A stretch of DNA of 64,000 nt from Polyangiaceae bacterium (GCA_020849655.1 JADLFU010000062.1:1-64000), one strand, 5' to 3'; shown: positions 1 to 64,000, numbered from the stretch's first letter. Numbers and translations: made by a program. Notes: a model not told the origin generated them from the sequence alone.

Positions 1-162
1 CGTCGAGCACGGTTTCACCCAAGGCGGCCGAAGGACGCGAGGAATGAGGCGCTCGCGATGAAGGGACCCCGAAATCCGTGCTGAGCCGCCGCGCCCTTGA
101 CGACAGCGGCGTCGAGCGCCATGACTGCGCGACTGGTTCGCGTTTTCAACAAGGAGACTCCG

Positions 163-981
163 ATGACGACCGCACACGCTCTGTCCGATTTGCCTGGCGC
201 CCACCTCGATCCGAGCCGGATGCCGGGGCACTGGCTGCTCGCCCGGATGGGCAAGCGCGTCCTGCGCCCGGGCGGCCTCGAGCTGACGCGCGCGATGCTG
301 GACGAGCTCGCGATCACGGAGGCGGACGACGTCGTCGAGCTCGCGCCGGGGCTGGGCGCGACGACGCGGCTCGTCCTCGAGAGGGGCCCGGCGACCTACG
401 TCGGCGTCGAGCGTGACCCGGCGGCCGCGCGCGCGACGTCCCGGCTGCTGCGCGCGGGGCGGGATGAGTGTCGAGAGGGCACGGCGTCGAAGACGGGCCT
501 CGGCGACGGCGCGGCGAGCGTCGTGTTCGGCGAGGCGATGCTGACGATGCACACTGTCGACCAGAAGGCCGCCATCGTCCAGGAGGCCCACCGCGTGCTC
601 CGCGACGGCGGCCGCTACGGCATCCACGAGCTCGCGCTCGCGCCCGAGGCCCTGCCCGACGCGCGGAAGGCGGAGATCGAGGCCGCGCTGTCGGATGCCA
701 TCCACGTCGGCGCGCGGCCGCTCACGACGGGGGAGTGGCGGGCGACGCTCGAGGCGGCCGGGTTCGAGATCAGGGCCACCCGGACGGCGCCGATGCACTT
801 GCTCGAGCCCGCGCGGCTGGTGGCCGACGAGGGGTTGCTGGGCGCGCTGCGGATCGCGGTGAACGTGCTCCGCGCGCCCGCCGCGCGGGCCCGCGTGCGG
901 GCGATGCGCGAGGTGTTCAGGCGCTACGAGGGCAACATGTGCGCGGTGGCGCTCGTCGCTCGCAAGCGACGCGCGCCGTAG
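163..981 (+). CDS. Class I SAM-dependent methyltransferase
   Basis: A 272-residue methyltransferase of the small-molecule (Methyltransf_11) type. Near residues 50-75 it carries the motif I pattern VVELAPGLGATTRLV followed by the acidic VGVERD, which binds S-adenosylmethionine. Further on, the post-motif region has HRVLRDGGRYGIHELAL. The C-terminal third is helical and probably forms the substrate lid; the substrate cannot be inferred. An in-frame ATG lies at 97, but the ATG at 163 has AAGGAG at 151-156 with a 6-nt spacer, so I take 163. No neighbour gives pathway context; the next gene has its own promoter. Confidence is high for the fold and low for the substrate. Confidence 0.85.
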   Translation: MTTAHALSDLPGAHLDPSRMPGHWLLARMGKRVLRPGGLELTRAMLDELAITEADDVVELAPGLGATTRLVLERGPATYVGVERDPAAARATSRLLRAGRDECREGTASKTGLGDGAASVVFGEAMLTMHTVDQKAAIVQEAHRVLRDGGRYGIHELALAPEALPDARKAEIEAALSDAIHVGARPLTTGEWRATLEAAGFEIRATRTAPMHLLEPARLVADEGLLGALRIAVNVLRAPAARARVRAMREVFRRYEGNMCAVALVARKRRAP

Positions 982-1022
982 GTCGGTCGCGTCGGTCGCG
1001 CTTGACACTGGGAGCAGCAGGG

Positions 1023-1051
1023 TTGCCACGACGGTGTCCGCTGGATACCGT
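1023..1051 (+). promoter_or_regulatory. sigma70-type promoter of the pectinacetylesterase-like gene
   Basis: TTGCCA (1023-1028), 17-nt spacer, TACCGT (1046-1051). The ATG at 1060 follows after 8 nt with no Shine-Dalgarno, so the transcript would be leaderless or carry a leader of 1-3 nt. Confidence 0.5.
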
Positions 1052-1059
1052 ATCGACCC

Positions 1060-2664
1060 ATGAGAGCCCTGCGCTGTGCACCCCTCGCGATCTCGATCGT
1101 GTTGTTGGTGGCCTGCGGGTCCTCGTCGAGCGATGACGCCGCGCCAGCCGCCACCGCGGGCGGCGCGGGCGGCGGCTCTGCAGGTGCTGGGGGCAGCGTG
1201 GCCGGCGCGGGCGGCAGCTCTGCAGGTGCTGGGGGCAGCGTGGCCGGCGCGGGCGGCAACGGCGGCAGCCCCGCAGGTGCAGGAGGCGCGGGCGGCGCCA
1301 CGGCAGGCGCAGGTGGTGCTACGGCGGGCGCGGGCGGCGCGTCGACGTGCGCGTGCGTCGCAGGATCGTCGAAGGCGTGCAGCGAGCTCGGCAAGCTGTA
1401 CGCCGCGGACGGCAAGCAGGCCACCTGCAAGGCCGACTGCTCCGCGTGGGACGTCGCCGCGTGCACCACCGAGGCCACCGGCACGAAGCAGGAGTACGTG
1501 TACCCGGGCCTGCGAGATCCCCGGTTCGCCGGCGCGAAGTGCAACGACGGCAGCCCGTTCTGGTTTCGGGTGAGCCTCACCGGGAGCCGCCGCTGGGTCG
1601 TGTCGTTCGAGGGCGGCGGCGCGTGCGACGGCGCCACCATCCCCTGCCAGCCGCGCTACGCCGCGGCGCCGCCGCTCTTCTCGTCGAAGAACGATCCCAA
1701 GGACGGCACTGTCGCGCCGTGGAAGGAGCCGGGCTCCGGGGGCATCGTCTCGCGCAGCAAGACCCTGAACCCGACCTTCGCCGACGCCAACATGGTCAGC
1801 GGCAACTACTGCTCGAGCGATCTGTGGACCGGCACCGCGACGACGGCGGTGAAGGGTGACATCCCGTTCGACCTCCTCTTCGCGGGCCGCCTGAACGCCC
1901 GCGCGATGGTCCAGACGCTGATCGAGCGGTACGGCCTCGACGACGCGAAGGATCTCGACATCATCGTCACCGGGCAGAGCGCTGGCGGCAACGGCGCGCG
2001 CAACAACGCTGATCTCTTCGCGGACGCCTTCCCGAAGGCCAAGGCGGCCAGCCGCCTCTGGTTGCTCCCCTCCGCCGGGTTTCAGCTGTACGACTGGAGC
2101 CGGCCGGGCGCTGGCGTGATGGGCTCCGACCTGCCCGACCCCGAGTCGTGGAAGCTCATCTTCCCGCGCTGGTCGGCCGAGGCGAACGCCAAGTGCACGG
2201 CGATGGTCGCCGCCGAGGGCCTCGACGTGAGCGCGTGCCTCACCGGGCTGTACTCGACCAGGTCGATGGTGCGGGCGGAGCCCCAGGGCTACGGCCTGCG
2301 CGTCCTCGACGCCACCAACCGCGCCGATCCGGTCTACCTCAAGTACCACATGGTGGGCCCCGCGCTGCCCACCTTCGACGCCATCGTGGATCAGTGGGAG
2401 CCGATCGCGACCAAGGAGATGCTGGACAGCGAGCTGCGGTGGATGTTCTCGCCCGCGCACCGTGGCGAGCCCAACCTGCACGGCGTGTTCGACGTGTGGG
2501 CGTCGCCGCTCGTCCCCGCGTACGACGCCAGCAAGGATCCCTGCAAGTCGCCCTGGCCCGCGTCGATCAAGACGTTCCGCGATCTGGTCGACGCCTGGTA
2601 CGCGGACAAATCCCCCGCGACGAGCGGCATCAAGGTGTGCCTCCCCGACGGCTGGCCAGAGTGA
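1060..2664 (+). CDS. Pectinacetylesterase/NOTUM-family lipoprotein
   Basis: A 534-residue secreted serine esterase. It begins with a lipoprotein signal ending in the lipobox LVAC (Cys19). A Gly/Ala/Ser linker of about 70 residues follows, then a short Cys-rich segment (CACVAGSSKACS...CKADCSAWDVAAC), then the catalytic domain. The domain shows VVSFEGGGACD, the oxyanion-side motif of pectinacetylesterases, and the nucleophile elbow GQSAGGNGARNN, with later Asp and His candidates (NLHGVFDVW). The family removes acetyl or acyl groups from polysaccharides or, in NOTUM, from lipidated proteins; the substrate here is unknown. The linker contains two 42-bp tandem copies (about 1175-1258). The gene converges on the DUF4185 gene with only 7 bp between the stops. 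Confidence 0.85.
   Translation: MRALRCAPLAISIVLLVACGSSSSDDAAPAATAGGAGGGSAGAGGSVAGAGGSSAGAGGSVAGAGGNGGSPAGAGGAGGATAGAGGATAGAGGASTCACVAGSSKACSELGKLYAADGKQATCKADCSAWDVAACTTEATGTKQEYVYPGLRDPRFAGAKCNDGSPFWFRVSLTGSRRWVVSFEGGGACDGATIPCQPRYAAAPPLFSSKNDPKDGTVAPWKEPGSGGIVSRSKTLNPTFADANMVSGNYCSSDLWTGTATTAVKGDIPFDLLFAGRLNARAMVQTLIERYGLDDAKDLDIIVTGQSAGGNGARNNADLFADAFPKAKAASRLWLLPSAGFQLYDWSRPGAGVMGSDLPDPESWKLIFPRWSAEANAKCTAMVAAEGLDVSACLTGLYSTRSMVRAEPQGYGLRVLDATNRADPVYLKYHMVGPALPTFDAIVDQWEPIATKEMLDSELRWMFSPAHRGEPNLHGVFDVWASPLVPAYDASKDPCKSPWPASIKTFRDLVDAWYADKSPATSGIKVCLPDGWPE
1175..1258 (+). repeat. Two 42-bp tandem repeats encoding a Gly/Ala/Ser linker
   Basis: Two near-perfect consecutive 42-bp copies (14 codons each) inside the linker of the esterase lipoprotein. 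They keep frame and encode the SAGAGGSVAGAGGS type of sequence. Confidence 0.8.
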
Positions 2665-2671
2665 CCGAGCC

Positions 2672-4240
2672 TCAGGGGGCGCTGAACGTCGCCTGTAGCA
2701 GCGCCACGTCGTAGGGGTTCCACGTCGACATCGTATAGGTGAGCGTGAACGTGCCCGGGGCGGGCCCCACCGCGACGCTCGGCAGCAGGTACGTCCCGTA
2801 GAACCCTCCCTTGTCACAGTGGATGATGCGCCCCGGCGCGCAGGTGTCCCCCACGCAGCAGTACTTGGCGAGGAACCCAGGATCGCCCATGTCGTGCACC
2901 GTGATGGCGGCGCTCCACGGCCCCTCGGGCGCCGGGGCGAAGCGCGCGACGATCCGGTTGCCGGACGACAGGTCCTCCGCGAGGAACACCCAGCGGCCGA
3001 TCGCGGGGAAATAGCGCGCGGAGGTCTCGCCGAAGCCCGGCTCCGTGAAGATGGGCGCCGCGGGCGACGAGGCCCCGACCCACGAGTGTGTGGCGGCGTC
3101 GAAGCGCTCGAACCCGCCGGGGGTGGCGAGCTTGCTCAGCTCTTTCCGCGCGAGGTGCACGGCGCACGCCCGGTAGGCGCCCGTCCCGAACAGGTACACG
3201 TACGCGCCCTGCACCTCGGCCGCCACGTTGATGAAGTCGCCGCGGAGCGAGCCCGCGGCGTCGAACCGCTGGTCGACGCCGTACAGGATGTCGTAGCCGG
3301 GCGTGCCGCTGGTGGAGGGCGCGCTCCACCGCGCGAGGTACGACGCCTTCATCGTGAGATCGCTGGGCCCCACCACGGTGGTGTAGAAGAGGTAGATCGA
3401 TCCGCCGTGCGAGAACGCCCCCGACGGCACCTCGAAGCTGCCTGGCAACGCCTTGAACTCCCCGTGCCCCGCCGGGTTGTGGATGTACTCGCCGAGGTCG
3501 TGCCCGCTCGGGGCCGTCATCGCGCCCGCGGCGAAGTCGGCGGTGATCGCCGGGTCGAGGGTGTGGCCGAGCCCCTCCCCCGGGACCCGCAGGAACCTGA
3601 GATCGTGGCAGAGCAGCGACGGATCGGCGGCGACCGCGCTCGCCGGATCGAGCGCGTACCCGACGGCGTCGGGCGACGACTCGCTGATCGGCCAGATGCC
3701 CTTGTACCCGAGGGTGTCACCGAAGAAGAGGTACAGCGATCCTTCGTGCTCGACCGGGACGCCGAGATCGGTGCCGCTCACGTTCGCGCGGGTGTGCGTC
3801 TGGTTGGCTGTCGGATCGAGCTGGTGCGCCTCGTTGATGAGCTTGCACAGCAGCTTCGTGCCAGAGAGCTTCGGCGTCGTCAGTGGGCCGCCGCCCGCCG
3901 CTCCGCCTCCTCCGCCGCTGGTGGCGCCCGCGGTCCCTCCGCCGCTGGCGCCCGCGGATCCCGCCTGGCTGGCTCCCCCTCCGCCACTGCTGGCACCTGC
4001 AGCCCCGCCGGCGCTCGCGCCACCCCCACCACTGTTGGCTCCAGCGGCCCCTCCGCCGCTCACGCCGCCGGGCCCTCCGATGTGCGCGCCCGCGCCGCTC
4101 CCGCCGGCGCCTCCGGTCGCGCCGCCTCCGTTGTTCACGCCGGTGATCGCCTGCCGCTCGGCGTCCTCGCCTCCGCTCTGGCACGCGCCGAGCGCGAGCG
4201 CCGTCGCGAGCGCGACCCAGAGGCCGTCACCCGCGCGCAC
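2672..4240 (-). CDS. DUF4185-domain lipoprotein
   Basis: A 522-residue lipoprotein. The signal peptide ends in LGAC, followed by a roughly 90-residue Gly/Ala/Ser linker and then a domain matching DUF4185, a beta-propeller-like family related to glycosidase folds. Its signature TDLGVPVEHEGSLYLFFGDTLG-like stretch is at about residues 158-180, followed by repeated blades (GSIYLFYTTVVG, GAYVYLFGTGAY, GRWVFLAEDL). Members are thought to act on carbohydrates but none of the neighbours prove it. The start is GTG at 4240, preceded by GAGGGAGG, and it overlaps the end of the carboxymuconolactone-decarboxylase-like gene by 14 bp, so the two are translationally coupled. The Gly-rich linker resembles those of the esterase at 1060 and the phosphatase at 34211. 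Confidence 0.8.
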   Translation of the reverse strand: MRAGDGLWVALATALALGACQSGGEDAERQAITGVNNGGGATGGAGGSGAGAHIGGPGGVSGGGAAGANSGGGGASAGGAAGASSGGGGASQAGSAGASGGGTAGATSGGGGGAAGGGPLTTPKLSGTKLLCKLINEAHQLDPTANQTHTRANVSGTDLGVPVEHEGSLYLFFGDTLGYKGIWPISESSPDAVGYALDPASAVAADPSLLCHDLRFLRVPGEGLGHTLDPAITADFAAGAMTAPSGHDLGEYIHNPAGHGEFKALPGSFEVPSGAFSHGGSIYLFYTTVVGPSDLTMKASYLARWSAPSTSGTPGYDILYGVDQRFDAAGSLRGDFINVAAEVQGAYVYLFGTGAYRACAVHLARKELSKLATPGGFERFDAATHSWVGASSPAAPIFTEPGFGETSARYFPAIGRWVFLAEDLSSGNRIVARFAPAPEGPWSAAITVHDMGDPGFLAKYCCVGDTCAPGRIIHCDKGGFYGTYLLPSVAVGPAPGTFTLTYTMSTWNPYDVALLQATFSAP

Positions 4241-4811
4241 GGACGACCTCCCTCGCAGGCTCGCCGCGCCGCGTGTCGGGCGAGAGGCGGAGCGCCGCGA
4301 TGGTGGTCGCCAGCATCTCGTAGTGACCGACGAGCAGGCAGACCTCGACCAGCTCGCCCTCCGACAGGTGACCGGCTGCGCGCGCCCACGCCTCGTCGCT
4401 CGCGCCCCTCGTCGTCACCAGCTCCTCCACGAGCGCGAGCAGCGCCGCCTCCCGGTCGCTCCAGCCGGGCGCCGCCGCGCCGTGCTCCACCCGCGCGAGC
4501 GCGGCCGCGTCGACCCCCGCGCGCCGGGCGAGGCGCTCGTGGTGGGCGATCTCGTACGCGCACTGGCGCAGGTGCCCGACCCGCAGGATGAGCAGCTCCG
4601 TCTCGGCGCGCCCGAGCGAGCCGCCGGGCATCAGGTGCGCGGCGAAGAGCAGCCACGCGCGGAACAGCGACGGCCGCCGGGCGAGCGCGTCGAACAGGTG
4701 CACCCGCTCGACCCCGGTGCTCCACGCGGCGGCCCGGCAGACGAGCCAGTTCACCGGGCCGAGGGAGGCGAGACGCGCGGGGCCGAGGCGAGGGCGGGGA
4801 TCGTCGAGCAC
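4227..4811 (-). CDS. Carboxymuconolactone decarboxylase/AhpD-like protein
   Basis: A 194-residue all-helical protein of the CMD/AhpD superfamily. The core stretch is ETELLILRVGHLRQCAYEIAHH at about residues 69-91, where family members have the ExxxxxR...C/E-x-x-H proton relay. Only one Cys is present there (HLRQCAYEIAHH), so the CxxC of AhpD-type peroxidase partners is absent. A decarboxylase- or dehydratase-like role is therefore more likely than disulfide reduction. The start is GTG at 4811. The gene lies 30 bp downstream of the TetR gene on the same strand, with a GTATAC palindrome in the gap, and overlaps the following lipoprotein gene. Co-regulation with the TetR/SDR pair is inferred. 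Confidence 0.8.
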   Translation of the reverse strand: MLDDPRPRLGPARLASLGPVNWLVCRAAAWSTGVERVHLFDALARRPSLFRAWLLFAAHLMPGGSLGRAETELLILRVGHLRQCAYEIAHHERLARRAGVDAAALARVEHGAAAPGWSDREAALLALVEELVTTRGASDEAWARAAGHLSEGELVEVCLLVGHYEMLATTIAALRLSPDTRRGEPAREVVRARG

Positions 4812-4830
4812 CGGCGGATGATAAACAGAC

Positions 4831-4838
4831 TGTATACA
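4831..4838. promoter_or_regulatory. TGTATACA palindrome, possible TetR half-operator
   Basis: An 8-bp perfect palindrome TGTATACA in the 30-bp gap between the TetR gene and the CMD-like gene. It shares the GTATAC core with the operator-like sites at 5601 and 6346. The core is AT-rich and rare in this sequence. Confidence 0.4.
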
Positions 4839-4841
4839 TGG

Positions 4842-5552
4842 TCAAGCGCGCGGACGCCGGCGTCGCGCGGCAGGCGCCTCGGGCATCGGCCCGACGAGGC
4901 GCCCCTCGCCCGCGAGCGCGCCGGTCGCCATGCGCACCATCACACCGCGGGCGCGCGCCACCGCGTCGTCGCGGACGTCGCGCCCCTCGTCACCCGCCTC
5001 GAGCACCCTGCGGGTCACCCCCTCGAGCGCCAGCAGGAGCCCCTCGATCAGCAGCGGATCGACCGGGAGGCCGGCGCGCTGGTCGACGCCGGGCTGCAGG
5101 AGCGCGGCGAGGGTGACGTGCGCCTGCATCCGCGTCGCGTGCAGCGCCGACTCGTGCCGCTGCGCCTCGCCCCCGAGCACGAAGACGAGGCGCCCGAGCG
5201 CGCGCGCGTTCTTCAGGTGGGCGTCGATGCACCGCTCGATCTGCCGCAGCGACTCCGGCTCCTCGGCGACGATCTCTCGGCACTCGCCGAGCAGCCGATC
5301 GACGCCCATCTTGTACAGCGCGAGCGCGACGTCCTCCTTGCTGTCGAACAGGCGGTAGAACGTCCGCCGCGAGATCCCGGACGCCACGAGCAGGTGGGAC
5401 ACCGACGCCGCGCGCACGCCGTGCTCCGCGAACACCGTCGCCGCGCCCTGCAGCACCATCGCGGTCGCGACGAGCGGACCAATCTGGACGCCGCGCGCGC
5501 GGGCTCGAGCGGGAGCGGCGCGTCGCTTCGCGGGGGGGGCGCTCGGGGGCAT
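4842..5552 (-). CDS. TetR/AcrR-family transcriptional regulator
   Basis: A 236-residue regulator. After a basic, disordered 20-residue N-terminus comes a typical TetR helix-turn-helix (AATVFAEHGVRAASVSHLLVASGISRRTFYRLFDSKEDVALAL, about residues 36-80). A helical ligand/dimer domain fills the rest. The ATG at 5552 is used. Divergent transcription from the SDR gene at 5624 and a shared inverted repeat in the 71-bp intergenic region suggest that it represses both itself and the SDR. The CMD-like and DUF4185 genes follow on its strand. Its inducer is probably an SDR or CMD substrate, which is inference only. Confidence 0.88.
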   Translation of the reverse strand: MPPSAPPAKRRAAPARARARGVQIGPLVATAMVLQGAATVFAEHGVRAASVSHLLVASGISRRTFYRLFDSKEDVALALYKMGVDRLLGECREIVAEEPESLRQIERCIDAHLKNARALGRLVFVLGGEAQRHESALHATRMQAHVTLAALLQPGVDQRAGLPVDPLLIEGLLLALEGVTRRVLEAGDEGRDVRDDAVARARGVMVRMATGALAGEGRLVGPMPEAPAARRRRPRA

Positions 5553-5600
5553 CGGCCGGAGTATGCCGGACCACGCCCGCCACGGACGCTTGATCTTCGA

Positions 5601-5619
5601 TATACGCGGTGTATACGTC
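5601..5619. promoter_or_regulatory. Probable TetR operator overlapping the SDR promoter
   Basis: Inverted repeat TATAC-N5-GTATA (5601-5615). The right arm extends to GTATACGTC. The TATACG at 5612-5617 is also the best -10 element for the SDR gene, 6 nt before its ATG, so binding would block transcription. An 18-bp version with 16 identities recurs at 6346-6363. Confidence 0.6.
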
Positions 5620-5623
5620 AGGC

Positions 5624-6469
5624 ATGGGCGTCTCCAGTCTCCGGGGCAAGCGCTGCTTCTTGACGGGCGCCGCGAGCGGCATCGGGCGGGCGACGGCCGT
5701 CCTCGCCGGGCGCGAGGGGGCGCGGCTCTTCGTCACCGATCGCGACGCCGAAGGGCTCGCCGAGACGGTCGCCCTCTTGCGCGAGCGCGGCGCCGACGTC
5801 GCCGCGCACCGGGCGCTCGACGTCTCGTCGTACGACGCGGTCGCCGCCTTCGCGCGGGACGTGCACGCCGAGCACGGCAGCATGGACGTCGTGATGAACA
5901 TCGCGGGGATCTCCGTCTGGGGCACCGTCGAGACGCTCACGCACGACCAGTGGCGCCGCGTCGTCGACGTGAACCTCATGGGCCCCATCCACGTCATCGA
6001 GTGCCTCGTCCCCGCGATGATCGAGGCGGGGCGCGGCGGGCACCTCGTCAACGTCTCGTCCGCGGCGGGGCTGTTCGGCCTGCCGTGGCACGCCGCGTAC
6101 AGCGCGTCGAAGTTCGGCCTGCGCGGCGTCTCGGAGGTGCTGCGCTTCGACCTCGAGCGCCACGGGATCGGCGTGAGCCTCGTGTGCCCGGGCGCCGTGC
6201 GCACGGGCCTCGTCGAGACGCTCGAGATCGCCGGCGTCGACGCGAAGAGCCGCGCCGTCGCGCGCCTGCGCCGGCGGTTCGTCGCCCACGCGAAGACGCC
6301 GGAGCAGGCGGCGGAGGCCATCCTGCGCGGCGTCCGCGAGGGCCGATACATGGTGTATACGTCGCTCGACGTGCGGCTCGGCCACTGGCTCGCGTCGCGC
6401 GCGCCGCTGCCGTACGAGCTCGCGATGCGCGCCCTCAACCGCGGCTTCGTCGCGGCGACGCGCGGCTAG
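5624..6469 (+). CDS. Short-chain dehydrogenase/reductase (SDR)
   Basis: A 281-residue classical SDR. It has the Rossmann motif TGAASGIG near the N-terminus, NIAGIS (the NAG motif region), the catalytic Ser of VNVSSAAGLFG and the YSASK motif with Tyr and Lys (AAYSASKFGLRG). It would oxidise or reduce an alcohol/ketone with NAD(P)(H). A GTG at 5609 is also in frame, but it lies inside the operator and -10 element, so the ATG at 5624 is preferred. It faces the TetR gene. A near-copy of the promoter operator sits inside its 3' end at 6346-6363. Confidence 0.9.
   Translation: MGVSSLRGKRCFLTGAASGIGRATAVLAGREGARLFVTDRDAEGLAETVALLRERGADVAAHRALDVSSYDAVAAFARDVHAEHGSMDVVMNIAGISVWGTVETLTHDQWRRVVDVNLMGPIHVIECLVPAMIEAGRGGHLVNVSSAAGLFGLPWHAAYSASKFGLRGVSEVLRFDLERHGIGVSLVCPGAVRTGLVETLEIAGVDAKSRAVARLRRRFVAHAKTPEQAAEAILRGVREGRYMVYTSLDVRLGHWLASRAPLPYELAMRALNRGFVAATRG
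6346..6363. promoter_or_regulatory. Second operator-like site inside the SDR coding region
   Basis: ATACA-TGG-TGTAT is a perfect interrupted palindrome (6346-6358). The full 18-bp site 6346-6363 matches 5602-5619 at 16 positions, including 12 consecutive bases. Its placement inside coding sequence suggests a looping or roadblock operator. Confidence 0.45.
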
Positions 6470-6500
6470 CCAGGCCCCTCACGCGCCCGGGGAAGAGGCG

Positions 6501-7172
6501 CTAGAGGCGCAGCTGCATCACCATCACCCACGTGAAGATCGCGTGCGACACGAGCGACGGCGCGAGGCGCTGCAGCCGCCCGACCCAGAACCCCCAGACG
6601 ACGCCGCACCCGAGCGCCGCGAGCAGCACGAGGGGGTTCCAGCCGACGCCCGGCATCGCGAGCAAGACCAGCGTCGGCGCGTGCGCGAGCGCGTAGAGCC
6701 CCGACGCCGCGAGCCAGCCCCGGCGGTGCCCGAGGCGCTCCTCGAGGATCTGCTGCACGAGCCCGCGCCACGTGAGCTCCTCGAGCAGCGCGGTCGCAGC
6801 GACGAGGGCGGTGGCGAGCGCGTACGCGCCCCTGTCGCGCGGCACCTCGCCGAGCTGCGCGTACAGCCGGACGACGAGCGCGTCGCCCGAGGTGCCGGGG
6901 GGCACGAGCGCCCGGCGGCCGACGTACGCGCCCGCGACGAGCAACAGCGCCGTCGCCGCGCCGAGCGCGATGTCGCCCGAGCGCCAGCGAAACAGGTCGA
7001 GCAGCGTGCCGTCGCGCCACATCCGCGCGACCGCCACGCCGCCGAGCACCAGATACAGCGCGAAGAGCAGCCACATCGCGGCCGGGTTGCCCATCATCGC
7101 GGTCGTGCTCGCGTAGCCGATGGCGGCGGCCACGAGCGCGACGACGGCGGCGACGGCGGGCAGATCGAGCAT
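6501..7172 (-). CDS. CPBP-family intramembrane metalloprotease
   Basis: A 223-residue membrane protein with about six to seven hydrophobic segments. It has the three CPBP (Rce1/Abi) motifs: EELTWRG (EExxxR), the His in YALAHAP and a late SHAIFTW. These residues bind the catalytic metal or activate water in the bilayer. Members process prenylated or signal-bearing proteins or give self-immunity; no partner peptide is visible here. It starts 14 bp after the coaBC stop and may be the last gene of that minus-strand operon. Confidence 0.85.
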   Translation of the reverse strand: MLDLPAVAAVVALVAAAIGYASTTAMMGNPAAMWLLFALYLVLGGVAVARMWRDGTLLDLFRWRSGDIALGAATALLLVAGAYVGRRALVPPGTSGDALVVRLYAQLGEVPRDRGAYALATALVAATALLEELTWRGLVQQILEERLGHRRGWLAASGLYALAHAPTLVLLAMPGVGWNPLVLLAALGCGVVWGFWVGRLQRLAPSLVSHAIFTWVMVMQLRL

Positions 7173-7186
7173 GTCGACGGCGCGCC

Positions 7187-8524
7187 TCAGGCCCCGCGCG
7201 CCCAGAGCGCGCGCGCCCGATCGAGGACGCGGTCGGCGAGCTCGTCCTTCGTCAGCGTGCCCTGCGCGTCGTGGCCCTCGGCAGAGACGAAGAAGGCGCG
7301 GTTGTCGCCCTTGCCGAACGAGTCGCTCGCGTGGTTCGCGACGACGAGATCGACGCGCTTGCTCGCGAGCTTCCCGCGCGCGTACGCGAGCAGCGCGTCG
7401 TCGTCGTCGGTCTCGACCGCGAACCCGACGAGCACCGGCCGCCGGGCCGCGCGCGCGTGGCCGATCTCGGCGAGCAGATCGGGGTTGTCGGTGAGCTCGA
7501 TGGGCGGCGTCGGCGCGCCGGGGCGCTTCTTCTGCTTCGTCGCGTGGGGGGTCGCCGGGCGGTGATCGCTGACGGCGGCGCTCATCACGAGCGCGTCCGC
7601 GAGCGACAGATCCGGGCCGAGCGCCTGCCAGAGGGCCCCACGCATCGCGATCGCCGAGCGCACGTCGACGCGGCGCACGCGCGGCGGCGTCGGGAGGTGC
7701 ACCGGGCCGGAGATCAGCGTCACCTCCGCGCCCCTCGCGGCCGCGCGTCGCGCGACGGCGAAGCCCATCTGGCCCGACGAGCGGTTCGAGAGGAACCTCA
7801 CGGGATCGAGATCCTCGACCGTCGGGCCCGCGGTGACCACGACGCGCAGGCCCGAGAGATCGCGCGGCGTCAGCGCGAAGAGCGCGGCGTCAGCGATGAG
7901 CGCGGGCTCGAGGAGCCGCCCCATGCCCTCGTCGCCCGAGGCCACCTGACCGTCGACCGGCCCGAGCCACTCGACGCGACCGTCGGCCGTCAGCGTGGCG
8001 ACGTTGCGGCGCGTCGCCGGGTGCGCCCACATCGACGGGTGCATGGCGGGGGCGACGAGCAGCGGCTTGTCGCACACGAGCGCGAGCGCCGTGACGAGGC
8101 AGTCCGCGCGCCCCGCCGCGAGCCGCGCGAGGACGTCGGCGGTCGCCGGCGCGATGAGGAGCGCGTCGATCTCGCGCGCCAGCGAGACGTGCAGCTCGCC
8201 GGGCGCGTCCCACATCGTGCGGTGCACCGGCTCGCCGGTGAGCCCCGACAGCGTCGCCGCCCCGAGGAAGGACTCCGCGCTCCGGGTCATCAGCGGGATG
8301 ACTCGCACGCCCGCCTTCACGAGCAGCCTGGCGATCTCCGCGGCCTTGTACGCCGCGACGCTGCCCGTCACCGCGAGCGCCACCGTGGGCCGGCGCGGCG
8401 CCGGCAGCGACAGCGAGGTCTTCGTCTTCGCCACCGTCGTCTTGTCGTCGGACGGCATCCGCGGGCGCGGGGGAGGGGGCGGGGGCGGCAGCGTCGGCGG
8501 ACGTCGCGGGGGCGGAGCGGGCAT
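7187..8524 (-). CDS. coaBC: Bifunctional phosphopantothenoylcysteine decarboxylase / phosphopantothenate-cysteine ligase
   Basis: Catalyses two steps of coenzyme A synthesis. The N-terminal flavoprotein CoaC half has GSVAAYKAAEIARLL, the active-site His of ELHVSLARE, and PAMHPSMW in place of the usual PxMNxxMW. The CoaB half has TAGPTVEDLDPVRFLSNRSSG and the C-terminal Asn/Lys-rich ligase region. The start is uncertain. ATG 8524 lies 11 bp after the CheY stop and adds a polyproline leader. ATG 8458 would give 423 residues, closer to the family's usual 400. The gene is placed last but one in the signalling operon. Confidence 0.92.
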   Translation of the reverse strand: MPAPPPRRPPTLPPPPPPPRPRMPSDDKTTVAKTKTSLSLPAPRRPTVALAVTGSVAAYKAAEIARLLVKAGVRVIPLMTRSAESFLGAATLSGLTGEPVHRTMWDAPGELHVSLAREIDALLIAPATADVLARLAAGRADCLVTALALVCDKPLLVAPAMHPSMWAHPATRRNVATLTADGRVEWLGPVDGQVASGDEGMGRLLEPALIADAALFALTPRDLSGLRVVVTAGPTVEDLDPVRFLSNRSSGQMGFAVARRAAARGAEVTLISGPVHLPTPPRVRRVDVRSAIAMRGALWQALGPDLSLADALVMSAAVSDHRPATPHATKQKKRPGAPTPPIELTDNPDLLAEIGHARAARRPVLVGFAVETDDDDALLAYARGKLASKRVDLVVANHASDSFGKGDNRAFFVSAEGHDAQGTLTKDELADRVLDRARALWARGA

Positions 8525-8535
8525 CCCGGCCGTCG

Positions 8536-8901
8536 TCAGGCGGAGAGCTTCTTCACCGCGGACACGAGCAGCTCCGGCTTGAACGGCTTGACCATCCACG
8601 CCTTCGCGCCGAGCGCCTTCGCGCGCGCGATGTACTCGGGCTGCCCCTCGGTCGTCAGCATCATCACGGGCGTGCTCGCGATGCTCGCCTCCGAGCGCAG
8701 GCGTTCGAGCATGTCGAGGCCGTTCAGCTTCGGCATGTTGACGTCGCAGATGACGAGCCGGACGGCGAGCCCGGCGAGCAGCTGCGTGAGCGCGTCCTCG
8801 CCGTCCGCCGCCTCGGCGACGTCGAACCCGGCGGGCTTGAGCGCGGCGATCACCTGCTGGCGCACGGTGATGGAGTCATCGACGATGAGAACCTTGGTCA
8901 T
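8536..8901 (-). CDS. CheY-like single-domain response regulator
   Basis: A 121-residue receiver domain only. It has the acidic pair D8-D9, the phospho-acceptor D53 (VICDVNMP), T83/T84 and K105 (MVKPF). It would take phosphate from the kinase at 9474-11078 and pass the signal by protein contact, since it has no output domain. The ATG at 8901 is preceded by GGGAGG with a 5-nt spacer. It lies 15 bp after the CheX-like gene, an arrangement expected of a phosphatase and its substrate. Confidence 0.92.
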   Translation of the reverse strand: MTKVLIVDDSITVRQQVIAALKPAGFDVAEAADGEDALTQLLAGLAVRLVICDVNMPKLNGLDMLERLRSEASIASTPVMMLTTEGQPEYIARAKALGAKAWMVKPFKPELLVSAVKKLSA

Positions 8902-8916
8902 GTGTGCCTCCCGCCG

Positions 8917-9477
8917 TCAGAACAGAATCAGCTCGCCCTCTTCGGCGGCGGCCTCGCCCTGCGGGCTGAGCTCGAGCTCGGGCTCGATGATGGCGTCGAA
9001 GAACACCCACAGCTCGTCCGAGCCCGACGTGAACACCAGCGGCTTCGTGCGCTTCGAGCTCGGCGTCGCGAACGCGAGCGCAGAGCCCGAGAGCGCCGTC
9101 GGCGTGCTCACGCGCAGCGACACGCCGAACGCGACGAGGCGGTTCTTGATGCGGCCGACGAGCTGGTTCGTGAGCTCCGACGCCCAGTCGCGCAGGTAGA
9201 GCCAGTCGCGCGCGACGTACGCGGAGACGGGCTGATCGCGCAGCGCCGCGGGTCGCGACCGCGCGAAGAGAGAGAACGTCGACGCGATCATCACCGTCCC
9301 GCGCATGCTCTCGGAGGTGAACCCGACCATCCCCGCGAGCTCCGCCTGCGCGGGCTGCGTGCCCGGGTGCGCGACCGGGGTGAGCGCGACGTCGGTCGCG
9401 GCGAACTGCGCCAGCGTCTGCTCGGCGATGATCCTGTCGAGGATCGTCCGCGGCGGGAGGGGGGCGGGCTCGCTCAC
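8917..9477 (-). CDS. CheX-like chemotaxis phosphatase-domain protein
   Basis: A 186-residue protein whose central part (about residues 55-165) resembles CheX/CheC-type CheY-P phosphatases. It has a hydrophobic beta pair (GTVMIASTFSLF) and the helix DWASELTNQLVGRIKNRL. In that helix, E101 and N104 fit the ExxN active-site motif that dephosphorylates CheY. The GTG start (9477) overlaps the kinase stop (GTGA). The acidic C-terminal tail ends EEGELILF. Function is assigned from the motif and from its place between kinase and CheY-like gene; sequence identity to CheX is probably low. Confidence 0.7.
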   Translation of the reverse strand: MSEPAPLPPRTILDRIIAEQTLAQFAATDVALTPVAHPGTQPAQAELAGMVGFTSESMRGTVMIASTFSLFARSRPAALRDQPVSAYVARDWLYLRDWASELTNQLVGRIKNRLVAFGVSLRVSTPTALSGSALAFATPSSKRTKPLVFTSGSDELWVFFDAIIEPELELSPQGEAAAEEGELILF

Positions 9478-11078
9478 TCCGCGCCTCCGAGCGCGATGTC
9501 AGGCTTCGGGATCGACATCGTGAACGTCGTCCCGAGGCCACGCTGGGTGCGAATCTCCATCTTGCCGTCTGCGGCGTCCACGGCCGACTTCACTGCGCTC
9601 ATTCCGATGCCGCGTCCAGAGATGTTCGTCGTGATCTCGGCGGTCGACAGGCCGTCGACGAAGATGAGCGACAGGCCGCGGTCCGGCATCGAGTCGATGA
9701 CCTCGCGGGTGGCGAACCCTCGCTCGATGGCGCGGGCGGCCACGCGCGGCAGATCGACCCCGGCGCCGTCGTCCTCGACCTCGACGACGTAGCTGTTCGC
9801 GTCGTCCCGCACGCGGAGCCGGACGCGCCCCGCGTGGGGCTTCGGCGCGCGCGCGTGAGGGGGCTCGACGCCGTGGTCGACGGCGTTGCGGATGAGGTGC
9901 GACAGCGACATCAAGACGGGGCGCATCGCCTCGACGTCGACGATGGTGTCCCCGCCGTCGATCGCGAAGTCGACCTCCTTGCCCAGGCGCTCGGCGAGGC
10001 GCGACGTGAAATCCTCGATCGGGCCGAGCAGGTGCGCCGCGGGCTTCGCGAGCACGCGCGCCGTCCAGTGGCGCAGCTCGGGCGAGCCGCCGCCCATCTT
10101 CGCGACGATGCCGCGGAACTGCGACATCTGGTCGGCGCTGACCTGGTAGCCGTGGTCGCCGATCTTCTCGTAGTCGATCTCGAGCACCCCGCGGTTGCGC
10201 GCGAGGAACAGCCGGAGCGCGTCGGAGATGTCGTCGATGTCGGCCGCCTCGATCGCCGGCTTCTCCTCGATCGCGTGGGTCAGCTCGACCAGCTCGACGA
10301 GGCCGTACGACGCGCCGTTGCCCTTGACGGTGTGCACGACGCGCCGGACGAGCGGCTGGTCGTCGACGGCGTCTCGCGCCGAGCGGAGGTGCTGCTGCGT
10401 CTCGACGAGGAAGGCCTGGAAGCTCTCCTTCTGGCGGAGGATGCCGACCAGCGTGCGGTTGTTGTTGCTCTCCCGCGTCGCCTCCTCGAGCGCCGAGATG
10501 TCCGAGATCGTGAAGAGCATCGCGCTGACGGCGCCGTCCTTGTCGCGGATGACGCTGCCCTCCGCGCGCAGGATCCTGCCGTCGGGGAGCGGGAACTTCT
10601 GCGGCATCTGCGCGAGCGACACCTCCTCGGGGAGCAGATCCTCGAACACCTGATCGCTGCTGAGCAGGAGGTGCTCGGCGGCGCGCGGGCCGAGCTTCAG
10701 CAGCTCGGTCAGGGGGCGGCCCTCGATCTCGCGCTCGTCGAACAGGGCGACGCACGAGCGCGTCGTCTCCGGCTGCACCACGAGCTCGCGGTTCACGACG
10801 AGGAACCCGAACGTCACGTTGTCGAGGATGGTCTTGATGGCCTCGGTGCGCCGCGCGACCTCGGCCTCCAGCGTCTCGGAGTACCTCGCGAGCTCCTTCG
10901 CGCGCACCTCGGCGAGCTCGCGCTTCTTCTTGTTCTCGGCCTCGCGGCGCTTCGCCGCCTCGACCTGCCGGTGCATCGACGAGGTGTCGCCGTTGTACAG
11001 CTCGACGACCTTCCGCTTCAGCACCTCGACGGTCTTCTCGGCGGCGACGGCGCGCCTGTGCAGCTCGTCGGCGCTCAT
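9474..11078 (-). CDS. PAS - HPt - HATPase histidine kinase (CheA-like, no CheW domain)
   Basis: A 534-residue cytoplasmic kinase. Residues 1-80 form a charged coiled coil. About 85-205 is a PAS-like sensor (LDNVTFGFLVVNRE...LFTISDIS). About 215-320 is an HPt domain with phospho-His H249 (VVHTVKGNGASYG), as in CheA P1. About 345-525 is a HATPase_c domain with N box HLIRNAVDHG, DDGAG and GRGIGMSAV. There is no CheA dimerisation P3 or CheW-like P5 domain, so it should not dock to chemoreceptor arrays. The start ATG 11078 overlaps the FIST stop (ATGA). The frame stays open far upstream of this start, but that part is antisense shadow of other genes. Confidence 0.88.
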   Translation of the reverse strand: MSADELHRRAVAAEKTVEVLKRKVVELYNGDTSSMHRQVEAAKRREAENKKKRELAEVRAKELARYSETLEAEVARRTEAIKTILDNVTFGFLVVNRELVVQPETTRSCVALFDEREIEGRPLTELLKLGPRAAEHLLLSSDQVFEDLLPEEVSLAQMPQKFPLPDGRILRAEGSVIRDKDGAVSAMLFTISDISALEEATRESNNNRTLVGILRQKESFQAFLVETQQHLRSARDAVDDQPLVRRVVHTVKGNGASYGLVELVELTHAIEEKPAIEAADIDDISDALRLFLARNRGVLEIDYEKIGDHGYQVSADQMSQFRGIVAKMGGGSPELRHWTARVLAKPAAHLLGPIEDFTSRLAERLGKEVDFAIDGGDTIVDVEAMRPVLMSLSHLIRNAVDHGVEPPHARAPKPHAGRVRLRVRDDANSYVVEVEDDGAGVDLPRVAARAIERGFATREVIDSMPDRGLSLIFVDGLSTAEITTNISGRGIGMSAVKSAVDAADGKMEIRTQRGLGTTFTMSIPKPDIALGGAE

Positions 11079-12223
11079 GACCGCGCCTCCCCGCGCAGGG
11101 CGACCCCGACCAGCGTCTGGTTGATGTGCAGGCCGTTCAGCTGCTCGCCGTAGGTGTCGAACCCGATCACGTGGTGGGCCGTCTTCGCGAGCACGCCGCC
11201 GAGATCGTCGAAGAGCGCGCGCTTGTCCGTCTCGAGCGCGCGCAGGATGCAGTTGCACGCGATGAAGAGGTCGGCCTTGCCCGCCGCGGCCGACACGCCC
11301 GCCAGATCGCGGTCGAGCGCGCCGACCATCTCCTCGTGCCCGCCGAGGCTGAGCACCATGCCCTCCTCGACGCCGCAGTAGAAGACGATCGAGCCGTCGG
11401 GCTCGACGCGCTGGATCGAGCGCACGTAGTTCTCGCCGCCGTAGACGAACAGGAGCGGGTTCATGAAGCAGACGTCGCCGTCGACCGCCTCGGGCGGGAG
11501 CCCGAGCGCGCGCGCGTAGGCCTCGAGCGCCGGGTAGCCGTCCATCTCGTAGACGCGGCGGTTCGCGACGTCGGCCTTCGTGATGACGACCGTGCGATCG
11601 GTCGCCTTGTAGTGCTGGTGCTTGATGATCTCGAAGGGGAGCGCGGACTGTGCGAGCACGAACACCGCGACGCCCGAGCGCGCCTGGCCGTCGACGAACA
11701 CGCGCGTCTGGCGGAACGCGAGGTCGTCGCCCGCGCTGCCGCCGAGCAGCGGCAGCCCGCCGAGCGCGTCGGCCATCGTCGAGACGACGTGCTCCTCCTT
11801 CATCGAGAGCCCGTCGATGAGCGTCAGGCAGAACGTGCGCGCCGGATCGGCCGCGTCGCGCGTCGTGCCGAGCTCCGCGAACAGCTCGTCGGCGACCCGC
11901 TCCGCCCGCGCCTCGTCGAGCGCGCCGAGATCTTCGACCGCGCGGACGGCCCAGCGCACCGACGGCGACACGATCGCGGAGACGACGACGGCGCCCTTCG
12001 CGTGGCCCGCGTCGAGGATCTCGCCGGCCGTCGTGCAGCCGACCACCTTCGCGCCCGGGAACCGCTCGGTGAGCGCCGTCGCGAGCGCGTCCGGATCCTG
12101 CGCGGTCGACGCGAACACGAGCACGAGATCGGGCGTGGCGCCCCCGAGCTGGAAGCCCGCCGTGGCCTCGGCGACGGCGCGGCGTGCGTCGGCGTCGTGG
12201 CTCTTGCCTTGGAATACCTGCAT
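11075..12223 (-). CDS. FIST-domain sensor protein
   Basis: A 382-residue protein with FIST_N (about residues 25-190; VVGCTTAGEI, LGGSAGDDL) followed by FIST_C (about 205-370; FMNPLLFVYGG, FIACNCILRAL, IGFDTYGEQLNGLHINQT). FIST is a cytoplasmic sensory domain proposed to bind small ligands such as amino acids. The adjoining kinase overlaps it by 4 bp, so the pair looks like a split sensor kinase. The ATG at 12223 has GAGGGAG upstream. An 18-bp perfect palindrome (12243-12260) lies 20 bp before the start, a possible operator or leader structure. Confidence 0.9.
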   Translation of the reverse strand: MQVFQGKSHDADARRAVAEATAGFQLGGATPDLVLVFASTAQDPDALATALTERFPGAKVVGCTTAGEILDAGHAKGAVVVSAIVSPSVRWAVRAVEDLGALDEARAERVADELFAELGTTRDAADPARTFCLTLIDGLSMKEEHVVSTMADALGGLPLLGGSAGDDLAFRQTRVFVDGQARSGVAVFVLAQSALPFEIIKHQHYKATDRTVVITKADVANRRVYEMDGYPALEAYARALGLPPEAVDGDVCFMNPLLFVYGGENYVRSIQRVEPDGSIVFYCGVEEGMVLSLGGHEEMVGALDRDLAGVSAAAGKADLFIACNCILRALETDKRALFDDLGGVLAKTAHHVIGFDTYGEQLNGLHINQTLVGVALRGEARS

Positions 12224-12242
12224 GACCGCTCCCTCGTGGTGA

Positions 12243-12260
12243 CGCCCTCCGCGGAGGGCG
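12243..12260. promoter_or_regulatory. 18-bp perfect palindrome upstream of the FIST operon
   Basis: CGCCCTCCGCGGAGGGCG is fully self-complementary. It lies between the FIST start (12223) and the radical SAM promoter (-10 at 12336). It could be a dimer-binding operator or an RNA hairpin just before the FIST Shine-Dalgarno. Confidence 0.4.
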
Positions 12261-12348
12261 AGCGCTCATGTGACAACGAGACCCGCGCCCGCGTCGACAG
12301 GAAAGGTCGCGCGCGCCCGACGACGCGACCTCGCGTAGAGTCGCGGCG

Positions 12349-13686
12349 ATGTCGACGACGAGCGATCGGGCGCGCGAGGTCGCTCCTCCGTTTCGCGATC
12401 CGTCGTCGCTCGACGCCGCCGCGCGACCCCACCGGCTGGCGCTCGCGCGCGCGCTCGTGGGCGCGGAGGAGCTGCCCGTCGCGCTGCCGAGGTTCGGGCT
12501 GCGGCTCGACGACGTGCAGGTCGACGGCGCCGCGCTCTGCCTCGAGCTGTCCGCGGGCGCGCCGGTCGCGCGGGTGCGCCTCTCCCCGCGGCGGCGTGAG
12601 CTCGCGCCCCCCTCGAGCGAGGCGCCCGAGATCGGGATCGAGGTGAGGCCGGGAGGGGAGCGGCACGCGGCGGCGCTCGAGGCCATCCGCGCGAGGCTCG
12701 CGCGCGCGATCACGCCGGCGCGCTGGGAGGCCGCGCGGCCGCACTTCGACGCGCTGCGCGCGCTGCCGCTCGACGTCCCGATGGCGTACTTCCGGCAGCT
12801 CGTGTCCGGCGTCGGCGGGCGCGAGGGGCTCGTCCGCACCGGCTTCGCCTGCAACCAGGACTGCGGCATGTGCTGGCAGTCCCGCGCGTGGAGCGGGCCC
12901 GGCGCGGCGCAGATCCTGACGTGGGTGGAGGATCTGCGGCGCGCGGGCGCCACGCGCCTGATCCTCTCGGGCGGCGAGCCGACGCTCGACGCCGCGCTGC
13001 CCGAGTACGTGGCGCGGGCGCGCGCGCTCGGGTTCGCCGCCGTCACGCTCGAGACGAACGCCGTGCAGCTCGCGAAGCCCGAGCACGCGGCGCGCCTCGC
13101 CGCCGCCGGCCTGACGGACGCCTTCGTCTCGCTGCACGCGGCCGACGCGGCGATCTCGGACGCCATCACCCGCGCCCGCGGGACGCACGCGCGGACGCTC
13201 GCCGGCGTCGACGCGCTGCTCGACGCGGGTGTCACCGTCACGCTGAACGCCGTGATGACCGCCGAGGGGCTCCTCCGCCTCGACGAGCTCCCCGCGCTCG
13301 TCCACGCGCGGTTCGGCGGGCGCGAGGGGCTGCGTGGGCTGATGGTGTCGCTGCCGACCGATCCGTTCGACGGCGCGCTCCGCGATCGCGTGCTGCCCGA
13401 TCCGGCGATCGTCCGCGAGGTGCTGCCGCGCACGATCGAGCGCGCGCTCTCGCTCGGCGTCCCCGTGCTCGGGCTCGACGGCCCGTGCGGGCCGCCGCTC
13501 TGCGCGTTCGGCGCCGATCCGCGGGTGGCGCGGCTCGAGCCCCTCGGGGAGGCGCTGGAGTTCCGCGTGCACCCGCCGGCGTGCGACCGGTGCGCGGTGA
13601 GGTCGGCGTGCTTCGGCGTGCGCCGCGAGCAGCTCGCGCGCTTCGGCGACGCGTGCACGGCGCCGCTCGCCGCGCGGCCGCGCTGA
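12349..13686 (+). CDS. Radical SAM enzyme, unassigned subfamily
   Basis: A 445-residue protein. The radical SAM cluster motif is CNQDCGMC (C168, C172, C175; CX3CX2C), followed by LILSGGEPTLD (SAM-binding GGE) and a TIM-barrel pattern. A 160-residue N-terminal region has no recognised domain. Near the C-terminus four Cys (CDRCAVRSAC plus an upstream CGPPLC) could hold an auxiliary Fe-S cluster, as in SPASM-like enzymes. No precursor peptide gene is visible nearby. The -10 TAGAGT at 12336-12341 lies 7 nt from the ATG, with no Shine-Dalgarno. Function unknown. Confidence 0.82.
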   Translation: MSTTSDRAREVAPPFRDPSSLDAAARPHRLALARALVGAEELPVALPRFGLRLDDVQVDGAALCLELSAGAPVARVRLSPRRRELAPPSSEAPEIGIEVRPGGERHAAALEAIRARLARAITPARWEAARPHFDALRALPLDVPMAYFRQLVSGVGGREGLVRTGFACNQDCGMCWQSRAWSGPGAAQILTWVEDLRRAGATRLILSGGEPTLDAALPEYVARARALGFAAVTLETNAVQLAKPEHAARLAAAGLTDAFVSLHAADAAISDAITRARGTHARTLAGVDALLDAGVTVTLNAVMTAEGLLRLDELPALVHARFGGREGLRGLMVSLPTDPFDGALRDRVLPDPAIVREVLPRTIERALSLGVPVLGLDGPCGPPLCAFGADPRVARLEPLGEALEFRVHPPACDRCAVRSACFGVRREQLARFGDACTAPLAARPR

Positions 13687-13728
13687 GCGCCCGACTCGAC
13701 GGCGCAGCATGGATCGCGAGACCCACGC

Positions 13729-15096
13729 TCAGGGCGCAGCGGGCCCGACCAGGCGCGCGCCGAGCAGCGTCAGATCGTCGTACGGAGGCGTCGGGCCCGC
13801 CCAGATGGCGACGCGGTGGCACACGAGGTTGCCCGCGCCGCGACCGAGCCTCGTCGCCTCGAGCAGCGCTGCGGTGAGCCGCGCCTCGCCGAAGGGCTCG
13901 CCGGTGGGGCTCGGCTGCTCGACGAGCCCGTCGGTGTAGGCGTACACGCGCGCGCCCGGCTGCAGCTCGCGCTCCCCCGTGAGGAACGTCGCGCCCTCGT
14001 CGAGCCCCACGAACGCGCCGCCCGACGGCAGCTCGGTCGCGCTCGTGCCCTCGATCAAGACCAGCGGCGGGTGCGCGGCCGTCGCCCACCGCAGCCCGCG
14101 CACGCGCGCGTCGAGGTCGAAGCAGACGGCGGTGAAATGCAGCCCGAGCTGGCCGAAGGTGCCCGCGAAGCTGCGGTTCATCGTCGAGAGCGCCTCCTCG
14201 GGCGTCCGCGCGGCGCGCTTGCAGAGCTCGTACTGGCTCTTGATGAACATCGTCGTCAGCGCCGCCGGCACGCCGTGGCCGGGCGCGTCGGCGAGGAACA
14301 CGCGCACCCGGCCCTCCTCGAGCTCGAACACGTCGTACAGATCGCCGCCCACCATCTCCGCGGGCTGGTAGGTCACCTCGAGCGAGAGCCCCGCGGTGCG
14401 CACCGCCTCGGGCAGCAGGCTCTGCTGGAAGTCACGCGCGCGCAGGATGTCCTGCGTGATGACGCCGTCGCGCGCCTCGAGCGCCCGCAGCGCCTCCAGC
14501 AGCTCGCGCTCCTGGCGCCGGATGCGCACGAGGTTGCGCACGCGCGAGCGCAGCTCCGCCACGTGCACGGGCTTGACGAGGAAGTCGTCCGCGCCGCGGT
14601 CGAGCGCTGCCAGCTTCTGCCGCAGATCGTGCTTGTGCGACAAGAGCACGACCGGCGTGCGGGCGAGCGGCCCCGGATCCGATTTGACGGCCGCGCAGAG
14701 CTCGTGGCCGTTGAGATCGCCGAGCTCCATGTCGGCGACGATCAGATCGGGGACGACGCTGCGGCCGATCAGGAGCCCCTCGCCGGCGGTGCTCGCGGAG
14801 AGCACGCGGTAGCGGCGGCCGAGGACGCGCTCGAGCTGGTCGCGCCGCTTCTTCGCGGCGTCGATCACGAGCACGGTCACGTCGTCGCCGAGCCCGACGT
14901 AGCGCATCGACGACGACGGGACGTCGAACATGCTCTCCTCGACGGCCAGCGAGTCGAGGTCGGGCGGCTCGTAGCTCGGCACCGACGCGGACAGCAGATC
15001 CATGCCCTCGAGCATCAGCGACGGTCGGTTCGAGTCGAGCTCGTACGACGGCGGGACGCTGTCCTCGCCCTCTGGTTCGCCCGGCCCGGGAGGCAT
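13729..15096 (-). CDS. Response regulator with PP2C-type (SpoIIE/RsbU) phosphatase output
   Basis: A 455-residue two-domain regulator. An acidic unstructured N-terminus of about 70 residues precedes a receiver domain (D79; phospho-acceptor D122 in VADMELGDLNG; KPVHVAE). A coiled linker and a SpoIIE/PP2C phosphatase domain follow (DFQQSLLPEAV, GGDLYDVF, LADAPGHGVPAA, YTDGLVE, DDLTLL), carrying the metal-binding Asp residues. Such proteins dephosphorylate anti-anti-sigma factors, but no STAS or RsbW partner is in the window. I choose ATG 15096 because TATTCT (15112-15107) sits 10 nt before it. Longer starts would overlap the divergent gltX start. Confidence 0.88.
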   Translation of the reverse strand: MPPGPGEPEGEDSVPPSYELDSNRPSLMLEGMDLLSASVPSYEPPDLDSLAVEESMFDVPSSSMRYVGLGDDVTVLVIDAAKKRRDQLERVLGRRYRVLSASTAGEGLLIGRSVVPDLIVADMELGDLNGHELCAAVKSDPGPLARTPVVLLSHKHDLRQKLAALDRGADDFLVKPVHVAELRSRVRNLVRIRRQERELLEALRALEARDGVITQDILRARDFQQSLLPEAVRTAGLSLEVTYQPAEMVGGDLYDVFELEEGRVRVFLADAPGHGVPAALTTMFIKSQYELCKRAARTPEEALSTMNRSFAGTFGQLGLHFTAVCFDLDARVRGLRWATAAHPPLVLIEGTSATELPSGGAFVGLDEGATFLTGERELQPGARVYAYTDGLVEQPSPTGEPFGEARLTAALLEATRLGRGAGNLVCHRVAIWAGPTPPYDDLTLLGARLVGPAAP

Positions 15097-15106
15097 GAGG
15101 CACGGG

Positions 15107-15142
15107 AGAATACAGCCTTCGGCGGCGATGGTGTGGTAATCC
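15107..15142. promoter_or_regulatory. Back-to-back -10 elements for the PP2C regulator and gltX
   Basis: On the minus strand TATTCT at 15112-15107, 10 nt from the regulator ATG. On the plus strand extended -10 TGGTAATCC with TAATCC at 15137-15142, 12 nt from the gltX ATG. The two genes share a 58-bp intergenic region. Confidence 0.45.
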
Positions 15143-15154
15143 GCCGCGCGATCC

Positions 15155-16591
15155 ATGTCTGTCCGCGTCAGGTTCGCGCCGTCGCCCACCGGCTACCTCC
15201 ACATCGGCGGGGCCCGCACCGCGCTCTTCAACTGGCTGTACGCGCGGCGGCACGGCGGCGTCTTCGTGCTGCGCGTCGAGGACACCGACCAGGCCCGCAG
15301 CACCGAGGAGAGCTACCGCGCGATCATCGACTCGATGAGGTGGCTCGGGCTCGACTGGGACGAGGGCCCCGAGGTCGGCGGCCCGCACGGCCCGTACACC
15401 CAGATGGAGCGGCTCGCCTCGTACGCGCAGGCGGCCGACCGCCTCGTCGACGAGGGCAAGGCCTACCGCTGCTACGCGACCAAGGACGAGCTCGACGCGC
15501 TCCGCAGGGACGCCGAGCGCCAGAAGAAGCAGTTCTTCTACCCGCACCTCTGGCGCGACAAGACCTCGAAGGACTGGATCGCGGGCGCGCCGTACGTGAT
15601 CAGGTTCAAGTCGCCGCTCTCGGGCGAGACGTCGTTCGACGACGAGGTGTTCGGGCGCATCACGACGCCGAACGATCACCTCCAGGACTTCGTGCTGCTC
15701 CGCAGCGACGGCGTGCCGCTCTACAACTTCGGCGCGGTCGTCGACGACGTGACGATGAAGATCACGCTCGTCGCGCGCGGCCGCGACCACGTCGTCAACA
15801 CGCCGCAGCAGGTGCTCCTGTACGAGGCGCTCGGCGCCCCCGCGCCGCGGTTCGCGCACCTGCCGATGATGCTCGCGCCCGACGGCAAGAAGCTCTCGAA
15901 GCGCGAGGCGGAGCGCTACGACATCCCGGTCAGCGTCACCGCCTACCGCGACCGCGGGTTCTCGCCCGACGGCCTCTTGAACTACCTCGTGCGCTTCGGG
16001 TGGAGCCACGGCGACCAGGAGACGTTCACGCGCCGCGAGATGATAGACTTGTTTGATTTCTCCGGGGCCTCGCGCGCGGACGGCAAGTTCGACATGAAGA
16101 AATGCCTCGCGATCAACCACAAGATCTCGAAGGACGAGCGCACGACGAGCCGCCACGAGTACGCGCGGCGCGCGCGGCCGTTCGTCGAGGCGCGCGGGCT
16201 CGCGCCGGACGACGCGCACCTCGGGCGGGCGCTCGACGTCGTGCGCGAGCGCGCGCGCACCTTCGTGGAGGCGGCCGACGCGGTCGACTACTTCTTCCGC
16301 GAGCCCGTGGCGCGCGATCCTGTGGCCGTGAAGAGCGCGCTCGTCCCTGCGGCCGCGCCGGTGCTCGCGAGGCTGCGAGCCGAGGTGGCGAAGCTGGACG
16401 CGCTCGATCCCGAGACGCTCCACGCGGCGCTCGACGCCACGTTCGACTGGAAGCAGGCGGGCCCGGCCGCGCGCGTCGCGCTCACCGGGCGCGCGGCGAG
16501 CCCCGGCCTGCACGAGGTGATGAGCGCGCTCGGCAAGGCCACCGTCCTCGCGCGGCTCGACGAGGCGATCGCGATCGCAAGCGCCGGGTGA
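15155..16591 (+). CDS. gltX: Glutamyl-tRNA synthetase
   Basis: A 478-residue class I aminoacyl-tRNA synthetase that charges tRNA-Glu. It has the HIGH-type motif SPTGYLHIGGARTALFNW near the N-terminus, the Glu-binding EDTDQARS, and the KMSKS-type DGKKLSKREA. The C-terminal anticodon-binding helical domain follows. Length is normal. The ATG at 15155 follows an extended -10 by 12 nt. It heads a coupled operon: the next start (GTG 16588) overlaps its stop, and further genes follow with gaps of 15-32 bp or 4-bp overlaps. Confidence 0.96.
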   Translation: MSVRVRFAPSPTGYLHIGGARTALFNWLYARRHGGVFVLRVEDTDQARSTEESYRAIIDSMRWLGLDWDEGPEVGGPHGPYTQMERLASYAQAADRLVDEGKAYRCYATKDELDALRRDAERQKKQFFYPHLWRDKTSKDWIAGAPYVIRFKSPLSGETSFDDEVFGRITTPNDHLQDFVLLRSDGVPLYNFGAVVDDVTMKITLVARGRDHVVNTPQQVLLYEALGAPAPRFAHLPMMLAPDGKKLSKREAERYDIPVSVTAYRDRGFSPDGLLNYLVRFGWSHGDQETFTRREMIDLFDFSGASRADGKFDMKKCLAINHKISKDERTTSRHEYARRARPFVEARGLAPDDAHLGRALDVVRERARTFVEAADAVDYFFREPVARDPVAVKSALVPAAAPVLARLRAEVAKLDALDPETLHAALDATFDWKQAGPAARVALTGRAASPGLHEVMSALGKATVLARLDEAIAIASAG

Positions 16592-17550
16592 GCGCGCTCT
16601 TCGCTCCGCGCGCGGGCGTGGCGGCGGTCCTCGATCCGCCGTCGTCGCCGCTGCACACGCTGCTCGACAGCGCGCTCGTGAAGGCGGCGCTGCCGGTGCC
16701 GGCCATCGTGCTGCTCGCGCCGGTCGTCTACTGGTTCTTCAGGAAGACCTGGTACGAGCTCGACGTCGAGGCCCAGCGCGAGCGCGGCGCGCTCCTCGCG
16801 GAGGGCAAGATCGATCTGCGGCCGCCGGTCGCGTTCGTCCTCTGCGCGATCGTGCTCACGCTGCACGACTACTACGGCGGGCGCGGCACGTTCGAGCAGG
16901 TGATCAAGCCGTGGCTGCGCGCGCACGAGGCGTCGGGCTCGAAGTGGATCCACCTCGACAAGTACGGCAACCTCTGGAGCTACCTCTGGTGGGCCTTCGC
17001 GAGGATCGCCGGGTACGTGCTCATCCCGCTGCCTATCTGGAAGCTCCTCTTCCCGAAGGACAGCCTGCTCGATCTCGGGCTGCGCACGCGCGGCTTCGTG
17101 CGCCACCTGCCCATCTACGGGCTGTGCCTCTCGGTCGTGCTGCCCGCGATGTGGCTCGTCGCGCGCCAGCCCGACTTCGGCGGCTACTACCCGTTCTACA
17201 AGGAGTCGTCGCGCTCGTGGTTCGACCTGCTCGCGTGGGAGAGCGCGTATTTTCTGCAGTTCTTCGCGCTCGAGGTGTTCTTCCGAGGGTTCTGGCTCGG
17301 CACCATGCGCCGCTCGCTCGGCTCGGGCGCCATCTTCGCGATGGCGGTGCCGTACTGCATGATCCACTACGGCAAGCCGTACCTCGAGGCGAACGGCGCG
17401 ATCGTCGCGGGCGTCGTGCTCGGGAGCCTCGCGATGCGCACGAAGAGCATCTACGCGGGGTTCCTCGTGCACATCACCGTCGCCTTGCTGATGGATCTGC
17501 TCGCGCTCTCCAACCGCGGGGCGTTGCCGAGCGTGCTGTTCGCGCCCTAG
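16588..17550 (+). CDS. CPBP-family intramembrane protease-like protein
   Basis: A 320-residue membrane protein with about seven hydrophobic segments. CPBP-like motifs are ALEVFFRGFWLG (only one Glu before the Arg instead of EExxxR), MIHYGKP (His) and FLVHITVALLMD (His). The three histidine/glutamate sites needed for metal binding are therefore present. The GTG start overlaps the gltX stop (GTGA). It is unlike the CPBP protein at 6501, with a longer N-terminus that includes a soluble loop at about residues 90-120. Substrate unknown. Confidence 0.75.
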   Translation: MSALFAPRAGVAAVLDPPSSPLHTLLDSALVKAALPVPAIVLLAPVVYWFFRKTWYELDVEAQRERGALLAEGKIDLRPPVAFVLCAIVLTLHDYYGGRGTFEQVIKPWLRAHEASGSKWIHLDKYGNLWSYLWWAFARIAGYVLIPLPIWKLLFPKDSLLDLGLRTRGFVRHLPIYGLCLSVVLPAMWLVARQPDFGGYYPFYKESSRSWFDLLAWESAYFLQFFALEVFFRGFWLGTMRRSLGSGAIFAMAVPYCMIHYGKPYLEANGAIVAGVVLGSLAMRTKSIYAGFLVHITVALLMDLLALSNRGALPSVLFAP

Positions 17551-17565
17551 CGCACCAGCCGCGCT

Positions 17566-18489
17566 ATGACGGGCGTGATGTCGCCCCCGCCCTCGCCCGG
17601 CGTCGACCGGCGCGCCTTCGTCGTCGGCGCCGCGGTCGCGCTCGCGTCGGCGCGCGCGGGCGCCTCGCGGACTCCTCCGCCAGACCTGCGCCTGCTCGAC
17701 TGGAGCTTCGAGGACGCGCCTCCCTTCAAGCGACGAGCGCTCGTCGCGGTGCCGACGCACCTGTCGCCCGGCGAGCGCGCGCCGGTGCTGGTGCTCCTCC
17801 ACGGGCTCGGCGAGGCGAAGCAGGGCCCGGAGGCGGGCGTGTTCGCCTGGCTCGATCGCTACGGGATGGGCAGCTCGTACGCGCGCCTGCGTCACCCGCC
17901 GCTCGCCTCGACGCACAAGCGCAAGGATCTGTCCGACGCGCGCGCGCGCGAGCTGAGCGAGCTGCTCTCGCGGCGGCCGCTCGGCGGGCTCGTGCTCGTG
18001 TGCCCGTTCACGCCGAACGTGTGGAGCTACAAGAGCACGGACGGCGCGCTCGACCACTACGCGGCCTTCGTCCGCGGCCCGCTGCTCGAGCGCGTCGCGA
18101 AGGAGATCCCGGAGGCGGACCCCGCGCGGGTGGGGCTCGACGGGTGCTCGCTCGGCGGGTTCGTCGCGCTCGAGGTCGCGCGCCGGCGACCCGACGGGTG
18201 GCGCTCGCTCGGGGTCGTGCAGCCCGCGATCGCCGAGCGCAAGGTGAGCGGGTACGCCGACGTGCTCGCCCGGGCGGCGCGCGAGCACCGGACGCGCCTG
18301 CACGTCGAGTCGAGCACGTACGATCCGTACCTGCGGGTGTCGCGGCTCCTCCACGAGGGGCTGATCTCGCGGGGCGTCGTGGCCGCCCTCACCGTGCCGC
18401 CGGGGCCTCACGACCAGGTGTTCCTGCGAGACGTGGGGACGCTCGAGATGCTGCTGTTCCACGACCGCGCGCTCAGGGCCGAGAGTTGA
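17566..18489 (+). CDS. Alpha/beta-hydrolase esterase, probably exported
   Basis: A 307-residue hydrolase. An N-terminal twin-arginine-like segment (VDRRAFVVGAAVALASA) suggests Tat export; it is short, so lipid anchoring or another route is possible. The core shows VLVLLHGLGE (oxyanion hole) and the nucleophile elbow GCSLGG. A His candidate in PPGPHDQVF near the C-terminus completes the triad. It resembles esterase D / feruloyl-esterase-type enzymes. It lies 15 bp after the CPBP gene in the gltX operon. An in-frame ATG at 17578 is an alternative start. Confidence 0.75.
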   Translation: MTGVMSPPPSPGVDRRAFVVGAAVALASARAGASRTPPPDLRLLDWSFEDAPPFKRRALVAVPTHLSPGERAPVLVLLHGLGEAKQGPEAGVFAWLDRYGMGSSYARLRHPPLASTHKRKDLSDARARELSELLSRRPLGGLVLVCPFTPNVWSYKSTDGALDHYAAFVRGPLLERVAKEIPEADPARVGLDGCSLGGFVALEVARRRPDGWRSLGVVQPAIAERKVSGYADVLARAAREHRTRLHVESSTYDPYLRVSRLLHEGLISRGVVAALTVPPGPHDQVFLRDVGTLEMLLFHDRALRAES

Positions 18490-18521
18490 CGGGCGAGGCC
18501 GGCCGTGGTCGAGGTCGGCGC

Positions 18522-18992
18522 ATGCGACAGGCGGTGGTCGGCTGGGTGGTCGCGGCGGCGCTCGGCGCGACGGCCTCGGCGCGCGCGGAGACGGCGCGAG
18601 AGGCCGCGGAGGCCGCGCTCGCCGCCTCGAGCGAGGCCCAGGCGCCGAGGGAGATCGCCGAGGCGAGGCGCGCGCTCCTGCGGGCGAGGGGCGCGCGGGA
18701 GGCGGGCGACGCGAAGGCGGGCGAGCGCCTCGAGGCCGTCGCGAGGATGTGGGCGCTCACCGCGCGCGACGTGGCCGAGGCGAAGCGCGCCGAGGACGCG
18801 CTCACCGAGGCGCAGCAGAAGACCGCCGAGGCGCGCGACAAGGCGGCGCGCGAGCGGGCGCTCCTCGAGGAGCGCGTCGCCGAGCGCGCCCGCGCGAAGC
18901 TCGATCTCGAGCGCGCCGAGGCCGAGGCGAAGGCCCAGAAGGCCGCGCCGAAGCCGGTCGCGAAGCCGAAGAAGCGAGGGAAGCGCCCGTGA
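18522..18992 (+). CDS. Small exported coiled-coil protein, DUF4398-like
   Basis: A 156-residue protein. A signal peptide ends at ASARA (about residue 22). The rest is almost entirely Ala/Arg/Glu-rich helix. The pattern APREIAEARRALLRARGAREAGDAKA matches the DUF4398 type of periplasmic helical hairpin, and a Lys/Pro-rich tail (KPVAKPKKRGKRP) follows. The next gene overlaps it by 4 bp and begins with a similar helical region, so the two may pair in the periplasm. Exact function unknown. Confidence 0.65.
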   Translation: MRQAVVGWVVAAALGATASARAETAREAAEAALAASSEAQAPREIAEARRALLRARGAREAGDAKAGERLEAVARMWALTARDVAEAKRAEDALTEAQQKTAEARDKAARERALLEERVAERARAKLDLERAEAEAKAQKAAPKPVAKPKKRGKRP

Positions 18993-20062
18993 GGCGCGCG
19001 CTCGTCGTCGCGGCGGCGCTGTGGCTCGCCGGCTGCGGCGCGGTGCGCACGCGCCCGGCCTCGCTCGCCGACGCTCGCGCCGCCTCCGAGACGCCGTCAT
19101 CCAAGGAGGCGAGCGCGCTCGCGCCGCAGTCGTTCGCCGAGGCCGAGCGCCTGCGCAAGGAGGCCGAGCAGGCGGACGCCAAGGGCGACACCGCGAGCGC
19201 GCAATTCCTCGGCGAGGAGGCGGTGGCGGCGTACGCTCGCGCGTTCGTGCACGCCCGCACGGTGCGCGCGACGCAGCAGCTCGAGGCGGCGAGGGCCGAG
19301 CAGGCGAAGGCCGAGGAGGAGCTCGGTCGCCTCCAGGGCGAGCAGTCGCGCGCGGCGACCGACGTCGCGGCGCTCCAGCTCCGCGCGAAGGCGCTGCGAG
19401 ACGCCCCGGCGCCGGGCGCCGTCGAGCGCGCCGATCCGGCCCGCGAGCGCGCGCGACGCGACGCGGCCCGCGCGCTGCTCGCCGACGCGTCGATGCTGTG
19501 CGCCGCGGCGCGCCTCGTGGGCGCGTCGGACGACGCGCTGAAGGCGCCGCTCGAGGCCGCGCGCGCGGTCGAGGGCGATCTCGACAAATCTCCCGTGCCC
19601 GTGGATCGCGCGCTGTCGAGCCGCGCCGCGTGCCTCGCGGCGCTCGTGCAGGCGAGGCGCGCCGCAGGCCCCGCGACCGACGCCGGTCAGACGCTGCTCG
19701 AGGAGCTCGGGAGGGAGGGCTCCGTCTCGCCCGCGCGCGACGATCGGGGCGTCGTCGTCTCGATCGGCGGCGCGTTCGACGGCGGCGACGTCTCGAAGCG
19801 CGCGCGGCCCGCGCTGGAGCTGCTCGCGAAGGTGGCGAAGGCGCACCCGTCGATGCCCGTGCTGGTCGTGCTGCACGACGCGGCGCGCGTCGACGACAGG
19901 ACGGCGGAGCGGCGCGAGGCGGCCGTGCGCTCGGCGCTCGGCGCGCCCAAGCTCGACGTCGTGCGCGCGGGCCAGGCGAGGCCCGTCGCCGATCCGCGGC
20001 GCGACAAGGCCGCGAACGACCGCGTCGAGATCGTGTTCGTCGAGGGCAAGCCGCCGACGTGA
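18989..20062 (+). CDS. Lipoprotein with DUF4398-like helices and OmpA-like C-terminal domain
   Basis: A 357-residue lipoprotein. The GTG start (GTGA overlap) gives a short signal ending in LAGC. Residues about 40-130 are DUF4398-like heptad helices (SFAEAERLRKEAEQADAKGD). A central alpha-helical region follows, and then a divergent OmpA/MotB-like domain (RARPALELLAKVAKAHPSMPVLVVLHDA ... NDRVEIVFVE). OmpA domains bind peptidoglycan, so this likely links outer membrane and cell wall. The usual Asp and Arg of the diaminopimelate site are only partly recognisable. It lies between a DUF4398-like gene and the FGE-like gene. Confidence 0.75.
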   Translation: MRRALVVAAALWLAGCGAVRTRPASLADARAASETPSSKEASALAPQSFAEAERLRKEAEQADAKGDTASAQFLGEEAVAAYARAFVHARTVRATQQLEAARAEQAKAEEELGRLQGEQSRAATDVAALQLRAKALRDAPAPGAVERADPARERARRDAARALLADASMLCAAARLVGASDDALKAPLEAARAVEGDLDKSPVPVDRALSSRAACLAALVQARRAAGPATDAGQTLLEELGREGSVSPARDDRGVVVSIGGAFDGGDVSKRARPALELLAKVAKAHPSMPVLVVLHDAARVDDRTAERREAAVRSALGAPKLDVVRAGQARPVADPRRDKAANDRVEIVFVEGKPPT

Positions 20063-20901
20063 GGCGCGCGGCCGTGCTCGCCGCGCTGCTCGTCGCGTCC
20101 GGCGCGGCGATCGCGGGGACGGCGTGGGTGGCCGAGCGAGACGCAGGCGCGCCGCTGCGCTGCGCGGCCGGGCTCGTCGCGATAGGCCCCCGCTGCTGCG
20201 GCGAGGGCCAGACGCTCTCCGGCGATCGCTGCGTCGGCGAGCCCGCGCGCTGCCCGTCGACCCACGAGCGGCGGCGCGACGGCTGCGTGGCGCGGCCCCG
20301 GCGCGTCCTCGTCGCGGGCGGTGAGGCGCACCTCGGCCCCTCCGACTGGGAGGCCCAGGGAGTGGTCGAGGCGCGCACGGTGCGCGCGGGCGCGCTGTCG
20401 GTCGACGTCCACGAGCTCGACGTCGCGACGCACGCGGCGTGCGTCGACGCCGGCGCGTGTCGAGGCCCCGTCGACCGCGCCGATCCGGGCCGCGCCGCGG
20501 CGCTCACGCTCGAGGAGGCGCGCGCGCTCTGCCGCTTCACCGGCGCCCGCCTGCCGACCGACGACGAGTGGACGTGGCTGGCGATGGGCGCGGCGACGCG
20601 CCGGTACCCGTGGGGCGACACCGGGCTCGTGTGCTCGCGGGCCGCCTTCGGGCTCGTCGCCGGTCCCTGCGCCCGCGGCGCGCGCGGCCCCGATCTCGTC
20701 GGCGCGCGGCCAGGCGGCGCGACCCCCGAGGGCCTCCAGGATCTAGCGGGGAACCTCGCGGAGTGGGCCACGACGGCCGACGGCGCCCGGGCGCGCGGCG
20801 GCTCCTTCCTCTCGACGGCGGCCGCGGAGCTCCGCGGTTGGCGGCCCGGCGCGCTGCCCGACGCGCAGGCGACCGGGGCGCGCTGCGTGGTCGATCGGTA
20901 A
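20059..20901 (+). CDS. Formylglycine-generating enzyme (SUMF1)-like protein
   Basis: A 280-residue exported protein with a signal or anchor segment. A Cys-rich 50-residue region follows (CAAG...CCGEG...CVGE...C...C). The rest is an FGE/SUMF1 fold: CRFTGARLPTDDEWTWLAMGAATRRYPWGD, GNLAEWATT, and ARGGSF near the end. SUMF1-fold proteins either oxidise sulfatase cysteines or bind ligands; the C-terminal copper-site Cys pair of true FGE is not evident, so a non-catalytic or lipoprotein-linked role is possible. GTGA overlap with the OmpA-like lipoprotein. Its 3' 159 bp overlap the convergent phosphorylase gene. Confidence 0.78.
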   Translation: MRRAAVLAALLVASGAAIAGTAWVAERDAGAPLRCAAGLVAIGPRCCGEGQTLSGDRCVGEPARCPSTHERRRDGCVARPRRVLVAGGEAHLGPSDWEAQGVVEARTVRAGALSVDVHELDVATHAACVDAGACRGPVDRADPGRAAALTLEEARALCRFTGARLPTDDEWTWLAMGAATRRYPWGDTGLVCSRAAFGLVAGPCARGARGPDLVGARPGGATPEGLQDLAGNLAEWATTADGARARGGSFLSTAAAELRGWRPGALPDAQATGARCVVDR

Positions 20902-22212
20902 GCCGCCCTCGACGCGCCCGAGCACGAGCGGCGGCGTCGGGAAGCTCGCGTCGGCGATCGTGAACGCGCGCTTCACACGCGAGAGGACCGCCTTCGCCTG
21001 CGCGCGGTCGTCCGCGTGGATCGTCGCGAGCTGCACGCCCTTCTTCACGCGCGCGCCGCGCGCCACCGAGAGCTCGAGGCCGACGTCGGGCTTGACGACC
21101 TGGTCGGCGCGCGTGCGCCCCGCGCCCAGCTCCACCGCGGTCAGGCCGAGCTCCAGGGGATCGATCGCGGTCACCCAGCCCGCGCGCTCGGACAGCACCT
21201 CGAGCTGCACCTTCGCGCGGGGCAGCCGGTCGGGCTCGTCGACGACGCGCGCGTCGCCCCCGTGCGCCGCGACGAGGCGCCTCATCGTCGCCACGCCCTT
21301 GCCGCTCGTGAGGGCCTTCTGCAGCTTGGCCTCGGCCTCGGCGAGCCGCTTCGCCTTCTGGCCGAGCACGAGCATCTCAGCGCCGAGCGCGAGCGTGAGC
21401 GCGACGGTGTCGTCGGGCCCCTTGCCGTGCAGCACCTCGATCGCCTCGCGCGTCTCCAGCGCGTTGCCGATCGTCCTGCCGATCGGCGCGCTCATGTCGG
21501 TCAAGAGGGCGACGACCCTCTTGCCGCCGCGCGCGCCCACGCGGACGAGCGCCTCGGCCAGCACCCGCGCGCTCGCCTCGGTCTTCATGAAGGCCCCTGC
21601 GCCCACCTTCACATCGAGCACGAGCGCGTCGATCCCCTCGGCGAGCTTCTTCGAGAGGATGGAGGCGACGATCAAGGGCACGCACTCGACCGTCGCGGTC
21701 ACGTCGCGGAGCGCGTAGATGCGCTTGTCCGCCGGCGCGATCTCCTTCGTCTGCCCGATCATCGACGCGCCGACCTCGGCGACCGTCCGGGCGAACGCCC
21801 GCGTGTCGAGGTTCACGTCGAACCCGGCGATGGCCTCGAGCTTGTCGAGCGTGCCGCCGGTGTGCCCGAGGCCGCGCCCCGACACCATCGGCACCGGCAC
21901 GCCGCACGCGGCGACGAGCGGCGCGAGGCAGAGGGAGATCTTGTCGCCGACCCCGCCCGTCGAGTGCTTGTCGACCTTGACGCCGGGCACCTTCGACAGG
22001 TCGAGCACCTCGCCGCTCCGGAGCATCGCCTGCGTGAGCGCGTCGGTCTCGGCGTCGGTCATCCCGCGCTGGAACACGGCCATCAGCCACGCGGACATCT
22101 GGTAGTCGGCGAGCTCCCCGGAGGAGAAGGCGCCGATGAGGCGCGCGATCTCCGCCGCGGTGTGCTCGCCGCCGTCACGTTTGTGCGCCAACAGCTCGAC
22201 GATCGAGGACAT
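20743..22212 (-). CDS. deoA: Pyrimidine-nucleoside (thymidine) phosphorylase
   Basis: A 489-residue phosphorylase of nucleoside salvage that converts pyrimidine nucleosides and phosphate to base and (deoxy)ribose-1-phosphate. Signature stretches are VDKHSTGGVGDKISL, MVSGRGLGHTGGTLDKLEAI and LVLDVKVGAGAFMKT. The family normally has about 430-440 residues, ending near PPLVLGRVEGG here. The last 50 or so residues (RPGRLRVGQRAGPP...) are Arg/Gly-rich, unlike the family, and lie antisense to the FGE-like gene. This suggests a lost stop codon. It starts 17 bp after the GspE-N-like gene and is probably co-transcribed with it. Confidence 0.93.
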   Translation of the reverse strand: MSSIVELLAHKRDGGEHTAAEIARLIGAFSSGELADYQMSAWLMAVFQRGMTDAETDALTQAMLRSGEVLDLSKVPGVKVDKHSTGGVGDKISLCLAPLVAACGVPVPMVSGRGLGHTGGTLDKLEAIAGFDVNLDTRAFARTVAEVGASMIGQTKEIAPADKRIYALRDVTATVECVPLIVASILSKKLAEGIDALVLDVKVGAGAFMKTEASARVLAEALVRVGARGGKRVVALLTDMSAPIGRTIGNALETREAIEVLHGKGPDDTVALTLALGAEMLVLGQKAKRLAEAEAKLQKALTSGKGVATMRRLVAAHGGDARVVDEPDRLPRAKVQLEVLSERAGWVTAIDPLELGLTAVELGAGRTRADQVVKPDVGLELSVARGARVKKGVQLATIHADDRAQAKAVLSRVKRAFTIADASFPTPPLVLGRVEGGLPIDHAARPGRLRVGQRAGPPTAELRGRRREEGAAARPGAVGRRGPLREVPR

Positions 22213-22229
22213 GTGTGGTGGGTCGACTC

Positions 22230-23303
22230 TCAGATCTTGTTCAGCTCTTCGATGAACTCCCAGTCGGCGATCAGGTGCTTCCTGAGGAGCAGCGACAGCA
22301 GCGTCGCGACCATCTTCTCCCAGCGCGCGTTGTCGCCGAGGATCTCGCTCGCGTCCGCGCCGTAGGCCGACGCGCGCAGCGCCGCGACGATGTCGCGCGC
22401 CGTCAGCAGCTCCTTCGGCTCGCCGCTCTCGGGCGGCTCGTCGGGCGCGGGGCCCCGCGGCTTGCGGCGCGGCAGCGCGACGGTCGTGCCGTCGAGGAAG
22501 GTGAGCGCCATCATCCGCGCCATGCGCTTCGCCTTCTCGTCGGCGTCGAGCTTCGCCGGGACGGGCACCTCGCGCACCGCGACCTCGGGCCCCTCGTCGT
22601 CGAACGACACCGGGACGCTGTGCAGCTCGCCGCGCATCGCCGGCACGGCGGGCATCGGCTGCCGCGGCGGCGGCGCCTCCTCGGGCGGCGTGTCGGCGAG
22701 CGACGCCGCGGGAGGGTCGGGCGTGGGATCGGGCGCGATGTCGAGCTCCTCGACCTCCGGCGGCGCGTCCGCGGGCAGGATGACGGGCTCGCTGCCGCTC
22801 GATCCGCGGGCCTCGTTGCGGAGCGCGTCCGGAGGCACGCTCGGCAGCGTCCCGCGCCCGCCCCCGTAGTAGACGCGGATCGCGTTTCGGATGTCGCTCG
22901 GCGGCGCGATCATCGCGCGCACCGGCAGCCCCGCGGCCTCGGCGACGACCTTGAGCGCCTCCTCGTTGCTCGGGTCATCCATCGCGACGTACAGCGTCTC
23001 GCCCTGCTTGCGGACGTGGCGCACGTAGATCGGCACGAGACAGAACTGCTCGACGACCGCGCGCGGCACGAGGTTCAGCAGCTGGCGCGAGAAATCGATG
23101 TGGTAGAGCGACACCCACGGCGCGCTCAGCTGCTGCGACAGGATCTGCGTGAGCTGCGTCTCGTTGACGAGCCCCGCCTCGACGAGCAGCGTGCCGAGCC
23201 GCCGCCCGTCGCGCTTCTGGCGCTCGAGCACCACGAGCAGCTCCTCCTCGGAGAGGATGCCGGCCTCGACGAGCAGCTGTCCCAGGCGGATGCGAGGAGC
23301 CAT
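22230..23303 (-). CDS. GspE/MshE N-terminal-domain protein
   Basis: A 357-residue cytoplasmic protein. Residues 1-150 form a GspE_N/MshEN domain (RLGQLLVEAGILSEEELLVVLERQK, LGTLLVEAGLVNETQLTQILSQQL, LNLVPRAVVEQFCLVPI, VAMDDPSNEEAL), a fold that binds c-di-GMP in MshE-type ATPases. A Pro/Glu-rich disordered stretch (about 165-265) and a C-terminal helical part follow. There is no ATPase domain, so it may be a stand-alone c-di-GMP sensor or a type IV pilus/secretion adaptor. The ATG at 23303 has TAACGT (23320-23315) 11 nt upstream. Confidence 0.8.
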   Translation of the reverse strand: MAPRIRLGQLLVEAGILSEEELLVVLERQKRDGRRLGTLLVEAGLVNETQLTQILSQQLSAPWVSLYHIDFSRQLLNLVPRAVVEQFCLVPIYVRHVRKQGETLYVAMDDPSNEEALKVVAEAAGLPVRAMIAPPSDIRNAIRVYYGGGRGTLPSVPPDALRNEARGSSGSEPVILPADAPPEVEELDIAPDPTPDPPAASLADTPPEEAPPPRQPMPAVPAMRGELHSVPVSFDDEGPEVAVREVPVPAKLDADEKAKRMARMMALTFLDGTTVALPRRKPRGPAPDEPPESGEPKELLTARDIVAALRASAYGADASEILGDNARWEKMVATLLSLLLRKHLIADWEFIEELNKI

Positions 23304-23373
23304 CGTGCGGGGCCACGTTACCCCGAGATCGCGCGGGCGACCCCGGCAAAGGTTGTGGTAGCTTCCCGCACCC

Positions 23374-26037
23374 GTGATCGCGTGCCCTGGCTGCTCGGCC
23401 GACTGCTCATCGGCAGACCGCTTCTGCGCGAGGTGCGGGTTCCCGATCGGCGACGTGCAGGAGGCTCCAGGCGACTCGCTCGTCGGCAAGGTGCTGCCGG
23501 GCGGCTACTCGATCACGGAGCTCATCGGCACCGGCGGGATGGGCAGCGTGTACCGCGGCGAGCAGAGCGCGCTCGGGCGCAGCGTCGCCATCAAGGTCAT
23601 CCACCGCCACCTGCTCTCCGACGAGGCGTCGAGCGCGCGGTTCATCACCGAGGCGCGCGCGGCGAGCCGGCTGAACCACCCGAACTCCGTCAGCGTGTTC
23701 GACTTCGGCAAGACCGACGACGGCGCGCCCTACCTCGTGATGGAGTACCTGCGCGGCAAGGATCTGTCGCGCGTGCTCCACGAGGACGGCTGGCTGCCGA
23801 TCCGGCGCGTCGTCGAGATCATCCGCCAGGTGCTGCTCGCGCTCGGCCAGGCGCACGAGCTCGGCATCATCCACCGCGATCTGAAGCCCGAGAACATCGT
23901 GCTCGAGCCGATGCGCGGCGGCGCGGACTTCGTGAAGGTCGTCGACTTCGGCCTCGCGAAGCTCCAGGGCGACGCGCAGCCCGTCGAGTCCCGCCGCGTC
24001 ACCCGGCCAGGCATCGTGTGCGGGACGCCCGACTACATGGCGCCGGAGCAGGGCCGCGGCGACGCCATCGACGCGCGCGCCGATCTCTACGCCGTCGGCG
24101 TGGTGCTCTTCCTGTTGCTGACGGGCCGGCTGCCGTTCGAGGCGGAGTCGCCGACGCAGGTCGTCCTGATGCACCTCACCGTCGCGCCGCCCGACCCGCG
24201 CCGCCTCGCGCCAGAAAGAAACATTTCTGACATGGTCGCCGAGATCTGCCTGAGGGCGCTCGAGAAGTCGCCCGCGGCGCGGTTCCAGTCGGCCGACGAG
24301 TTCGCGGCGGCCCTGCTCGAGGCGCGGCGCCAGCTCGAGGCGCAGCGGCCGCCGTCGGGCGCCGTCTGCAGCGCGTGCGGCCAGACGAACTCGGGCTCGC
24401 CGAAGTTCTGCGGGGAGTGCGGCGCGCGCATGGCCGTGCCGCTGCCGACGTCCATCATCCCGAACCCGACGACGAGGACGCCGGGGCGCGTGTCGAGCTG
24501 GCCGAAGTTCCCGCTGCCGCTCACGGGGCGCGAGGACGATCTCGGGTGGCTCGCGGACAGGCTCGGCGAGGTCGAGGGCGCGCTCGTCGGGGCGAGGATC
24601 GTCGGAGAGGACGGCGCCGGCAAGACGCGCCTCGCGTCGGAGTTCCTCGCGCGCCAGCGAGAGCGAGGCGCGCGCGTGGTCGAGGTGGGCCCCGATCCGC
24701 ACCTCGCGGACGTCGGCTACCACGCCCTCTCGCGCGCGATCATCGGGCTCGGCGAGCTCCCCGAGGACGGCGGGACGGAGCGGCGCTGGCCGTCGGCCTC
24801 CGCGGAGGCGGCGCGAGGGCTCTCGGAGGTGCTCGGCAGGGAGCCGAAGACCCCCGACACCCTCTCCCCCGAGGACCGCCGCTACCTCGCCGCGACCGCG
24901 CTGCGGTGGGCGCTCTCGCACGCGGCGCGCGACGAGCGGCGCACGATCCTCTTCATCGACGATCTGCACCGCGTGGACGGCGCGAGCCGCAACGCGTTCG
25001 CCGACGTGATGGGCGAGCCGCTGCTCGCGCCCGTGCTCGTGCTCGCGACCCACCTCATCGGCCTCGACGTCGGGTGGGGCTCGAGCGCCGCGGCGCGCGT
25101 GATCTCCGGCATCTCGCCCGCGGCCGCGCGCGAGCTCATCCGGGGGCGCTCCAACGCGTCGGTCGCGCCCCGGGCGAGGGACGACGCGCGGGGCGTGACG
25201 CCGCTCTTCGTCGAGCACCTCATCCGCTTCACGCGGGACGGCGGCACCGAGCCGCCGACGCGCCTCGCCGATCTCCTGTCGCTGCGCGTCGAGCACCTCG
25301 AGCCCGCCGCTCGGCTGCTCCTGCAGGCGCTCGCGGTGCTCGGCGACGACGTGCCCCGCGATCGCGCGCGGCGCATCACGCCCGACGTCGACGTCGACGC
25401 GGCGGTCATCGCGCTGCTGCGCGGCGGCTTCCTCACCGATCACCGGCGCGGGCTCTCCCTCTCGCACCCGCTGCTCCGCGAGGTCGTCGCGGCGGGCACG
25501 CCCGCGGCCGTCCGCCGCGAGCTCCACGAGCGCGCGCTCGAGCTCGCCGACCAGCTCGATCTGCCCACCGAGGTGCGCGCGCTGCACGCGCTAGGCGCCC
25601 ACGACTCCTTCCAGGCGCTCGTCCTCTTCGAGCAGCTCGCGAAGCGCGCCGAGGCGCGCGGCGACGCGGAGGGCACGATCCTCGCGCTGCGTCGCGGGCT
25701 CGAGGTCGCGCGGCGCGAGGTGTTCCGCGGCGAGCTCGACGATCCGACGGGCGCGATGATCATCTTCAGCCGCAAGCTCGGCGAGGCGCTCGCGCGGAGC
25801 GGGAACTTCACCGACGCGAACGGCGTGCTCCGCGAGGCCCTCGACCTCGATCCGGCCGGCGTCGAGCGCGCGCGCGTCCTCGTCTCGCTGGCCGAGGTGG
25901 CGCTCGGCCGCGGTCGCGCCGCGGAGGCGACCGAGCACCTCTCGCGCGCCGAGTCGGCCGCCAGGGGCCTCGACGACCCCACGCTGTCGGGCGAGCTCCT
26001 GCGCGTCCAGGCGCAGCTCGCGAGGGCGGCCCGGTGA
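23374..26037 (+). CDS. Ser/Thr protein kinase with two zinc ribbons and an AAA ATPase/TPR region
   Basis: An 887-residue soluble kinase. An N-terminal zinc ribbon (C4, C7, C18, C21) precedes a Hanks kinase domain (glycine loop IGTGGMGSVY, K74, HRDLKPEN with D169, DFG at 191, GTPDYMAPEQ). A second ribbon (CSACG...CGECG, about residues 333-350) joins it to an AAA-type NTPase with Walker A GEDGAGKT and Walker B ILFIDD. A helical, TPR-like tail follows. It resembles myxobacterial kinase-ATPase sensors of the PknK/AfsK-regulator type. There is no membrane segment. The GTG start follows an extended -10 (TGGTAGCTT) by 9 nt; the next gene overlaps its stop. Confidence 0.92.
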   Translation: MIACPGCSADCSSADRFCARCGFPIGDVQEAPGDSLVGKVLPGGYSITELIGTGGMGSVYRGEQSALGRSVAIKVIHRHLLSDEASSARFITEARAASRLNHPNSVSVFDFGKTDDGAPYLVMEYLRGKDLSRVLHEDGWLPIRRVVEIIRQVLLALGQAHELGIIHRDLKPENIVLEPMRGGADFVKVVDFGLAKLQGDAQPVESRRVTRPGIVCGTPDYMAPEQGRGDAIDARADLYAVGVVLFLLLTGRLPFEAESPTQVVLMHLTVAPPDPRRLAPERNISDMVAEICLRALEKSPAARFQSADEFAAALLEARRQLEAQRPPSGAVCSACGQTNSGSPKFCGECGARMAVPLPTSIIPNPTTRTPGRVSSWPKFPLPLTGREDDLGWLADRLGEVEGALVGARIVGEDGAGKTRLASEFLARQRERGARVVEVGPDPHLADVGYHALSRAIIGLGELPEDGGTERRWPSASAEAARGLSEVLGREPKTPDTLSPEDRRYLAATALRWALSHAARDERRTILFIDDLHRVDGASRNAFADVMGEPLLAPVLVLATHLIGLDVGWGSSAAARVISGISPAAARELIRGRSNASVAPRARDDARGVTPLFVEHLIRFTRDGGTEPPTRLADLLSLRVEHLEPAARLLLQALAVLGDDVPRDRARRITPDVDVDAAVIALLRGGFLTDHRRGLSLSHPLLREVVAAGTPAAVRRELHERALELADQLDLPTEVRALHALGAHDSFQALVLFEQLAKRAEARGDAEGTILALRRGLEVARREVFRGELDDPTGAMIIFSRKLGEALARSGNFTDANGVLREALDLDPAGVERARVLVSLAEVALGRGRAAEATEHLSRAESAARGLDDPTLSGELLRVQAQLARAAR

Positions 26038-27071
26038 GCGACGCGCCGCCGGCGAGCCCGCCCCGGTTCGTCGCGCGCTGGGATCTCGACAAGACCTACC
26101 TGCGCACGGAGTTCGACACCTTCCGGGATCTGCTGCGGACGGCGCTCGAGAAGCCCGAGCAGAAGCGCACCGTGCCGGGCGCCGCGACCCTGCTGCGCGA
26201 GCTCGGCGACGCGGGCGGCGAGATCCACATCCTCTCCGGCAGCCCGCGGCAGATGCGCGGGCGCATCGAGCGGAAGCTCTCGCTCGACGGCGCGCGGTTC
26301 CACTCGTTGACGCTCAAGCCCAACCTGTCGAACCTCCTGCGCCTGCGGCTGCGCGCGGTCCGCGACCAGCTCGGCTACAAGCTGCCGGCACTGCTCGCGT
26401 CGCGCGCGTCGATGGGCGCGCGATCGGCGGAGTCGGGCGCGGCGCTCCCCGAGGTGCTCCTCGGCGACGACGCGGAGGCCGACGCGCTCGTGTACTCGCT
26501 CTACGCGGACGCCTCGGCGGGCCTGGTCTCCGAGGCGCAGCTCGGGCGGCTGATGCGCCTCGCCGGCTCGTACGACGACCACGTGGAGCGGGCGCTCCAG
26601 GCGACGCGCGCGATCGACAGGCGCCCCGCGGTGCGCCACATCTTCATCCACCTCGATCGCCAGACGCCGCCCAGCCGGTTTCGCAAGTACGGCGCGCGCC
26701 TCGTGCCGTTCTTCAACTACCTGCAGCCCGCGCTCGTCATCGCCGACGACGGCCTCCTGTCGCCCGCGGCCGTGGGCCGGGTCGCGTCCGAGCTCGTCGT
26801 CGCGCACCGGTTCGACGGCGACGCGCTCGCGAGGAGCTACCTCGATCTCCGGCAGCGCGGGCACCTGCGTGGGGCGCTCGACGCGCGCGTCCCGGAGCTC
26901 CTCGACGGCGCGCTGCCGGAGGCGCGGTCGGCCGTCGAGGAGATGTCTCGCGCGCTGCCCCGGCTGCTCGCGAGGCTCGCGCCCGTCGCGCCGCCCGGCG
27001 AGCCCGAGCTCGACTACGAGGCGCTGGTCGCGAGCTCGCACGAGCGGCGAGCTAGCGCGCGTCCTCGCTGA
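26034..27071 (+). CDS. App1-like HAD-type phosphatase-domain protein
   Basis: A 345-residue soluble protein. The N-terminal WDLDKTYLRT has the HAD nucleophile-type DxD(K)T motif. ILSGSPRQMRG matches motif II of the App1/DUF2183 phosphatidate-phosphatase family, and VLLGDDAEADALVYSLYAD supplies the acidic motif. A lipid-phosphate or protein-phosphate substrate is possible. The GTG start is within the stop of the kinase gene (GTGA), so the two are translated together. The last 20 bp overlap the convergent repeat-protein gene. Confidence 0.72.
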   Translation: MSDAPPASPPRFVARWDLDKTYLRTEFDTFRDLLRTALEKPEQKRTVPGAATLLRELGDAGGEIHILSGSPRQMRGRIERKLSLDGARFHSLTLKPNLSNLLRLRLRAVRDQLGYKLPALLASRASMGARSAESGAALPEVLLGDDAEADALVYSLYADASAGLVSEAQLGRLMRLAGSYDDHVERALQATRAIDRRPAVRHIFIHLDRQTPPSRFRKYGARLVPFFNYLQPALVIADDGLLSPAAVGRVASELVVAHRFDGDALARSYLDLRQRGHLRGALDARVPELLDGALPEARSAVEEMSRALPRLLARLAPVAPPGEPELDYEALVASSHERRASARPR

Positions 27072-28743
27072 GCGTGATCGGCACCCAGAACATGCGCATC
27101 TTCGTCGCGGCGCCGCTCCGCGTGAAGCCGGCGAGGCCGTAGAGGACGTTCCACCAGTGGCCGTTGGGGGTCTGCCCGTACGTGAAGAACGGGAAGAAAT
27201 GAAACTCCCAGTCGAGGCCGTTCTTCAGCTTGCGCTCGCGGTAGTAGGTGTTGAGCACGAGCTGGCTGGTGGTGTTCCCCTCCTGGAACCTCCAGTAGAT
27301 GGGGAACCCGACGGTCGCGCGGGAGTCGGGCGTCACGAAGTCGAAGAAGAACGGCGCGACGACGGTGTGCGAGTGCAGCCTGTCGCGGCCGACGAACACG
27401 AACGGGTAGAGGTTCGTCGACCAGCCGGTGATGCTGCGCTCGTGCTCGAAGAAGGGCGTGATCCACCACGTCTGCGACAGCCCGAACTTCTTCTGGTGGC
27501 CATAGAACGGGAAGAAGATCTGCGTCGACTCGCGGGGGCTCTCGTGGCTGTACAGGAACGGAAACAACAGCTTCGTCTCCGCCTTGGCGTCCGGGTCCTC
27601 GTGCCGCCAGTAGAACGGCGTGATCATGTCGAGCTGGGTGCGCCCGCGGTGCCGCGCGTAGCCCCACGTGACGAACGTCTTCTCGCCCTCGGGGCCCGTA
27701 CGGTCGAGGAAGAGGGGCGTCACGAGCAGGCGCTCCGTCGCGCCCTTGTGCCCGTAGTGAAACAGGAGCGGCGGGATGGTGAGGTGGTCCTCGTCGGGGC
27801 CCCACACATGAAAGTACAGCGGCGCCACGTGCTGCGACTCGTACGTCGGCGTGTGCTTGCGGATGTACGGCCCCCAGATGTTCGTCCAGCTCTGGTCGAG
27901 CTCCTCGTACGAGTAGTAGTGCAGGAGCGGCGGGGCGATCTCGTAGCGCGAGCGGTCGTCCTTGCCCGCGAAGTAGAACGGGAACACCCCGTACTGGATC
28001 GAGTCGGCCGTCTGCGGGTTGCACGTCTGCCCGCCCCGCCAGAAGCAGAACCCGGGGCCCACGATGCTGCGGCCGCCGTGCTGGTCCGTCTTCAGGTGCG
28101 TGAGCAGGGGCGGGATGGTGAGGTAGAACCCGTCGCTGCGCTTGCCGTAGAAATAGAAGGGCGCGAAGAAGTGGTCGCTCGCGGCCGGGCCGCTGTGCCA
28201 GCCGACGGGCCCGACGATGGTGGTGCGATCCTGGTCCTCTCGCCAGCGCCAGAAGAACGGAAACAGCACGTCGGCGTCGTTGTGCGCGCTGCGGCGCCGG
28301 TAATAGAGGAGCGCGAAGCTGGACGCCGTGTCGCCCGGCTGCTTGCGCTCGGCCCACACGGGGAAGATCGTGCGAAACCGGTACTGCCCGGTCCGCTCCT
28401 CGAAGTAGTTGGGCGGGTAGAACGTGTACCGGCGCGTGGCGTCGGCGCCCGCGGGGCGGTCGCCCGGGCGCGGGCTCGTCGAGCCGATGCGCTTCTGGAG
28501 CGACGGCGGCAGCGCGAGCGGATCCTCCGGGAGGCGCGGCTCGCTGGTCGTCGTCTTCGGGATGGCGTCGTCGCTCGCGCCGCTCGCCGCGTGCGTCTCG
28601 GGGACGTTCGGGTCCTTCTTCTTCTGCTGCTGCGGCGGCGCCATCGGCGGCGGGCCGAACTGCGCGGACGCGGGCGCGGCCAGCGTGACGCCGACGCCGA
28701 TCGCGGCGAGGGCGCGCCAGGGGCGAGCGCGGCTCAACTTCAA
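27052..28743 (-). CDS. Exported aromatic-rich repeat protein, unknown family
   Basis: A 563-residue protein with a clear signal peptide (MKLSRARPW...AAPASA). After a Pro/Lys/Gln-rich spacer of about 80 residues, most of the chain is made of short repeats. Each repeat pairs an FPFF/APFY/TPLF-like strand with a polar turn (for example FPFFWRW, FAPFYFYGK, LTIPPLLTHL, FPFYFAGK, IAPPLLHYY, TPFYWRH, FFPFYGHQ, YPFVFVGRD). At least ten copies are visible, with extreme Phe/Tyr/Trp/His content. This suggests a beta-barrel, beta-helix or propeller at the outer membrane. The TTG start (28743) overlaps the hisS stop and has GGAG 8 nt upstream. Function unknown. Confidence 0.8.
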   Translation of the reverse strand: MKLSRARPWRALAAIGVGVTLAAPASAQFGPPPMAPPQQQKKKDPNVPETHAASGASDDAIPKTTTSEPRLPEDPLALPPSLQKRIGSTSPRPGDRPAGADATRRYTFYPPNYFEERTGQYRFRTIFPVWAERKQPGDTASSFALLYYRRRSAHNDADVLFPFFWRWREDQDRTTIVGPVGWHSGPAASDHFFAPFYFYGKRSDGFYLTIPPLLTHLKTDQHGGRSIVGPGFCFWRGGQTCNPQTADSIQYGVFPFYFAGKDDRSRYEIAPPLLHYYSYEELDQSWTNIWGPYIRKHTPTYESQHVAPLYFHVWGPDEDHLTIPPLLFHYGHKGATERLLVTPLFLDRTGPEGEKTFVTWGYARHRGRTQLDMITPFYWRHEDPDAKAETKLLFPFLYSHESPRESTQIFFPFYGHQKKFGLSQTWWITPFFEHERSITGWSTNLYPFVFVGRDRLHSHTVVAPFFFDFVTPDSRATVGFPIYWRFQEGNTTSQLVLNTYYRERKLKNGLDWEFHFFPFFTYGQTPNGHWWNVLYGLAGFTRSGAATKMRMFWVPITLSEDAR

Positions 28744-30011
28744 TGCTGTCGCTCCGTCGACGCCAGCCGGTCGGCGAGCACCCGCGCCGCCAGCGCCCGC
28801 GGGAGCTCCTCCTGGGCGTGCGTCGCCATCGTCTTCACGGTGACCACCCCGCGCTCGAGCTCGCCGTCGCCGACGAGGACGGTCAGCGTCGCCTGGCGCT
28901 GCTCGGCGCGCGACATCATGGCCTTCAGCTTGCCGCCGCGGCCGTCGACGATCGCCGCCACGCCGTGCGCGCGCAGCTCCTTCGCGAGCACGAGGCACGC
29001 GACGGCGCCCGGATCGCCGAGCGGGACGAGGTACGCGAGCGGCGCGCTCACGGGCGCGTCGGGCGACATCGCGAGCAGGAGGCGCTCGAGGCCGAGCGCG
29101 AAGCCGATCGCCGGCGTCGCGGGGCCGCCGAGCTCCGCGATCATCCCGTCGTAGCGTCCGCCGCCGCCGAGCGCGTTCTGCGCGCCGAGCTCGCCGCCCG
29201 CGCCGCGCAGCTCGAACAGCGTCCGCGTGTAGTAGTCGAGCCCGCGCACGAGCCGCGGATCGACGCGGTACGGCGTCCCCAGCGCGTCGAGGTAGCGGCG
29301 GAGCGCGTCGAAGTGCGCGCGATCGTCGTCGGCGAGCACGTCGAGCACCGTGGGCGCGTCGGCGCACAGCTCCTGATCGCGCGGGCTCTTCGAGTCGAGG
29401 ATGCGCAGGGGGTTCTTCTCGAGGCGCCGGCGTGACTCCTCCGACAGCTCGTCGCGGCGCGGGGAGAGGTGCGCGACGAGCGCGTCGCGGTAGCGGGCCC
29501 GCGTGTCGCCCGAGCCGAGCGAGTTGATGAGGACGTCGACCTCGCCGACGCCGAGCTCGCGGAGGAACCCGACCAGCATGTCGATCATCTCGGCGTCGCA
29601 CGCGGGGCCCGCGTCGCCGTAGATCTCGCAGCCCGCCTGGTGAAACTGGCGCTGCCGCCCGCGCGCGGGCCGCTCGCCGCGGAACATCGGGCCGAGGTAG
29701 TACCAGCGGGCGACCGCCTGCCGCGCGTGCACCGTGTGCTCGAGGTACGCCCGCGCGGCGCCGGCGGTGCCCTCGGGGCGCAGCGTCAGCTCGTCGTCGT
29801 GGCGCTGGAACGAGTACATCTCCTTCTCGACGACGTCCGTCGCCTCGCCGATCGATCGCACGAACAGCGCCGTTGGCTCGCAGATGGGCGTGCGCACCTC
29901 CTCGTAGCCGTGCCGCGACGCCATGGCCCGGAACGCCGCCTCGAGGCGGTGCCAGCGCCCGATCTCGTCGGGCAGGATGTCGTGCATCCCCTTGACGGCG
30001 CGCAGTTTCAC
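28740..30011 (-). CDS. hisS: Histidyl-tRNA synthetase
   Basis: A 423-residue class II synthetase that charges tRNA-His. Motif 1 region, motif 2 (ARWYYLGPMFRGERPARGRQRQFHQAGCEIYG), the His-binding GLDYYTRTLFEL and motif 3 (GFALGLERLLL) are all present. A C-terminal anticodon-binding domain follows. GTG start at 30011. It lies 75 bp after rnr on the same strand, and the next gene's TTG start overlaps its stop. Confidence 0.95.
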   Translation of the reverse strand: MKLRAVKGMHDILPDEIGRWHRLEAAFRAMASRHGYEEVRTPICEPTALFVRSIGEATDVVEKEMYSFQRHDDELTLRPEGTAGAARAYLEHTVHARQAVARWYYLGPMFRGERPARGRQRQFHQAGCEIYGDAGPACDAEMIDMLVGFLRELGVGEVDVLINSLGSGDTRARYRDALVAHLSPRRDELSEESRRRLEKNPLRILDSKSPRDQELCADAPTVLDVLADDDRAHFDALRRYLDALGTPYRVDPRLVRGLDYYTRTLFELRGAGGELGAQNALGGGGRYDGMIAELGGPATPAIGFALGLERLLLAMSPDAPVSAPLAYLVPLGDPGAVACLVLAKELRAHGVAAIVDGRGGKLKAMMSRAEQRQATLTVLVGDGELERGVVTVKTMATHAQEELPRALAARVLADRLASTERQH

Positions 30012-30086
30012 GGTGGATTCGCGAGGTCGGGAGGCTTCGGGTGCGGACGAAAGGCAGGCAAAAGCCGCGCGCTTATGGTCGCACCT

Positions 30087-32465
30087 TCAACAGCGGTCAA
30101 GGCGCGCGGGCGCCGACCCGCGGCGCCGACGTAAGCGGCGCTTCTTGTGCCGGGCCTCGGTCTTCTTCTTCGCGGCGCGCTGCTTCTTCTCGCGCGGGGT
30201 GAGGCCGCGCTCCTGCTCGCGGCGCTCGGGCGGCGCGCGGCGCTTCGGCGGGGCGTCCGCCTCGCGCTTCGCGAAGAGGCCCTGCTTCAGCGGCGCGTGA
30301 TCGGTGGCGGCGGCGGGCGTGCGCCAGCCGGTGATCTGACGGCGCGGGACGCTGACGTCCTCGATCGTCACCTGGATCCTGTCGCCCAGCCCGACCGCGT
30401 CGCCCGAGCGCGGCGCGACGAAGCGCATCCCGACCTCGTCGAGCTCGTAGCGGTCCCGGCCCAGCTGCTCGGCCTTCACGAGCACGTCGACGAACGGCGC
30501 GTCGAGCGCCACGAACACGCCGGACGCGACCACCGACGTGACCGTGCCCTCGAACGACTCGCCGATGTGGCGCCGCATGTAGAGCGCGCGGCAGAGATCG
30601 ACCACCTCGCGCTCGACGTCCATCGCGCGGCGCTCGCGCGCGCTCGCCGTCTTCGCGGCCTCGTCGAGCCGCGCCTTCGCGTCGTCGGAGCGATCGATCG
30701 GCGCCTTGTCGAGCGCGGCCTTGATGATCCGGTGCACGACCGTGTCGGGGTAGCGCCGGATCGGAGAGGTGAAATGCACGTACGCGGTCGACGCGAGCCC
30801 GAAGTGCCCGATGTTGCGCGGATCGTAGGAGGCCTGCTTCAGCGCGCGCAGCAGCAGCATCGACAGCACAGAGGCGCGCGGGTGCCGCTCGACCTTGCGC
30901 AGGAACGCCGAGAGCTTGCGGGGATCGTCGGCGTCGGCCTCGTCGAACGGCAGGCCGAGCTGGTCGGCGAGCGCGGCGAAGCGCGAGAGCTTCTCCGCGT
31001 CGGGCGGCGGGTGCACGCGGTAGATGCCCGGCACGTCGCGCTCGACGAGGAACCTCGCCGCGACCTCGTTCGCGAGCAGCATCAGCTCCTCGACGAGCTG
31101 GTACGCGCGCCGCACGCCCGGATCCTCGGCGCGCCGCTCGATGGAGACGGGCGCGTGGGTCTCCGGATCGAGCACCACCTTCGGCTCCGGCAGATCGAGA
31201 TCGAGCGCCCCGCGACGCAGGCGCTTCGTCCTCAGCGTCTGGGCCAGCTGGTCGGCGACGCGCAGGCCGTCGAGCAGCTCGGCGGGCACCTTGCCCTTCG
31301 CGCGCTGGGAGAAGCCGAGCGCCTTCGCCACGCCGCCGTAGGTCAGCTTCGCGGCCGATCGCAGGAACGCGGGCGAGATCTGGTACGAGGTCACGTTCGC
31401 CCCGGCGTCGAGCGTGACGACGATCGCGAGCGCGAGGCGCACCTGCTCCGGCAAGAGCGAGCACAGGTGCGACGAGAGCGCCGCCGGCAGCATCGGGATC
31501 GCGCGGTCGGGCAGGTACAGCGAGCAGCCACGCTCGAGCGCCGCCTGGTCGAGCGCGGTGCCGGGGCGGACGTAGTGGCTCACGTCGGCGATCGCGATGG
31601 TCGCGGTGTAGGTGCCGTCGATCGCGCGCTCCACCCACACCGCGTCGTCGTGATCGCGGGCGTCCTCGGGGTCGATCGTGGGCAGCGGGACGCCCGTGAG
31701 ATCGAGCCGCCCCTCCAGCTCCTCGGGGCGCACCTCGGCGCCGAACGCGCGCGCCTCTCGCTCGGCGGCCTCGCCGTGCGGCTCGTCGACGGCCTCGCGC
31801 ACGAGCACCTTCTGGATCTCGACCTCCGGGTCGCCGGGCTCGCCGAGCGCGACGATCAAGCGCGCCTCGGGGTGCTCGTCCGGCAGCAGGGGGTAGCGGG
31901 TGATCTCGCCGACGGCCGCGCAGCCGTCGCGACCGGTCACCTCGCCGGTGAGCACGAATGGGCCCCGGAGGCGCGCGTCGTCGGGCTCGATCCACGCGCT
32001 CGCGCCGCGGCGTCGGAGCGTGCCGGCGACCCGCGCGCGCGCGCGCGCCTCGACCGACACGACCTCGCCCTCGAGGCCCTTCGCCGTGCGACGGATGACG
32101 CGCACGACGACCTGATCGCCGTGCATCGCGCCGCGCACCGCGTGCTCGGGGACGTAGACGTCCTCGCGCTCGGACGGCGTGCGCACGAAGCCGAAGCCGC
32201 GGGCGTCGAGCGACAAGCGGCCCGAGCGCTCGGTCGACGGCTTGACCGACGGGGGAGGCGCGGCCTCGGCGCCGAGCGAGAACCTGCCGCCGTCGTGCGC
32301 CAGGAGCGCGCCCTCGTGCGAGAGGCTCTCGAGCATGCGGAGGAAACCCGGCGTCGCGCCCTCGCTCACGCGGAGCTTCGCCGCCGCGTCGCGCGCGGAG
32401 ACGGCCCGACCGAGCCTCGCGAAGTAGGACAGCACCGCGTCCCGCCGGGGCAGGGATTCGTGCAT
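30087..32465 (-). CDS. rnr: Ribonuclease R (RNB-family 3'-5' exoribonuclease)
   Basis: A 792-residue exoribonuclease that degrades structured RNA. An N-terminal winged-helix region is followed by cold-shock domains (GFGFVRTPSEREDVYVPE), the RNB catalytic domain with IDPEDARDHDDAVWVE (the metal-binding Asp cluster) and TSPIRRYPDTVVHRII, and an S1 domain (FEGTVTSVVASGVFVAL). The tail is very basic (KKQRAAKKK...KKRRLRRRRG), probably for RNA or ribosome contact. The ATG at 32465 sits 6 nt after an extended -10 (TGGTACCTG, hexamer 32477-32472). Confidence 0.95.
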   Translation of the reverse strand: MHESLPRRDAVLSYFARLGRAVSARDAAAKLRVSEGATPGFLRMLESLSHEGALLAHDGGRFSLGAEAAPPPSVKPSTERSGRLSLDARGFGFVRTPSEREDVYVPEHAVRGAMHGDQVVVRVIRRTAKGLEGEVVSVEARARARVAGTLRRRGASAWIEPDDARLRGPFVLTGEVTGRDGCAAVGEITRYPLLPDEHPEARLIVALGEPGDPEVEIQKVLVREAVDEPHGEAAEREARAFGAEVRPEELEGRLDLTGVPLPTIDPEDARDHDDAVWVERAIDGTYTATIAIADVSHYVRPGTALDQAALERGCSLYLPDRAIPMLPAALSSHLCSLLPEQVRLALAIVVTLDAGANVTSYQISPAFLRSAAKLTYGGVAKALGFSQRAKGKVPAELLDGLRVADQLAQTLRTKRLRRGALDLDLPEPKVVLDPETHAPVSIERRAEDPGVRRAYQLVEELMLLANEVAARFLVERDVPGIYRVHPPPDAEKLSRFAALADQLGLPFDEADADDPRKLSAFLRKVERHPRASVLSMLLLRALKQASYDPRNIGHFGLASTAYVHFTSPIRRYPDTVVHRIIKAALDKAPIDRSDDAKARLDEAAKTASARERRAMDVEREVVDLCRALYMRRHIGESFEGTVTSVVASGVFVALDAPFVDVLVKAEQLGRDRYELDEVGMRFVAPRSGDAVGLGDRIQVTIEDVSVPRRQITGWRTPAAATDHAPLKQGLFAKREADAPPKRRAPPERREQERGLTPREKKQRAAKKKTEARHKKRRLRRRRGSAPARLDRC

Positions 32466-32512
32466 GCGCCACAGGTACCACACGCGGCCCGGAGCCGCCC
32501 GGTGAACGACGC

Positions 32513-33211
32513 TCAGCGCCCGAACAGGCGCTCGACGACGCCGATCTCGTAGACGAGGTACGCGCCGAGCGCGAGGCTCGCCACGCCCGTCGCGCGGGAC
32601 AGCCACGCCGTCAGCTCGCCCGACCGGCGCGCGGCGAGCGCGAACGGGGCGGCCAGCAGGGTCGTCAGGGTCATCATCCCCGCGACCGTGCCGAGGCCGA
32701 AGAGCGCGAGGTACAGCATCGCGAAGGTCACGTCGCGGACGGTGGTCAAGACGAGCAGCGCGACCGCGGCGGAGCCGGCCATGCCGTGCACGACCCCGAC
32801 GAGGAGCGCGCGCGCGACGCCGGCCTTGCCGAGCCGGGCGACGAGCGAGCGCTCGTCGTGCGCGTGCTCGCCGTGCGCGATCTCGTGGAACCTCCGCAGC
32901 GTGCCGCTGAGGCTCATCGCGCCGAGCACGAGCAGCATCACCGCGACGCCGAGCTCCATCGACAGCTCGACCTTCCTCGGGATGACGAGCCCGAAGGCGA
33001 CGATCGCGCCGCCGACGAGCGTGATCGTCACCGTGTGCCCGAGCCCCCAGAGCGCCCCGATCAGCGCGGCGCCGCGGAACGTGCGCTCGCGGCTCACGAT
33101 CGTGCTCACGGCGACGACGTGGTCGGGATCGGTCGCGTGGCGCATCCCGAGGACGAAGCCGAGCATCAGGAGCGGGAAGACCGTGCCCATCGGCGTCGGC
33201 GCTCGTAGCAT
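32513..33211 (-). CDS. NiCoT-type nickel/cobalt permease
   Basis: A 232-residue membrane protein with six or more hydrophobic segments. The signature GMRHATDPDHVVAVSTIV matches the HX4DH motif that binds the metal in NiCoT transporters. A His-rich cytoplasmic loop (HEIAHGEHAHDE) lies in the middle. The chain is shorter than classical NiCoTs (about 330 residues), so it may belong to the HupE/UreJ-like or RcnA-like branch. Starts at 33211 or 33190 are both possible. It is followed by rnr after 47 bp. Confidence 0.82.
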   Translation of the reverse strand: MLRAPTPMGTVFPLLMLGFVLGMRHATDPDHVVAVSTIVSRERTFRGAALIGALWGLGHTVTITLVGGAIVAFGLVIPRKVELSMELGVAVMLLVLGAMSLSGTLRRFHEIAHGEHAHDERSLVARLGKAGVARALLVGVVHGMAGSAAVALLVLTTVRDVTFAMLYLALFGLGTVAGMMTLTTLLAAPFALAARRSGELTAWLSRATGVASLALGAYLVYEIGVVERLFGR

Positions 33212-33274
33212 GACGGCGCGTGGGGGCGCGAGTGTAAGGCCGATCTCCCGCGAGCGTTCTGACCCCCAGAGGCC

Positions 33275-34210
33275 ATGACGATGCGAGAGATGACGACCCA
33301 CCGACCGCTGCTCTTCGTGCTGATGACCGCGTGCGCGAGCGCGCTCGCCGCGTGCGGAGGGTCGCGCCCTGGCGGCGGGCCCGCGTACGCGCCGTCCCCT
33401 GCCGCCGAGGCGTCTCCGGGCGGCGCGACGGCCACGGCCCCCGCCGGCGCGGCGCAGGCCCCGAGCGGCGACGCGCGGCCGACGGGCGGCGCGGATCGCG
33501 CGAGCACGTCGCCGATGCCCGCGTCGCGCACCCGCGGCGAGGAGCGCGCCGCGCCCCCGGCGGAGCGCCCTGGCCTCGCGACCCACTGGGGCGAGACGCG
33601 GCAGTCGCAGATCCGGACGACGTCGTTCTTCCGCGGCGACGACCGCCCGACCGCCGTGAGCTCGCTCTTCTACAACGACCGCGAGGGCTCACGCGCGATG
33701 GCGGCGCAGGAGGGCTACCGGTCGCTCGACAGCGCGCAGATCTCCGTCGCCGACGGCGCGATCACGATCTCGCTGCGCGACGATCGGGGCCGCACGCTGC
33801 CGGGCTACTCCGCGGGCGGGCGGCTGTTCGCGGTCGGCGAGGCGGGCGACCGCTACGTCATCGTGGTGCGCAACCACTCGTCGGTGCGGTTCGAGGCGGT
33901 CGTCACCGTCGACGGCCTCGACGTCATCGACGGTCGGCCCGGCAGCCCCGACAAGCGCGGGTACCTCGTCGCGCCGCACGGGTTCGTCGAGATCGAGGGG
34001 TTCCGCCGCAGCGAGGCCGAGGTCGCGGCGTTCCGCTTCGGCTCGGTGCGCGGCTCGTACGCGGCGAAGAAGGGCGACGATCGCAACGTCGGCGTCATCG
34101 GGCTCGCGGTGTTCCACGAGCGCGGCGCGTCCCCGCCGTGGATGGGCGCCGACGAGCTCGACCGGCGACGCGGCGCCGATCCGTTCCCCGGCCGCTTCGC
34201 GACGCCTCCG
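33275..34210 (+). CDS. Lipoprotein with no in-frame stop before its neighbour
   Basis: A lipoprotein with signal peptide ending in LAAC (about residue 26), an Ala/Gly/Pro-rich spacer (about 27-110) and a C-terminal beta-rich domain (residues about 115-300: TSLFYNDREG..., GRLFAVGEAGDRYVIVVRNHSSVRFEAVVTVDGLDVIDGRPG, YLVAPHGFVEIEGFRRSEAEVAAFRFG). It does not match a family I can name. Protein-like sequence fades near 34200, but the reading frame continues without a stop to 36880, antisense to two genes. The end given here is the point where the neighbour's stop begins. Either a stop was lost or an indel is present. Confidence 0.6.
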
Positions 34211-35740
34211 TTACTTCGTCAGCTCCAGCTGGTCGACGACGGGATCGTCGCCGGCCGGCGTGAGGGCGCGCGCCTCGAGCGACAGCTTCGATCGCTCGAT
34301 CGTGAGCACCGCGTAGACGCCGATGGCGGGGCCCTTCGAGTAGTCGAAGGTCTTGTCCGTCCACGCCGAGGTGCCGGTGCCGTAGCCGTCCGCGCCCGAC
34401 CCCGCGCACACGACGTAGCTCGTGCCCGCGCCGATCACGGGCTTGCCGTCGGCGCCGAGCTTCAGCTTCTTCGAGCGCTCGTAGTTGTGGTCGTGGCCGT
34501 CGAGCACCAGATCGACGCCGGCCTCGTCCCAGAGCGGCGTCAGCGCCTTGCGCACCTCGAGCACCGCCTTGTCGTCGGCGTGGTTCGACGAGGTCCACTC
34601 GCCGTGGTGGTGCACGGCGAGGATCCACGGGTGCGCGGCGCGGTCCTTCACGGCCGCGTCGAGGTCGGCCTTCAGCCACGCGAGCGCCTGCTCGCGGTAG
34701 CCGGGCATCGCCGTCGCGCTGCCGATCGCGAAGTCGTCGAGGACGATGACGTGCGCGGGCCCCACCTCGAGCGAGAAGAACAGCTCGCTGAACTTCCCCT
34801 GCGCCGCCGGATCCTGCGGCTGCACGACCGTCGCGAAGAACGGCGACGAGTACGCCTCGTGGTTGCCCATCGCCTGGAGCAGGAGCATTCGCCCGAGCGT
34901 CGACGGGGCGCCGTCGACCCCGGTGGTGGCGCTGTCGAGCCACTTGCCGTACGCGCCCTGATCGGTCGCGAGATCGATCATGTCACCGGAGAACAGCTGC
35001 ACGTCGATGTCGCCGCGCTTCGCGAGGCGGCCCTGCAGGATCTGCCAGGCGTTCTTGTTCTCGCCGCGCGAGTCGCCGGTCGCAGCGATGACGACCTTGT
35101 CGTCGGCCGAGGTCGTCAGCGTGTGGAACGGGATGACGTCGCTCCACACCTCCTTGCCGGGCGGGCCGCCGCCGACGCGGTAGTAGTAGGTGGTCTTCGG
35201 CTCGAGGCCGCAGACGTGCGCCTCGTGCATGCGCAGATCGCTGCCGCCGATGGCCGCCTTGCCCTCGGGGACCACGTACGAGAAGCCGTCGACGCGGGTC
35301 GTCCACGCGGCGGGATCGGGGGACGTGCCGAGCTCGACGGTCGTCGCGGTGGTCTCGAGATCGGTCTCCCAGGCGATCGCGATCGTGCGGCTGGCGTCGA
35401 CCCGCCCCGCCGCGCCCGGCGCGACCGCCCCGCCGAGCCCGAGCCGCACCCGCTTCGGCTGCGGGGCGGCGCCGAGCGCCTGCTTCGCGAGCTCGGCGTC
35501 GCTCTTCGGCGCGAAGACGTCCGTGTACTCCATGCGAGGGGTCGTGTCGTACGCGCACGTCGACGGGGAGAGCGGCCGCGTCGCCCCGGTCGCGCCGCCC
35601 GCGCCGCCTGCGCCGCCCGCGCCTGCGCCGCCGGAGGGAGCGGGGGAGGGATCGCTCGACGACGAGCCGCAACCCTGCGCGGCGAAGGCGACGATCAGCA
35701 AGGGGGCGAGCGAGGCGAGGCGGCGCATCGCGCGCATCAT
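34211..35740 (-). CDS. Purple-acid-phosphatase-type metallophosphoesterase lipoprotein
   Basis: A 509-residue exported enzyme. A lipobox signal (FAAQGC) and Gly/Ala linker precede a fibronectin-like N-domain (IAWETDLETTATTVELG ... LEPKTTYYYRVGG). The metallophosphatase core carries GDSRGENKNAWQI, FSGDMIDLATDQGAYGKW, GNHEAY, VHHHGEWTSS and DGHDHNYERS. These motifs hold the dinuclear metal centre and the catalytic His. It would release phosphate from organic esters outside the cell. ATG 35740 is followed by a second in-frame ATG. It is the last gene after the RluA-type gene on the same strand. Confidence 0.88.
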   Translation of the reverse strand: MMRAMRRLASLAPLLIVAFAAQGCGSSSSDPSPAPSGGAGAGGAGGAGGATGATRPLSPSTCAYDTTPRMEYTDVFAPKSDAELAKQALGAAPQPKRVRLGLGGAVAPGAAGRVDASRTIAIAWETDLETTATTVELGTSPDPAAWTTRVDGFSYVVPEGKAAIGGSDLRMHEAHVCGLEPKTTYYYRVGGGPPGKEVWSDVIPFHTLTTSADDKVVIAATGDSRGENKNAWQILQGRLAKRGDIDVQLFSGDMIDLATDQGAYGKWLDSATTGVDGAPSTLGRMLLLQAMGNHEAYSSPFFATVVQPQDPAAQGKFSELFFSLEVGPAHVIVLDDFAIGSATAMPGYREQALAWLKADLDAAVKDRAAHPWILAVHHHGEWTSSNHADDKAVLEVRKALTPLWDEAGVDLVLDGHDHNYERSKKLKLGADGKPVIGAGTSYVVCAGSGADGYGTGTSAWTDKTFDYSKGPAIGVYAVLTIERSKLSLEARALTPAGDDPVVDQLELTK

Positions 35741-35755
35741 GTCAGCTTTCGACGG

Positions 35756-36697
35756 CTAGTTCGAGAGCGGCACGCCGGACGCGCGCGCGATCGAGGCGAG
35801 ATCCTCGGGCAGCGGGCTCTCCACGACGAACGGCGCGACCGCGGGGCCGCCATCGTACGCGACGCGCGACGCGTGCAGCGCGTGCCGGTCGAGCCCCTCT
35901 CGCGCGCTCGCGCCGTACAGCGTGTCGCCGAGGATGGGGCAGCGGAGCACCGCGAGGTGCGCGCGCACCTGGTGTCTCAGCGCGCGCGGGGCCTCCGCCT
36001 CGACGAGCGCCACGCCCGCGCCACGCGCGAGCACGCGGTACTCGGTGCGCGCGGCCCGCGGCTTCTCCCGCGCGACGTCGCGCGGGTGCAGGCACGCGAG
36101 GACGCGCCGCTGATCCTTCGGGTGCGGCGCGAGCGGCACGTCGACGACGCCCGCGTCGGGCAGCTCGTCGTCCTCGACGAGCGCGAGGTAGCGCTGGTGC
36201 AGGCGGCCCTCGCGCATCGCCTCGACGAGCTCGTCCCACGCGGTCCGCGTCCGCGCCGCGACGAGCACGCCCGAGGTGTCGTTGTCGAGGCGGTGCACGA
36301 GGCCCGGCTCGCGCGGGTTGTGCCCGTGCGACGCGAGCTCGGGGAACCGGCCGACCAGCGCGTTCGCGATCGTGCCGAGCTCTCCCGCGCGGAGCGGCGC
36401 GGTCGGGCGGCGCGGCGGCTTGTCGACGACGATCACGTCGTCGCGGAGCAGCAGCAGCGTGAGCGGAGAGTCGTCGGGCTGCGCGGCCTCGTCGAGCCGC
36501 TCGCCGAGCTCGACCGTCACCCGCGCGCCGGCGGCGAGCGACGCGCCCTTGTCGAGCCTGCGGCGGCCGAGGCGCACGCGCCCCTCGTCGAAGAGGCGCT
36601 TGACCGCGGCGCGCCCGAGCCCCGTCGCGCGCGCGACCAGCTTGTCGACGCGCGTGCCCGCGTCCGCGTCCGTGATCTCGATCGTCTGTTCGCTCAT
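35756..36697 (-). CDS. RluA-family pseudouridine synthase
   Basis: A 313-residue RNA pseudouridine synthase. An N-terminal S4-like region (RVDKLVARATGLGRAAVKRLFDEGRVRLGRR) precedes the catalytic domain with HRLDNDTSGVLV, whose Asp is the nucleophile, and HQVRAHLA, ILGDTLYG. It most resembles RluC/RluD-like enzymes. It starts 1 nt after the stop of the upstream gene. The target is probably 23S rRNA or tRNA, which cannot be decided from sequence. Confidence 0.92.
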   Translation of the reverse strand: MSEQTIEITDADAGTRVDKLVARATGLGRAAVKRLFDEGRVRLGRRRLDKGASLAAGARVTVELGERLDEAAQPDDSPLTLLLLRDDVIVVDKPPRRPTAPLRAGELGTIANALVGRFPELASHGHNPREPGLVHRLDNDTSGVLVAARTRTAWDELVEAMREGRLHQRYLALVEDDELPDAGVVDVPLAPHPKDQRRVLACLHPRDVAREKPRAARTEYRVLARGAGVALVEAEAPRALRHQVRAHLAVLRCPILGDTLYGASAREGLDRHALHASRVAYDGGPAVAPFVVESPLPEDLASIARASGVPLSN

Positions 36698-36698
36698 G

Positions 36699-38066
36699 TC
36701 AGAACGTCCCCTGGGTGGTCGCGCCGACGATGGGCACCGGCCCGCCCGGTGACGGCGAGAAGCCGAGCACCGTCGGCACCGGGAGCGGCCAGCGCGACAG
36801 GCGTGAGGGCGCACGATGGCGGGTCGCGACGAGCGCGAGCGTCGCGCCGCCCACCGCGCCCGCGAGCGTCGCGCCGATGAACCCGCGCCGATCGGTCGGC
36901 GTCGCGTCCCGTCGCAAGAGCGGGCTGCCGAGCGCGGCGCCGCCGAGCGCGCCGAGGCCCGCCCCGACGTCGAACAGGACGACGCGCGTCGGCGACGGAT
37001 CGATCTGCGTCCCGAGCACGCCGCCGACGAGCACGCCCGCGCCCGCGCCGTAGCCGAGGCCGCGGTTCGGGGTCTGGGAGAGCTCGCCGCGCGCGAGGTA
37101 CTCGCCCATCGCGCCGCCGAACGTGCCGAGCGCGCCGCCCGAGTGCGCGACGAGCGCGCCTCCCTGGGACACCTGCCGCTGCGACACCGCGAGCGTCGCC
37201 AGCCCGACCCCGCCGACGCCCGCTGCCAGCCCGAACGCGTAGCGGTTCATCCGTGGGCGCGCGCGGTACCCGTCGGAGAGCAGCAGCGCGGACGCGGTCG
37301 GCCACGTCATCGCGGCGTTCAGGTAGAGCGCCTCGCCCTGCGTGACGTCCCACTCGTCGGCCGCGATGAGCGACGCGCCGAGCCCGAGGCCCGTGCCGAC
37401 CGCCATCAGCGGGTAGAGGAGCCGATCGTCCTCGCTGCGGCTCGTCTTCTTGATCGCGAACCCGAGGAACCCCCCGTACGCCGCGGCGCTGAGCGCGAGC
37501 GCGCCGCGTCCGTCGGAGCGCGCCGGATCGGTGAGCGCGCGGGCGGGGCGCGACGATCGCGGCTCCTCTGCCCTCGTCGCCGCGGGGGTCGACACGAGAT
37601 CGCGGAGCATCACGACGAGGCGCAGCGACAGCGCGTCTTGCCGCACCCGCTCGGACCTCACGAGCAGCGTCTTGCTGCCGGGACGCGCGGCGACGATGCG
37701 CACGACGAGCTCGTTGCCGTCGCGCTCGACGCGCGGGGAGAGGATCCAGACGGCGCGCTTGTCGGCGAGCTCGACGAGGTCCGCGTCGCGCACGCCGGGC
37801 GGGATGTCGGGGCGCGCGTCGAGATCGATCGTGAGGCCGAGATCCTGCGCCGCCTCGGCGAGGATCGCGTCGATCTCCCGCGCCCTGTCGCGCAGCGGGC
37901 CGTCCTTCGGCGAGACGGCGCGCAGCTCGCCACCCGAGGGCCCGTCGCCCGCTGGTGTCGCCGTCGGCCACAAGAACGCGCCGCCCTCCGCGCGCGCCGC
38001 GCCGCCCGCCGTCGTGAGCCCGACCGCGAGCGCGATGCCTAGAACATCACGACGGCGTTGATCCAA
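36699..38066 (-). CDS. Exported protein with Gly-rich hydrophobic C-terminal segments
   Basis: A 455-residue protein of unknown function. The only start that gives a signal peptide is TTG at 38066 (MDQRRRDVLGIALAVGLTTAGGAARA), which overlaps the end of the upstream barrel gene by 28 bp. Residues about 30-180 look like a periplasmic domain (EIDAILAEAAQDLGLTIDLD, DLVELADKRAVWILSPRVERDGNELVVRIV). The C-terminal half has about seven Gly/Ala-rich hydrophobic stretches (for example GFAIKKTS, GALGTFGGAMGEYL, GLGYGAGAGVLVGGVLG). It may be an envelope channel or glycine-zipper protein. It is coupled to the RluA gene. Confidence 0.7.
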   Translation of the reverse strand: MDQRRRDVLGIALAVGLTTAGGAARAEGGAFLWPTATPAGDGPSGGELRAVSPKDGPLRDRAREIDAILAEAAQDLGLTIDLDARPDIPPGVRDADLVELADKRAVWILSPRVERDGNELVVRIVAARPGSKTLLVRSERVRQDALSLRLVVMLRDLVSTPAATRAEEPRSSRPARALTDPARSDGRGALALSAAAYGGFLGFAIKKTSRSEDDRLLYPLMAVGTGLGLGASLIAADEWDVTQGEALYLNAAMTWPTASALLLSDGYRARPRMNRYAFGLAAGVGGVGLATLAVSQRQVSQGGALVAHSGGALGTFGGAMGEYLARGELSQTPNRGLGYGAGAGVLVGGVLGTQIDPSPTRVVLFDVGAGLGALGGAALGSPLLRRDATPTDRRGFIGATLAGAVGGATLALVATRHRAPSRLSRWPLPVPTVLGFSPSPGGPVPIVGATTQGTF

Positions 38067-39586
38067 GCATCCCACTGGTCGGAGTCGTCGATCTTGAACC
38101 GGCGGCCCACGATGTCGAGCGGCGGACGGTACAGGGGGTTGGGGATGCCGGTGACCGCGCCGGAGCGCGTGCCGTTGGTGATCTGCTGGCAGGGGCCGGC
38201 CTTCGACGCGTCGTTGGTGAAGTTCGGGTTGCAGGGCTGATCGCCGGTGATGAAGTGGCCTTGCACCTTCGTGTAGCCGACGCCGACCTGGAACTTCACG
38301 TACTCCGCGGCCTGGTACATCGCGCTGCCCGACAGCGAGAAGCTGCCGTGCGCGGCGGCGTCGGTGAGGCCCGAGACGTAGATCTTCTGGCTGTTCGGGT
38401 TCACGAGGGAGTTGCCCCCGGTGCCCTGGAACGACGCGAAGTTGGGGCGGCGCACCGTCGGCGAGTCGGACGACCCGATCGCGTCGAAGAGCGGCGTGTA
38501 GTCGCGGCCCTCGGAGCGGTACGCGCCCGTGAACCGCAGGTCGAACGTGAGCCGCTGGAACTGCTCGCGCATCTCCCAGGGGATGAACTGGATGCCGACG
38601 ATCATCCACCCCTGCAGCGGCGGTCCCGCCGTGAGGACGCCGTCGACGCCCTTGACCTGCCCGTAGTCGCTGCTCGACTTCGCGAACTCGATGAGCGCGC
38701 GGAACCCGCCGTAGGGCTCCACGTACTTCACGCGGCGCGACATGATGGAGTGGATCTCGATCGCCGTCGTGCCCCGGCTGACGCCCGCGCTGCGCTGGCC
38801 CTTGAAGGAGCCCTCGAGCGAGCGGCCCTGCTCGTCCTGGTTGAGCTTCGCCGTGCCGCCGCCGGCGACGCCGTCGCGGTTGATGTCGCTCGGGTCCGCG
38901 CACTGCACCTGCGCGTTCTTCTGGTTGAGGCCGGCGCCGCCGGGGCCGCACGCGTGCATCGGCTCGCTGACGGTGAACCGCCCCTCGAAGCCGAACACCC
39001 ACGTCGGCTTCGTCGCGTCGCGGGCCTGGTTGAAGATGCCGAAGTCGAGGCCGAGCGCGAGGTACTCGATGCCGCTGCGGGTCGGCGACTTGAACGGCAA
39101 GCTGAACAGCTGCTCGCCCTGCGAGCCCGCGAGCACCGTCTTCTGCGCCTTCTCGCTGCCGTCGAGATCGGTGAGCTCGCGCGTGTTCGACAGGATGAAG
39201 GGCAGCCGCAGGTACAGGCCGATGTCCTTGTAGAGGCCGACGTCCGCGCGCAGGTTGAGGCGCGAGGTGACCTCCTTGTACGACGCGATGTTCATCGTGG
39301 AGACGTACCGGCCCGACGACAGCCCGGGCTGGTCGATGAAGCTCTCGCGGCGGATCTTCGCGCTCTGCCACGACTGCTGGTAGCCGAGCGTGAAGTGCAG
39401 ATCCCACGGGTTGCCGTTGTCGTCGTCGAACGCGTCGACGACGTTGGTGATCTCGCCGGGCTCGCTCATGATGCGCGGCTCGGACGCCTTCTTCGGCTCG
39501 GTGGCCGACGCCGCCGCCGGCGAGAGCGCCGCGACACCTGCGAGGAGCGCAAACATCCGCGAATGAGGCGTCGGGGATCGTCGCAT
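38039..39586 (-). CDS. Outer-membrane beta-barrel protein, unknown
   Basis: A 515-residue protein. A signal peptide (MRRSPTPHSRMFALLAGVAALSPAAASA) is followed by amphipathic strands typical of outer-membrane barrels (LHFTLGYQQSWQSAK, LNLRADVGLYKDIGLYLRLPF, YVKFQVGVGYTKVQGHF). The last residue is Phe (WINAVVMF), the usual BAM-recognition end. A Cys-containing loop (ACGPGGAGLNQKNAQVQC) is also present. The start at 39586 is supported by a TTGACA-N18-TACCGT promoter 11 nt upstream. A longer start at 39643 would overlap the Nudix stop. Confidence 0.8.
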   Translation of the reverse strand: MRRSPTPHSRMFALLAGVAALSPAAASATEPKKASEPRIMSEPGEITNVVDAFDDDNGNPWDLHFTLGYQQSWQSAKIRRESFIDQPGLSSGRYVSTMNIASYKEVTSRLNLRADVGLYKDIGLYLRLPFILSNTRELTDLDGSEKAQKTVLAGSQGEQLFSLPFKSPTRSGIEYLALGLDFGIFNQARDATKPTWVFGFEGRFTVSEPMHACGPGGAGLNQKNAQVQCADPSDINRDGVAGGGTAKLNQDEQGRSLEGSFKGQRSAGVSRGTTAIEIHSIMSRRVKYVEPYGGFRALIEFAKSSSDYGQVKGVDGVLTAGPPLQGWMIVGIQFIPWEMREQFQRLTFDLRFTGAYRSEGRDYTPLFDAIGSSDSPTVRRPNFASFQGTGGNSLVNPNSQKIYVSGLTDAAAHGSFSLSGSAMYQAAEYVKFQVGVGYTKVQGHFITGDQPCNPNFTNDASKAGPCQQITNGTRSGAVTGIPNPLYRPPLDIVGRRFKIDDSDQWDAWINAVVMF

Positions 39587-39597
39587 CGAACGCGGGG

Positions 39598-39627
39598 ACG
39601 GTACCGGCCTTGAAAGGGCCGTGTCAA
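39598..39627 (-). promoter_or_regulatory. sigma70-type promoter of the beta-barrel gene
   Basis: On the minus strand: TTGACA (39627-39622), 18-nt spacer, TACCGT (39603-39598), then 11 nt to the ATG at 39586. This is the best match to consensus in the window. Confidence 0.65.
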
Positions 39628-39639
39628 CGAGCGAACGGA

Positions 39640-40197
39640 TCATCCGACCTTCTCCGCCAGCTGGGAGAGGATGGCGAGCGTCGCCCCCCAGACCGTCTCG
39701 CCGTCGACGAGGTGGCTCGGCATGGGCGCGCGGAACGACAGCAGCTGCACCGGGCGCGGCGCGGGCGGCGTCGCGAACAGCGCGAGCGGGGCGTGGAACA
39801 CGCGCGCGACCTCGCGCTCGTCCGCGACCGGCGTGAAGCCCTCGGTGACCCACGCGACGTACGGCGTGACGACGTACCCCGTGATGGTCGTGTAGGGATC
39901 GAGCGCGCCGAGCACCTCGACCGCGCGGGGCGGCAGCCCGATCTCCTCGTGCGCCTCGCGGAGCGCGGTGTCGAGCAGCGTGGCGTCGGCGCCCTCGGGC
40001 TTGCCGCCCGGCAGCGCGACCTGCCCGCCGTGGCTGCGCAGGTGGGCGCTCTTGCGCACGAGCCACACGCGCGGCTCGCCGCCCTGGTCGAACAGCGCCG
40101 CGAGCACGGCGGAGGGGCGCCCCACGGCGAAGGGAGACGCGCGGGGCGGCGACGCCTGGAGGCTCGCGCGGACGTGCTCGGGATCGATCGCGCGCAC
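39640..40197 (-). CDS. NudL-type Nudix hydrolase (CoA pyrophosphatase-like)
   Basis: A 185-residue Nudix protein. The UPF0035 signature VRKSAHLRSHGGQVALPGG directly precedes the Nudix helix (GGKPEGADATLLDTALREAHEEIGL), whose REXXEE Glu residues bind metal. NudL-like enzymes hydrolyse CoA and related pyrophosphates. The long open frame upstream is shadow. GTG 40197 is supported by an extended -10 (TGCTACCGA, hexamer 40209-40204) 6 nt upstream. It is divergent from the kinase at 40270. Confidence 0.85.
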   Translation of the reverse strand: MRAIDPEHVRASLQASPPRASPFAVGRPSAVLAALFDQGGEPRVWLVRKSAHLRSHGGQVALPGGKPEGADATLLDTALREAHEEIGLPPRAVEVLGALDPYTTITGYVVTPYVAWVTEGFTPVADEREVARVFHAPLALFATPPAPRPVQLLSFRAPMPSHLVDGETVWGATLAILSQLAEKVG

Positions 40198-40269
40198 ACG
40201 CGCTCGGTAGCACGCCCGTGGGAACGCGTGACACGGCCGCGCGGGTCGCGCATATATCGTCCGCCTCCG

Positions 40270-42066
40270 ATGAGCGACGACCTCGACCCCTCCGCCGACG
40301 GCCTGATCGGCCAGGTGATCAGCGAGGGCCGGTACCGCGTCGTCGAGCGGATGGGCTCGGGCGGCATGGGCGCGGTGTACCGCGGCGAGCACCTCTTGCT
40401 GGCGAAGCGCGTCGCCATCAAGGTGCTGCACCCCGAGATGACCCGGATGCAGGAGGTCGTCGCGCGGTTCGAGCGAGAGGCGCGCGCCGCGGGGAACATC
40501 GAGCACCCGAACGTCGCGACGGCGACCGACTTCGGCAAGCTGCCGGACGGCTCGTTCTTCCTCGTGCTCGAGTACGTCGAGGGGCGCTCGCTGCGCGAGC
40601 TCGTCGCGCAGGGCCCCGTCGATCCGCTGCGCGCGGCGCACATCGCGCGGCAGGTGCTCGCGGCGCTCGTGCGCGCGCACGGGCTCGGCATCGTGCACCG
40701 CGATCTGAAGCCCGAGAACGTGATGCTCGTCGAGCGAGACGGCGACGTCGACTTCGTGAAGGTGCTCGATTTCGGGATCGCGAAGGTGCAGATGGGCGAG
40801 CTGGCGAAGCGCGCCGGCGGCACGGGTCCGCTGACGCAGGCGGGGCTCGTCTACGGCACGCCCGAGTACATGGCGCCGGAGCAGGCGCTCGGGCAGGAGG
40901 TCGACGCGCGCGCCGATCTCTACTCGCTCGGCGCGATGCTGTACGAGATGCTCTCGGGGCAGCTGCCCTTCGACGCGGCGAGCCCCGTCGCGCTGCTCGG
41001 CATGGTGGTGTCGAAGCCCGTCCCGCCGATGAGCGAGAAGGGCGCGACGGTGCCGCCCGCGCTCGAGGCGTTCACGGTGACCCTGCTCGCGAAGCTCCCG
41101 GAGGACAGGTTCGCCGACGCGCGCGCCGCGCTCGAGGCGCTCGACGCGGCGACCGGCGTCACGCCGCCTCCGTCGTCGCTCGCCTACCGCCCTCCCGTCT
41201 CGTCGCGCGCGAGCCTCGCGTCGCACCCCACGGTCGCGAGCGCGGCGCGCCCCGCCTCGCCCGCGAAGGGCCCGCCGCTCGCGCTCCTCGGCGCGGCGGG
41301 CGCGGGCGCGGTGCTCCTCCTGGCGCTGGTCGCGTTCCTCGCCCTCGGTCGGCGCGGCGACGCGGGCGCGATCTCCGAGGCGCAGGCGTCGGCGTCGGCC
41401 GCCGGATCGGCCGAGGCCCCGGTCCCCGCCGCGGCGACCGAGGACGAGCTCGCGGCGGCCACGTTCGGCGGCGTCGCGCCGCTCGACGCGCTCCACAAGA
41501 AGGACCCCGCCGACGCGCGGGTGACGCGCGCGCTCGCGAAGGCGCACCTCGACGCGAAGCACGCCCCCGAGGCCGTGGCCGCGTACGCCGAGCTGGTCGC
41601 CGCAGACCCCGCGGCGGCGCAGGACAAGTCGGTGCGCGAGGGGCTGGTCGCCGCGACGCACCTCGACGGAGGCGACGCGACGCTCCCGGCGATCGAGCGG
41701 CTCGGCGCGCTCGGCGCGGACGTCGTGTACGAGCTCGCGACCACGCCGAGGGTGCCGGCGAAGCTCCAGAAGCGCGCGCAGGCGGCGATGGGCGCGCCCG
41801 ATTTCCTCGTGCGCGCGTCGAGCGCCCTGAAGGTCGCGCTCGAGCTGCGCGCCGCGCGCAGGCCCTCGGCCGATCAGTGCAAGACCCGGCGTGAGCTGTT
41901 CGTCCGCGCGAAGGAGGAGGGGGACGCGAGGGCGCTGCCGTACCTCCTCGAGCTCACGCCGACGCGCGGCTGCGGCTTCTTGAAGCGCAGCGACTGTCAC
42001 CCGTGCCTGCGGGTCGACAATTCGCTGAACGAGGCGATCGCCGCGGTGCGCGGGCGTAACCAGTAG
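40270..42066 (+). CDS. Membrane-anchored Ser/Thr protein kinase
   Basis: A 598-residue kinase. An N-terminal Hanks domain (MGSGGMGAVY, K51, HRDLKPEN with D145, DFG at 168, GTPEYMAPEQ) is followed by a Pro/Ser/Ala juxtamembrane linker (about 295-335), one transmembrane helix (about 337-360) and a roughly 235-residue external domain. The external part is helical with a C-terminal Cys-rich end (CGFLKRSDCHPC). It probably senses an envelope signal and phosphorylates cytoplasmic proteins. TATATC at 40253-40258 lies 11 nt before the ATG. The last 70 bp overlap the convergent barrel gene. Confidence 0.92.
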   Translation: MSDDLDPSADGLIGQVISEGRYRVVERMGSGGMGAVYRGEHLLLAKRVAIKVLHPEMTRMQEVVARFEREARAAGNIEHPNVATATDFGKLPDGSFFLVLEYVEGRSLRELVAQGPVDPLRAAHIARQVLAALVRAHGLGIVHRDLKPENVMLVERDGDVDFVKVLDFGIAKVQMGELAKRAGGTGPLTQAGLVYGTPEYMAPEQALGQEVDARADLYSLGAMLYEMLSGQLPFDAASPVALLGMVVSKPVPPMSEKGATVPPALEAFTVTLLAKLPEDRFADARAALEALDAATGVTPPPSSLAYRPPVSSRASLASHPTVASAARPASPAKGPPLALLGAAGAGAVLLLALVAFLALGRRGDAGAISEAQASASAAGSAEAPVPAAATEDELAAATFGGVAPLDALHKKDPADARVTRALAKAHLDAKHAPEAVAAYAELVAADPAAAQDKSVREGLVAATHLDGGDATLPAIERLGALGADVVYELATTPRVPAKLQKRAQAAMGAPDFLVRASSALKVALELRAARRPSADQCKTRRELFVRAKEEGDARALPYLLELTPTRGCGFLKRSDCHPCLRVDNSLNEAIAAVRGRNQ

Positions 42067-43019
42067 AACGTGGCGCCGAGGCGCGCGAGCCCGCCGCCGG
42101 AGGTGTTCGTCGCGCGGCCGGTCTCCGGGTCGACGAACTCCGGGCGGACGCGCGCCGCCTCGTCGGTGCGGCCGCGGATGAACCCGATGACGTCGAACCC
42201 GAGCCCGAGCCCGCGCGACACGCGCCACTCGAGGCCCATGCCGCCCTGCAGCCCGAAGTACGTCCACTTCTCGGCCGGGCCGCCCGGCTGCGTCTCGACC
42301 TCGGCCGTCGACCACCCGAGGCCGCCCGTGAAGTAGACCTGCACCTTCGACCTCGGGTTGACGAAGACCATCGCGTTGATGGACATCGGCACCTCCTGTC
42401 GGCGGTAGCCGTTGTAGTCGCGCCCGCCGATGAAATCGAGATCGAGCTGCAGCGCGAAGCTCCGCACGGGGCGCGCGCGCAGGCCGATGCCGAGCCCGCC
42501 CATGCTGGCGTCCGGATCGGCGCCGCGGCCGCCGTGCATCGCGCCGCGCTTCTGGCCCATCATCGCGCCCTCGAGCCGCAGGTTGAACCCCCACTCGCTC
42601 CGGTCGACCCTCCTCGGCGGGGGCGGCGGGACCACGCGGATGGGCGCGGGCGGCGCGCGCTTCACGGGGGGGGCAGGCGGCGGCAGCCTGTGCGGTTGCG
42701 CGGGCGGCGTCGCGGGCGCGGTGTTGATGATGATGGTCGTGCCCCCCGAGGACGCGGGCACCTCGACCACGCCGCTCTGCGAGCCGTCGATCTTCTTCAC
42801 GTCGCGGCCGCGGGGCTTCTTCGGCGGAGGCGCGGGAGGATCGTCCTCGGACGGCTTGATCGACTCCTTGCGCTCCGCGGGCGCGTGCTCGCCCGCGGGC
42901 GGGCCCACCGAGACGTCCGCGCAGAACCACGCGCCCGGCGGGCACTTGCCGTCTGCGAGCGCCGGGCGCGCGACCGCGACGGCGGCGAGGGGGACGAGGG
43001 CTGCGAGAGTCCGACGCAT
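41997..43019 (-). CDS. Outer-membrane beta-barrel protein with proline-rich linker
   Basis: A 340-residue exported protein. A signal peptide (MRRTLAALVPLAAVAVARPALA) is followed by a Pro-rich linker of about 120 residues with an internal repeated-Thr/Ile strand, and then a C-terminal barrel (WGFNLRLEGAMMG, ALQLDLDFIGGRDYNG, VQVYFTGGLGWSTAEVE, RLGATFYWLRPR). The family's expected end is near ATFYWLRP; 15 extra residues lie antisense to the kinase gene. Good Shine-Dalgarno AAGGAG 8 nt from ATG 43019. A sigma-54-type -24/-12 motif is upstream at 43063-43048. Confidence 0.78.
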   Translation of the reverse strand: MRRTLAALVPLAAVAVARPALADGKCPPGAWFCADVSVGPPAGEHAPAERKESIKPSEDDPPAPPPKKPRGRDVKKIDGSQSGVVEVPASSGGTTIIINTAPATPPAQPHRLPPPAPPVKRAPPAPIRVVPPPPPRRVDRSEWGFNLRLEGAMMGQKRGAMHGGRGADPDASMGGLGIGLRARPVRSFALQLDLDFIGGRDYNGYRRQEVPMSINAMVFVNPRSKVQVYFTGGLGWSTAEVETQPGGPAEKWTYFGLQGGMGLEWRVSRGLGLGFDVIGFIRGRTDEAARVRPEFVDPETGRATNTSGGGLARLGATFYWLRPRTAAIASFSELSTRRHG

Positions 43020-43047
43020 GGGGCGCGCTCCTTGGGTGAGCGAGGTT

Positions 43048-43063
43048 AGCAACGGCGATGCCA
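43048..43063 (-). promoter_or_regulatory. Candidate sigma-54 (-24/-12) promoter
   Basis: On the minus strand the sequence reads TGGCATC-GCCG-TTGCT, matching the TGGCACG-N4-TTGCW sigma-54 consensus at all positions except two in the -24 box. The -24 GG and -12 GC spacing is exact. The predicted start point is about 43038, giving a leader of about 19 nt with Shine-Dalgarno before the barrel gene. A -10-like TAACCT also overlaps the area at 43048-43043. Confidence 0.45.
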
Positions 43064-43219
43064 CGTGCCAGGTCACGCTAGCAGCAACCCGCGCGCGGGC
43101 ACGCGTGATCCTTCGTTCACAGCGGGCGTGTACCGCGGCGACCGCTGCGCGCGCGTTCACCGCGGGGCGAGCGTGGTATCGATGAGCGCGATGCGCGACG
43201 CCAGCCCCGTGGGGCGCGG

Positions 43220-45376
43220 ATGGAAGACCCCCGCGTGGCGCGGGCCTCGGCGCGCGTCGCCGCCGCGGCGACGCTGTTCTACGCCCTGGTCTCGCTCTGG
43301 GAGCTGTGGGGTCCGCTGCCGGGCGGTCACCTCGGCAACGGCGCCGCGGCCGCGATGGCGGGCGAGAACATGGTGCGGCACCGGGTGCTCGCCGCGGTGC
43401 TCGAGCCGACCGTCGGCGCGCCGACGCCGGCGCAGCTCTATACCCACCACCCGTACGGGACGTTCTTCGCGGGGGCCGTGGGCTACCTCGTCGCCGGGCA
43501 CGGGTGGGTCGCGACCAAGCTGCCCGCCGCGGCGCTGTCGGCGGCGACGCCGTGGCTGCTGTTCGCGTTCGCGAGGGCGCTGTGGGGGCCGCTCGCGGGG
43601 GCGGTGACCGCCGTCGTGTTCGTCACGGTGCCCATCAACCTCGCCTTCGCGAGCTACCTGAACCTCGAGGTGCCGCTGCTGTTCTCCGGCGCGCTGTTCT
43701 CCTGGGCGGCGACGCGGTTCTTCCAGACGCACAGGACTCGTTTCATCCTCGCGTCCGCGGTCGGCGCGTGGCTCACCTGTCAGGCCGACTGGATCGGGAT
43801 GGTGCTCGTCGGAGGGGTCGGCGCGAGCGCGTTCCTCCGGGCGTACGCGCTGCCCGAGCGCTGGTCGCTGCGCATCGATCATCGGCAGCACGCGCGGTGG
43901 TTCGGCTGGGTGACGGCGGCCGCGCTGGTGACGCTGCTGATGTACCTCGGCCTGTTCGCGAAGGCGGGGCGCCTCGGCGACCTCGCGGCGAGCGCCGAGC
44001 TGCGGAGCCACGGCGCGAGCGCGCCGCTCGGGCAGGTGTTCGGGCCGCGGCGCACCATGTGGCTCCTGTGGATGTTGCCCGCGCCCGCCCTGCTGGGCGT
44101 GGCCGCGGGCGCGGCGCTGTCATCGCTGCGGATCACGCGATCGTTCTCGGAGATCGTCCCGGTGTGGTGGCTGGCCGCGGCGTCCCTCCAGTATTTCGGG
44201 TTCCGGCAGGGGGCGGACGTACACGTCTACTGGCCGCACATGTACTCGGTGTGCGCGGCGCTCGGGTGGGGGGTGTTCGCGGCGGGGGTCGGCGACGCGG
44301 CCGTGAGCCTCCGGGCGCCGCGCCTCGGCGTCGCGCTCGCGGCAGGGCCGCCGCTCGTCGCGGCGCTCCTCTCGCTGCGGGTGGGGCTGCCGATCGCCGC
44401 GCAGTCGCGGCTGACGGGGGGCAGGTTCGACGACGGCGGGCGCTACATCGGCGTCGACCGCGACCGACATCAGTTTGCACAGTGGGCGACGCGCGATCTG
44501 CCCCGCGACGCGACGGTTCACTTGCATCGATCGATGACGCCGTCCTGGCCGCTGTCGTACGCGATGAACCGCCCCCACGACGTCGCGGCGACGCCCGAGG
44601 GCGCGTCGCCGCTCCTCGTCGACGCGCGCCGCTGTCGGGCCGAGGAGCTGCGCGCGCTCGCGTCCTCGTTCTCCGTGCGGGTCGTGGGGCCGCACTGGCG
44701 CGTCTCACCGGGCCCGGCCGGCGATCTCGCGGCGCTCCAGTACGACGAGCGCGAGCCGTCGTGGCTCGAGCGGGCGACCGTGAGCGGGACCGATCTCGTG
44801 CGCACCCTCCACGATCGGCCCGACCGGCTCGCCACGTGGGAGTGGCGCCATCACCTCGGGCTGCCAGGCGATCCGCCGAGCGGTGAGCCCGACGGGCCGG
44901 AGGCCGCGCGCGTGCTGCACAACGCCGCGGTCGCGCGGGGGGATCTGGCGCTCGCGGCGGAGCTGCGCGCGGTGGTCGAGCGGCAGATCCAGCGACGGCT
45001 CGACGTCTCCTTCTCCCACGGCGCCACGCTGCTCGGGGTGCGGGTCGACGCCGGCGCGGCGACCGTGATGACGCTGTACTGGTACGCGACGCCCGCGTAC
45101 GCGGCGGGAGACGTCGATTTCCTCGTGCGGAGCGCCGTCGTCGCGCCGCCGCGGCTGTGGCCGTCCCGCGTCGACTACTTCGAGAAGGAGATTGCGCCAC
45201 CCGCGGCGCTCCGGCCCGAGCTGTGGCGCCCGGGCTACCTCTACGCAGAGCGCGTGCTGGTGATGCGCCGGCTCGGGACAGAGCGCTTCGTCGGGGTGTT
45301 CACCGCGCGCTCGGGCCCGGCGCCGCGCCCGCTGACGGGGCCCGAGCGGGTCCCGCTCGTCGTGCTGGGCGGGTGA
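43220..45376 (+). CDS. Glycosyltransferase family 39-like membrane protein
   Basis: A 718-residue protein with about ten or more transmembrane segments in its first 400 residues, in the PMT/ArnT (GT39-type, DUF2723-like) arrangement. An early acidic residue in ELWGPLPGG and the periplasmic loop HRVLAAVLEPTVGAPTPAQLYTHHPYG correspond to the catalytic region of these polyprenyl-phosphate sugar transferases. A soluble C-terminal domain of about 300 residues follows. It would transfer a sugar to a protein or lipid on the outer face. It is not in an operon; the neighbour converges after 28 bp. Confidence 0.72.
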   Translation: MEDPRVARASARVAAAATLFYALVSLWELWGPLPGGHLGNGAAAAMAGENMVRHRVLAAVLEPTVGAPTPAQLYTHHPYGTFFAGAVGYLVAGHGWVATKLPAAALSAATPWLLFAFARALWGPLAGAVTAVVFVTVPINLAFASYLNLEVPLLFSGALFSWAATRFFQTHRTRFILASAVGAWLTCQADWIGMVLVGGVGASAFLRAYALPERWSLRIDHRQHARWFGWVTAAALVTLLMYLGLFAKAGRLGDLAASAELRSHGASAPLGQVFGPRRTMWLLWMLPAPALLGVAAGAALSSLRITRSFSEIVPVWWLAAASLQYFGFRQGADVHVYWPHMYSVCAALGWGVFAAGVGDAAVSLRAPRLGVALAAGPPLVAALLSLRVGLPIAAQSRLTGGRFDDGGRYIGVDRDRHQFAQWATRDLPRDATVHLHRSMTPSWPLSYAMNRPHDVAATPEGASPLLVDARRCRAEELRALASSFSVRVVGPHWRVSPGPAGDLAALQYDEREPSWLERATVSGTDLVRTLHDRPDRLATWEWRHHLGLPGDPPSGEPDGPEAARVLHNAAVARGDLALAAELRAVVERQIQRRLDVSFSHGATLLGVRVDAGAATVMTLYWYATPAYAAGDVDFLVRSAVVAPPRLWPSRVDYFEKEIAPPAALRPELWRPGYLYAERVLVMRRLGTERFVGVFTARSGPAPRPLTGPERVPLVVLGG

Positions 45377-45404
45377 GCCGAACAAAATAAACCTAACCTG
45401 ACGC

Positions 45405-46910
45405 TCAGTGCCAGGTGCCGACGCTGAGCCCGATGTTCTGGTAGCGAGGGGCGACGTCGCCGGCGAAGGTGATGCGCCACTCGGTCTGCTTGCTGTAGAG
45501 CCCGAGCATCCCGGAGGTGAACAGCTTCTGCTCGATGCCGAACGTGAAATGCTGCCGCGCGCCGGCGAGCAGGCCGGGCTCGGGTGACAGTCGGTAGCGG
45601 GTCTGCTCCACGTAGGTGCCGACGCGCGCGATCATCCAGTAGGGGATGGGCTCTCCCTCGATGCCGAGGCGCGGCTGGATGGTGCGCTTGCTGCCGCTCG
45701 GGACGTCCTCGCGCCGGAGGAAGGACTGGAGGCCGACCGCGTCGGGGCTCGTGCCAGTGATGACGACCTCGGCCGCCACCTGGATGCGCGCGCGGGGCCA
45801 GTTGCGGTAGCGGGCGCGGCGGGCGTCCTTCAGCAGGCTCGACCACTCGTCGAAGTGTGTGTCCTCCTCCTCGCGGAGCCTCCGCTCGCGGGCGCGCAGC
45901 TCGGCCGCGCGGGCGGCGCGCGCGACAGGGTCCGCGAGGCGCGCGAGCTCGACGTCGTGGGACATCCGGCGCGCGGCGCGGCGCTCGGCGATGCGCGCGC
46001 GCACCGTGGCCTCCTGCTCGTGGGGGTTCAGCCACTTGGGGTTCAGCGGGCGCGGTCCGGCCGACAGCACCGCGCCCACCTGCAGCTCGCCTGGTTGCAA
46101 GACGCGCGCGGGCATCGGGAACCCCCCGGCGCGCCGCACGCCCTCGTCGTCGACCGCGACGCCGCTCGGATCGCCGGAGGTGGAGAGGGGGAAGCGGTAC
46201 GTCGCGCCGAGGCGCCACGGTGACCAGTCGGGCGCGACGACGAAGCCCAGCTCGGGCGCGAAGCCGAGCATCGACAGCGACTGGTCGCGCGTGCTGACGA
46301 AGATCGCGCGCGTGCTCGCGCCCGGCGACAGCGTGTGCACGACCGTGCGCAGCCCGCGCAGCCCCGCGCCGACGAACAGCTGGTGACCGAGGAGCGCGTA
46401 GGCGCTGGAGACGTGGAAGTTCCCGAGGTTGACGACGCTGCCGGGCGTCGTGTCGGTCGACGCGATCGTGTAGCGCTGAAAGTCGGCGTTGGCGCCGATG
46501 CCGAACGGCCCCCACTGGAGGATGCCGCCGACCGTGTAGAAGAACGCGGTCGAGTTCAGGCCCACCTCGCCGCGGTTGTCGAAGTCGGTGCGCCCGAACG
46601 CGCCGGGCAGGGACGCGCCGTACGAGAAATCGTAGCTGAACCACGACGCCGCGTACGGCGCGCGGACGGCGGAGGCCGCGGCGTTGGAGCCGAGCCCCTC
46701 GACGCCGTCGGCGATCGCGGCGTACGCGCCGCCCATCGCGAGCACCGCGAGCGGCGCGAGCACCGGGCCCTGCACGACCTCGACGTTGTAGTCGTTGCGG
46801 CAGAGGGGCGCGCGGGAGGACGCGGCCGGAGGGCACGCCGCGCCAGCCGCGCCCGCGGCCGTCAGGGCGGCGGCGAGTGGCCTCGCCCACGACACGCGCC
46901 GCGCCTGCAT
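45405..46910 (-). CDS. FadL/PorV-like outer-membrane protein with charged helical insertion
   Basis: A 501-residue outer-membrane protein. The N-terminal GGAYAAIADGVEGLGSNAAA is the hatch signature of FadL/OmpP1-like hydrophobic-compound channels, and barrel strands follow (EVGLNSTAFFYTVGGILQWG, LGATYRFPLSTSG, YTIASTDTTPGSVVNLG). Unusually, residues about 305-370 are a highly charged Arg/Glu helix (RARIAERRAARRMSHD ... RERRLREEEDTHFDEW) between barrel strands. The promoter is TTGACG-N18-TAGTCG (46946-46917), 6 nt before the ATG. Divergent from the rhomboid operon. Confidence 0.8.
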   Translation of the reverse strand: MQARRVSWARPLAAALTAAGAAGAACPPAASSRAPLCRNDYNVEVVQGPVLAPLAVLAMGGAYAAIADGVEGLGSNAAASAVRAPYAASWFSYDFSYGASLPGAFGRTDFDNRGEVGLNSTAFFYTVGGILQWGPFGIGANADFQRYTIASTDTTPGSVVNLGNFHVSSAYALLGHQLFVGAGLRGLRTVVHTLSPGASTRAIFVSTRDQSLSMLGFAPELGFVVAPDWSPWRLGATYRFPLSTSGDPSGVAVDDEGVRRAGGFPMPARVLQPGELQVGAVLSAGPRPLNPKWLNPHEQEATVRARIAERRAARRMSHDVELARLADPVARAARAAELRARERRLREEEDTHFDEWSSLLKDARRARYRNWPRARIQVAAEVVITGTSPDAVGLQSFLRREDVPSGSKRTIQPRLGIEGEPIPYWMIARVGTYVEQTRYRLSPEPGLLAGARQHFTFGIEQKLFTSGMLGLYSKQTEWRITFAGDVAPRYQNIGLSVGTWH

Positions 46911-46916
46911 CGGTGC

Positions 46917-46946
46917 CGACTAGCGCCCCGCCGCGCTCCGCGTCAA
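46917..46946 (-). promoter_or_regulatory. sigma70-type promoter of the FadL-like gene
   Basis: Minus strand: TTGACG (46946-46941), 18-nt spacer, TAGTCG (46922-46917), then 6 nt to ATG 46910. The transcript would begin at or next to the start codon. Confidence 0.5.
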
Positions 46947-47009
46947 GGCGGGACGCCGCGTTTGTCGGGTCGCCGGGCCGCGAAAATGAGCTAACAAGCG
47001 CGGCGCTCG

Positions 47010-47927
47010 ATGGCCCGGTTCGGTCGCACCTGCCCGTTCTGCCGCGCGTACAACGCGAGCGCCGACGCGCGCTGCTCGCGCTGCGACGCGTGGCTGCCGC
47101 CGGAGGCCCTCGCCGCGCCGCTCCGCTGGCTGCGCGCGACCGAGAACGCCTCCACGCTGGTGCTCGGCGGGGTCAACATCGCCGTCTACGCGCTGATGCT
47201 GGCCGACGCCGTGCGCGCGGGGGGCGGGGCCTTCCAGGCGATGTGGAGCATCCCCGCGTCGACGATGATGCGCTTCGGCGCGATGGGCTGGGGCGCCGAG
47301 CAGGTGGAGATCGGGCGCTACCTCACCGCCTGCTTCGTGCACCTGTCGCTGATGCACATCGGGTTCAACATGCTCGCGCTCGCCGATCTCGGGCGCGTCG
47401 CCGAGCAGAAGGTCGGCAGCCTGCGGCTCGTCGCGTCGTACGTCGTGACGGGCGTCGGGGGGTTCCTCGCGTCGCGGCTCTGGTACGGCCCCGTCGGCCC
47501 GCCGACCGCGGGCGCGAGCGGCGCGATCTTCGGGCTCTACGGCGTCGTCATCGCGAGCCTCGCCGTGCGGCGCGATCCGCTCTGGCAGGGCGTGTTCGTG
47601 CGCGTCGTCCTCTCGAGCTTCGTCTGGTACTTCGTGCTGCACACGAACCAGGCCGCGCACCTCGGCGGGCTCGCGGTCGGGCTCGGCGTCGGCGCGCTGT
47701 TCGAGCTCGAGCGGCGGCCCTGGCGGCGCGACGCCGCGCTCGCGGTCTTCGCGCTGCTCTCCGCGGCGGCGACGGTGGGCGCGTTCGCGTGGGCGCAGGC
47801 GTCGCCGGTGTGGCGCAGGCTGCGCGAGCTCGAGGAGGCGCGCCGCGACCGCGTGGCGCCCATCGTGCGGCCCATCGCGCCGGCGCGGCCCGAGGCCCCG
47901 CGCGCGCCCGAGCCCGACGATCCATGA
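47010..47927 (+). CDS. Rhomboid-family intramembrane serine protease
   Basis: A 305-residue protein. An N-terminal zinc ribbon (C8, C11, C22, C25) precedes a rhomboid domain of six or so transmembrane helices: the loop-1 region, HLSLMHIGFNMLAL, catalytic Ser in GASGAIFGLYG and catalytic His in QAAHLGGLAVG. A Pro/Glu-rich tail ends the chain. The zinc ribbon may recruit a substrate. TAACAA (46992-46997) lies 12 nt before the ATG. It heads a coupled operon; the next ATG overlaps its stop. Confidence 0.9.
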   Translation: MARFGRTCPFCRAYNASADARCSRCDAWLPPEALAAPLRWLRATENASTLVLGGVNIAVYALMLADAVRAGGGAFQAMWSIPASTMMRFGAMGWGAEQVEIGRYLTACFVHLSLMHIGFNMLALADLGRVAEQKVGSLRLVASYVVTGVGGFLASRLWYGPVGPPTAGASGAIFGLYGVVIASLAVRRDPLWQGVFVRVVLSSFVWYFVLHTNQAAHLGGLAVGLGVGALFELERRPWRRDAALAVFALLSAAATVGAFAWAQASPVWRRLRELEEARRDRVAPIVRPIAPARPEAPRAPEPDDP

Positions 47928-49345
47928 GCGACGAGCTCGGCGGCCGCGCGCGCCTCGGCGTGGCGCTGCTCGCGGCGCGCACCGCCATCGTGCAGGTGGG
48001 GGTGCTCGTCGGGCAGATCGTGATGGCGCGCCTGCTCGAGCCGGCCGACTTCGGCCTGTACGGCGCGTGCGTGGTCGCGATGCAGTTCTTCGCGTTCTTC
48101 GGCGACGGCGGGCTCGCGGCCGCGCTCATCCAGAAGCAGGCGCCGCCGACCTCGCGCGAGCTGTCGTCGGCGTTCTGGCTGATGGTGGGCGTCGCCTGCG
48201 TGGTGGTCGCGGTCGCGTGGTCGCTCGCGCCGCTGCTCCCGGTCGTCTGGCCCGACGCGCCGCCGAGCGGGCCGACCTTGCTGCGCATCGTCGCGTTCGA
48301 GTTCCTGCTGGTGTCGCTGCGCGCCGTGCCGACGCTGCTGCTCGAGCGGGACGTCAGCTACGCGAAGCTCGCGGTCGTCGAGACGGTGCGCGACCTCTCG
48401 TACTATTTCGTCGCGCTGCCGCTCGCCGCGTTCACGTCGCTCGGCGTCCTGTCGATCGGGGTGGGCATCCTCGCCGAGGGGACGCTGGGCGTGCTCCTGG
48501 CCTTCTGGGCGCGCCCGTTCCGCCCGCGCTGGGTGTTCGACCGAGCGGCGCTGGGGCCGCTGTTGCGCTACGGGCTCCAGTTCCAGGGCAGCCGCTTCAT
48601 CGGGCTCGTCAACGAGGGCGTGCTGCCCATCCTCGGCGGCCGCCTCGGGCTCGCGTCGGTGGGCCTGCTGCGCTGGGCGCGCGAGACGTCGAGCTTCCCG
48701 ATGAAGCTCGTGGAGATCCTCGCCCGCGTGACCTTCCCCATCTATGGCCGGGTGCGCGACGAGCCGGCGAAGATGGCCGAGACGCTGTCGCGGGTCACCT
48801 TCCTCTGCGCGCTGCTCGCGGCGGCGCTCTCGGGGATGTTCCTCGGCATGGGGCGGCCGTTCGTGCGCATCGTCTGGTCCGAGAAGTGGCTCGCGGCCGA
48901 GCCCGCGTTCCACGTCTACCTCGCCGCGGCGATGCTCCCTATCCTCGGGCCGCTCGTGTCGAGCGCGTGCGACGCCCTCGGCAGGCCGCGGGTGTTCGTG
49001 CGGGTGGCGCTCTCCTTGCTGGCGCTCAACTGGACCGTGCTGCTCGTCGCGAGGCCCGCGGGCATCCGCGAGTTCGCGCTCGCGCACGTCGCGCACGCGG
49101 GCGTTGGGTTCGTTGCGTCTGCCCTGATCGCCCGCGCGCTCGTGCCCGGCGTCGCCCTGGTCCGCAGCCTGGCGACGCCGCTCGTGGGCGGCGGGCTGGC
49201 CTTCCTCGCGGGGGTGAAGCTCGAACCGCACGTGCACGGGCCGCTCACGCTGGTGCCCGCGGTGCTCGCGTGCGTGGCGGCGGCGACGCTGCCCGCGCTC
49301 GTGCTCGACCGTGAGCGCTTGCGGGGCGCGTTGCGCATCGCGTGA
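47924..49345 (+). CDS. Wzx/MurJ-type polysaccharide flippase-like membrane protein
   Basis: A 473-residue membrane protein with about 12-14 hydrophobic segments of the oligosaccharide flippase superfamily. VMARLLEPADFGLYGACVVAMQFFAFFGDGGLAAALIQKQ near the N-terminus is characteristic of Wzx-like O-antigen/exopolysaccharide exporters. The central FPIYGRVRDEPAKM loop also fits. It probably moves lipid-linked sugar repeats across the inner membrane. No glycosyltransferase or polymerase genes adjoin it. ATGA overlap with the rhomboid gene and GTGA overlap with tlyA. Confidence 0.82.
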   Translation: MSDELGGRARLGVALLAARTAIVQVGVLVGQIVMARLLEPADFGLYGACVVAMQFFAFFGDGGLAAALIQKQAPPTSRELSSAFWLMVGVACVVVAVAWSLAPLLPVVWPDAPPSGPTLLRIVAFEFLLVSLRAVPTLLLERDVSYAKLAVVETVRDLSYYFVALPLAAFTSLGVLSIGVGILAEGTLGVLLAFWARPFRPRWVFDRAALGPLLRYGLQFQGSRFIGLVNEGVLPILGGRLGLASVGLLRWARETSSFPMKLVEILARVTFPIYGRVRDEPAKMAETLSRVTFLCALLAAALSGMFLGMGRPFVRIVWSEKWLAAEPAFHVYLAAAMLPILGPLVSSACDALGRPRVFVRVALSLLALNWTVLLVARPAGIREFALAHVAHAGVGFVASALIARALVPGVALVRSLATPLVGGGLAFLAGVKLEPHVHGPLTLVPAVLACVAAATLPALVLDRERLRGALRIA

Positions 49346-50178
49346 GCGAGGAGGCCCTTGTCGCGGCTCCCCCGACCGGCGAAGAGTCCGCGAGGCCCAC
49401 GTTCGGTGGTAGAGCGACCCCGGTGAGCGAGCCCCGCGTGCGCCTGGACGTCCTCTTGGTCGAGCGCGGCCTCGCCGAGACGCGCCAGAAGGCGCAGGCC
49501 CTCGTCGTCGCGGGGCACGTCTTCCAGGGCGAGCGCCGCCTCGACAAGCCCGGCGCGCCCGTCGCGCGCGACGTCGAGCTCACCGTGCGCGGTCGCGACA
49601 ATCCTTACGTCTCGCGCGGGGGGCTGAAGCTCCGGGGCGCGCTCCTCGCGTTCGCGCCGCGCGGGCTCGAGGTCACGGCGCGCGTCGCCCTGGACGTCGG
49701 CGCGTCGACGGGCGGGTTCACCGATTGCCTGCTCCAGCACGGCGCGCGCAAGGTGTACGCCGTCGACGTGGGCAAGGGCCTCCTGCACGACAAGCTCCGC
49801 AGGGATCCGCGCGTTGTCGTGCGCGAGGGCGAGAACGCGCGGTTCCTCTCGGCGGCGTCCTTCGACGAGCCCGTCGACGTGGCGGTGATCGACGCGTCCT
49901 TCATCGGCCTCGCCGCGCTCTTGCCGCCCGTCGCGGCGAGCCTCCGCCCGGGCGGCGCGCTCTGCGCGCTCGTGAAGCCCCAGTTCGAGGCGGGGCGTGA
50001 CGCGGTGGCGCGCGGGCGCGGCGTCATCCGCGACGAGGCGGTGCGCGACGCGGCGATCGCGCGGGTGCGCGACGCGCTCGGCGAGCACGGCCTGTCGCTC
50101 GTGGCGGAGACGGACGCGGCGGTGCGCGGCCCGAAGGGCAACCTCGAGCGGTTCGTCTACGCGAGGCGCGCGTCGTGA
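49342..50178 (+). CDS. tlyA: TlyA-family rRNA 2'-O-methyltransferase
   Basis: A 278-residue protein with an S4 RNA-binding domain (RLDVLLVERGLAETRQKAQALVVAGHVF) and an FtsJ-like methyltransferase domain (VALDVGASTGGFTDCLLQHGARKVYAVDVGKG, VDVAVIDASFIGLAALLP, LVKPQFEAGRD). TlyA modifies 16S and 23S rRNA; the name is by homology. GTG 49342 gives the usual 4-bp overlap, but GTG 49423 would start the protein directly at the S4 domain and is also plausible. Confidence 0.88.
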   Translation: MSEEALVAAPPTGEESARPTFGGRATPVSEPRVRLDVLLVERGLAETRQKAQALVVAGHVFQGERRLDKPGAPVARDVELTVRGRDNPYVSRGGLKLRGALLAFAPRGLEVTARVALDVGASTGGFTDCLLQHGARKVYAVDVGKGLLHDKLRRDPRVVVREGENARFLSAASFDEPVDVAVIDASFIGLAALLPPVAASLRPGGALCALVKPQFEAGRDAVARGRGVIRDEAVRDAAIARVRDALGEHGLSLVAETDAAVRGPKGNLERFVYARRAS

Positions 50179-51398
50179 GGCGGGGCGCGCTCGCCACGCT
50201 GTTCTTGACGATGCTCATCGACCTGCTGGGCTTCGGCATGGTCGTGCCCTTCCTGCCGCGCATGGCGCGCGAGCTCGGCGCGACCGACGTCGAGGCGTCG
50301 CTCGTGATGTCGGGCTACTCGCTGATGCAGCTGCTGTTCGTGCCCATCTGGGGCCGGCTGTCCGACCGCGTCGGCCGCAAGCCGGTGCTGCTGTGGAGCA
50401 TCTCGGCGACGTGCGTGTTCATGGCGGCGCTCGGGTTCGCGGAGACGCTGTGGATGCTGCTCGCGGCGCGCATCGTCTCGGGCGTCGCGACGGCGAACCT
50501 CTCCGTCGTGCAGGCGTGCGTCGCCGACGTCACGAAGCCGGAGGAGCGCGCGAAGGGCATGGGCCTGCTCGGGGCGGCGTTCGGCATCGGGTTCGTGCTC
50601 GGCCCGTTCTTCGGCGGGCACCTCGCCGCGCTGAAGTGGCTCGGGCGTGAGTCGACCGGGCCGGCGTTCGCGTCGGCGGCGCTCGCGCTGCTCAACCTCG
50701 TGATGGCGCTCGCCCTGCTCCCGGAGACGCTCCCGCCCGAGCGCCGCGGCGAGCCCCGCGTCGAGCGGGCGAACGTGCTGCGCCCGTCGAGCTACCTGCG
50801 CGCCGTGCGCGCGTCGCACGTCACGCTGCCCGTCCTCTTGAACGTCGTGTTCGTCGGCTCGTTCGCGGGGCTGGAGTTCACGTTCGGATTGTTCGCGCTC
50901 GACGCGTTCGACATGAACGCGCGCGGCGTCGGGAACGTGTTCGGCGTGATGGGCGTCGTCGGCGCGATCATCCAGGGAGGCCTCATCCGCAAGCTCGCGC
51001 CGAGGCTGGGCGAGGTGCGGCTCCTGCGGGTGGGGCTCGTGCTCTTGTCGACGGGGTTCCTGCTGCTCGTGCGCACGCCGCACTGGGGCGTCGCGGGGCT
51101 CTACGCGGTCACGCTCGTGCTCGCGACGGGGCACAGCGTGTCGGTGCCGAGCCTGTCGTCGTACGTGTCGCGGCGCGCGCCGGCGACGGCGCAGGGCGCG
51201 ACGCTCGGGCTCCTGCAGTCGAGCGGCTCGCTCGGGCGGCTCGTCGGGCCGGTGACGGCGGGCGCGCTCTACGGTCACGTGAGCCACGTCGCGCCGTACC
51301 TGCTCTCGTCGGTGGGCATGGCGGTCGCCGCGGTCATCTCGACGCGCCTCGCGCCGGTGGTCGCGGTCGACGCGGGCGCGCCGGACGCCGGCGGCTGA
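50175..51398 (+). CDS. Major facilitator superfamily transporter, TetA-like
   Basis: A 407-residue 12-TM MFS protein. The loop 2-3 motif is GRLSDRVGRKPVLLW, and the motif C region (GLLGAAFGIGFVLGPFFGG) is typical of drug/H+ antiporters of the TetA/DHA1 type. Substrate unknown. The GTG start overlaps the tlyA stop; nadD follows after 31 bp with its own -10. Confidence 0.88.
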   Translation: MRRGALATLFLTMLIDLLGFGMVVPFLPRMARELGATDVEASLVMSGYSLMQLLFVPIWGRLSDRVGRKPVLLWSISATCVFMAALGFAETLWMLLAARIVSGVATANLSVVQACVADVTKPEERAKGMGLLGAAFGIGFVLGPFFGGHLAALKWLGRESTGPAFASAALALLNLVMALALLPETLPPERRGEPRVERANVLRPSSYLRAVRASHVTLPVLLNVVFVGSFAGLEFTFGLFALDAFDMNARGVGNVFGVMGVVGAIIQGGLIRKLAPRLGEVRLLRVGLVLLSTGFLLLVRTPHWGVAGLYAVTLVLATGHSVSVPSLSSYVSRRAPATAQGATLGLLQSSGSLGRLVGPVTAGALYGHVSHVAPYLLSSVGMAVAAVISTRLAPVVAVDAGAPDAGG

Positions 51399-51429
51399 GC
51401 CGCGCCGGTGTGCTATTCGTCGGCGCCGC

Positions 51430-51999
51430 ATGCACGGTGACACCCGTCGACGAACCGCGGTCTACGGCGGCAGCTTCGACCCTCCGCACGTCGGGCACGT
51501 GCTCGCGGTCGCGTACGCGCTCTCGACGGGCGAGGTCGACGAGGTGCTGGTCGTCCCGTGCTTCCACCACCCGTTCGCGAAGTCGCTCGCGCCGTTCGAC
51601 GCGCGGGTCGAGATGGTCGAGGCGGCGATGGCGCCGCTCCGCCGGGTGGAGGTGTCGCGCGTCGAGGAGGTGCTCGGGGGCGAGAGCCGGACGCTCCGCA
51701 CGGTGCAGCACCTCCGCGCGGAGGACCCGTCGCGCAGCCTGCGCCTCCTGATCGGCTCGGACATCCTCGCCGACGCGCCGAAGTGGCACGGGTTCGCCGA
51801 TGTCGTCGCGCTCGCGCCCTTGCTGGTGCTCGGGCGCGTCGGGTTCGTGCGCGACGACGCGCCGCCGCCGGTGCTGCCGGACGTGTCGAGCACGCGGGTG
51901 CGCGCCGCCGTCCCCGCGGGCCGCGACATGTCGGCGCTCGTGCCTGCGCGGGTGCTCGAGATCATCCGACGCGAGGGGCTGTACAAGGGCGCCCCATGA
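51430..51999 (+). CDS. nadD: Nicotinate-nucleotide adenylyltransferase
   Basis: A 189-residue nucleotidyltransferase that forms nicotinic acid adenine dinucleotide in NAD synthesis. It has the GGSFDPPHVGH motif (residues 13-23), FHHPFAKS and the C-terminal SSTRVRAA motif. The ATG at 51430 lies 10 nt after an extended -10 (TGCTATTCG, hexamer 51414-51419). It is the third-to-last or second-to-last gene of its operon and is coupled to the DUF2520 gene by ATGA overlap. Confidence 0.93.
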   Translation: MHGDTRRRTAVYGGSFDPPHVGHVLAVAYALSTGEVDEVLVVPCFHHPFAKSLAPFDARVEMVEAAMAPLRRVEVSRVEEVLGGESRTLRTVQHLRAEDPSRSLRLLIGSDILADAPKWHGFADVVALAPLLVLGRVGFVRDDAPPPVLPDVSSTRVRAAVPAGRDMSALVPARVLEIIRREGLYKGAP

Positions 52000-52817
52000 A
52001 CGTGTTCATCTTCGGCGCTGGCAAGGTCGGCGTGGCGCTCCACCGCGCGGCGCGACGCGCGCGCCTCCGCTGCACGCTGAGAGCGGCCCGCGCGGGGCTG
52101 CCGGACGATCTGTCGGGCTACGAGCTCGTCATCGTCGCCGTGCGCGACGGCGGCATCGCGGCGGTCGCCGCGGAGCTCGCGGCGCGGCGCCTGCTGTCGA
52201 GGTCGGCGGTCGTCGTCCACGTCGCGGGCGCGCAGTCCGCCGAGGCGCTCGCCGCCGCGCGAGGCGCGTGCGCGGGCGTCGCGCAGCTGCACCCGATGAT
52301 CGCGTTCGCCGATCTCGCGTTCGCGCCGAGCCTCCAGGGCGGCCACGCGCACGTGCAGGGCGATCCCGCCGCGGTGAAGGTCGCGCGCAGGTTCGCCGCC
52401 GCGGTCGGCCTCCGCCCGCGCACCTTCCCCGCGCTCGATCCGGTGCTCTACCACGCGGCGGCAGGGCTCGTGGCCAACGGCGCCGCGGCGCTCGCGGCCG
52501 CGGGCACGGAGGTGCTCGAGCGCGCCGGGGTCCCGCGGGAGAAGGCGCCGCTCCTGCTCGGCCCGCTCCTCTGCAGCGTCGCCGAGAACGTCGAGGCGCT
52601 CGGGCTGCCGGGCGCGCTCACTGGGCCGGTGCGGCGCGGGGACGCGGCGGCGGTCGACAGGCACCTGACGATGCTGGCCAGGCTCGGCCCGCACCTCGCC
52701 GGGCTCTACGCCGCGATGGCCGACGCGCAGCTGCCCCTCGCGCGCGCGCTCGGCGACGCGCCGGCCGCGGCGTTCGACGCGGTGGCCGACGTCGTCGGGC
52801 GGCACGCTCGCGGGTGA
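51996..52817 (+). CDS. Rossmann-fold and DUF2520 domain protein
   Basis: A 273-residue soluble protein. The N-terminal MNVFIFGAGKVGVAL is a Rossmann nucleotide-binding loop, followed by IVAVRDGGIAAVAAEL and the HVAGAQSAEAL region. The C-terminal half is the all-helical DUF2520 domain (YHAAAGLVANGAAALAAAG, GPLLCSVAENVEALGLPGALTGPVRRGD). The family resembles 6-phosphogluconate and pyrroline-5-carboxylate reductases but its substrate is unknown. Coupled to nadD. Confidence 0.88.
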   Translation: MNVFIFGAGKVGVALHRAARRARLRCTLRAARAGLPDDLSGYELVIVAVRDGGIAAVAAELAARRLLSRSAVVVHVAGAQSAEALAAARGACAGVAQLHPMIAFADLAFAPSLQGGHAHVQGDPAAVKVARRFAAAVGLRPRTFPALDPVLYHAAAGLVANGAAALAAAGTEVLERAGVPREKAPLLLGPLLCSVAENVEALGLPGALTGPVRRGDAAAVDRHLTMLARLGPHLAGLYAAMADAQLPLARALGDAPAAAFDAVADVVGRHARG

Positions 52818-52883
52818 TCCGTCGCTGTCAGGCGGATCAGTTTGTTGGTTTCGATAGATTGTCGTCGGGGCGCGCCGTCGCCT

Positions 52884-55184
52884 TCAGAACGCCTCGCCGA
52901 CCGCGATGTTCACCGCCACCGGCAGGCCGAAGACGGTGCCCGGCTGCCCCTCGGTCAAGCGGTCGAGATCGCCGTCGATGCGCTGCAACCCCGGGATCGC
53001 GTACCCGACGTCGAGGCGCACGGGGCCGACGGGGGTGTCGTAGCGCAGGCCGCTGCCGGTCGAGAGGTGCGGGTAGGTGAGCCGCAGCGTGAAGCGCTCG
53101 CGCGTGACGTCGCTCGCGTCGAGGAACACGAGCGTCGAGAGCTTGTCGGTGATCTGCACGCGCAGCTCCGTCGACCACTCCCACAGCGACAGGCCGCCGA
53201 GCGGGACGAAGCACAGGGCCTCGAGGGTCTGCTGGTTGACGGGCGGCAACGCCGCGACCTGCGCCGCCGCGCCGGGGACGCCGCCGCCTCCCTGCGCGCG
53301 CCCCGCGCACTCCCGGAGCGCGCGCGCACCGCCGCCGAGCGCGAAGGGCGCGACGCCGCGCGGGCCGACCCCGCGGAGCGGGTAGCCGCGGTTGGAGCTG
53401 GGGCCGCCGGAGAAGAACGCGCGGAAGAACAGCAGCTGCAGATCGCGGTTTCGGTCTCTGCCGAACAGGAACGCCCCCTCGGGATCGGTCGCGGAGTCGG
53501 GCGTGGGCTTCGACAGCGTGCCGCCGTACGAGCGCGGGAAGAGGAACCCCACGCTGCCGCGGATCGCGGCGGTGATGCGCGACGAGACCGGCGCGTACAG
53601 GCGCAGCTCGGGCTGCACGCGCACGTCGTCGGCGTCGCCCTGCAGCGCGCCGCCCGCGATCTGGATCTCGTTGCCGAGGTACACGCCGCGCCGCGGCTTG
53701 ACGCGATCGTCACGCAGATCGAGCGCCTGCGTGAACGACAGGCTGGAGATGATCACGCGCCGCAGCCCCTCGTCGAACTGCCCGATGTACGAGAAGGGGA
53801 ACGACAGCTGCAGGTTGTAGAACCCCGACAGCGCGACGCGCCCGCGCTCGAACGTGCGATCGAGCCCCGCGGCCTCGCGCACCTCGTAGTACCCGACGAC
53901 CGCGTCGGGCACCTCCGCGCGGCTCCGCGCCGACAACAGCGCCGGGTAGATCAAGAACTCGCTGCGCAGCGTGCCGCGCGTGCGCGCCTCGAGAAATTGA
54001 GGCTGGCGCAGCTCCGCGCGCGACCGCACCTGAAAGAGCGGGCGCTCGGGCGGCAGCGCGTTCTGCAGGTTGGTCGGGAAGAGCACGAACCCCGGGCGCA
54101 CCTGCATCGTCAGGCGCCGCAGGCCGCCGCCGAAGTTCTGGTTCTGGAACCCGGCGACGAAGTGCGCGTCGGTCTGCAGCATGTCCGCCGTCAGGCCGCC
54201 GCCGAGCGTGACAGTGTGCAGCGGCGCGGGCGTCAGCTTGAACGTGACCGGCACGACCGCGCGCTTGTCGCCGTCGACGAGCGGCGTGTACTCGACCGAC
54301 GAGAACACGCCGAGCTCCAGCAGCGCCGAGCGCGCGCTCTCGATCTCCGACGTCGAGTAGGGCTGCCCCTCGCGCAGCTGCGTGGCCGCGCGCAGCTGGC
54401 CCACCGGCAGCGGCCCCGCGCCCTCGAACTCGATCGGACCGAACACGCACTGGGGGCCGGGGTCCACGCGGAGGAACACCTCCGCGGTGCCCTGCAGCAC
54501 GTCGACGCGCACGCCGAACCGGCGTGACGACGTCGGCTCCTTCGCGCCGGCGGCCGCCTTCTCGGCCTCGCTGATGCGGTCGAGGTCGCGCAGGGGATCG
54601 AGCGCCATCGCGTTCGCGCCGTCCGGGGCGAGCTCCGCCTCGGTGAAGCCGCCCTCGACGCTGACGTGCGCGTAGCCGTGATCGCTGAGCGCCTGCGCGA
54701 CGCTCTTCTTCATCGCCTGGTAGCGCTCCTCGTCGAACGTGTCGCCGAGGCGCAGCGTCTCGGCCTTCGCGAGGGCGCGCCCCGCCTCCGGATCGAGCAC
54801 CGGCGGGCGGTCGAGGCGGACGGCGGTGACGCGCGCGGCCGGGCCCTCGTCGACGAGGAACTCCACGTCGACCGCGTCGCCGGGCAACAGGTGCACCCGG
54901 CCCGCGACCACCCTCGCGCGGAAGTACCCGCGGGCGCGGTAGTAGCGCTCGAGGCGCCGCACGTCGCGATCGACGACGAAGCGGTCGTAGGTCTCGTACG
55001 TGAGGTGCCGCCCGAACATCCGCGACGACGCGCGCGTCGCGAGGTGGTCGGCCGCGATCTCCGGGTCGACCGCCCGGGCGCCGGTCACCCGCACGTGCTC
55101 GACGATGGGTCTGTCGGGTCGGGTGGCGCAGCCCGTCGCGACGAGGCCGAGGAGGAACACGAGGGCCGACCGCGTGAGCGCCAA
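52884..55184 (-). CDS. BamA/TamA-family outer-membrane assembly protein
   Basis: A 766-residue Omp85 protein. POTRA-like repeats occupy about residues 28-370 (VEHVRVTGARAVD, YYRARGYFRARVV, SALLELGVFSSVEYTPLVDG). A C-terminal surface-antigen barrel follows (FSGGPSSNRGYPLRGVGPRG contains the RGY motif; GLRYDTPVGPVRLDVGYAI; ends VGEAF). Unlike BamA, the signal ends in a lipobox-like VATGC. The length and number of POTRA domains fit TamA or a second BamA. TTG start (55184), 10 nt after an extended -10 (TGGTAACCG, 55200-55195). Confidence 0.85.
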   Translation of the reverse strand: MALTRSALVFLLGLVATGCATRPDRPIVEHVRVTGARAVDPEIAADHLATRASSRMFGRHLTYETYDRFVVDRDVRRLERYYRARGYFRARVVAGRVHLLPGDAVDVEFLVDEGPAARVTAVRLDRPPVLDPEAGRALAKAETLRLGDTFDEERYQAMKKSVAQALSDHGYAHVSVEGGFTEAELAPDGANAMALDPLRDLDRISEAEKAAAGAKEPTSSRRFGVRVDVLQGTAEVFLRVDPGPQCVFGPIEFEGAGPLPVGQLRAATQLREGQPYSTSEIESARSALLELGVFSSVEYTPLVDGDKRAVVPVTFKLTPAPLHTVTLGGGLTADMLQTDAHFVAGFQNQNFGGGLRRLTMQVRPGFVLFPTNLQNALPPERPLFQVRSRAELRQPQFLEARTRGTLRSEFLIYPALLSARSRAEVPDAVVGYYEVREAAGLDRTFERGRVALSGFYNLQLSFPFSYIGQFDEGLRRVIISSLSFTQALDLRDDRVKPRRGVYLGNEIQIAGGALQGDADDVRVQPELRLYAPVSSRITAAIRGSVGFLFPRSYGGTLSKPTPDSATDPEGAFLFGRDRNRDLQLLFFRAFFSGGPSSNRGYPLRGVGPRGVAPFALGGGARALRECAGRAQGGGGVPGAAAQVAALPPVNQQTLEALCFVPLGGLSLWEWSTELRVQITDKLSTLVFLDASDVTRERFTLRLTYPHLSTGSGLRYDTPVGPVRLDVGYAIPGLQRIDGDLDRLTEGQPGTVFGLPVAVNIAVGEAF

Positions 55185-55237
55185 CGTGGCACCACGGTTA
55201 CCACGGGCGGCCGCTTGCGATAGAACGTCGTGCCCGC

Positions 55238-55750
55238 ATGACAGCCTGGCTCCTCTCGCTCGCCGCCGCGCTCGCGCTGTCGGCCGCGTCGTGCGGGGGC
55301 GGCGCGACGTACGACGGCGTGCGGTACCGCGCCGACGATCTCGCGTTCCGCGCGGGGCCGGTCCCGGCGTCGTGGAGGAGGCTCGAGACGTCTCACGGGC
55401 GGCTCGCGTTCCGCGACGACGCCGCGGCCGCCACCGTCATCGTCAACGGACGCTGCGGCAAGGACGGCGACGACACGCCGCTCGCCGCGCTGACGAACCA
55501 CCTATTTTTGCAGTTCACCGAGCGCGAGGTCGAGTCGGAGCAGACGGTGCCCTTCGACGGCCGCGAGGCGCAGAAGACGGTGCTGACGGCGAAGCTCGAC
55601 GGCGTGCAGTTCAGGTTCTTCGCGGTCGTGCTGAAGAAGGACGGCTGCGTGTACGACCTCGTGCTGATGGCCGAGCCGTCGACGTTCGACGCCGCGCGCG
55701 GGCCGTTCGAGCGGTTCGTCTCGACCTTCTCGGGCGAGGGCGCCCCGTGA
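55238..55750 (+). CDS. Small lipoprotein, unknown
   Basis: A 170-residue protein. A signal peptide with a lipobox-like SAASC is followed by a single compact domain (YRADDLAFRAGPVPASWRRLETSHGRLAFRDDAAAATVIVNGRC...). A late Cys (DGCVYDLVLMAE) could pair with the one in NGRC. The amphipathic strands and length suggest a small lipid- or protein-binding fold. The MlaE gene overlaps its stop (GTGA), so it is probably part of the lipid-transport locus. Confidence 0.78.
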   Translation: MTAWLLSLAAALALSAASCGGGATYDGVRYRADDLAFRAGPVPASWRRLETSHGRLAFRDDAAAATVIVNGRCGKDGDDTPLAALTNHLFLQFTEREVESEQTVPFDGREAQKTVLTAKLDGVQFRFFAVVLKKDGCVYDLVLMAEPSTFDAARGPFERFVSTFSGEGAP

Positions 55751-56610
55751 CGGAGCCCGCGGCGGCGAGCGGCCCCGACGGCGGTCGCGTGTCGATGGCG
55801 CCGGCGTCGCGCCTGCCGGATCAGGCGGTGCCCGACCGCACCGCGGCGGAGCGCGCGGGCTCGGCCTTCCTCGAGCACGTCGGGGGGATGGCCCTCTTGC
55901 TGAGCGGCTCCGTGCGGGTGCTCGCCAAGCGCCCGATCGAGCTGCGCGAGATCGCGAACCAGATCGAGGCCATCGGCGTGAAGAGCGTGCCGCTCGGGCT
56001 CATCACGGGGCTGTTCGTGGGCATGGTGATGGCGCTGCAGTTCGCGCTGTCGCTCACGCAGTTCGGCGGGCTCGAGTACACGGGGCGCATCATCGGCCTC
56101 TCGTTCAGCCGCGAGCTCGCCCCGACGCTGACCTCGACGATCGTCGGCAGCCGCATCGCCGCGGGCATCGCGGCGGAGCTCGGCAGCATGGCGGTGACGG
56201 AGCAGGTCGACGCCATCCGCGCGCTCGGCGCCGATCCGATCAAGAAGCTCGTGATGCCGCGCCTCGTCGCCGCGACGCTCGCGATGCCGATGCTCTGCGT
56301 GCTCAGCCTGACAGTGGGCATCCTCGGCGCGATGGCGGTGTGCGATCTGCAGTTCAGCCTGCCGGCCGGGTTCTTCCTGTCGACGGCGCTCGACGCGACG
56401 TTCCTCGCGGACTTCTGGAACGGCTACCTGAAGACGCCCATCTTCGGGATGATCATCGCGCTCGTCGGCTGCCACTACGGGCTCGGGACGCGCGGGGGCA
56501 CGGAGGGCGTCGGCCGCTCGACGACCCACGCGGTGGTGGTGACGTCGGTGTCGATCCTGCTCGCGGATTTCGGCCTGACGAACCTCTACGCGCTCCTCAT
56601 CCCGAAATGA
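55747..56610 (+). CDS. MlaE-family lipid ABC transporter permease
   Basis: A 287-residue permease of the Mla/MCE lipid-transport family. It has an N-terminal 40-residue tail, six hydrophobic segments and the family core FSRELAPTLTSTIVGSRIAAGIAAELGSMAVTEQVDAIRALGADPIKKLVMPR. It moves phospholipids between membranes with an MlaF ATPase and an MCE-domain protein. Neither MlaF nor an MCE gene adjoins it here. ATGA overlap with the small gene at 56607. Confidence 0.9.
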   Translation: MTEPAAASGPDGGRVSMAPASRLPDQAVPDRTAAERAGSAFLEHVGGMALLLSGSVRVLAKRPIELREIANQIEAIGVKSVPLGLITGLFVGMVMALQFALSLTQFGGLEYTGRIIGLSFSRELAPTLTSTIVGSRIAAGIAAELGSMAVTEQVDAIRALGADPIKKLVMPRLVAATLAMPMLCVLSLTVGILGAMAVCDLQFSLPAGFFLSTALDATFLADFWNGYLKTPIFGMIIALVGCHYGLGTRGGTEGVGRSTTHAVVVTSVSILLADFGLTNLYALLIPK

Positions 56611-56915
56611 CCCGCCGCGCGCTGTCGGTCTGCCTGCCGGTCGTCGCGCTCGCCGTGCTCGTCGCGCTGCCGCTCGACGCGGCGAGGCGGCGCACCGCTC
56701 GCTCGTGGGCGCTCACGCGCGCGATGGGCGGCGTCGTGCCGTCGCCCGATCTCGCGGTCTCGCCGGGGGCGCGGCACCTGCGGCACCCGTCGAGCGAGGA
56801 GCCGTGGGCGGCGTTCACGGACGGCCCCGCGACGCGGGACGCCGCGCCCTCGGGCGGGATGCTGGCCGCGCCCGCGGCGGCGTACCGGGAGCACGCGGCG
56901 AGGAGCGCGCGTTGA
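56607..56915 (+). CDS. Small membrane or exported protein
   Basis: A 102-residue protein. A single hydrophobic N-terminal segment (SVCLPVVALAVLVALPLDA) could be a signal peptide or anchor. The rest is polar, Ala/Arg-rich (SSEEPWAAFTDGPATRDAAPSGG). No family recognised. It is wedged between the MlaE and FtsX-type permease genes, overlapping both by 4 bp, which argues that it is real and co-expressed. Confidence 0.6.
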   Translation: MTRRALSVCLPVVALAVLVALPLDAARRRTARSWALTRAMGGVVPSPDLAVSPGARHLRHPSSEEPWAAFTDGPATRDAAPSGGMLAAPAAAYREHAARSAR

Positions 56916-58087
56916 GCGCCAGGCGGCTCGCGTCGCTCTGTGGCTACGCGCTCGGCTCGCTGGCGCGTCGAGGGCGGCGCTCCCTGGCGACGCTGCTCGG
57001 GTTGACGGCCGCGGTGGCGCTCGTCGCGGGCGTGACGCTGGTGTCCGACGCGCTCCGCGCGGAGGCGGCCGAGGTGCGCGCGCGCGCGCCGGACCTCGTC
57101 GTGCAGCGGCTCGTCGGCGGCAGGCCGTCGCTCGTCCCGCTGTCGCTCGCGCGCGCGTTCGAGGGGCTCGCGGGCGTGCGCCGCGCGACGCCGAGGGTGT
57201 GGGGGTACCTGTTCCTGCCCTCGATCTCGGGGAACGTGACCGTCGTCTCGCGCGTGCCGTCCCTCGACGCGGGCGCACAGGGTGTGGTCGAGGGCGCGCT
57301 GCCGGAGCCCGACGCGCGCGGTCGCTGCGCGGTGGGGCGCGAGCTCGCGCGGGCGCTCGGCGTGCGCGTGGGAGACAAGCTCGTCCTGCCGGACAGGACG
57401 TCGACGGGCGCGTCGTGCGTCGTCGCGGGCGTGTTCGTCGCGCCGCTCGCGCTCCACTCTGCGGATCTCGTCGTCGTGCCCGAGGCCGACGCGCGCGCGC
57501 TCCTCGGCGTCCCCGCGGACGCCGCGACCGACGTCGCCGTCGAGCTCGTCGCGCCCGACGAGGCGCCGGTCGTGTCGCGCGCCGCGGCGGCGATGGACCC
57601 CTCGCTGCGCGTCGTCGACAAGGCGCTCGTCGAGCGGGTGCACGCGCTCGTGTACGGGCGGCGCGCGGGCTTCGTGCTCGGCGCGTCCGTCCCGGCGCTG
57701 CTCGTGCTGCTCGTGCTCGCCATCGATCGCGCGTCGGGGCTCGGCACGTCCGAGCGGCGCGAGCTCGCGATCCTGAAGGCCTCGGGGTGGTCGACGCGGG
57801 ACGTGCTCGCGATGAAGACCTGGGAGGCGCTGCTGCTCGGGACGGGAGCCTCCGCGCTCGGGCTGCTCCTGGCGTACGGCTGGGCGTTCTGGCTGGACGC
57901 GCCCGGCCTCGCGCCCGCGCTCGCGGGATGGAGCACGCTGTACCCCAGCGTCGCCCTCACGCCGACGCTGACGCTCGCGCAGGCGCTGCTCGTCACCGCG
58001 CTGACGACGCTCCCGTTCGTCGCGCTGACGGTGGTGCCGGCGTACCGCGCGGCCGCGCTCGACCCGCAGTCCGCGCTGCGGCAGTGA
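56912..58087 (+). CDS. FtsX-like ABC transporter permease (MacB type)
   Basis: A 391-residue permease. A first hydrophobic helix (LATLLGLTAAVALVAGVTL) is followed by a MacB-like periplasmic domain of about 230 residues. Three C-terminal helices match FtsX-type permeases (FVLGASVPALLVLLVLAID, SSERRELAILKASGWSTRDVLAMKTWEAL is the coupling region). The partner ATPase is not adjacent. TTG start in TTGA overlapping the previous stop, with AGGAG 7 nt upstream. Confidence 0.83.
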   Translation: MSARRLASLCGYALGSLARRGRRSLATLLGLTAAVALVAGVTLVSDALRAEAAEVRARAPDLVVQRLVGGRPSLVPLSLARAFEGLAGVRRATPRVWGYLFLPSISGNVTVVSRVPSLDAGAQGVVEGALPEPDARGRCAVGRELARALGVRVGDKLVLPDRTSTGASCVVAGVFVAPLALHSADLVVVPEADARALLGVPADAATDVAVELVAPDEAPVVSRAAAAMDPSLRVVDKALVERVHALVYGRRAGFVLGASVPALLVLLVLAIDRASGLGTSERRELAILKASGWSTRDVLAMKTWEALLLGTGASALGLLLAYGWAFWLDAPGLAPALAGWSTLYPSVALTPTLTLAQALLVTALTTLPFVALTVVPAYRAAALDPQSALRQ

Positions 58088-58109
58088 GCGCCGCCCCGGC
58101 GCCGATCGG

Positions 58110-58194
58110 CGGAGGAGAAGGGATTCGAACCCCTGGTGGGTTGCCCCACGGCGGTTTTCAAAACCGCTGCCTTCGACCACTCGGCCACTCCTCC
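58110..58194 (-). tRNA. tRNA-Ser(TGA)
   Basis: An 85-nt cloverleaf on the minus strand. The acceptor stem is GGAGGAG/CTCCTCC, the D arm reads GGCCGAGTGGTCGAAGGC, the anticodon stem-loop is GCGGT-TTTGAAA-ACCGC with anticodon TGA, and the long variable arm is GTGGG-GCAA-CCCAC. The T arm is AGGGGTTCGAATCCCT. The discriminator base is G, and CCA is not encoded. Confidence 0.97.
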
Positions 58195-58512
58195 AGGTAC
58201 TTGTAGTCGTTGCTGCTCGTGCTGCTCGACGACGGTGGATCTTCTCTCCTTTCTTCTTGTTGCCGACGGCTCCGCCGATGATTCATGCAGCTGAGAGTGC
58301 GTCCGACGGGCGCGCGATCCTAGTGGATCATGCGGTCGGGCGCACGCTCCTCGTCGCCGCTGGCTCGTGCCTGCTCCCCGCGGCCATCTACCTCGGCACC
58401 GCGAAGGACCGAAGCTGCCGAGGATCGAAGACCTCTGGTTCGACGAGAAGGCCCAGGACCGCGTGTGGATGGTCTCGCCGGGGCAACGGCTCGTCGGTCC
58501 CGAGGGGAGGCC

Positions 58513-58803
58513 ATGCCGCACGGAGCGAGCAGCCTCGTGCCTCTCTCGGACTTCCTCTCCAGCGGCGGTGTCGAAGGTCGCGGCGAACCGCTCGACGAGG
58601 AGACCTTCGCGGAGGACGCCACGGCTGGGCTCGACAACAACGAGGGTGATCTCCAGGAGATCGCACGGTTCCCGCACCATCGAGATCGCGCACGTGCATC
58701 GTTTCATGCGCTGGGGAAGACCCAAGAGACCGTGCGCAGGCCGGCGAGGCTCCGGCGCGGGGGCCAGTGGCGCGCCGAGCCACGGAGGTCGACCAGTCGA
58801 TAG
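58513..58803 (+). CDS. Doubtful 96-residue open frame
   Basis: ATG 58513 with GAGGGGAGG just upstream. The first 60 codons are GC3-biased and acidic (LDEETFAEDATAGLDNNEGDLQ); the last 35 are Arg-rich and less biased. It may be a small gene or the 3' part of a decayed one. Confidence 0.25.
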   Translation: MPHGASSLVPLSDFLSSGGVEGRGEPLDEETFAEDATAGLDNNEGDLQEIARFPHHRDRARASFHALGKTQETVRRPARLRRGGQWRAEPRRSTSR

Positions 58804-59276
58804 ACACCCAGCCGCGCGGGACGAGGACGTGATGGCGACGCGTGACAGGGGCAAGCGGAGCGCGGGCGACCGCCGAAGGTTGCTGCGCGCGAGGCCACGC
58901 CTGGGCGAGGGAGGCGGGCACGAAGCACACCGATCGCGGCTCTCGCGACGGCAAGCTCTGAACAGCCTCCGCGATCGACCGTTCGTCATCGCAGTCATCG
59001 TCGCCGCGAGAACGCGCCGGTCGCTCGCCCGGATCTCGCGAGTCGTCTCCCGCAGCCCGTCGGAGCAGCCACCAACAGCAGTGGAGAATGCGTCACGTGG
59101 GATCCGGCGGGCGCGGGGAGGCGGCTCACGATCTCGCTGTTGCAGCTTCGGCGGCGGGGCGGGTGGATCTGGCCGGCGGGCGGGAGCGGATCAGTGCCAG
59201 GCCGGCGTCGAGGGAGACAGCGCGGACTCGCCGCGCTGTCCCCCCCCACGCAATTCGTTGCTGGCTCGTCACTTTC

Positions 59277-59310
59277 TTGTTGAAAGCGTGCGGATGCCTC
59301 GTGGTAGGGT
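59277..59310 (+). promoter_or_regulatory. Promoter of the H1-like gene
   Basis: Extended -10 TGGTAGGGT (hexamer 59305-59310), with TTGAAA at 59280-59285 (19-nt spacer) or TTGTTG at 59277. The ATG is 8 nt after the hexamer, so the leader would be 0-2 nt. Confidence 0.45.
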
Positions 59311-59318
59311 GCGCGTCC

Positions 59319-59723
59319 ATGCCCCCCACCAATTCCCCCAAGAAAGAAGCGCTGCTCGCCATCGGGCTGAACCAGCCGACGTCTGCCATCCTCGCGGCCG
59401 CCAAGGCCAAGGGTGTGAACGTCTCGCGCACGTACGTCGACCTGCTGAAGAAGCAGACTGGCATCGCGCCGACGAACCCGCGCGGCCCGCGCAAGCCCGC
59501 CGCCAAGCCCGCCGCCAAGCCGGCGGCCGCCCCCAAGGCCGCTGCTGCCAAGCCGGCGGCTGCCAAGCCCGCCGCAGCCCCCAAGGCCGCGGCCGCGCCG
59601 TCGGGCGACGCCGAGGCGGCGTTCCGCGCCGCCGCCGCGCGCCTCATCGTGGGCCGTGGGCTGGCGTTCGCGCAGACCACGCTCGACCAGGTCGTCGCGA
59701 AGATCACCGCGGCGGTCGGCTGA
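59319..59723 (+). CDS. Histone H1-like Lys/Ala/Pro-rich protein
   Basis: A 134-residue protein. The N-terminal 50 residues (KKEALLAIGLNQPTSAILAAAKAKGVNVSRTYVDLLKKQTG) look like a compact helical or HTH-type unit. The middle is a low-complexity AAKPAAKPAAAPKAAA tract, as in bacterial H1-like DNA-binding proteins. A C-terminal helix (EAAFRAAAARLIVGRGLAFAQTTLDQVVAKI) follows. It probably binds DNA or acts as a nucleoid or regulatory protein. Single gene with its own promoter and a strong terminator. Confidence 0.75.
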   Translation: MPPTNSPKKEALLAIGLNQPTSAILAAAKAKGVNVSRTYVDLLKKQTGIAPTNPRGPRKPAAKPAAKPAAAPKAAAAKPAAAKPAAAPKAAAAPSGDAEAAFRAAAARLIVGRGLAFAQTTLDQVVAKITAAVG

Positions 59724-59752
59724 CCACCGGCTCGCCTCCAGGCGAGCTCCCC

Positions 59753-59790
59753 GAGGGCGCCGCGCGGTGCGCGGCGCCCTCTTCACTTTT
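59753..59790 (+). terminator. Intrinsic terminator of the H1-like gene
   Basis: A perfect 13-bp stem (GAGGGCGCCGCGC / GCGCGGCGCCCTC) with a 3-nt loop (59753-59781) is followed by a T-rich run TTCACTTTT. A smaller 6-bp hairpin (CTCGCC TCCA GGCGAG) lies at 59731-59746. The sigma-54 activator stop codon (59783) lies at the stem base. Confidence 0.85.
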
Positions 59791-61132
59791 GTCCGCGCGG
59801 GCGCGGCAGCCCGTACTGCCCGAGGCGGGTCACCAGCGTGCGGCGCGACACCCCCAGCAGCCTCGCGGCCTCGGTCTGGTTCCCCGCCGTCTGCGCGAGC
59901 GCGAGGGCGATGCGGCGTGCTTCCTCGCGTTGCTCGCCAGACAACGCGGGGCCATCGTGCTCTCGGAGCGCTGGCGCCGCGTCCTCGAGCCCGAGGTCGG
60001 ACGGTTGCACCAGGCCTGCCTCGGCCACCACAGCCGCCCTCGCCATCACGTTCTTCAGCTCGCGCACGTTGCCGGGCCAGGGGTGGCGGACGAGCGCGTC
60101 CTGTGCGGACTCGCTCAGCCGGAGCGACGGGCTCGACTGCGCGAGGAACGCGCGCGCCAGGGCGGGGATCTCGTCGCGCCGCTCGCGCAGCGGCGGGATG
60201 GTCAGCGTCATCGCGCTCAGACGAAAGTACAGATCGCTGCGAAAATCACCGCGCGAGCGCTCGTCGGACAGCGGGCGGTTGGTGGCGGCCACGAAGCGGA
60301 GATCGAGCTTGCGCCCGCGCACCGCGCCCACGCGCGTCACCTCACGATCCTCGATCACCCGGAGCAGCTTCACCTGCGTCGCGGGCGGCAGCTCGCCCAC
60401 CTCGTCGAGGAACACTGTCCCCCCGTCGGCCGCCTCCAGCAGCCCAGCCTTCGCGCGGGCAGCGCCAGTGAAGGCGCCCGCCTCGTGGCCGAACAGCTCG
60501 CTCTCCAGCAGCGACGGTGACAGCGCGGCCGCGTGCACGCGCACGAAGGGCCCCGCCGCGCGCGGCGAGCGACGGTGGAGGATCTCGGCGAACACGTCCT
60601 TGCCGACGCCCGTCTCGCCCAGCAAGAGGACCGAGATGTTCGCCTGCGCGACGCGCTCGAGCAGCGCGAGCAACCTGGCGACGGCGCCGCCCACGACGAC
60701 GTCGTGCGCCGGTGTGCCCGCCGCTGACCGGGCCCCCCTCGACGCCGCGGCGACCGCGACCGCTGCCTCGGCGACGCCGCGGTGCCGCTGCACGACGAGC
60801 GCGAGGTTGCCGAGCTCGACCACCTCGCCGCGCGCCAGCGCCGCCTCGACGCCCCGCGCGAGCAACAGGCCGCCCTTGCGGGTGCCGTTGCGGCTGCCGA
60901 GATCGCACAGCGACAGCCCCTCCCCGATGACGCGGAGGCGCGCGTGGCGCCGCGAGATCGACGGATCGTCGACGACGACGTCGCACTCCGCGCCGCGGCC
61001 GATCACCACCTCTTCTCCCGGCGCGAGCGGCCGCCCCACGCCGCCTGCGTGGCCGACGATGATGAGCACGTCGCGCGGGCCGTCGTCGCGCGCGGTCGCG
61101 CCGATCGGGAGCGTCTCGTCGTCGTGGGGCAT
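59783..61132 (-). CDS. FHA-domain sigma-54-dependent activator
   Basis: A 449-residue enhancer-binding protein. An N-terminal FHA domain (about residues 22-115; [30 protein letters not shown]) is followed by a sigma-54 AAA+ domain (Walker A GETGVGKD at 172-179, GAFTGA at 219-224, [19 protein letters not shown]) and a C-terminal Fis-type HTH ([19 protein letters not shown]). FHA binds phosphothreonine, so a Ser/Thr kinase, possibly the divergent one at 61228, should control it. TAGCCT (61148-61143) lies 10 nt before the ATG. Confidence 0.95.
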
Positions 61133-61178
61133 GCGGCGGCGAAGGCTAGTGACGCCGCGGGCCGGCGGCGAGGGGGCA

Positions 61179-61204
61179 GCTCACGTGAGCGTGGCGCCGG
61201 CGCC
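61179..61204. promoter_or_regulatory. Two adjacent palindromes in the activator/kinase intergenic region
   Basis: GCTCACGTGAGC (61179-61190) and GGCGCCGGCGCC (61193-61204) are both perfect 12-bp palindromes, 2 bp apart. They lie between the -10 elements of the two divergent genes. The activator's own HTH could bind them. Confidence 0.4.
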
Positions 61205-61227
61205 AGGGTAGGCGATGATGCGCGATC

Positions 61228-64000
<2,773 letters not shown>

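Follow-up and report, generated by a model that had tools for sequence, protein, structure and literature searches.

A NosP-like FIST sensor is encoded with a CheA-like kinase, CheX and CheY in a proposed receptor-less signalling module of Polyangiaceae

Four genes at 8536-12223, on the minus strand of a 64,000-nucleotide stretch of DNA (the window) from a Polyangiaceae bacterium (GCA_020849655.1 JADLFU010000062.1:1-64000), form an operon that encodes a FIST protein, a kinase, CheX and CheY. The FIST gene (11075-12223, minus strand; 382 aa, ATG start) shares the 4 bp of its stop with the start of the kinase gene (9474-11078, minus strand; 534 aa, ATG start). The kinase stop in turn overlaps by 4 bp with the CheX gene (8917-9477, minus strand; 186 aa, GTG start), and the CheY gene (8536-8901, minus strand; 121 aa, ATG start) begins 15 bp past CheX. 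These two overlaps and one gap confirm the original prediction of four genes with 4-bp or 15-bp spacing. All four proteins score above their own Pfam cut-offs. A divergent radical-SAM gene and a downstream coaBC adjoin the operon only within the same genus.

By sequence, the FIST protein is a full-length relative of NosP. It matches Pfam FIST (5e-45) and FIST_C (2.5e-19), and residues 8-376 align over the full length of the NCBIfam equivalog NosP NF041558 (356.4 bits, 1.7e-106), a score that falls below the curated cut-off of 450 and so misses the equivalog threshold. Proteins from Azospirillum that are named NosP are among its best matches in plasmid records (38-39% identical), and identity to the aligned plasmid-borne NosPs and FISTs is 35-40%. 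A NahK/ErcS kinase follows NosP in both Azospirillum plasmid loci examined. Residues H204, C325 and H366 are conserved between Polyangia FISTs and PGAP-named NosPs in our alignment; a sequence search of the PDB found no FIST structure. A maximum-likelihood tree built from 40 FISTs groups all 20 of the HPt-linked proteins together (support 100/99) and sets the HisKA-linked ones apart, which places the operon FIST outside the NosPs paired with NahK-type kinases. Across a 377-genome sample of the phylum, the FIST genes whose flanks were examined mostly adjoin either a HisKA kinase like NahK or an HPt/CheA-like kinase of the operon's type.

NosPs bind heme via the FIST domain, and many are encoded together with a kinase, whose autophosphorylation they control (PMC12570481, PMC8846402, PMC11237717), and known members bind as well as control their adjacent kinases (PMC12570481, PMC8846402). 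The mechanism by which FIST/NosP proteins bind ligand and propagate the signal has been described as little known (PMC8846402). The original prediction saw in the operon the best candidate of the window for an undescribed signalling module; with the NosP-NahK/NosK precedent (PMC12570481, PMC8846402, PMC11237717), the idea that FIST controls an adjacent soluble kinase is not new. What distinguishes the operon from known FIST-kinase systems is the kinase partner.

This kinase is CheA-like, with P1, P4 and a probable shortened P3-like stretch, and without P5. Its order is N-terminal helices, a PAS-like domain, HPt, the P3-like stretch and a CheA-type P4. The PAS-like domain (10494..10823, minus strand; residues ~86-195) is assigned from AlphaFold2 secondary structure and from Foldseek hits that match LOV-histidine kinases in part; Pfam returned no PAS match. 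The HPt (P1-like) domain (10179..10430, minus strand; Pfam Hpt, 6.9e-9) carries a putative phospho-acceptor, His249 in HTVKGN, that is invariant across 14 aligned kinase sequences. The CheA-type P4 ATP-binding domain (9489..10043, minus strand; residues ~346-530; HATPase_c, 6e-15) has intact and invariant N and G boxes, and its model superposes on CheA P4 (8oz9) with a Z of 23.1 over 170 aa (rmsd 2.0). The sequence-profile match that supports a CheA-type P4 reaches 1.9e-52. Pfam found no CheW domain and the protein stops after P4, so P5 is absent, as had been predicted. The same prediction had P3 missing altogether, and this part probably does not hold. Pfam gave no H-kinase_dim match, and the model aligns with CheA P3P4 (4xiv) with a Z of 22.1 over 211 aa (rmsd 2.8; model confidence is low at residues 310-340). 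Because both profile and structure alignments reach into CheA P3, the kinase probably has a P3-like stretch in shortened form.

The third gene encodes a CheX in sequence and in modelled fold. It matches Pfam CheX at 9.2e-8 (32.5 bits, cut-off 27), and its AlphaFold2 model (pLDDT 83) aligns with solved CheX proteins at Z 15-17 across ~145-150 residues. The phosphatase fold is present in the model, with a Z of 17.4 to CheX 6vpw (146 aa, rmsd 2.6). The motif DWASELTNQLVG (9154..9189, minus strand) contains the putative catalytic residues E101 and N104. In nine aligned CheX proteins D97, W98, E101, N104 and G108 are invariant, as are all named residues of DWxxELxN, in keeping with the CheX-like protein with an ExxN motif originally proposed. 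Outside the fold lies a C-terminal tail, EGELILF (8920..8940, minus strand), with a conserved -G(E/D)xxxF pattern and no order in the model (pLDDT < 50). Among 27 distinct CheX ends listed, 26 terminate in Phe, 25 of them with an acidic residue. The tail is kept irrespective of kinase type, which makes CheY its most likely partner; the C-terminus of CheZ contacts CheY in comparable fashion. The operon CheY itself is a stand-alone receiver, as first read: its 121 residues match Response_reg only (4.3e-26), with no output domain, and the acidic pocket D8/D9, phospho-Asp D53, T83 and K105 are intact in the alignment.

Sensor and kinase are inherited together. Among 289 genomes of the class, 15 carry the FIST-kinase pair, as do four genomes from other classes, and this recurring adjacency supports the direct pairing originally suggested. 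A conserved four-gene neighbourhood had also been expected; the pair recurs, but the four-gene order is not fixed, since CheX and CheY accompany it at about half of the loci (8/15) and in several orders. The order kinase-CheX-CheY is found in the operon studied and at L032, L034 and L044, CheY-CheX lies upstream of the pair at L035, L037 and L038, and at L033 CheY-CheX is divergent to it. With about half of the loci lacking a nearby CheX and CheY, these kinases may have targets besides CheY, or may first have acted on a different one.

The occurrence of CheX tracks the type of kinase. CheX adjoins 7 of 17 non-redundant HPt-type FIST loci and none of 14 HisKA-type loci (p = 0.009, with shared ancestry ignored; HPt-linked FISTs are one clade, so the comparison is not phylogenetically independent). 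A HisKA kinase can itself remove the phosphate from its regulator, whereas a CheA-type kinase normally depends on a partner phosphatase, and the distribution fits that difference. A CheX tree did not separate one entry of CheX into FIST loci from several. CheX-CheY also follows HPt kinases without FIST (L024, L180, L185 and L187). At the last three, the kinase has a hydrophobic N-terminal region and is preceded by a small CxC protein that is probably membrane-anchored and whose match to DUF6436 is weak at best.

Comparison of FIST-linked kinases with their relatives points to the kinase N-terminus as the place where the sensor docks. Kinase residues 1-60 form a helical module (10899..11078, minus strand). 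A profile of these residues matches every FIST-adjacent HPt-type kinase with a sequenced N-terminus; four of these kinases, all from outside the class (L204, L223, L224 and L225), had no part in building the profile. The same search found the module in none of some two dozen HPt-kinase relatives without FIST. Class-wide, it is present in 17 of 317 genomes, always beside FIST; 14 of these 17 genomes supplied the profile itself. This ~60-residue module, by profile search a property of every FIST-linked HPt kinase and missing from relatives without FIST, is new.

A natural chimera points the same way. In G589 the module and the domain that follows it are fused to a HisKA-like core that ends in HATPase_c and has no Hpt match, and the chimeric kinase adjoins two tandem FISTs, both within the HPt-linked FIST clade. 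Here the catalytic core has been exchanged while FIST sensor and kinase N-terminus stayed together. Combining the confinement of the module to FIST-linked kinases with this core swap, we propose residues 1-60 as a candidate FIST docking segment; co-occurrence and G589 are evidence for this role and no proof of it. The module also resembles the N-termini of HisKA-type NosP kinases to a suggestive degree (hhalign score 19.4, with 1 of 60 column shuffles higher; the module HMM scored 4.7 bits on average, compared with 0.6 after shuffling, best shuffle 18.8), and we do not claim homology.

The original reading of a receptor-less module is upheld in that the module is conserved and its kinase, phosphatase and receiver motifs are intact. 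We consider it fairly probable that FIST gates the kinase, the kinase passes phosphate to CheY and CheX resets CheY; ligand, direction of control, phosphotransfer, dephosphorylation and target are what we infer. The NosP-like FIST would bind the soluble kinase, most likely via the N-terminal helical module. The state of its ligand, probably heme/NO judging from homologues, would determine how fast the CheA-type ATP-binding domain phosphorylates His249, and phosphate would then move from the HPt to Asp53 of the stand-alone CheY. A separate phosphatase would be needed here because CheA-type kinases normally do not dephosphorylate the regulator; CheX would supply it, hydrolysing CheY~P with its E-x-x-N motif. 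CheY~P may act by binding a target protein. Myxococcus offers a precedent for direct output in EpsW, which has a single domain and is reported to activate a glycosyl transferase (PMC12802240).

There is a substantial chance, if one that we put somewhat below that of the wiring itself, that FIST senses heme, redox state or something else rather than nitric oxide; the wiring would be unchanged. The operon FIST belongs to a clade outside the HisKA-linked NosPs and scores under the NosP cut-off, and a NosP of B. thailandensis is reported to be heme-responsive (PMC13259868). Related kinases whose partner is a CxC redox-like protein suggest that this chassis accepts various inputs. Set against this, H204, C325 and H366 are common to the operon FIST and PGAP-named NosPs, and the hemerythrin gene that follows the kinase at L037 fits NO/O2 biology.

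The main rival to an output through CheY casts CheY and CheX as a phosphate sink: they would tune the kinase by draining phosphate from it, in the manner of DifD and DifG with DifE, and the true output would be another response regulator encoded elsewhere. Such a sink has been described for DifD (CheY) and DifG (a CheC phosphatase) of Myxococcus xanthus (PMC4671073). Related kinases without FIST do have effector-bearing regulators beside them (REC-GGDEF at L173, REC-sigma54 at L183), and a PP2C effector gene follows CheY-CheX at L033. The CheX-CheY pair, moreover, is found with several kinase types and also where no kinase of this family was detected in the stretch read. We nevertheless think this arrangement rather unlikely, since CheY is the sole receiver of the operon and a sink needs no dedicated phosphatase within the same operon. 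The nearest other receiver, REC-SpoIIE (13729-15189), lies beyond an opposite-strand gene; we rejected it as the output, as our search found none in L032, a 12-kb locus of the same genus.

The genome also holds an ordinary chemosensory cluster. A family search of the assembly (6.56 Mb, 307 contigs, 97% complete) found three CheW matches, all on contig 16 and one of them the P5 domain of a CheA, and two MCP matches, on contigs 207 and 38. None lies on the operon's contig, which bears out the predicted lack of a nearby MCP or CheW. The contig 16 CheA has the normal set of domains (Hpt, H-kinase_dim, HATPase_c, CheW), so the cell has a CheA-type kinase besides that of the operon. That CheY and CheX serve this cluster, where CheA is complete with P5, instead of the adjacent kinase is improbable: a single CheX and no CheC were detected in the genome, so that CheX could serve both, but the genes are tightly coupled by 4-bp overlaps and the association of HPt kinase, CheX and CheY recurs in many genomes, non-FIST kinases included.

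The proposed pathway, in which FIST gates the kinase and CheY carries the output, resembles several known systems in part. Like NosP-NahK/NosK-NarR/NosR, in which a FIST heme/NO sensor works with a HisKA kinase and a response regulator, the operon pairs FIST with a kinase. In contrast to that system, its kinase core is CheA-like HPt/P4 instead of HisKA, its putative output runs through a stand-alone CheY, joined by CheX, instead of through a c-di-GMP enzyme, and its FIST falls in a separate clade and scores below the NosP cut-off. With CheA chemosensory pathways it shares, as read from sequence, the logic of HPt-to-CheY phosphotransfer, a CheA-type P4 and the CheX/CheY pair, but it has no P5, CheW or chemoreceptor, whereas all surveyed CheAs possess P1, P3, P4 and P5 (PMC10782961). 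The Dif pathway (DifE/DifD/DifG) and EpsW of Myxococcus xanthus likewise join a chemosensory-type kinase to single-domain receivers and a CheC-class phosphatase, and serve a non-motility output (PMC4671073); Dif is receptor-based, and in the operon FIST would replace the receptor. Finally, in Legionella Hnox2-Lpg2458-Lpg2457 a heme NO sensor gene has as neighbours a kinase gene and the gene of a single-domain regulator resembling CheY (PMC11237717, PMC8738867). The Legionella sensor differs in being an H-NOX, no CheX is mentioned, and that pathway is itself hypothetical.

The conserved combination of a NosP-like sensor, a CheA-derived kinase and CheX/CheY is real and moderately surprising. If the proposed pathway is correct, a soluble sensor can gate CheA-type catalysis directly, receptor arrays being dispensable, and the operon would offer a small system, open to reconstitution, in which to ask how P1/P4 kinases switch. 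In kinase residues 1-60 it would also provide a candidate segment for the docking of FIST/NosP proteins, with the natural core swap in G589 as a ready-made test of the idea. More tentatively, and with more doubt than belief, we suggest that a class of CheA-derived kinases escaped the receptor array. Input through P5, CheW and receptor would have been replaced by interchangeable soluble or membrane inputs, with FIST docking on the N-terminal module in one branch and a membrane domain plus CxC redox-like partner in another, and CheX with a CheZ-like, CheY-tethering tail would be the dedicated reset. A scan of named genomes returned mostly ordinary CheAs and, from Polyangiaceae, one relative without FIST.

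The FIST gene shares a 125-bp intergenic region with a divergent radical-SAM-like gene (window 12349-13686, plus strand), a neighbor conserved only within the same genus. A REC-SpoIIE phosphatase is also encoded near the operon (13729-15189, minus strand), and at L033, a locus with a FIST-HPt kinase pair, CheY-CheX is followed directly by a SpoIIE phosphatase gene. At L037, another such locus, the kinase paired with FIST is immediately followed by a co-oriented hemerythrin-domain gene (L037:6230-6625). The CheX C-terminal tail, -G(E/D)xxxF, falls outside the CheX fold and is conserved in the window (8920-8940) and in CheX homologues. Beyond the operon, the window's genome carries a second FIST-family gene (G000:C112:17283-17801).

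Genome G589 encodes tandem FIST genes followed by a kinase that combines a HisKA-like core with the FIST-type N-terminus (L254:264-4405). Between the two FIST genes lies a 61-codon fragment that is a leftover of the kinase N-terminus.

Related HPt kinases at four loci (L180, L183, L185 and L187) have a hydrophobic N-terminal region that is probably membrane-spanning. Each is preceded by a small CxC protein, matching DUF6436 weakly at most, which could possibly provide a redox input into the same HPt kinase chassis.
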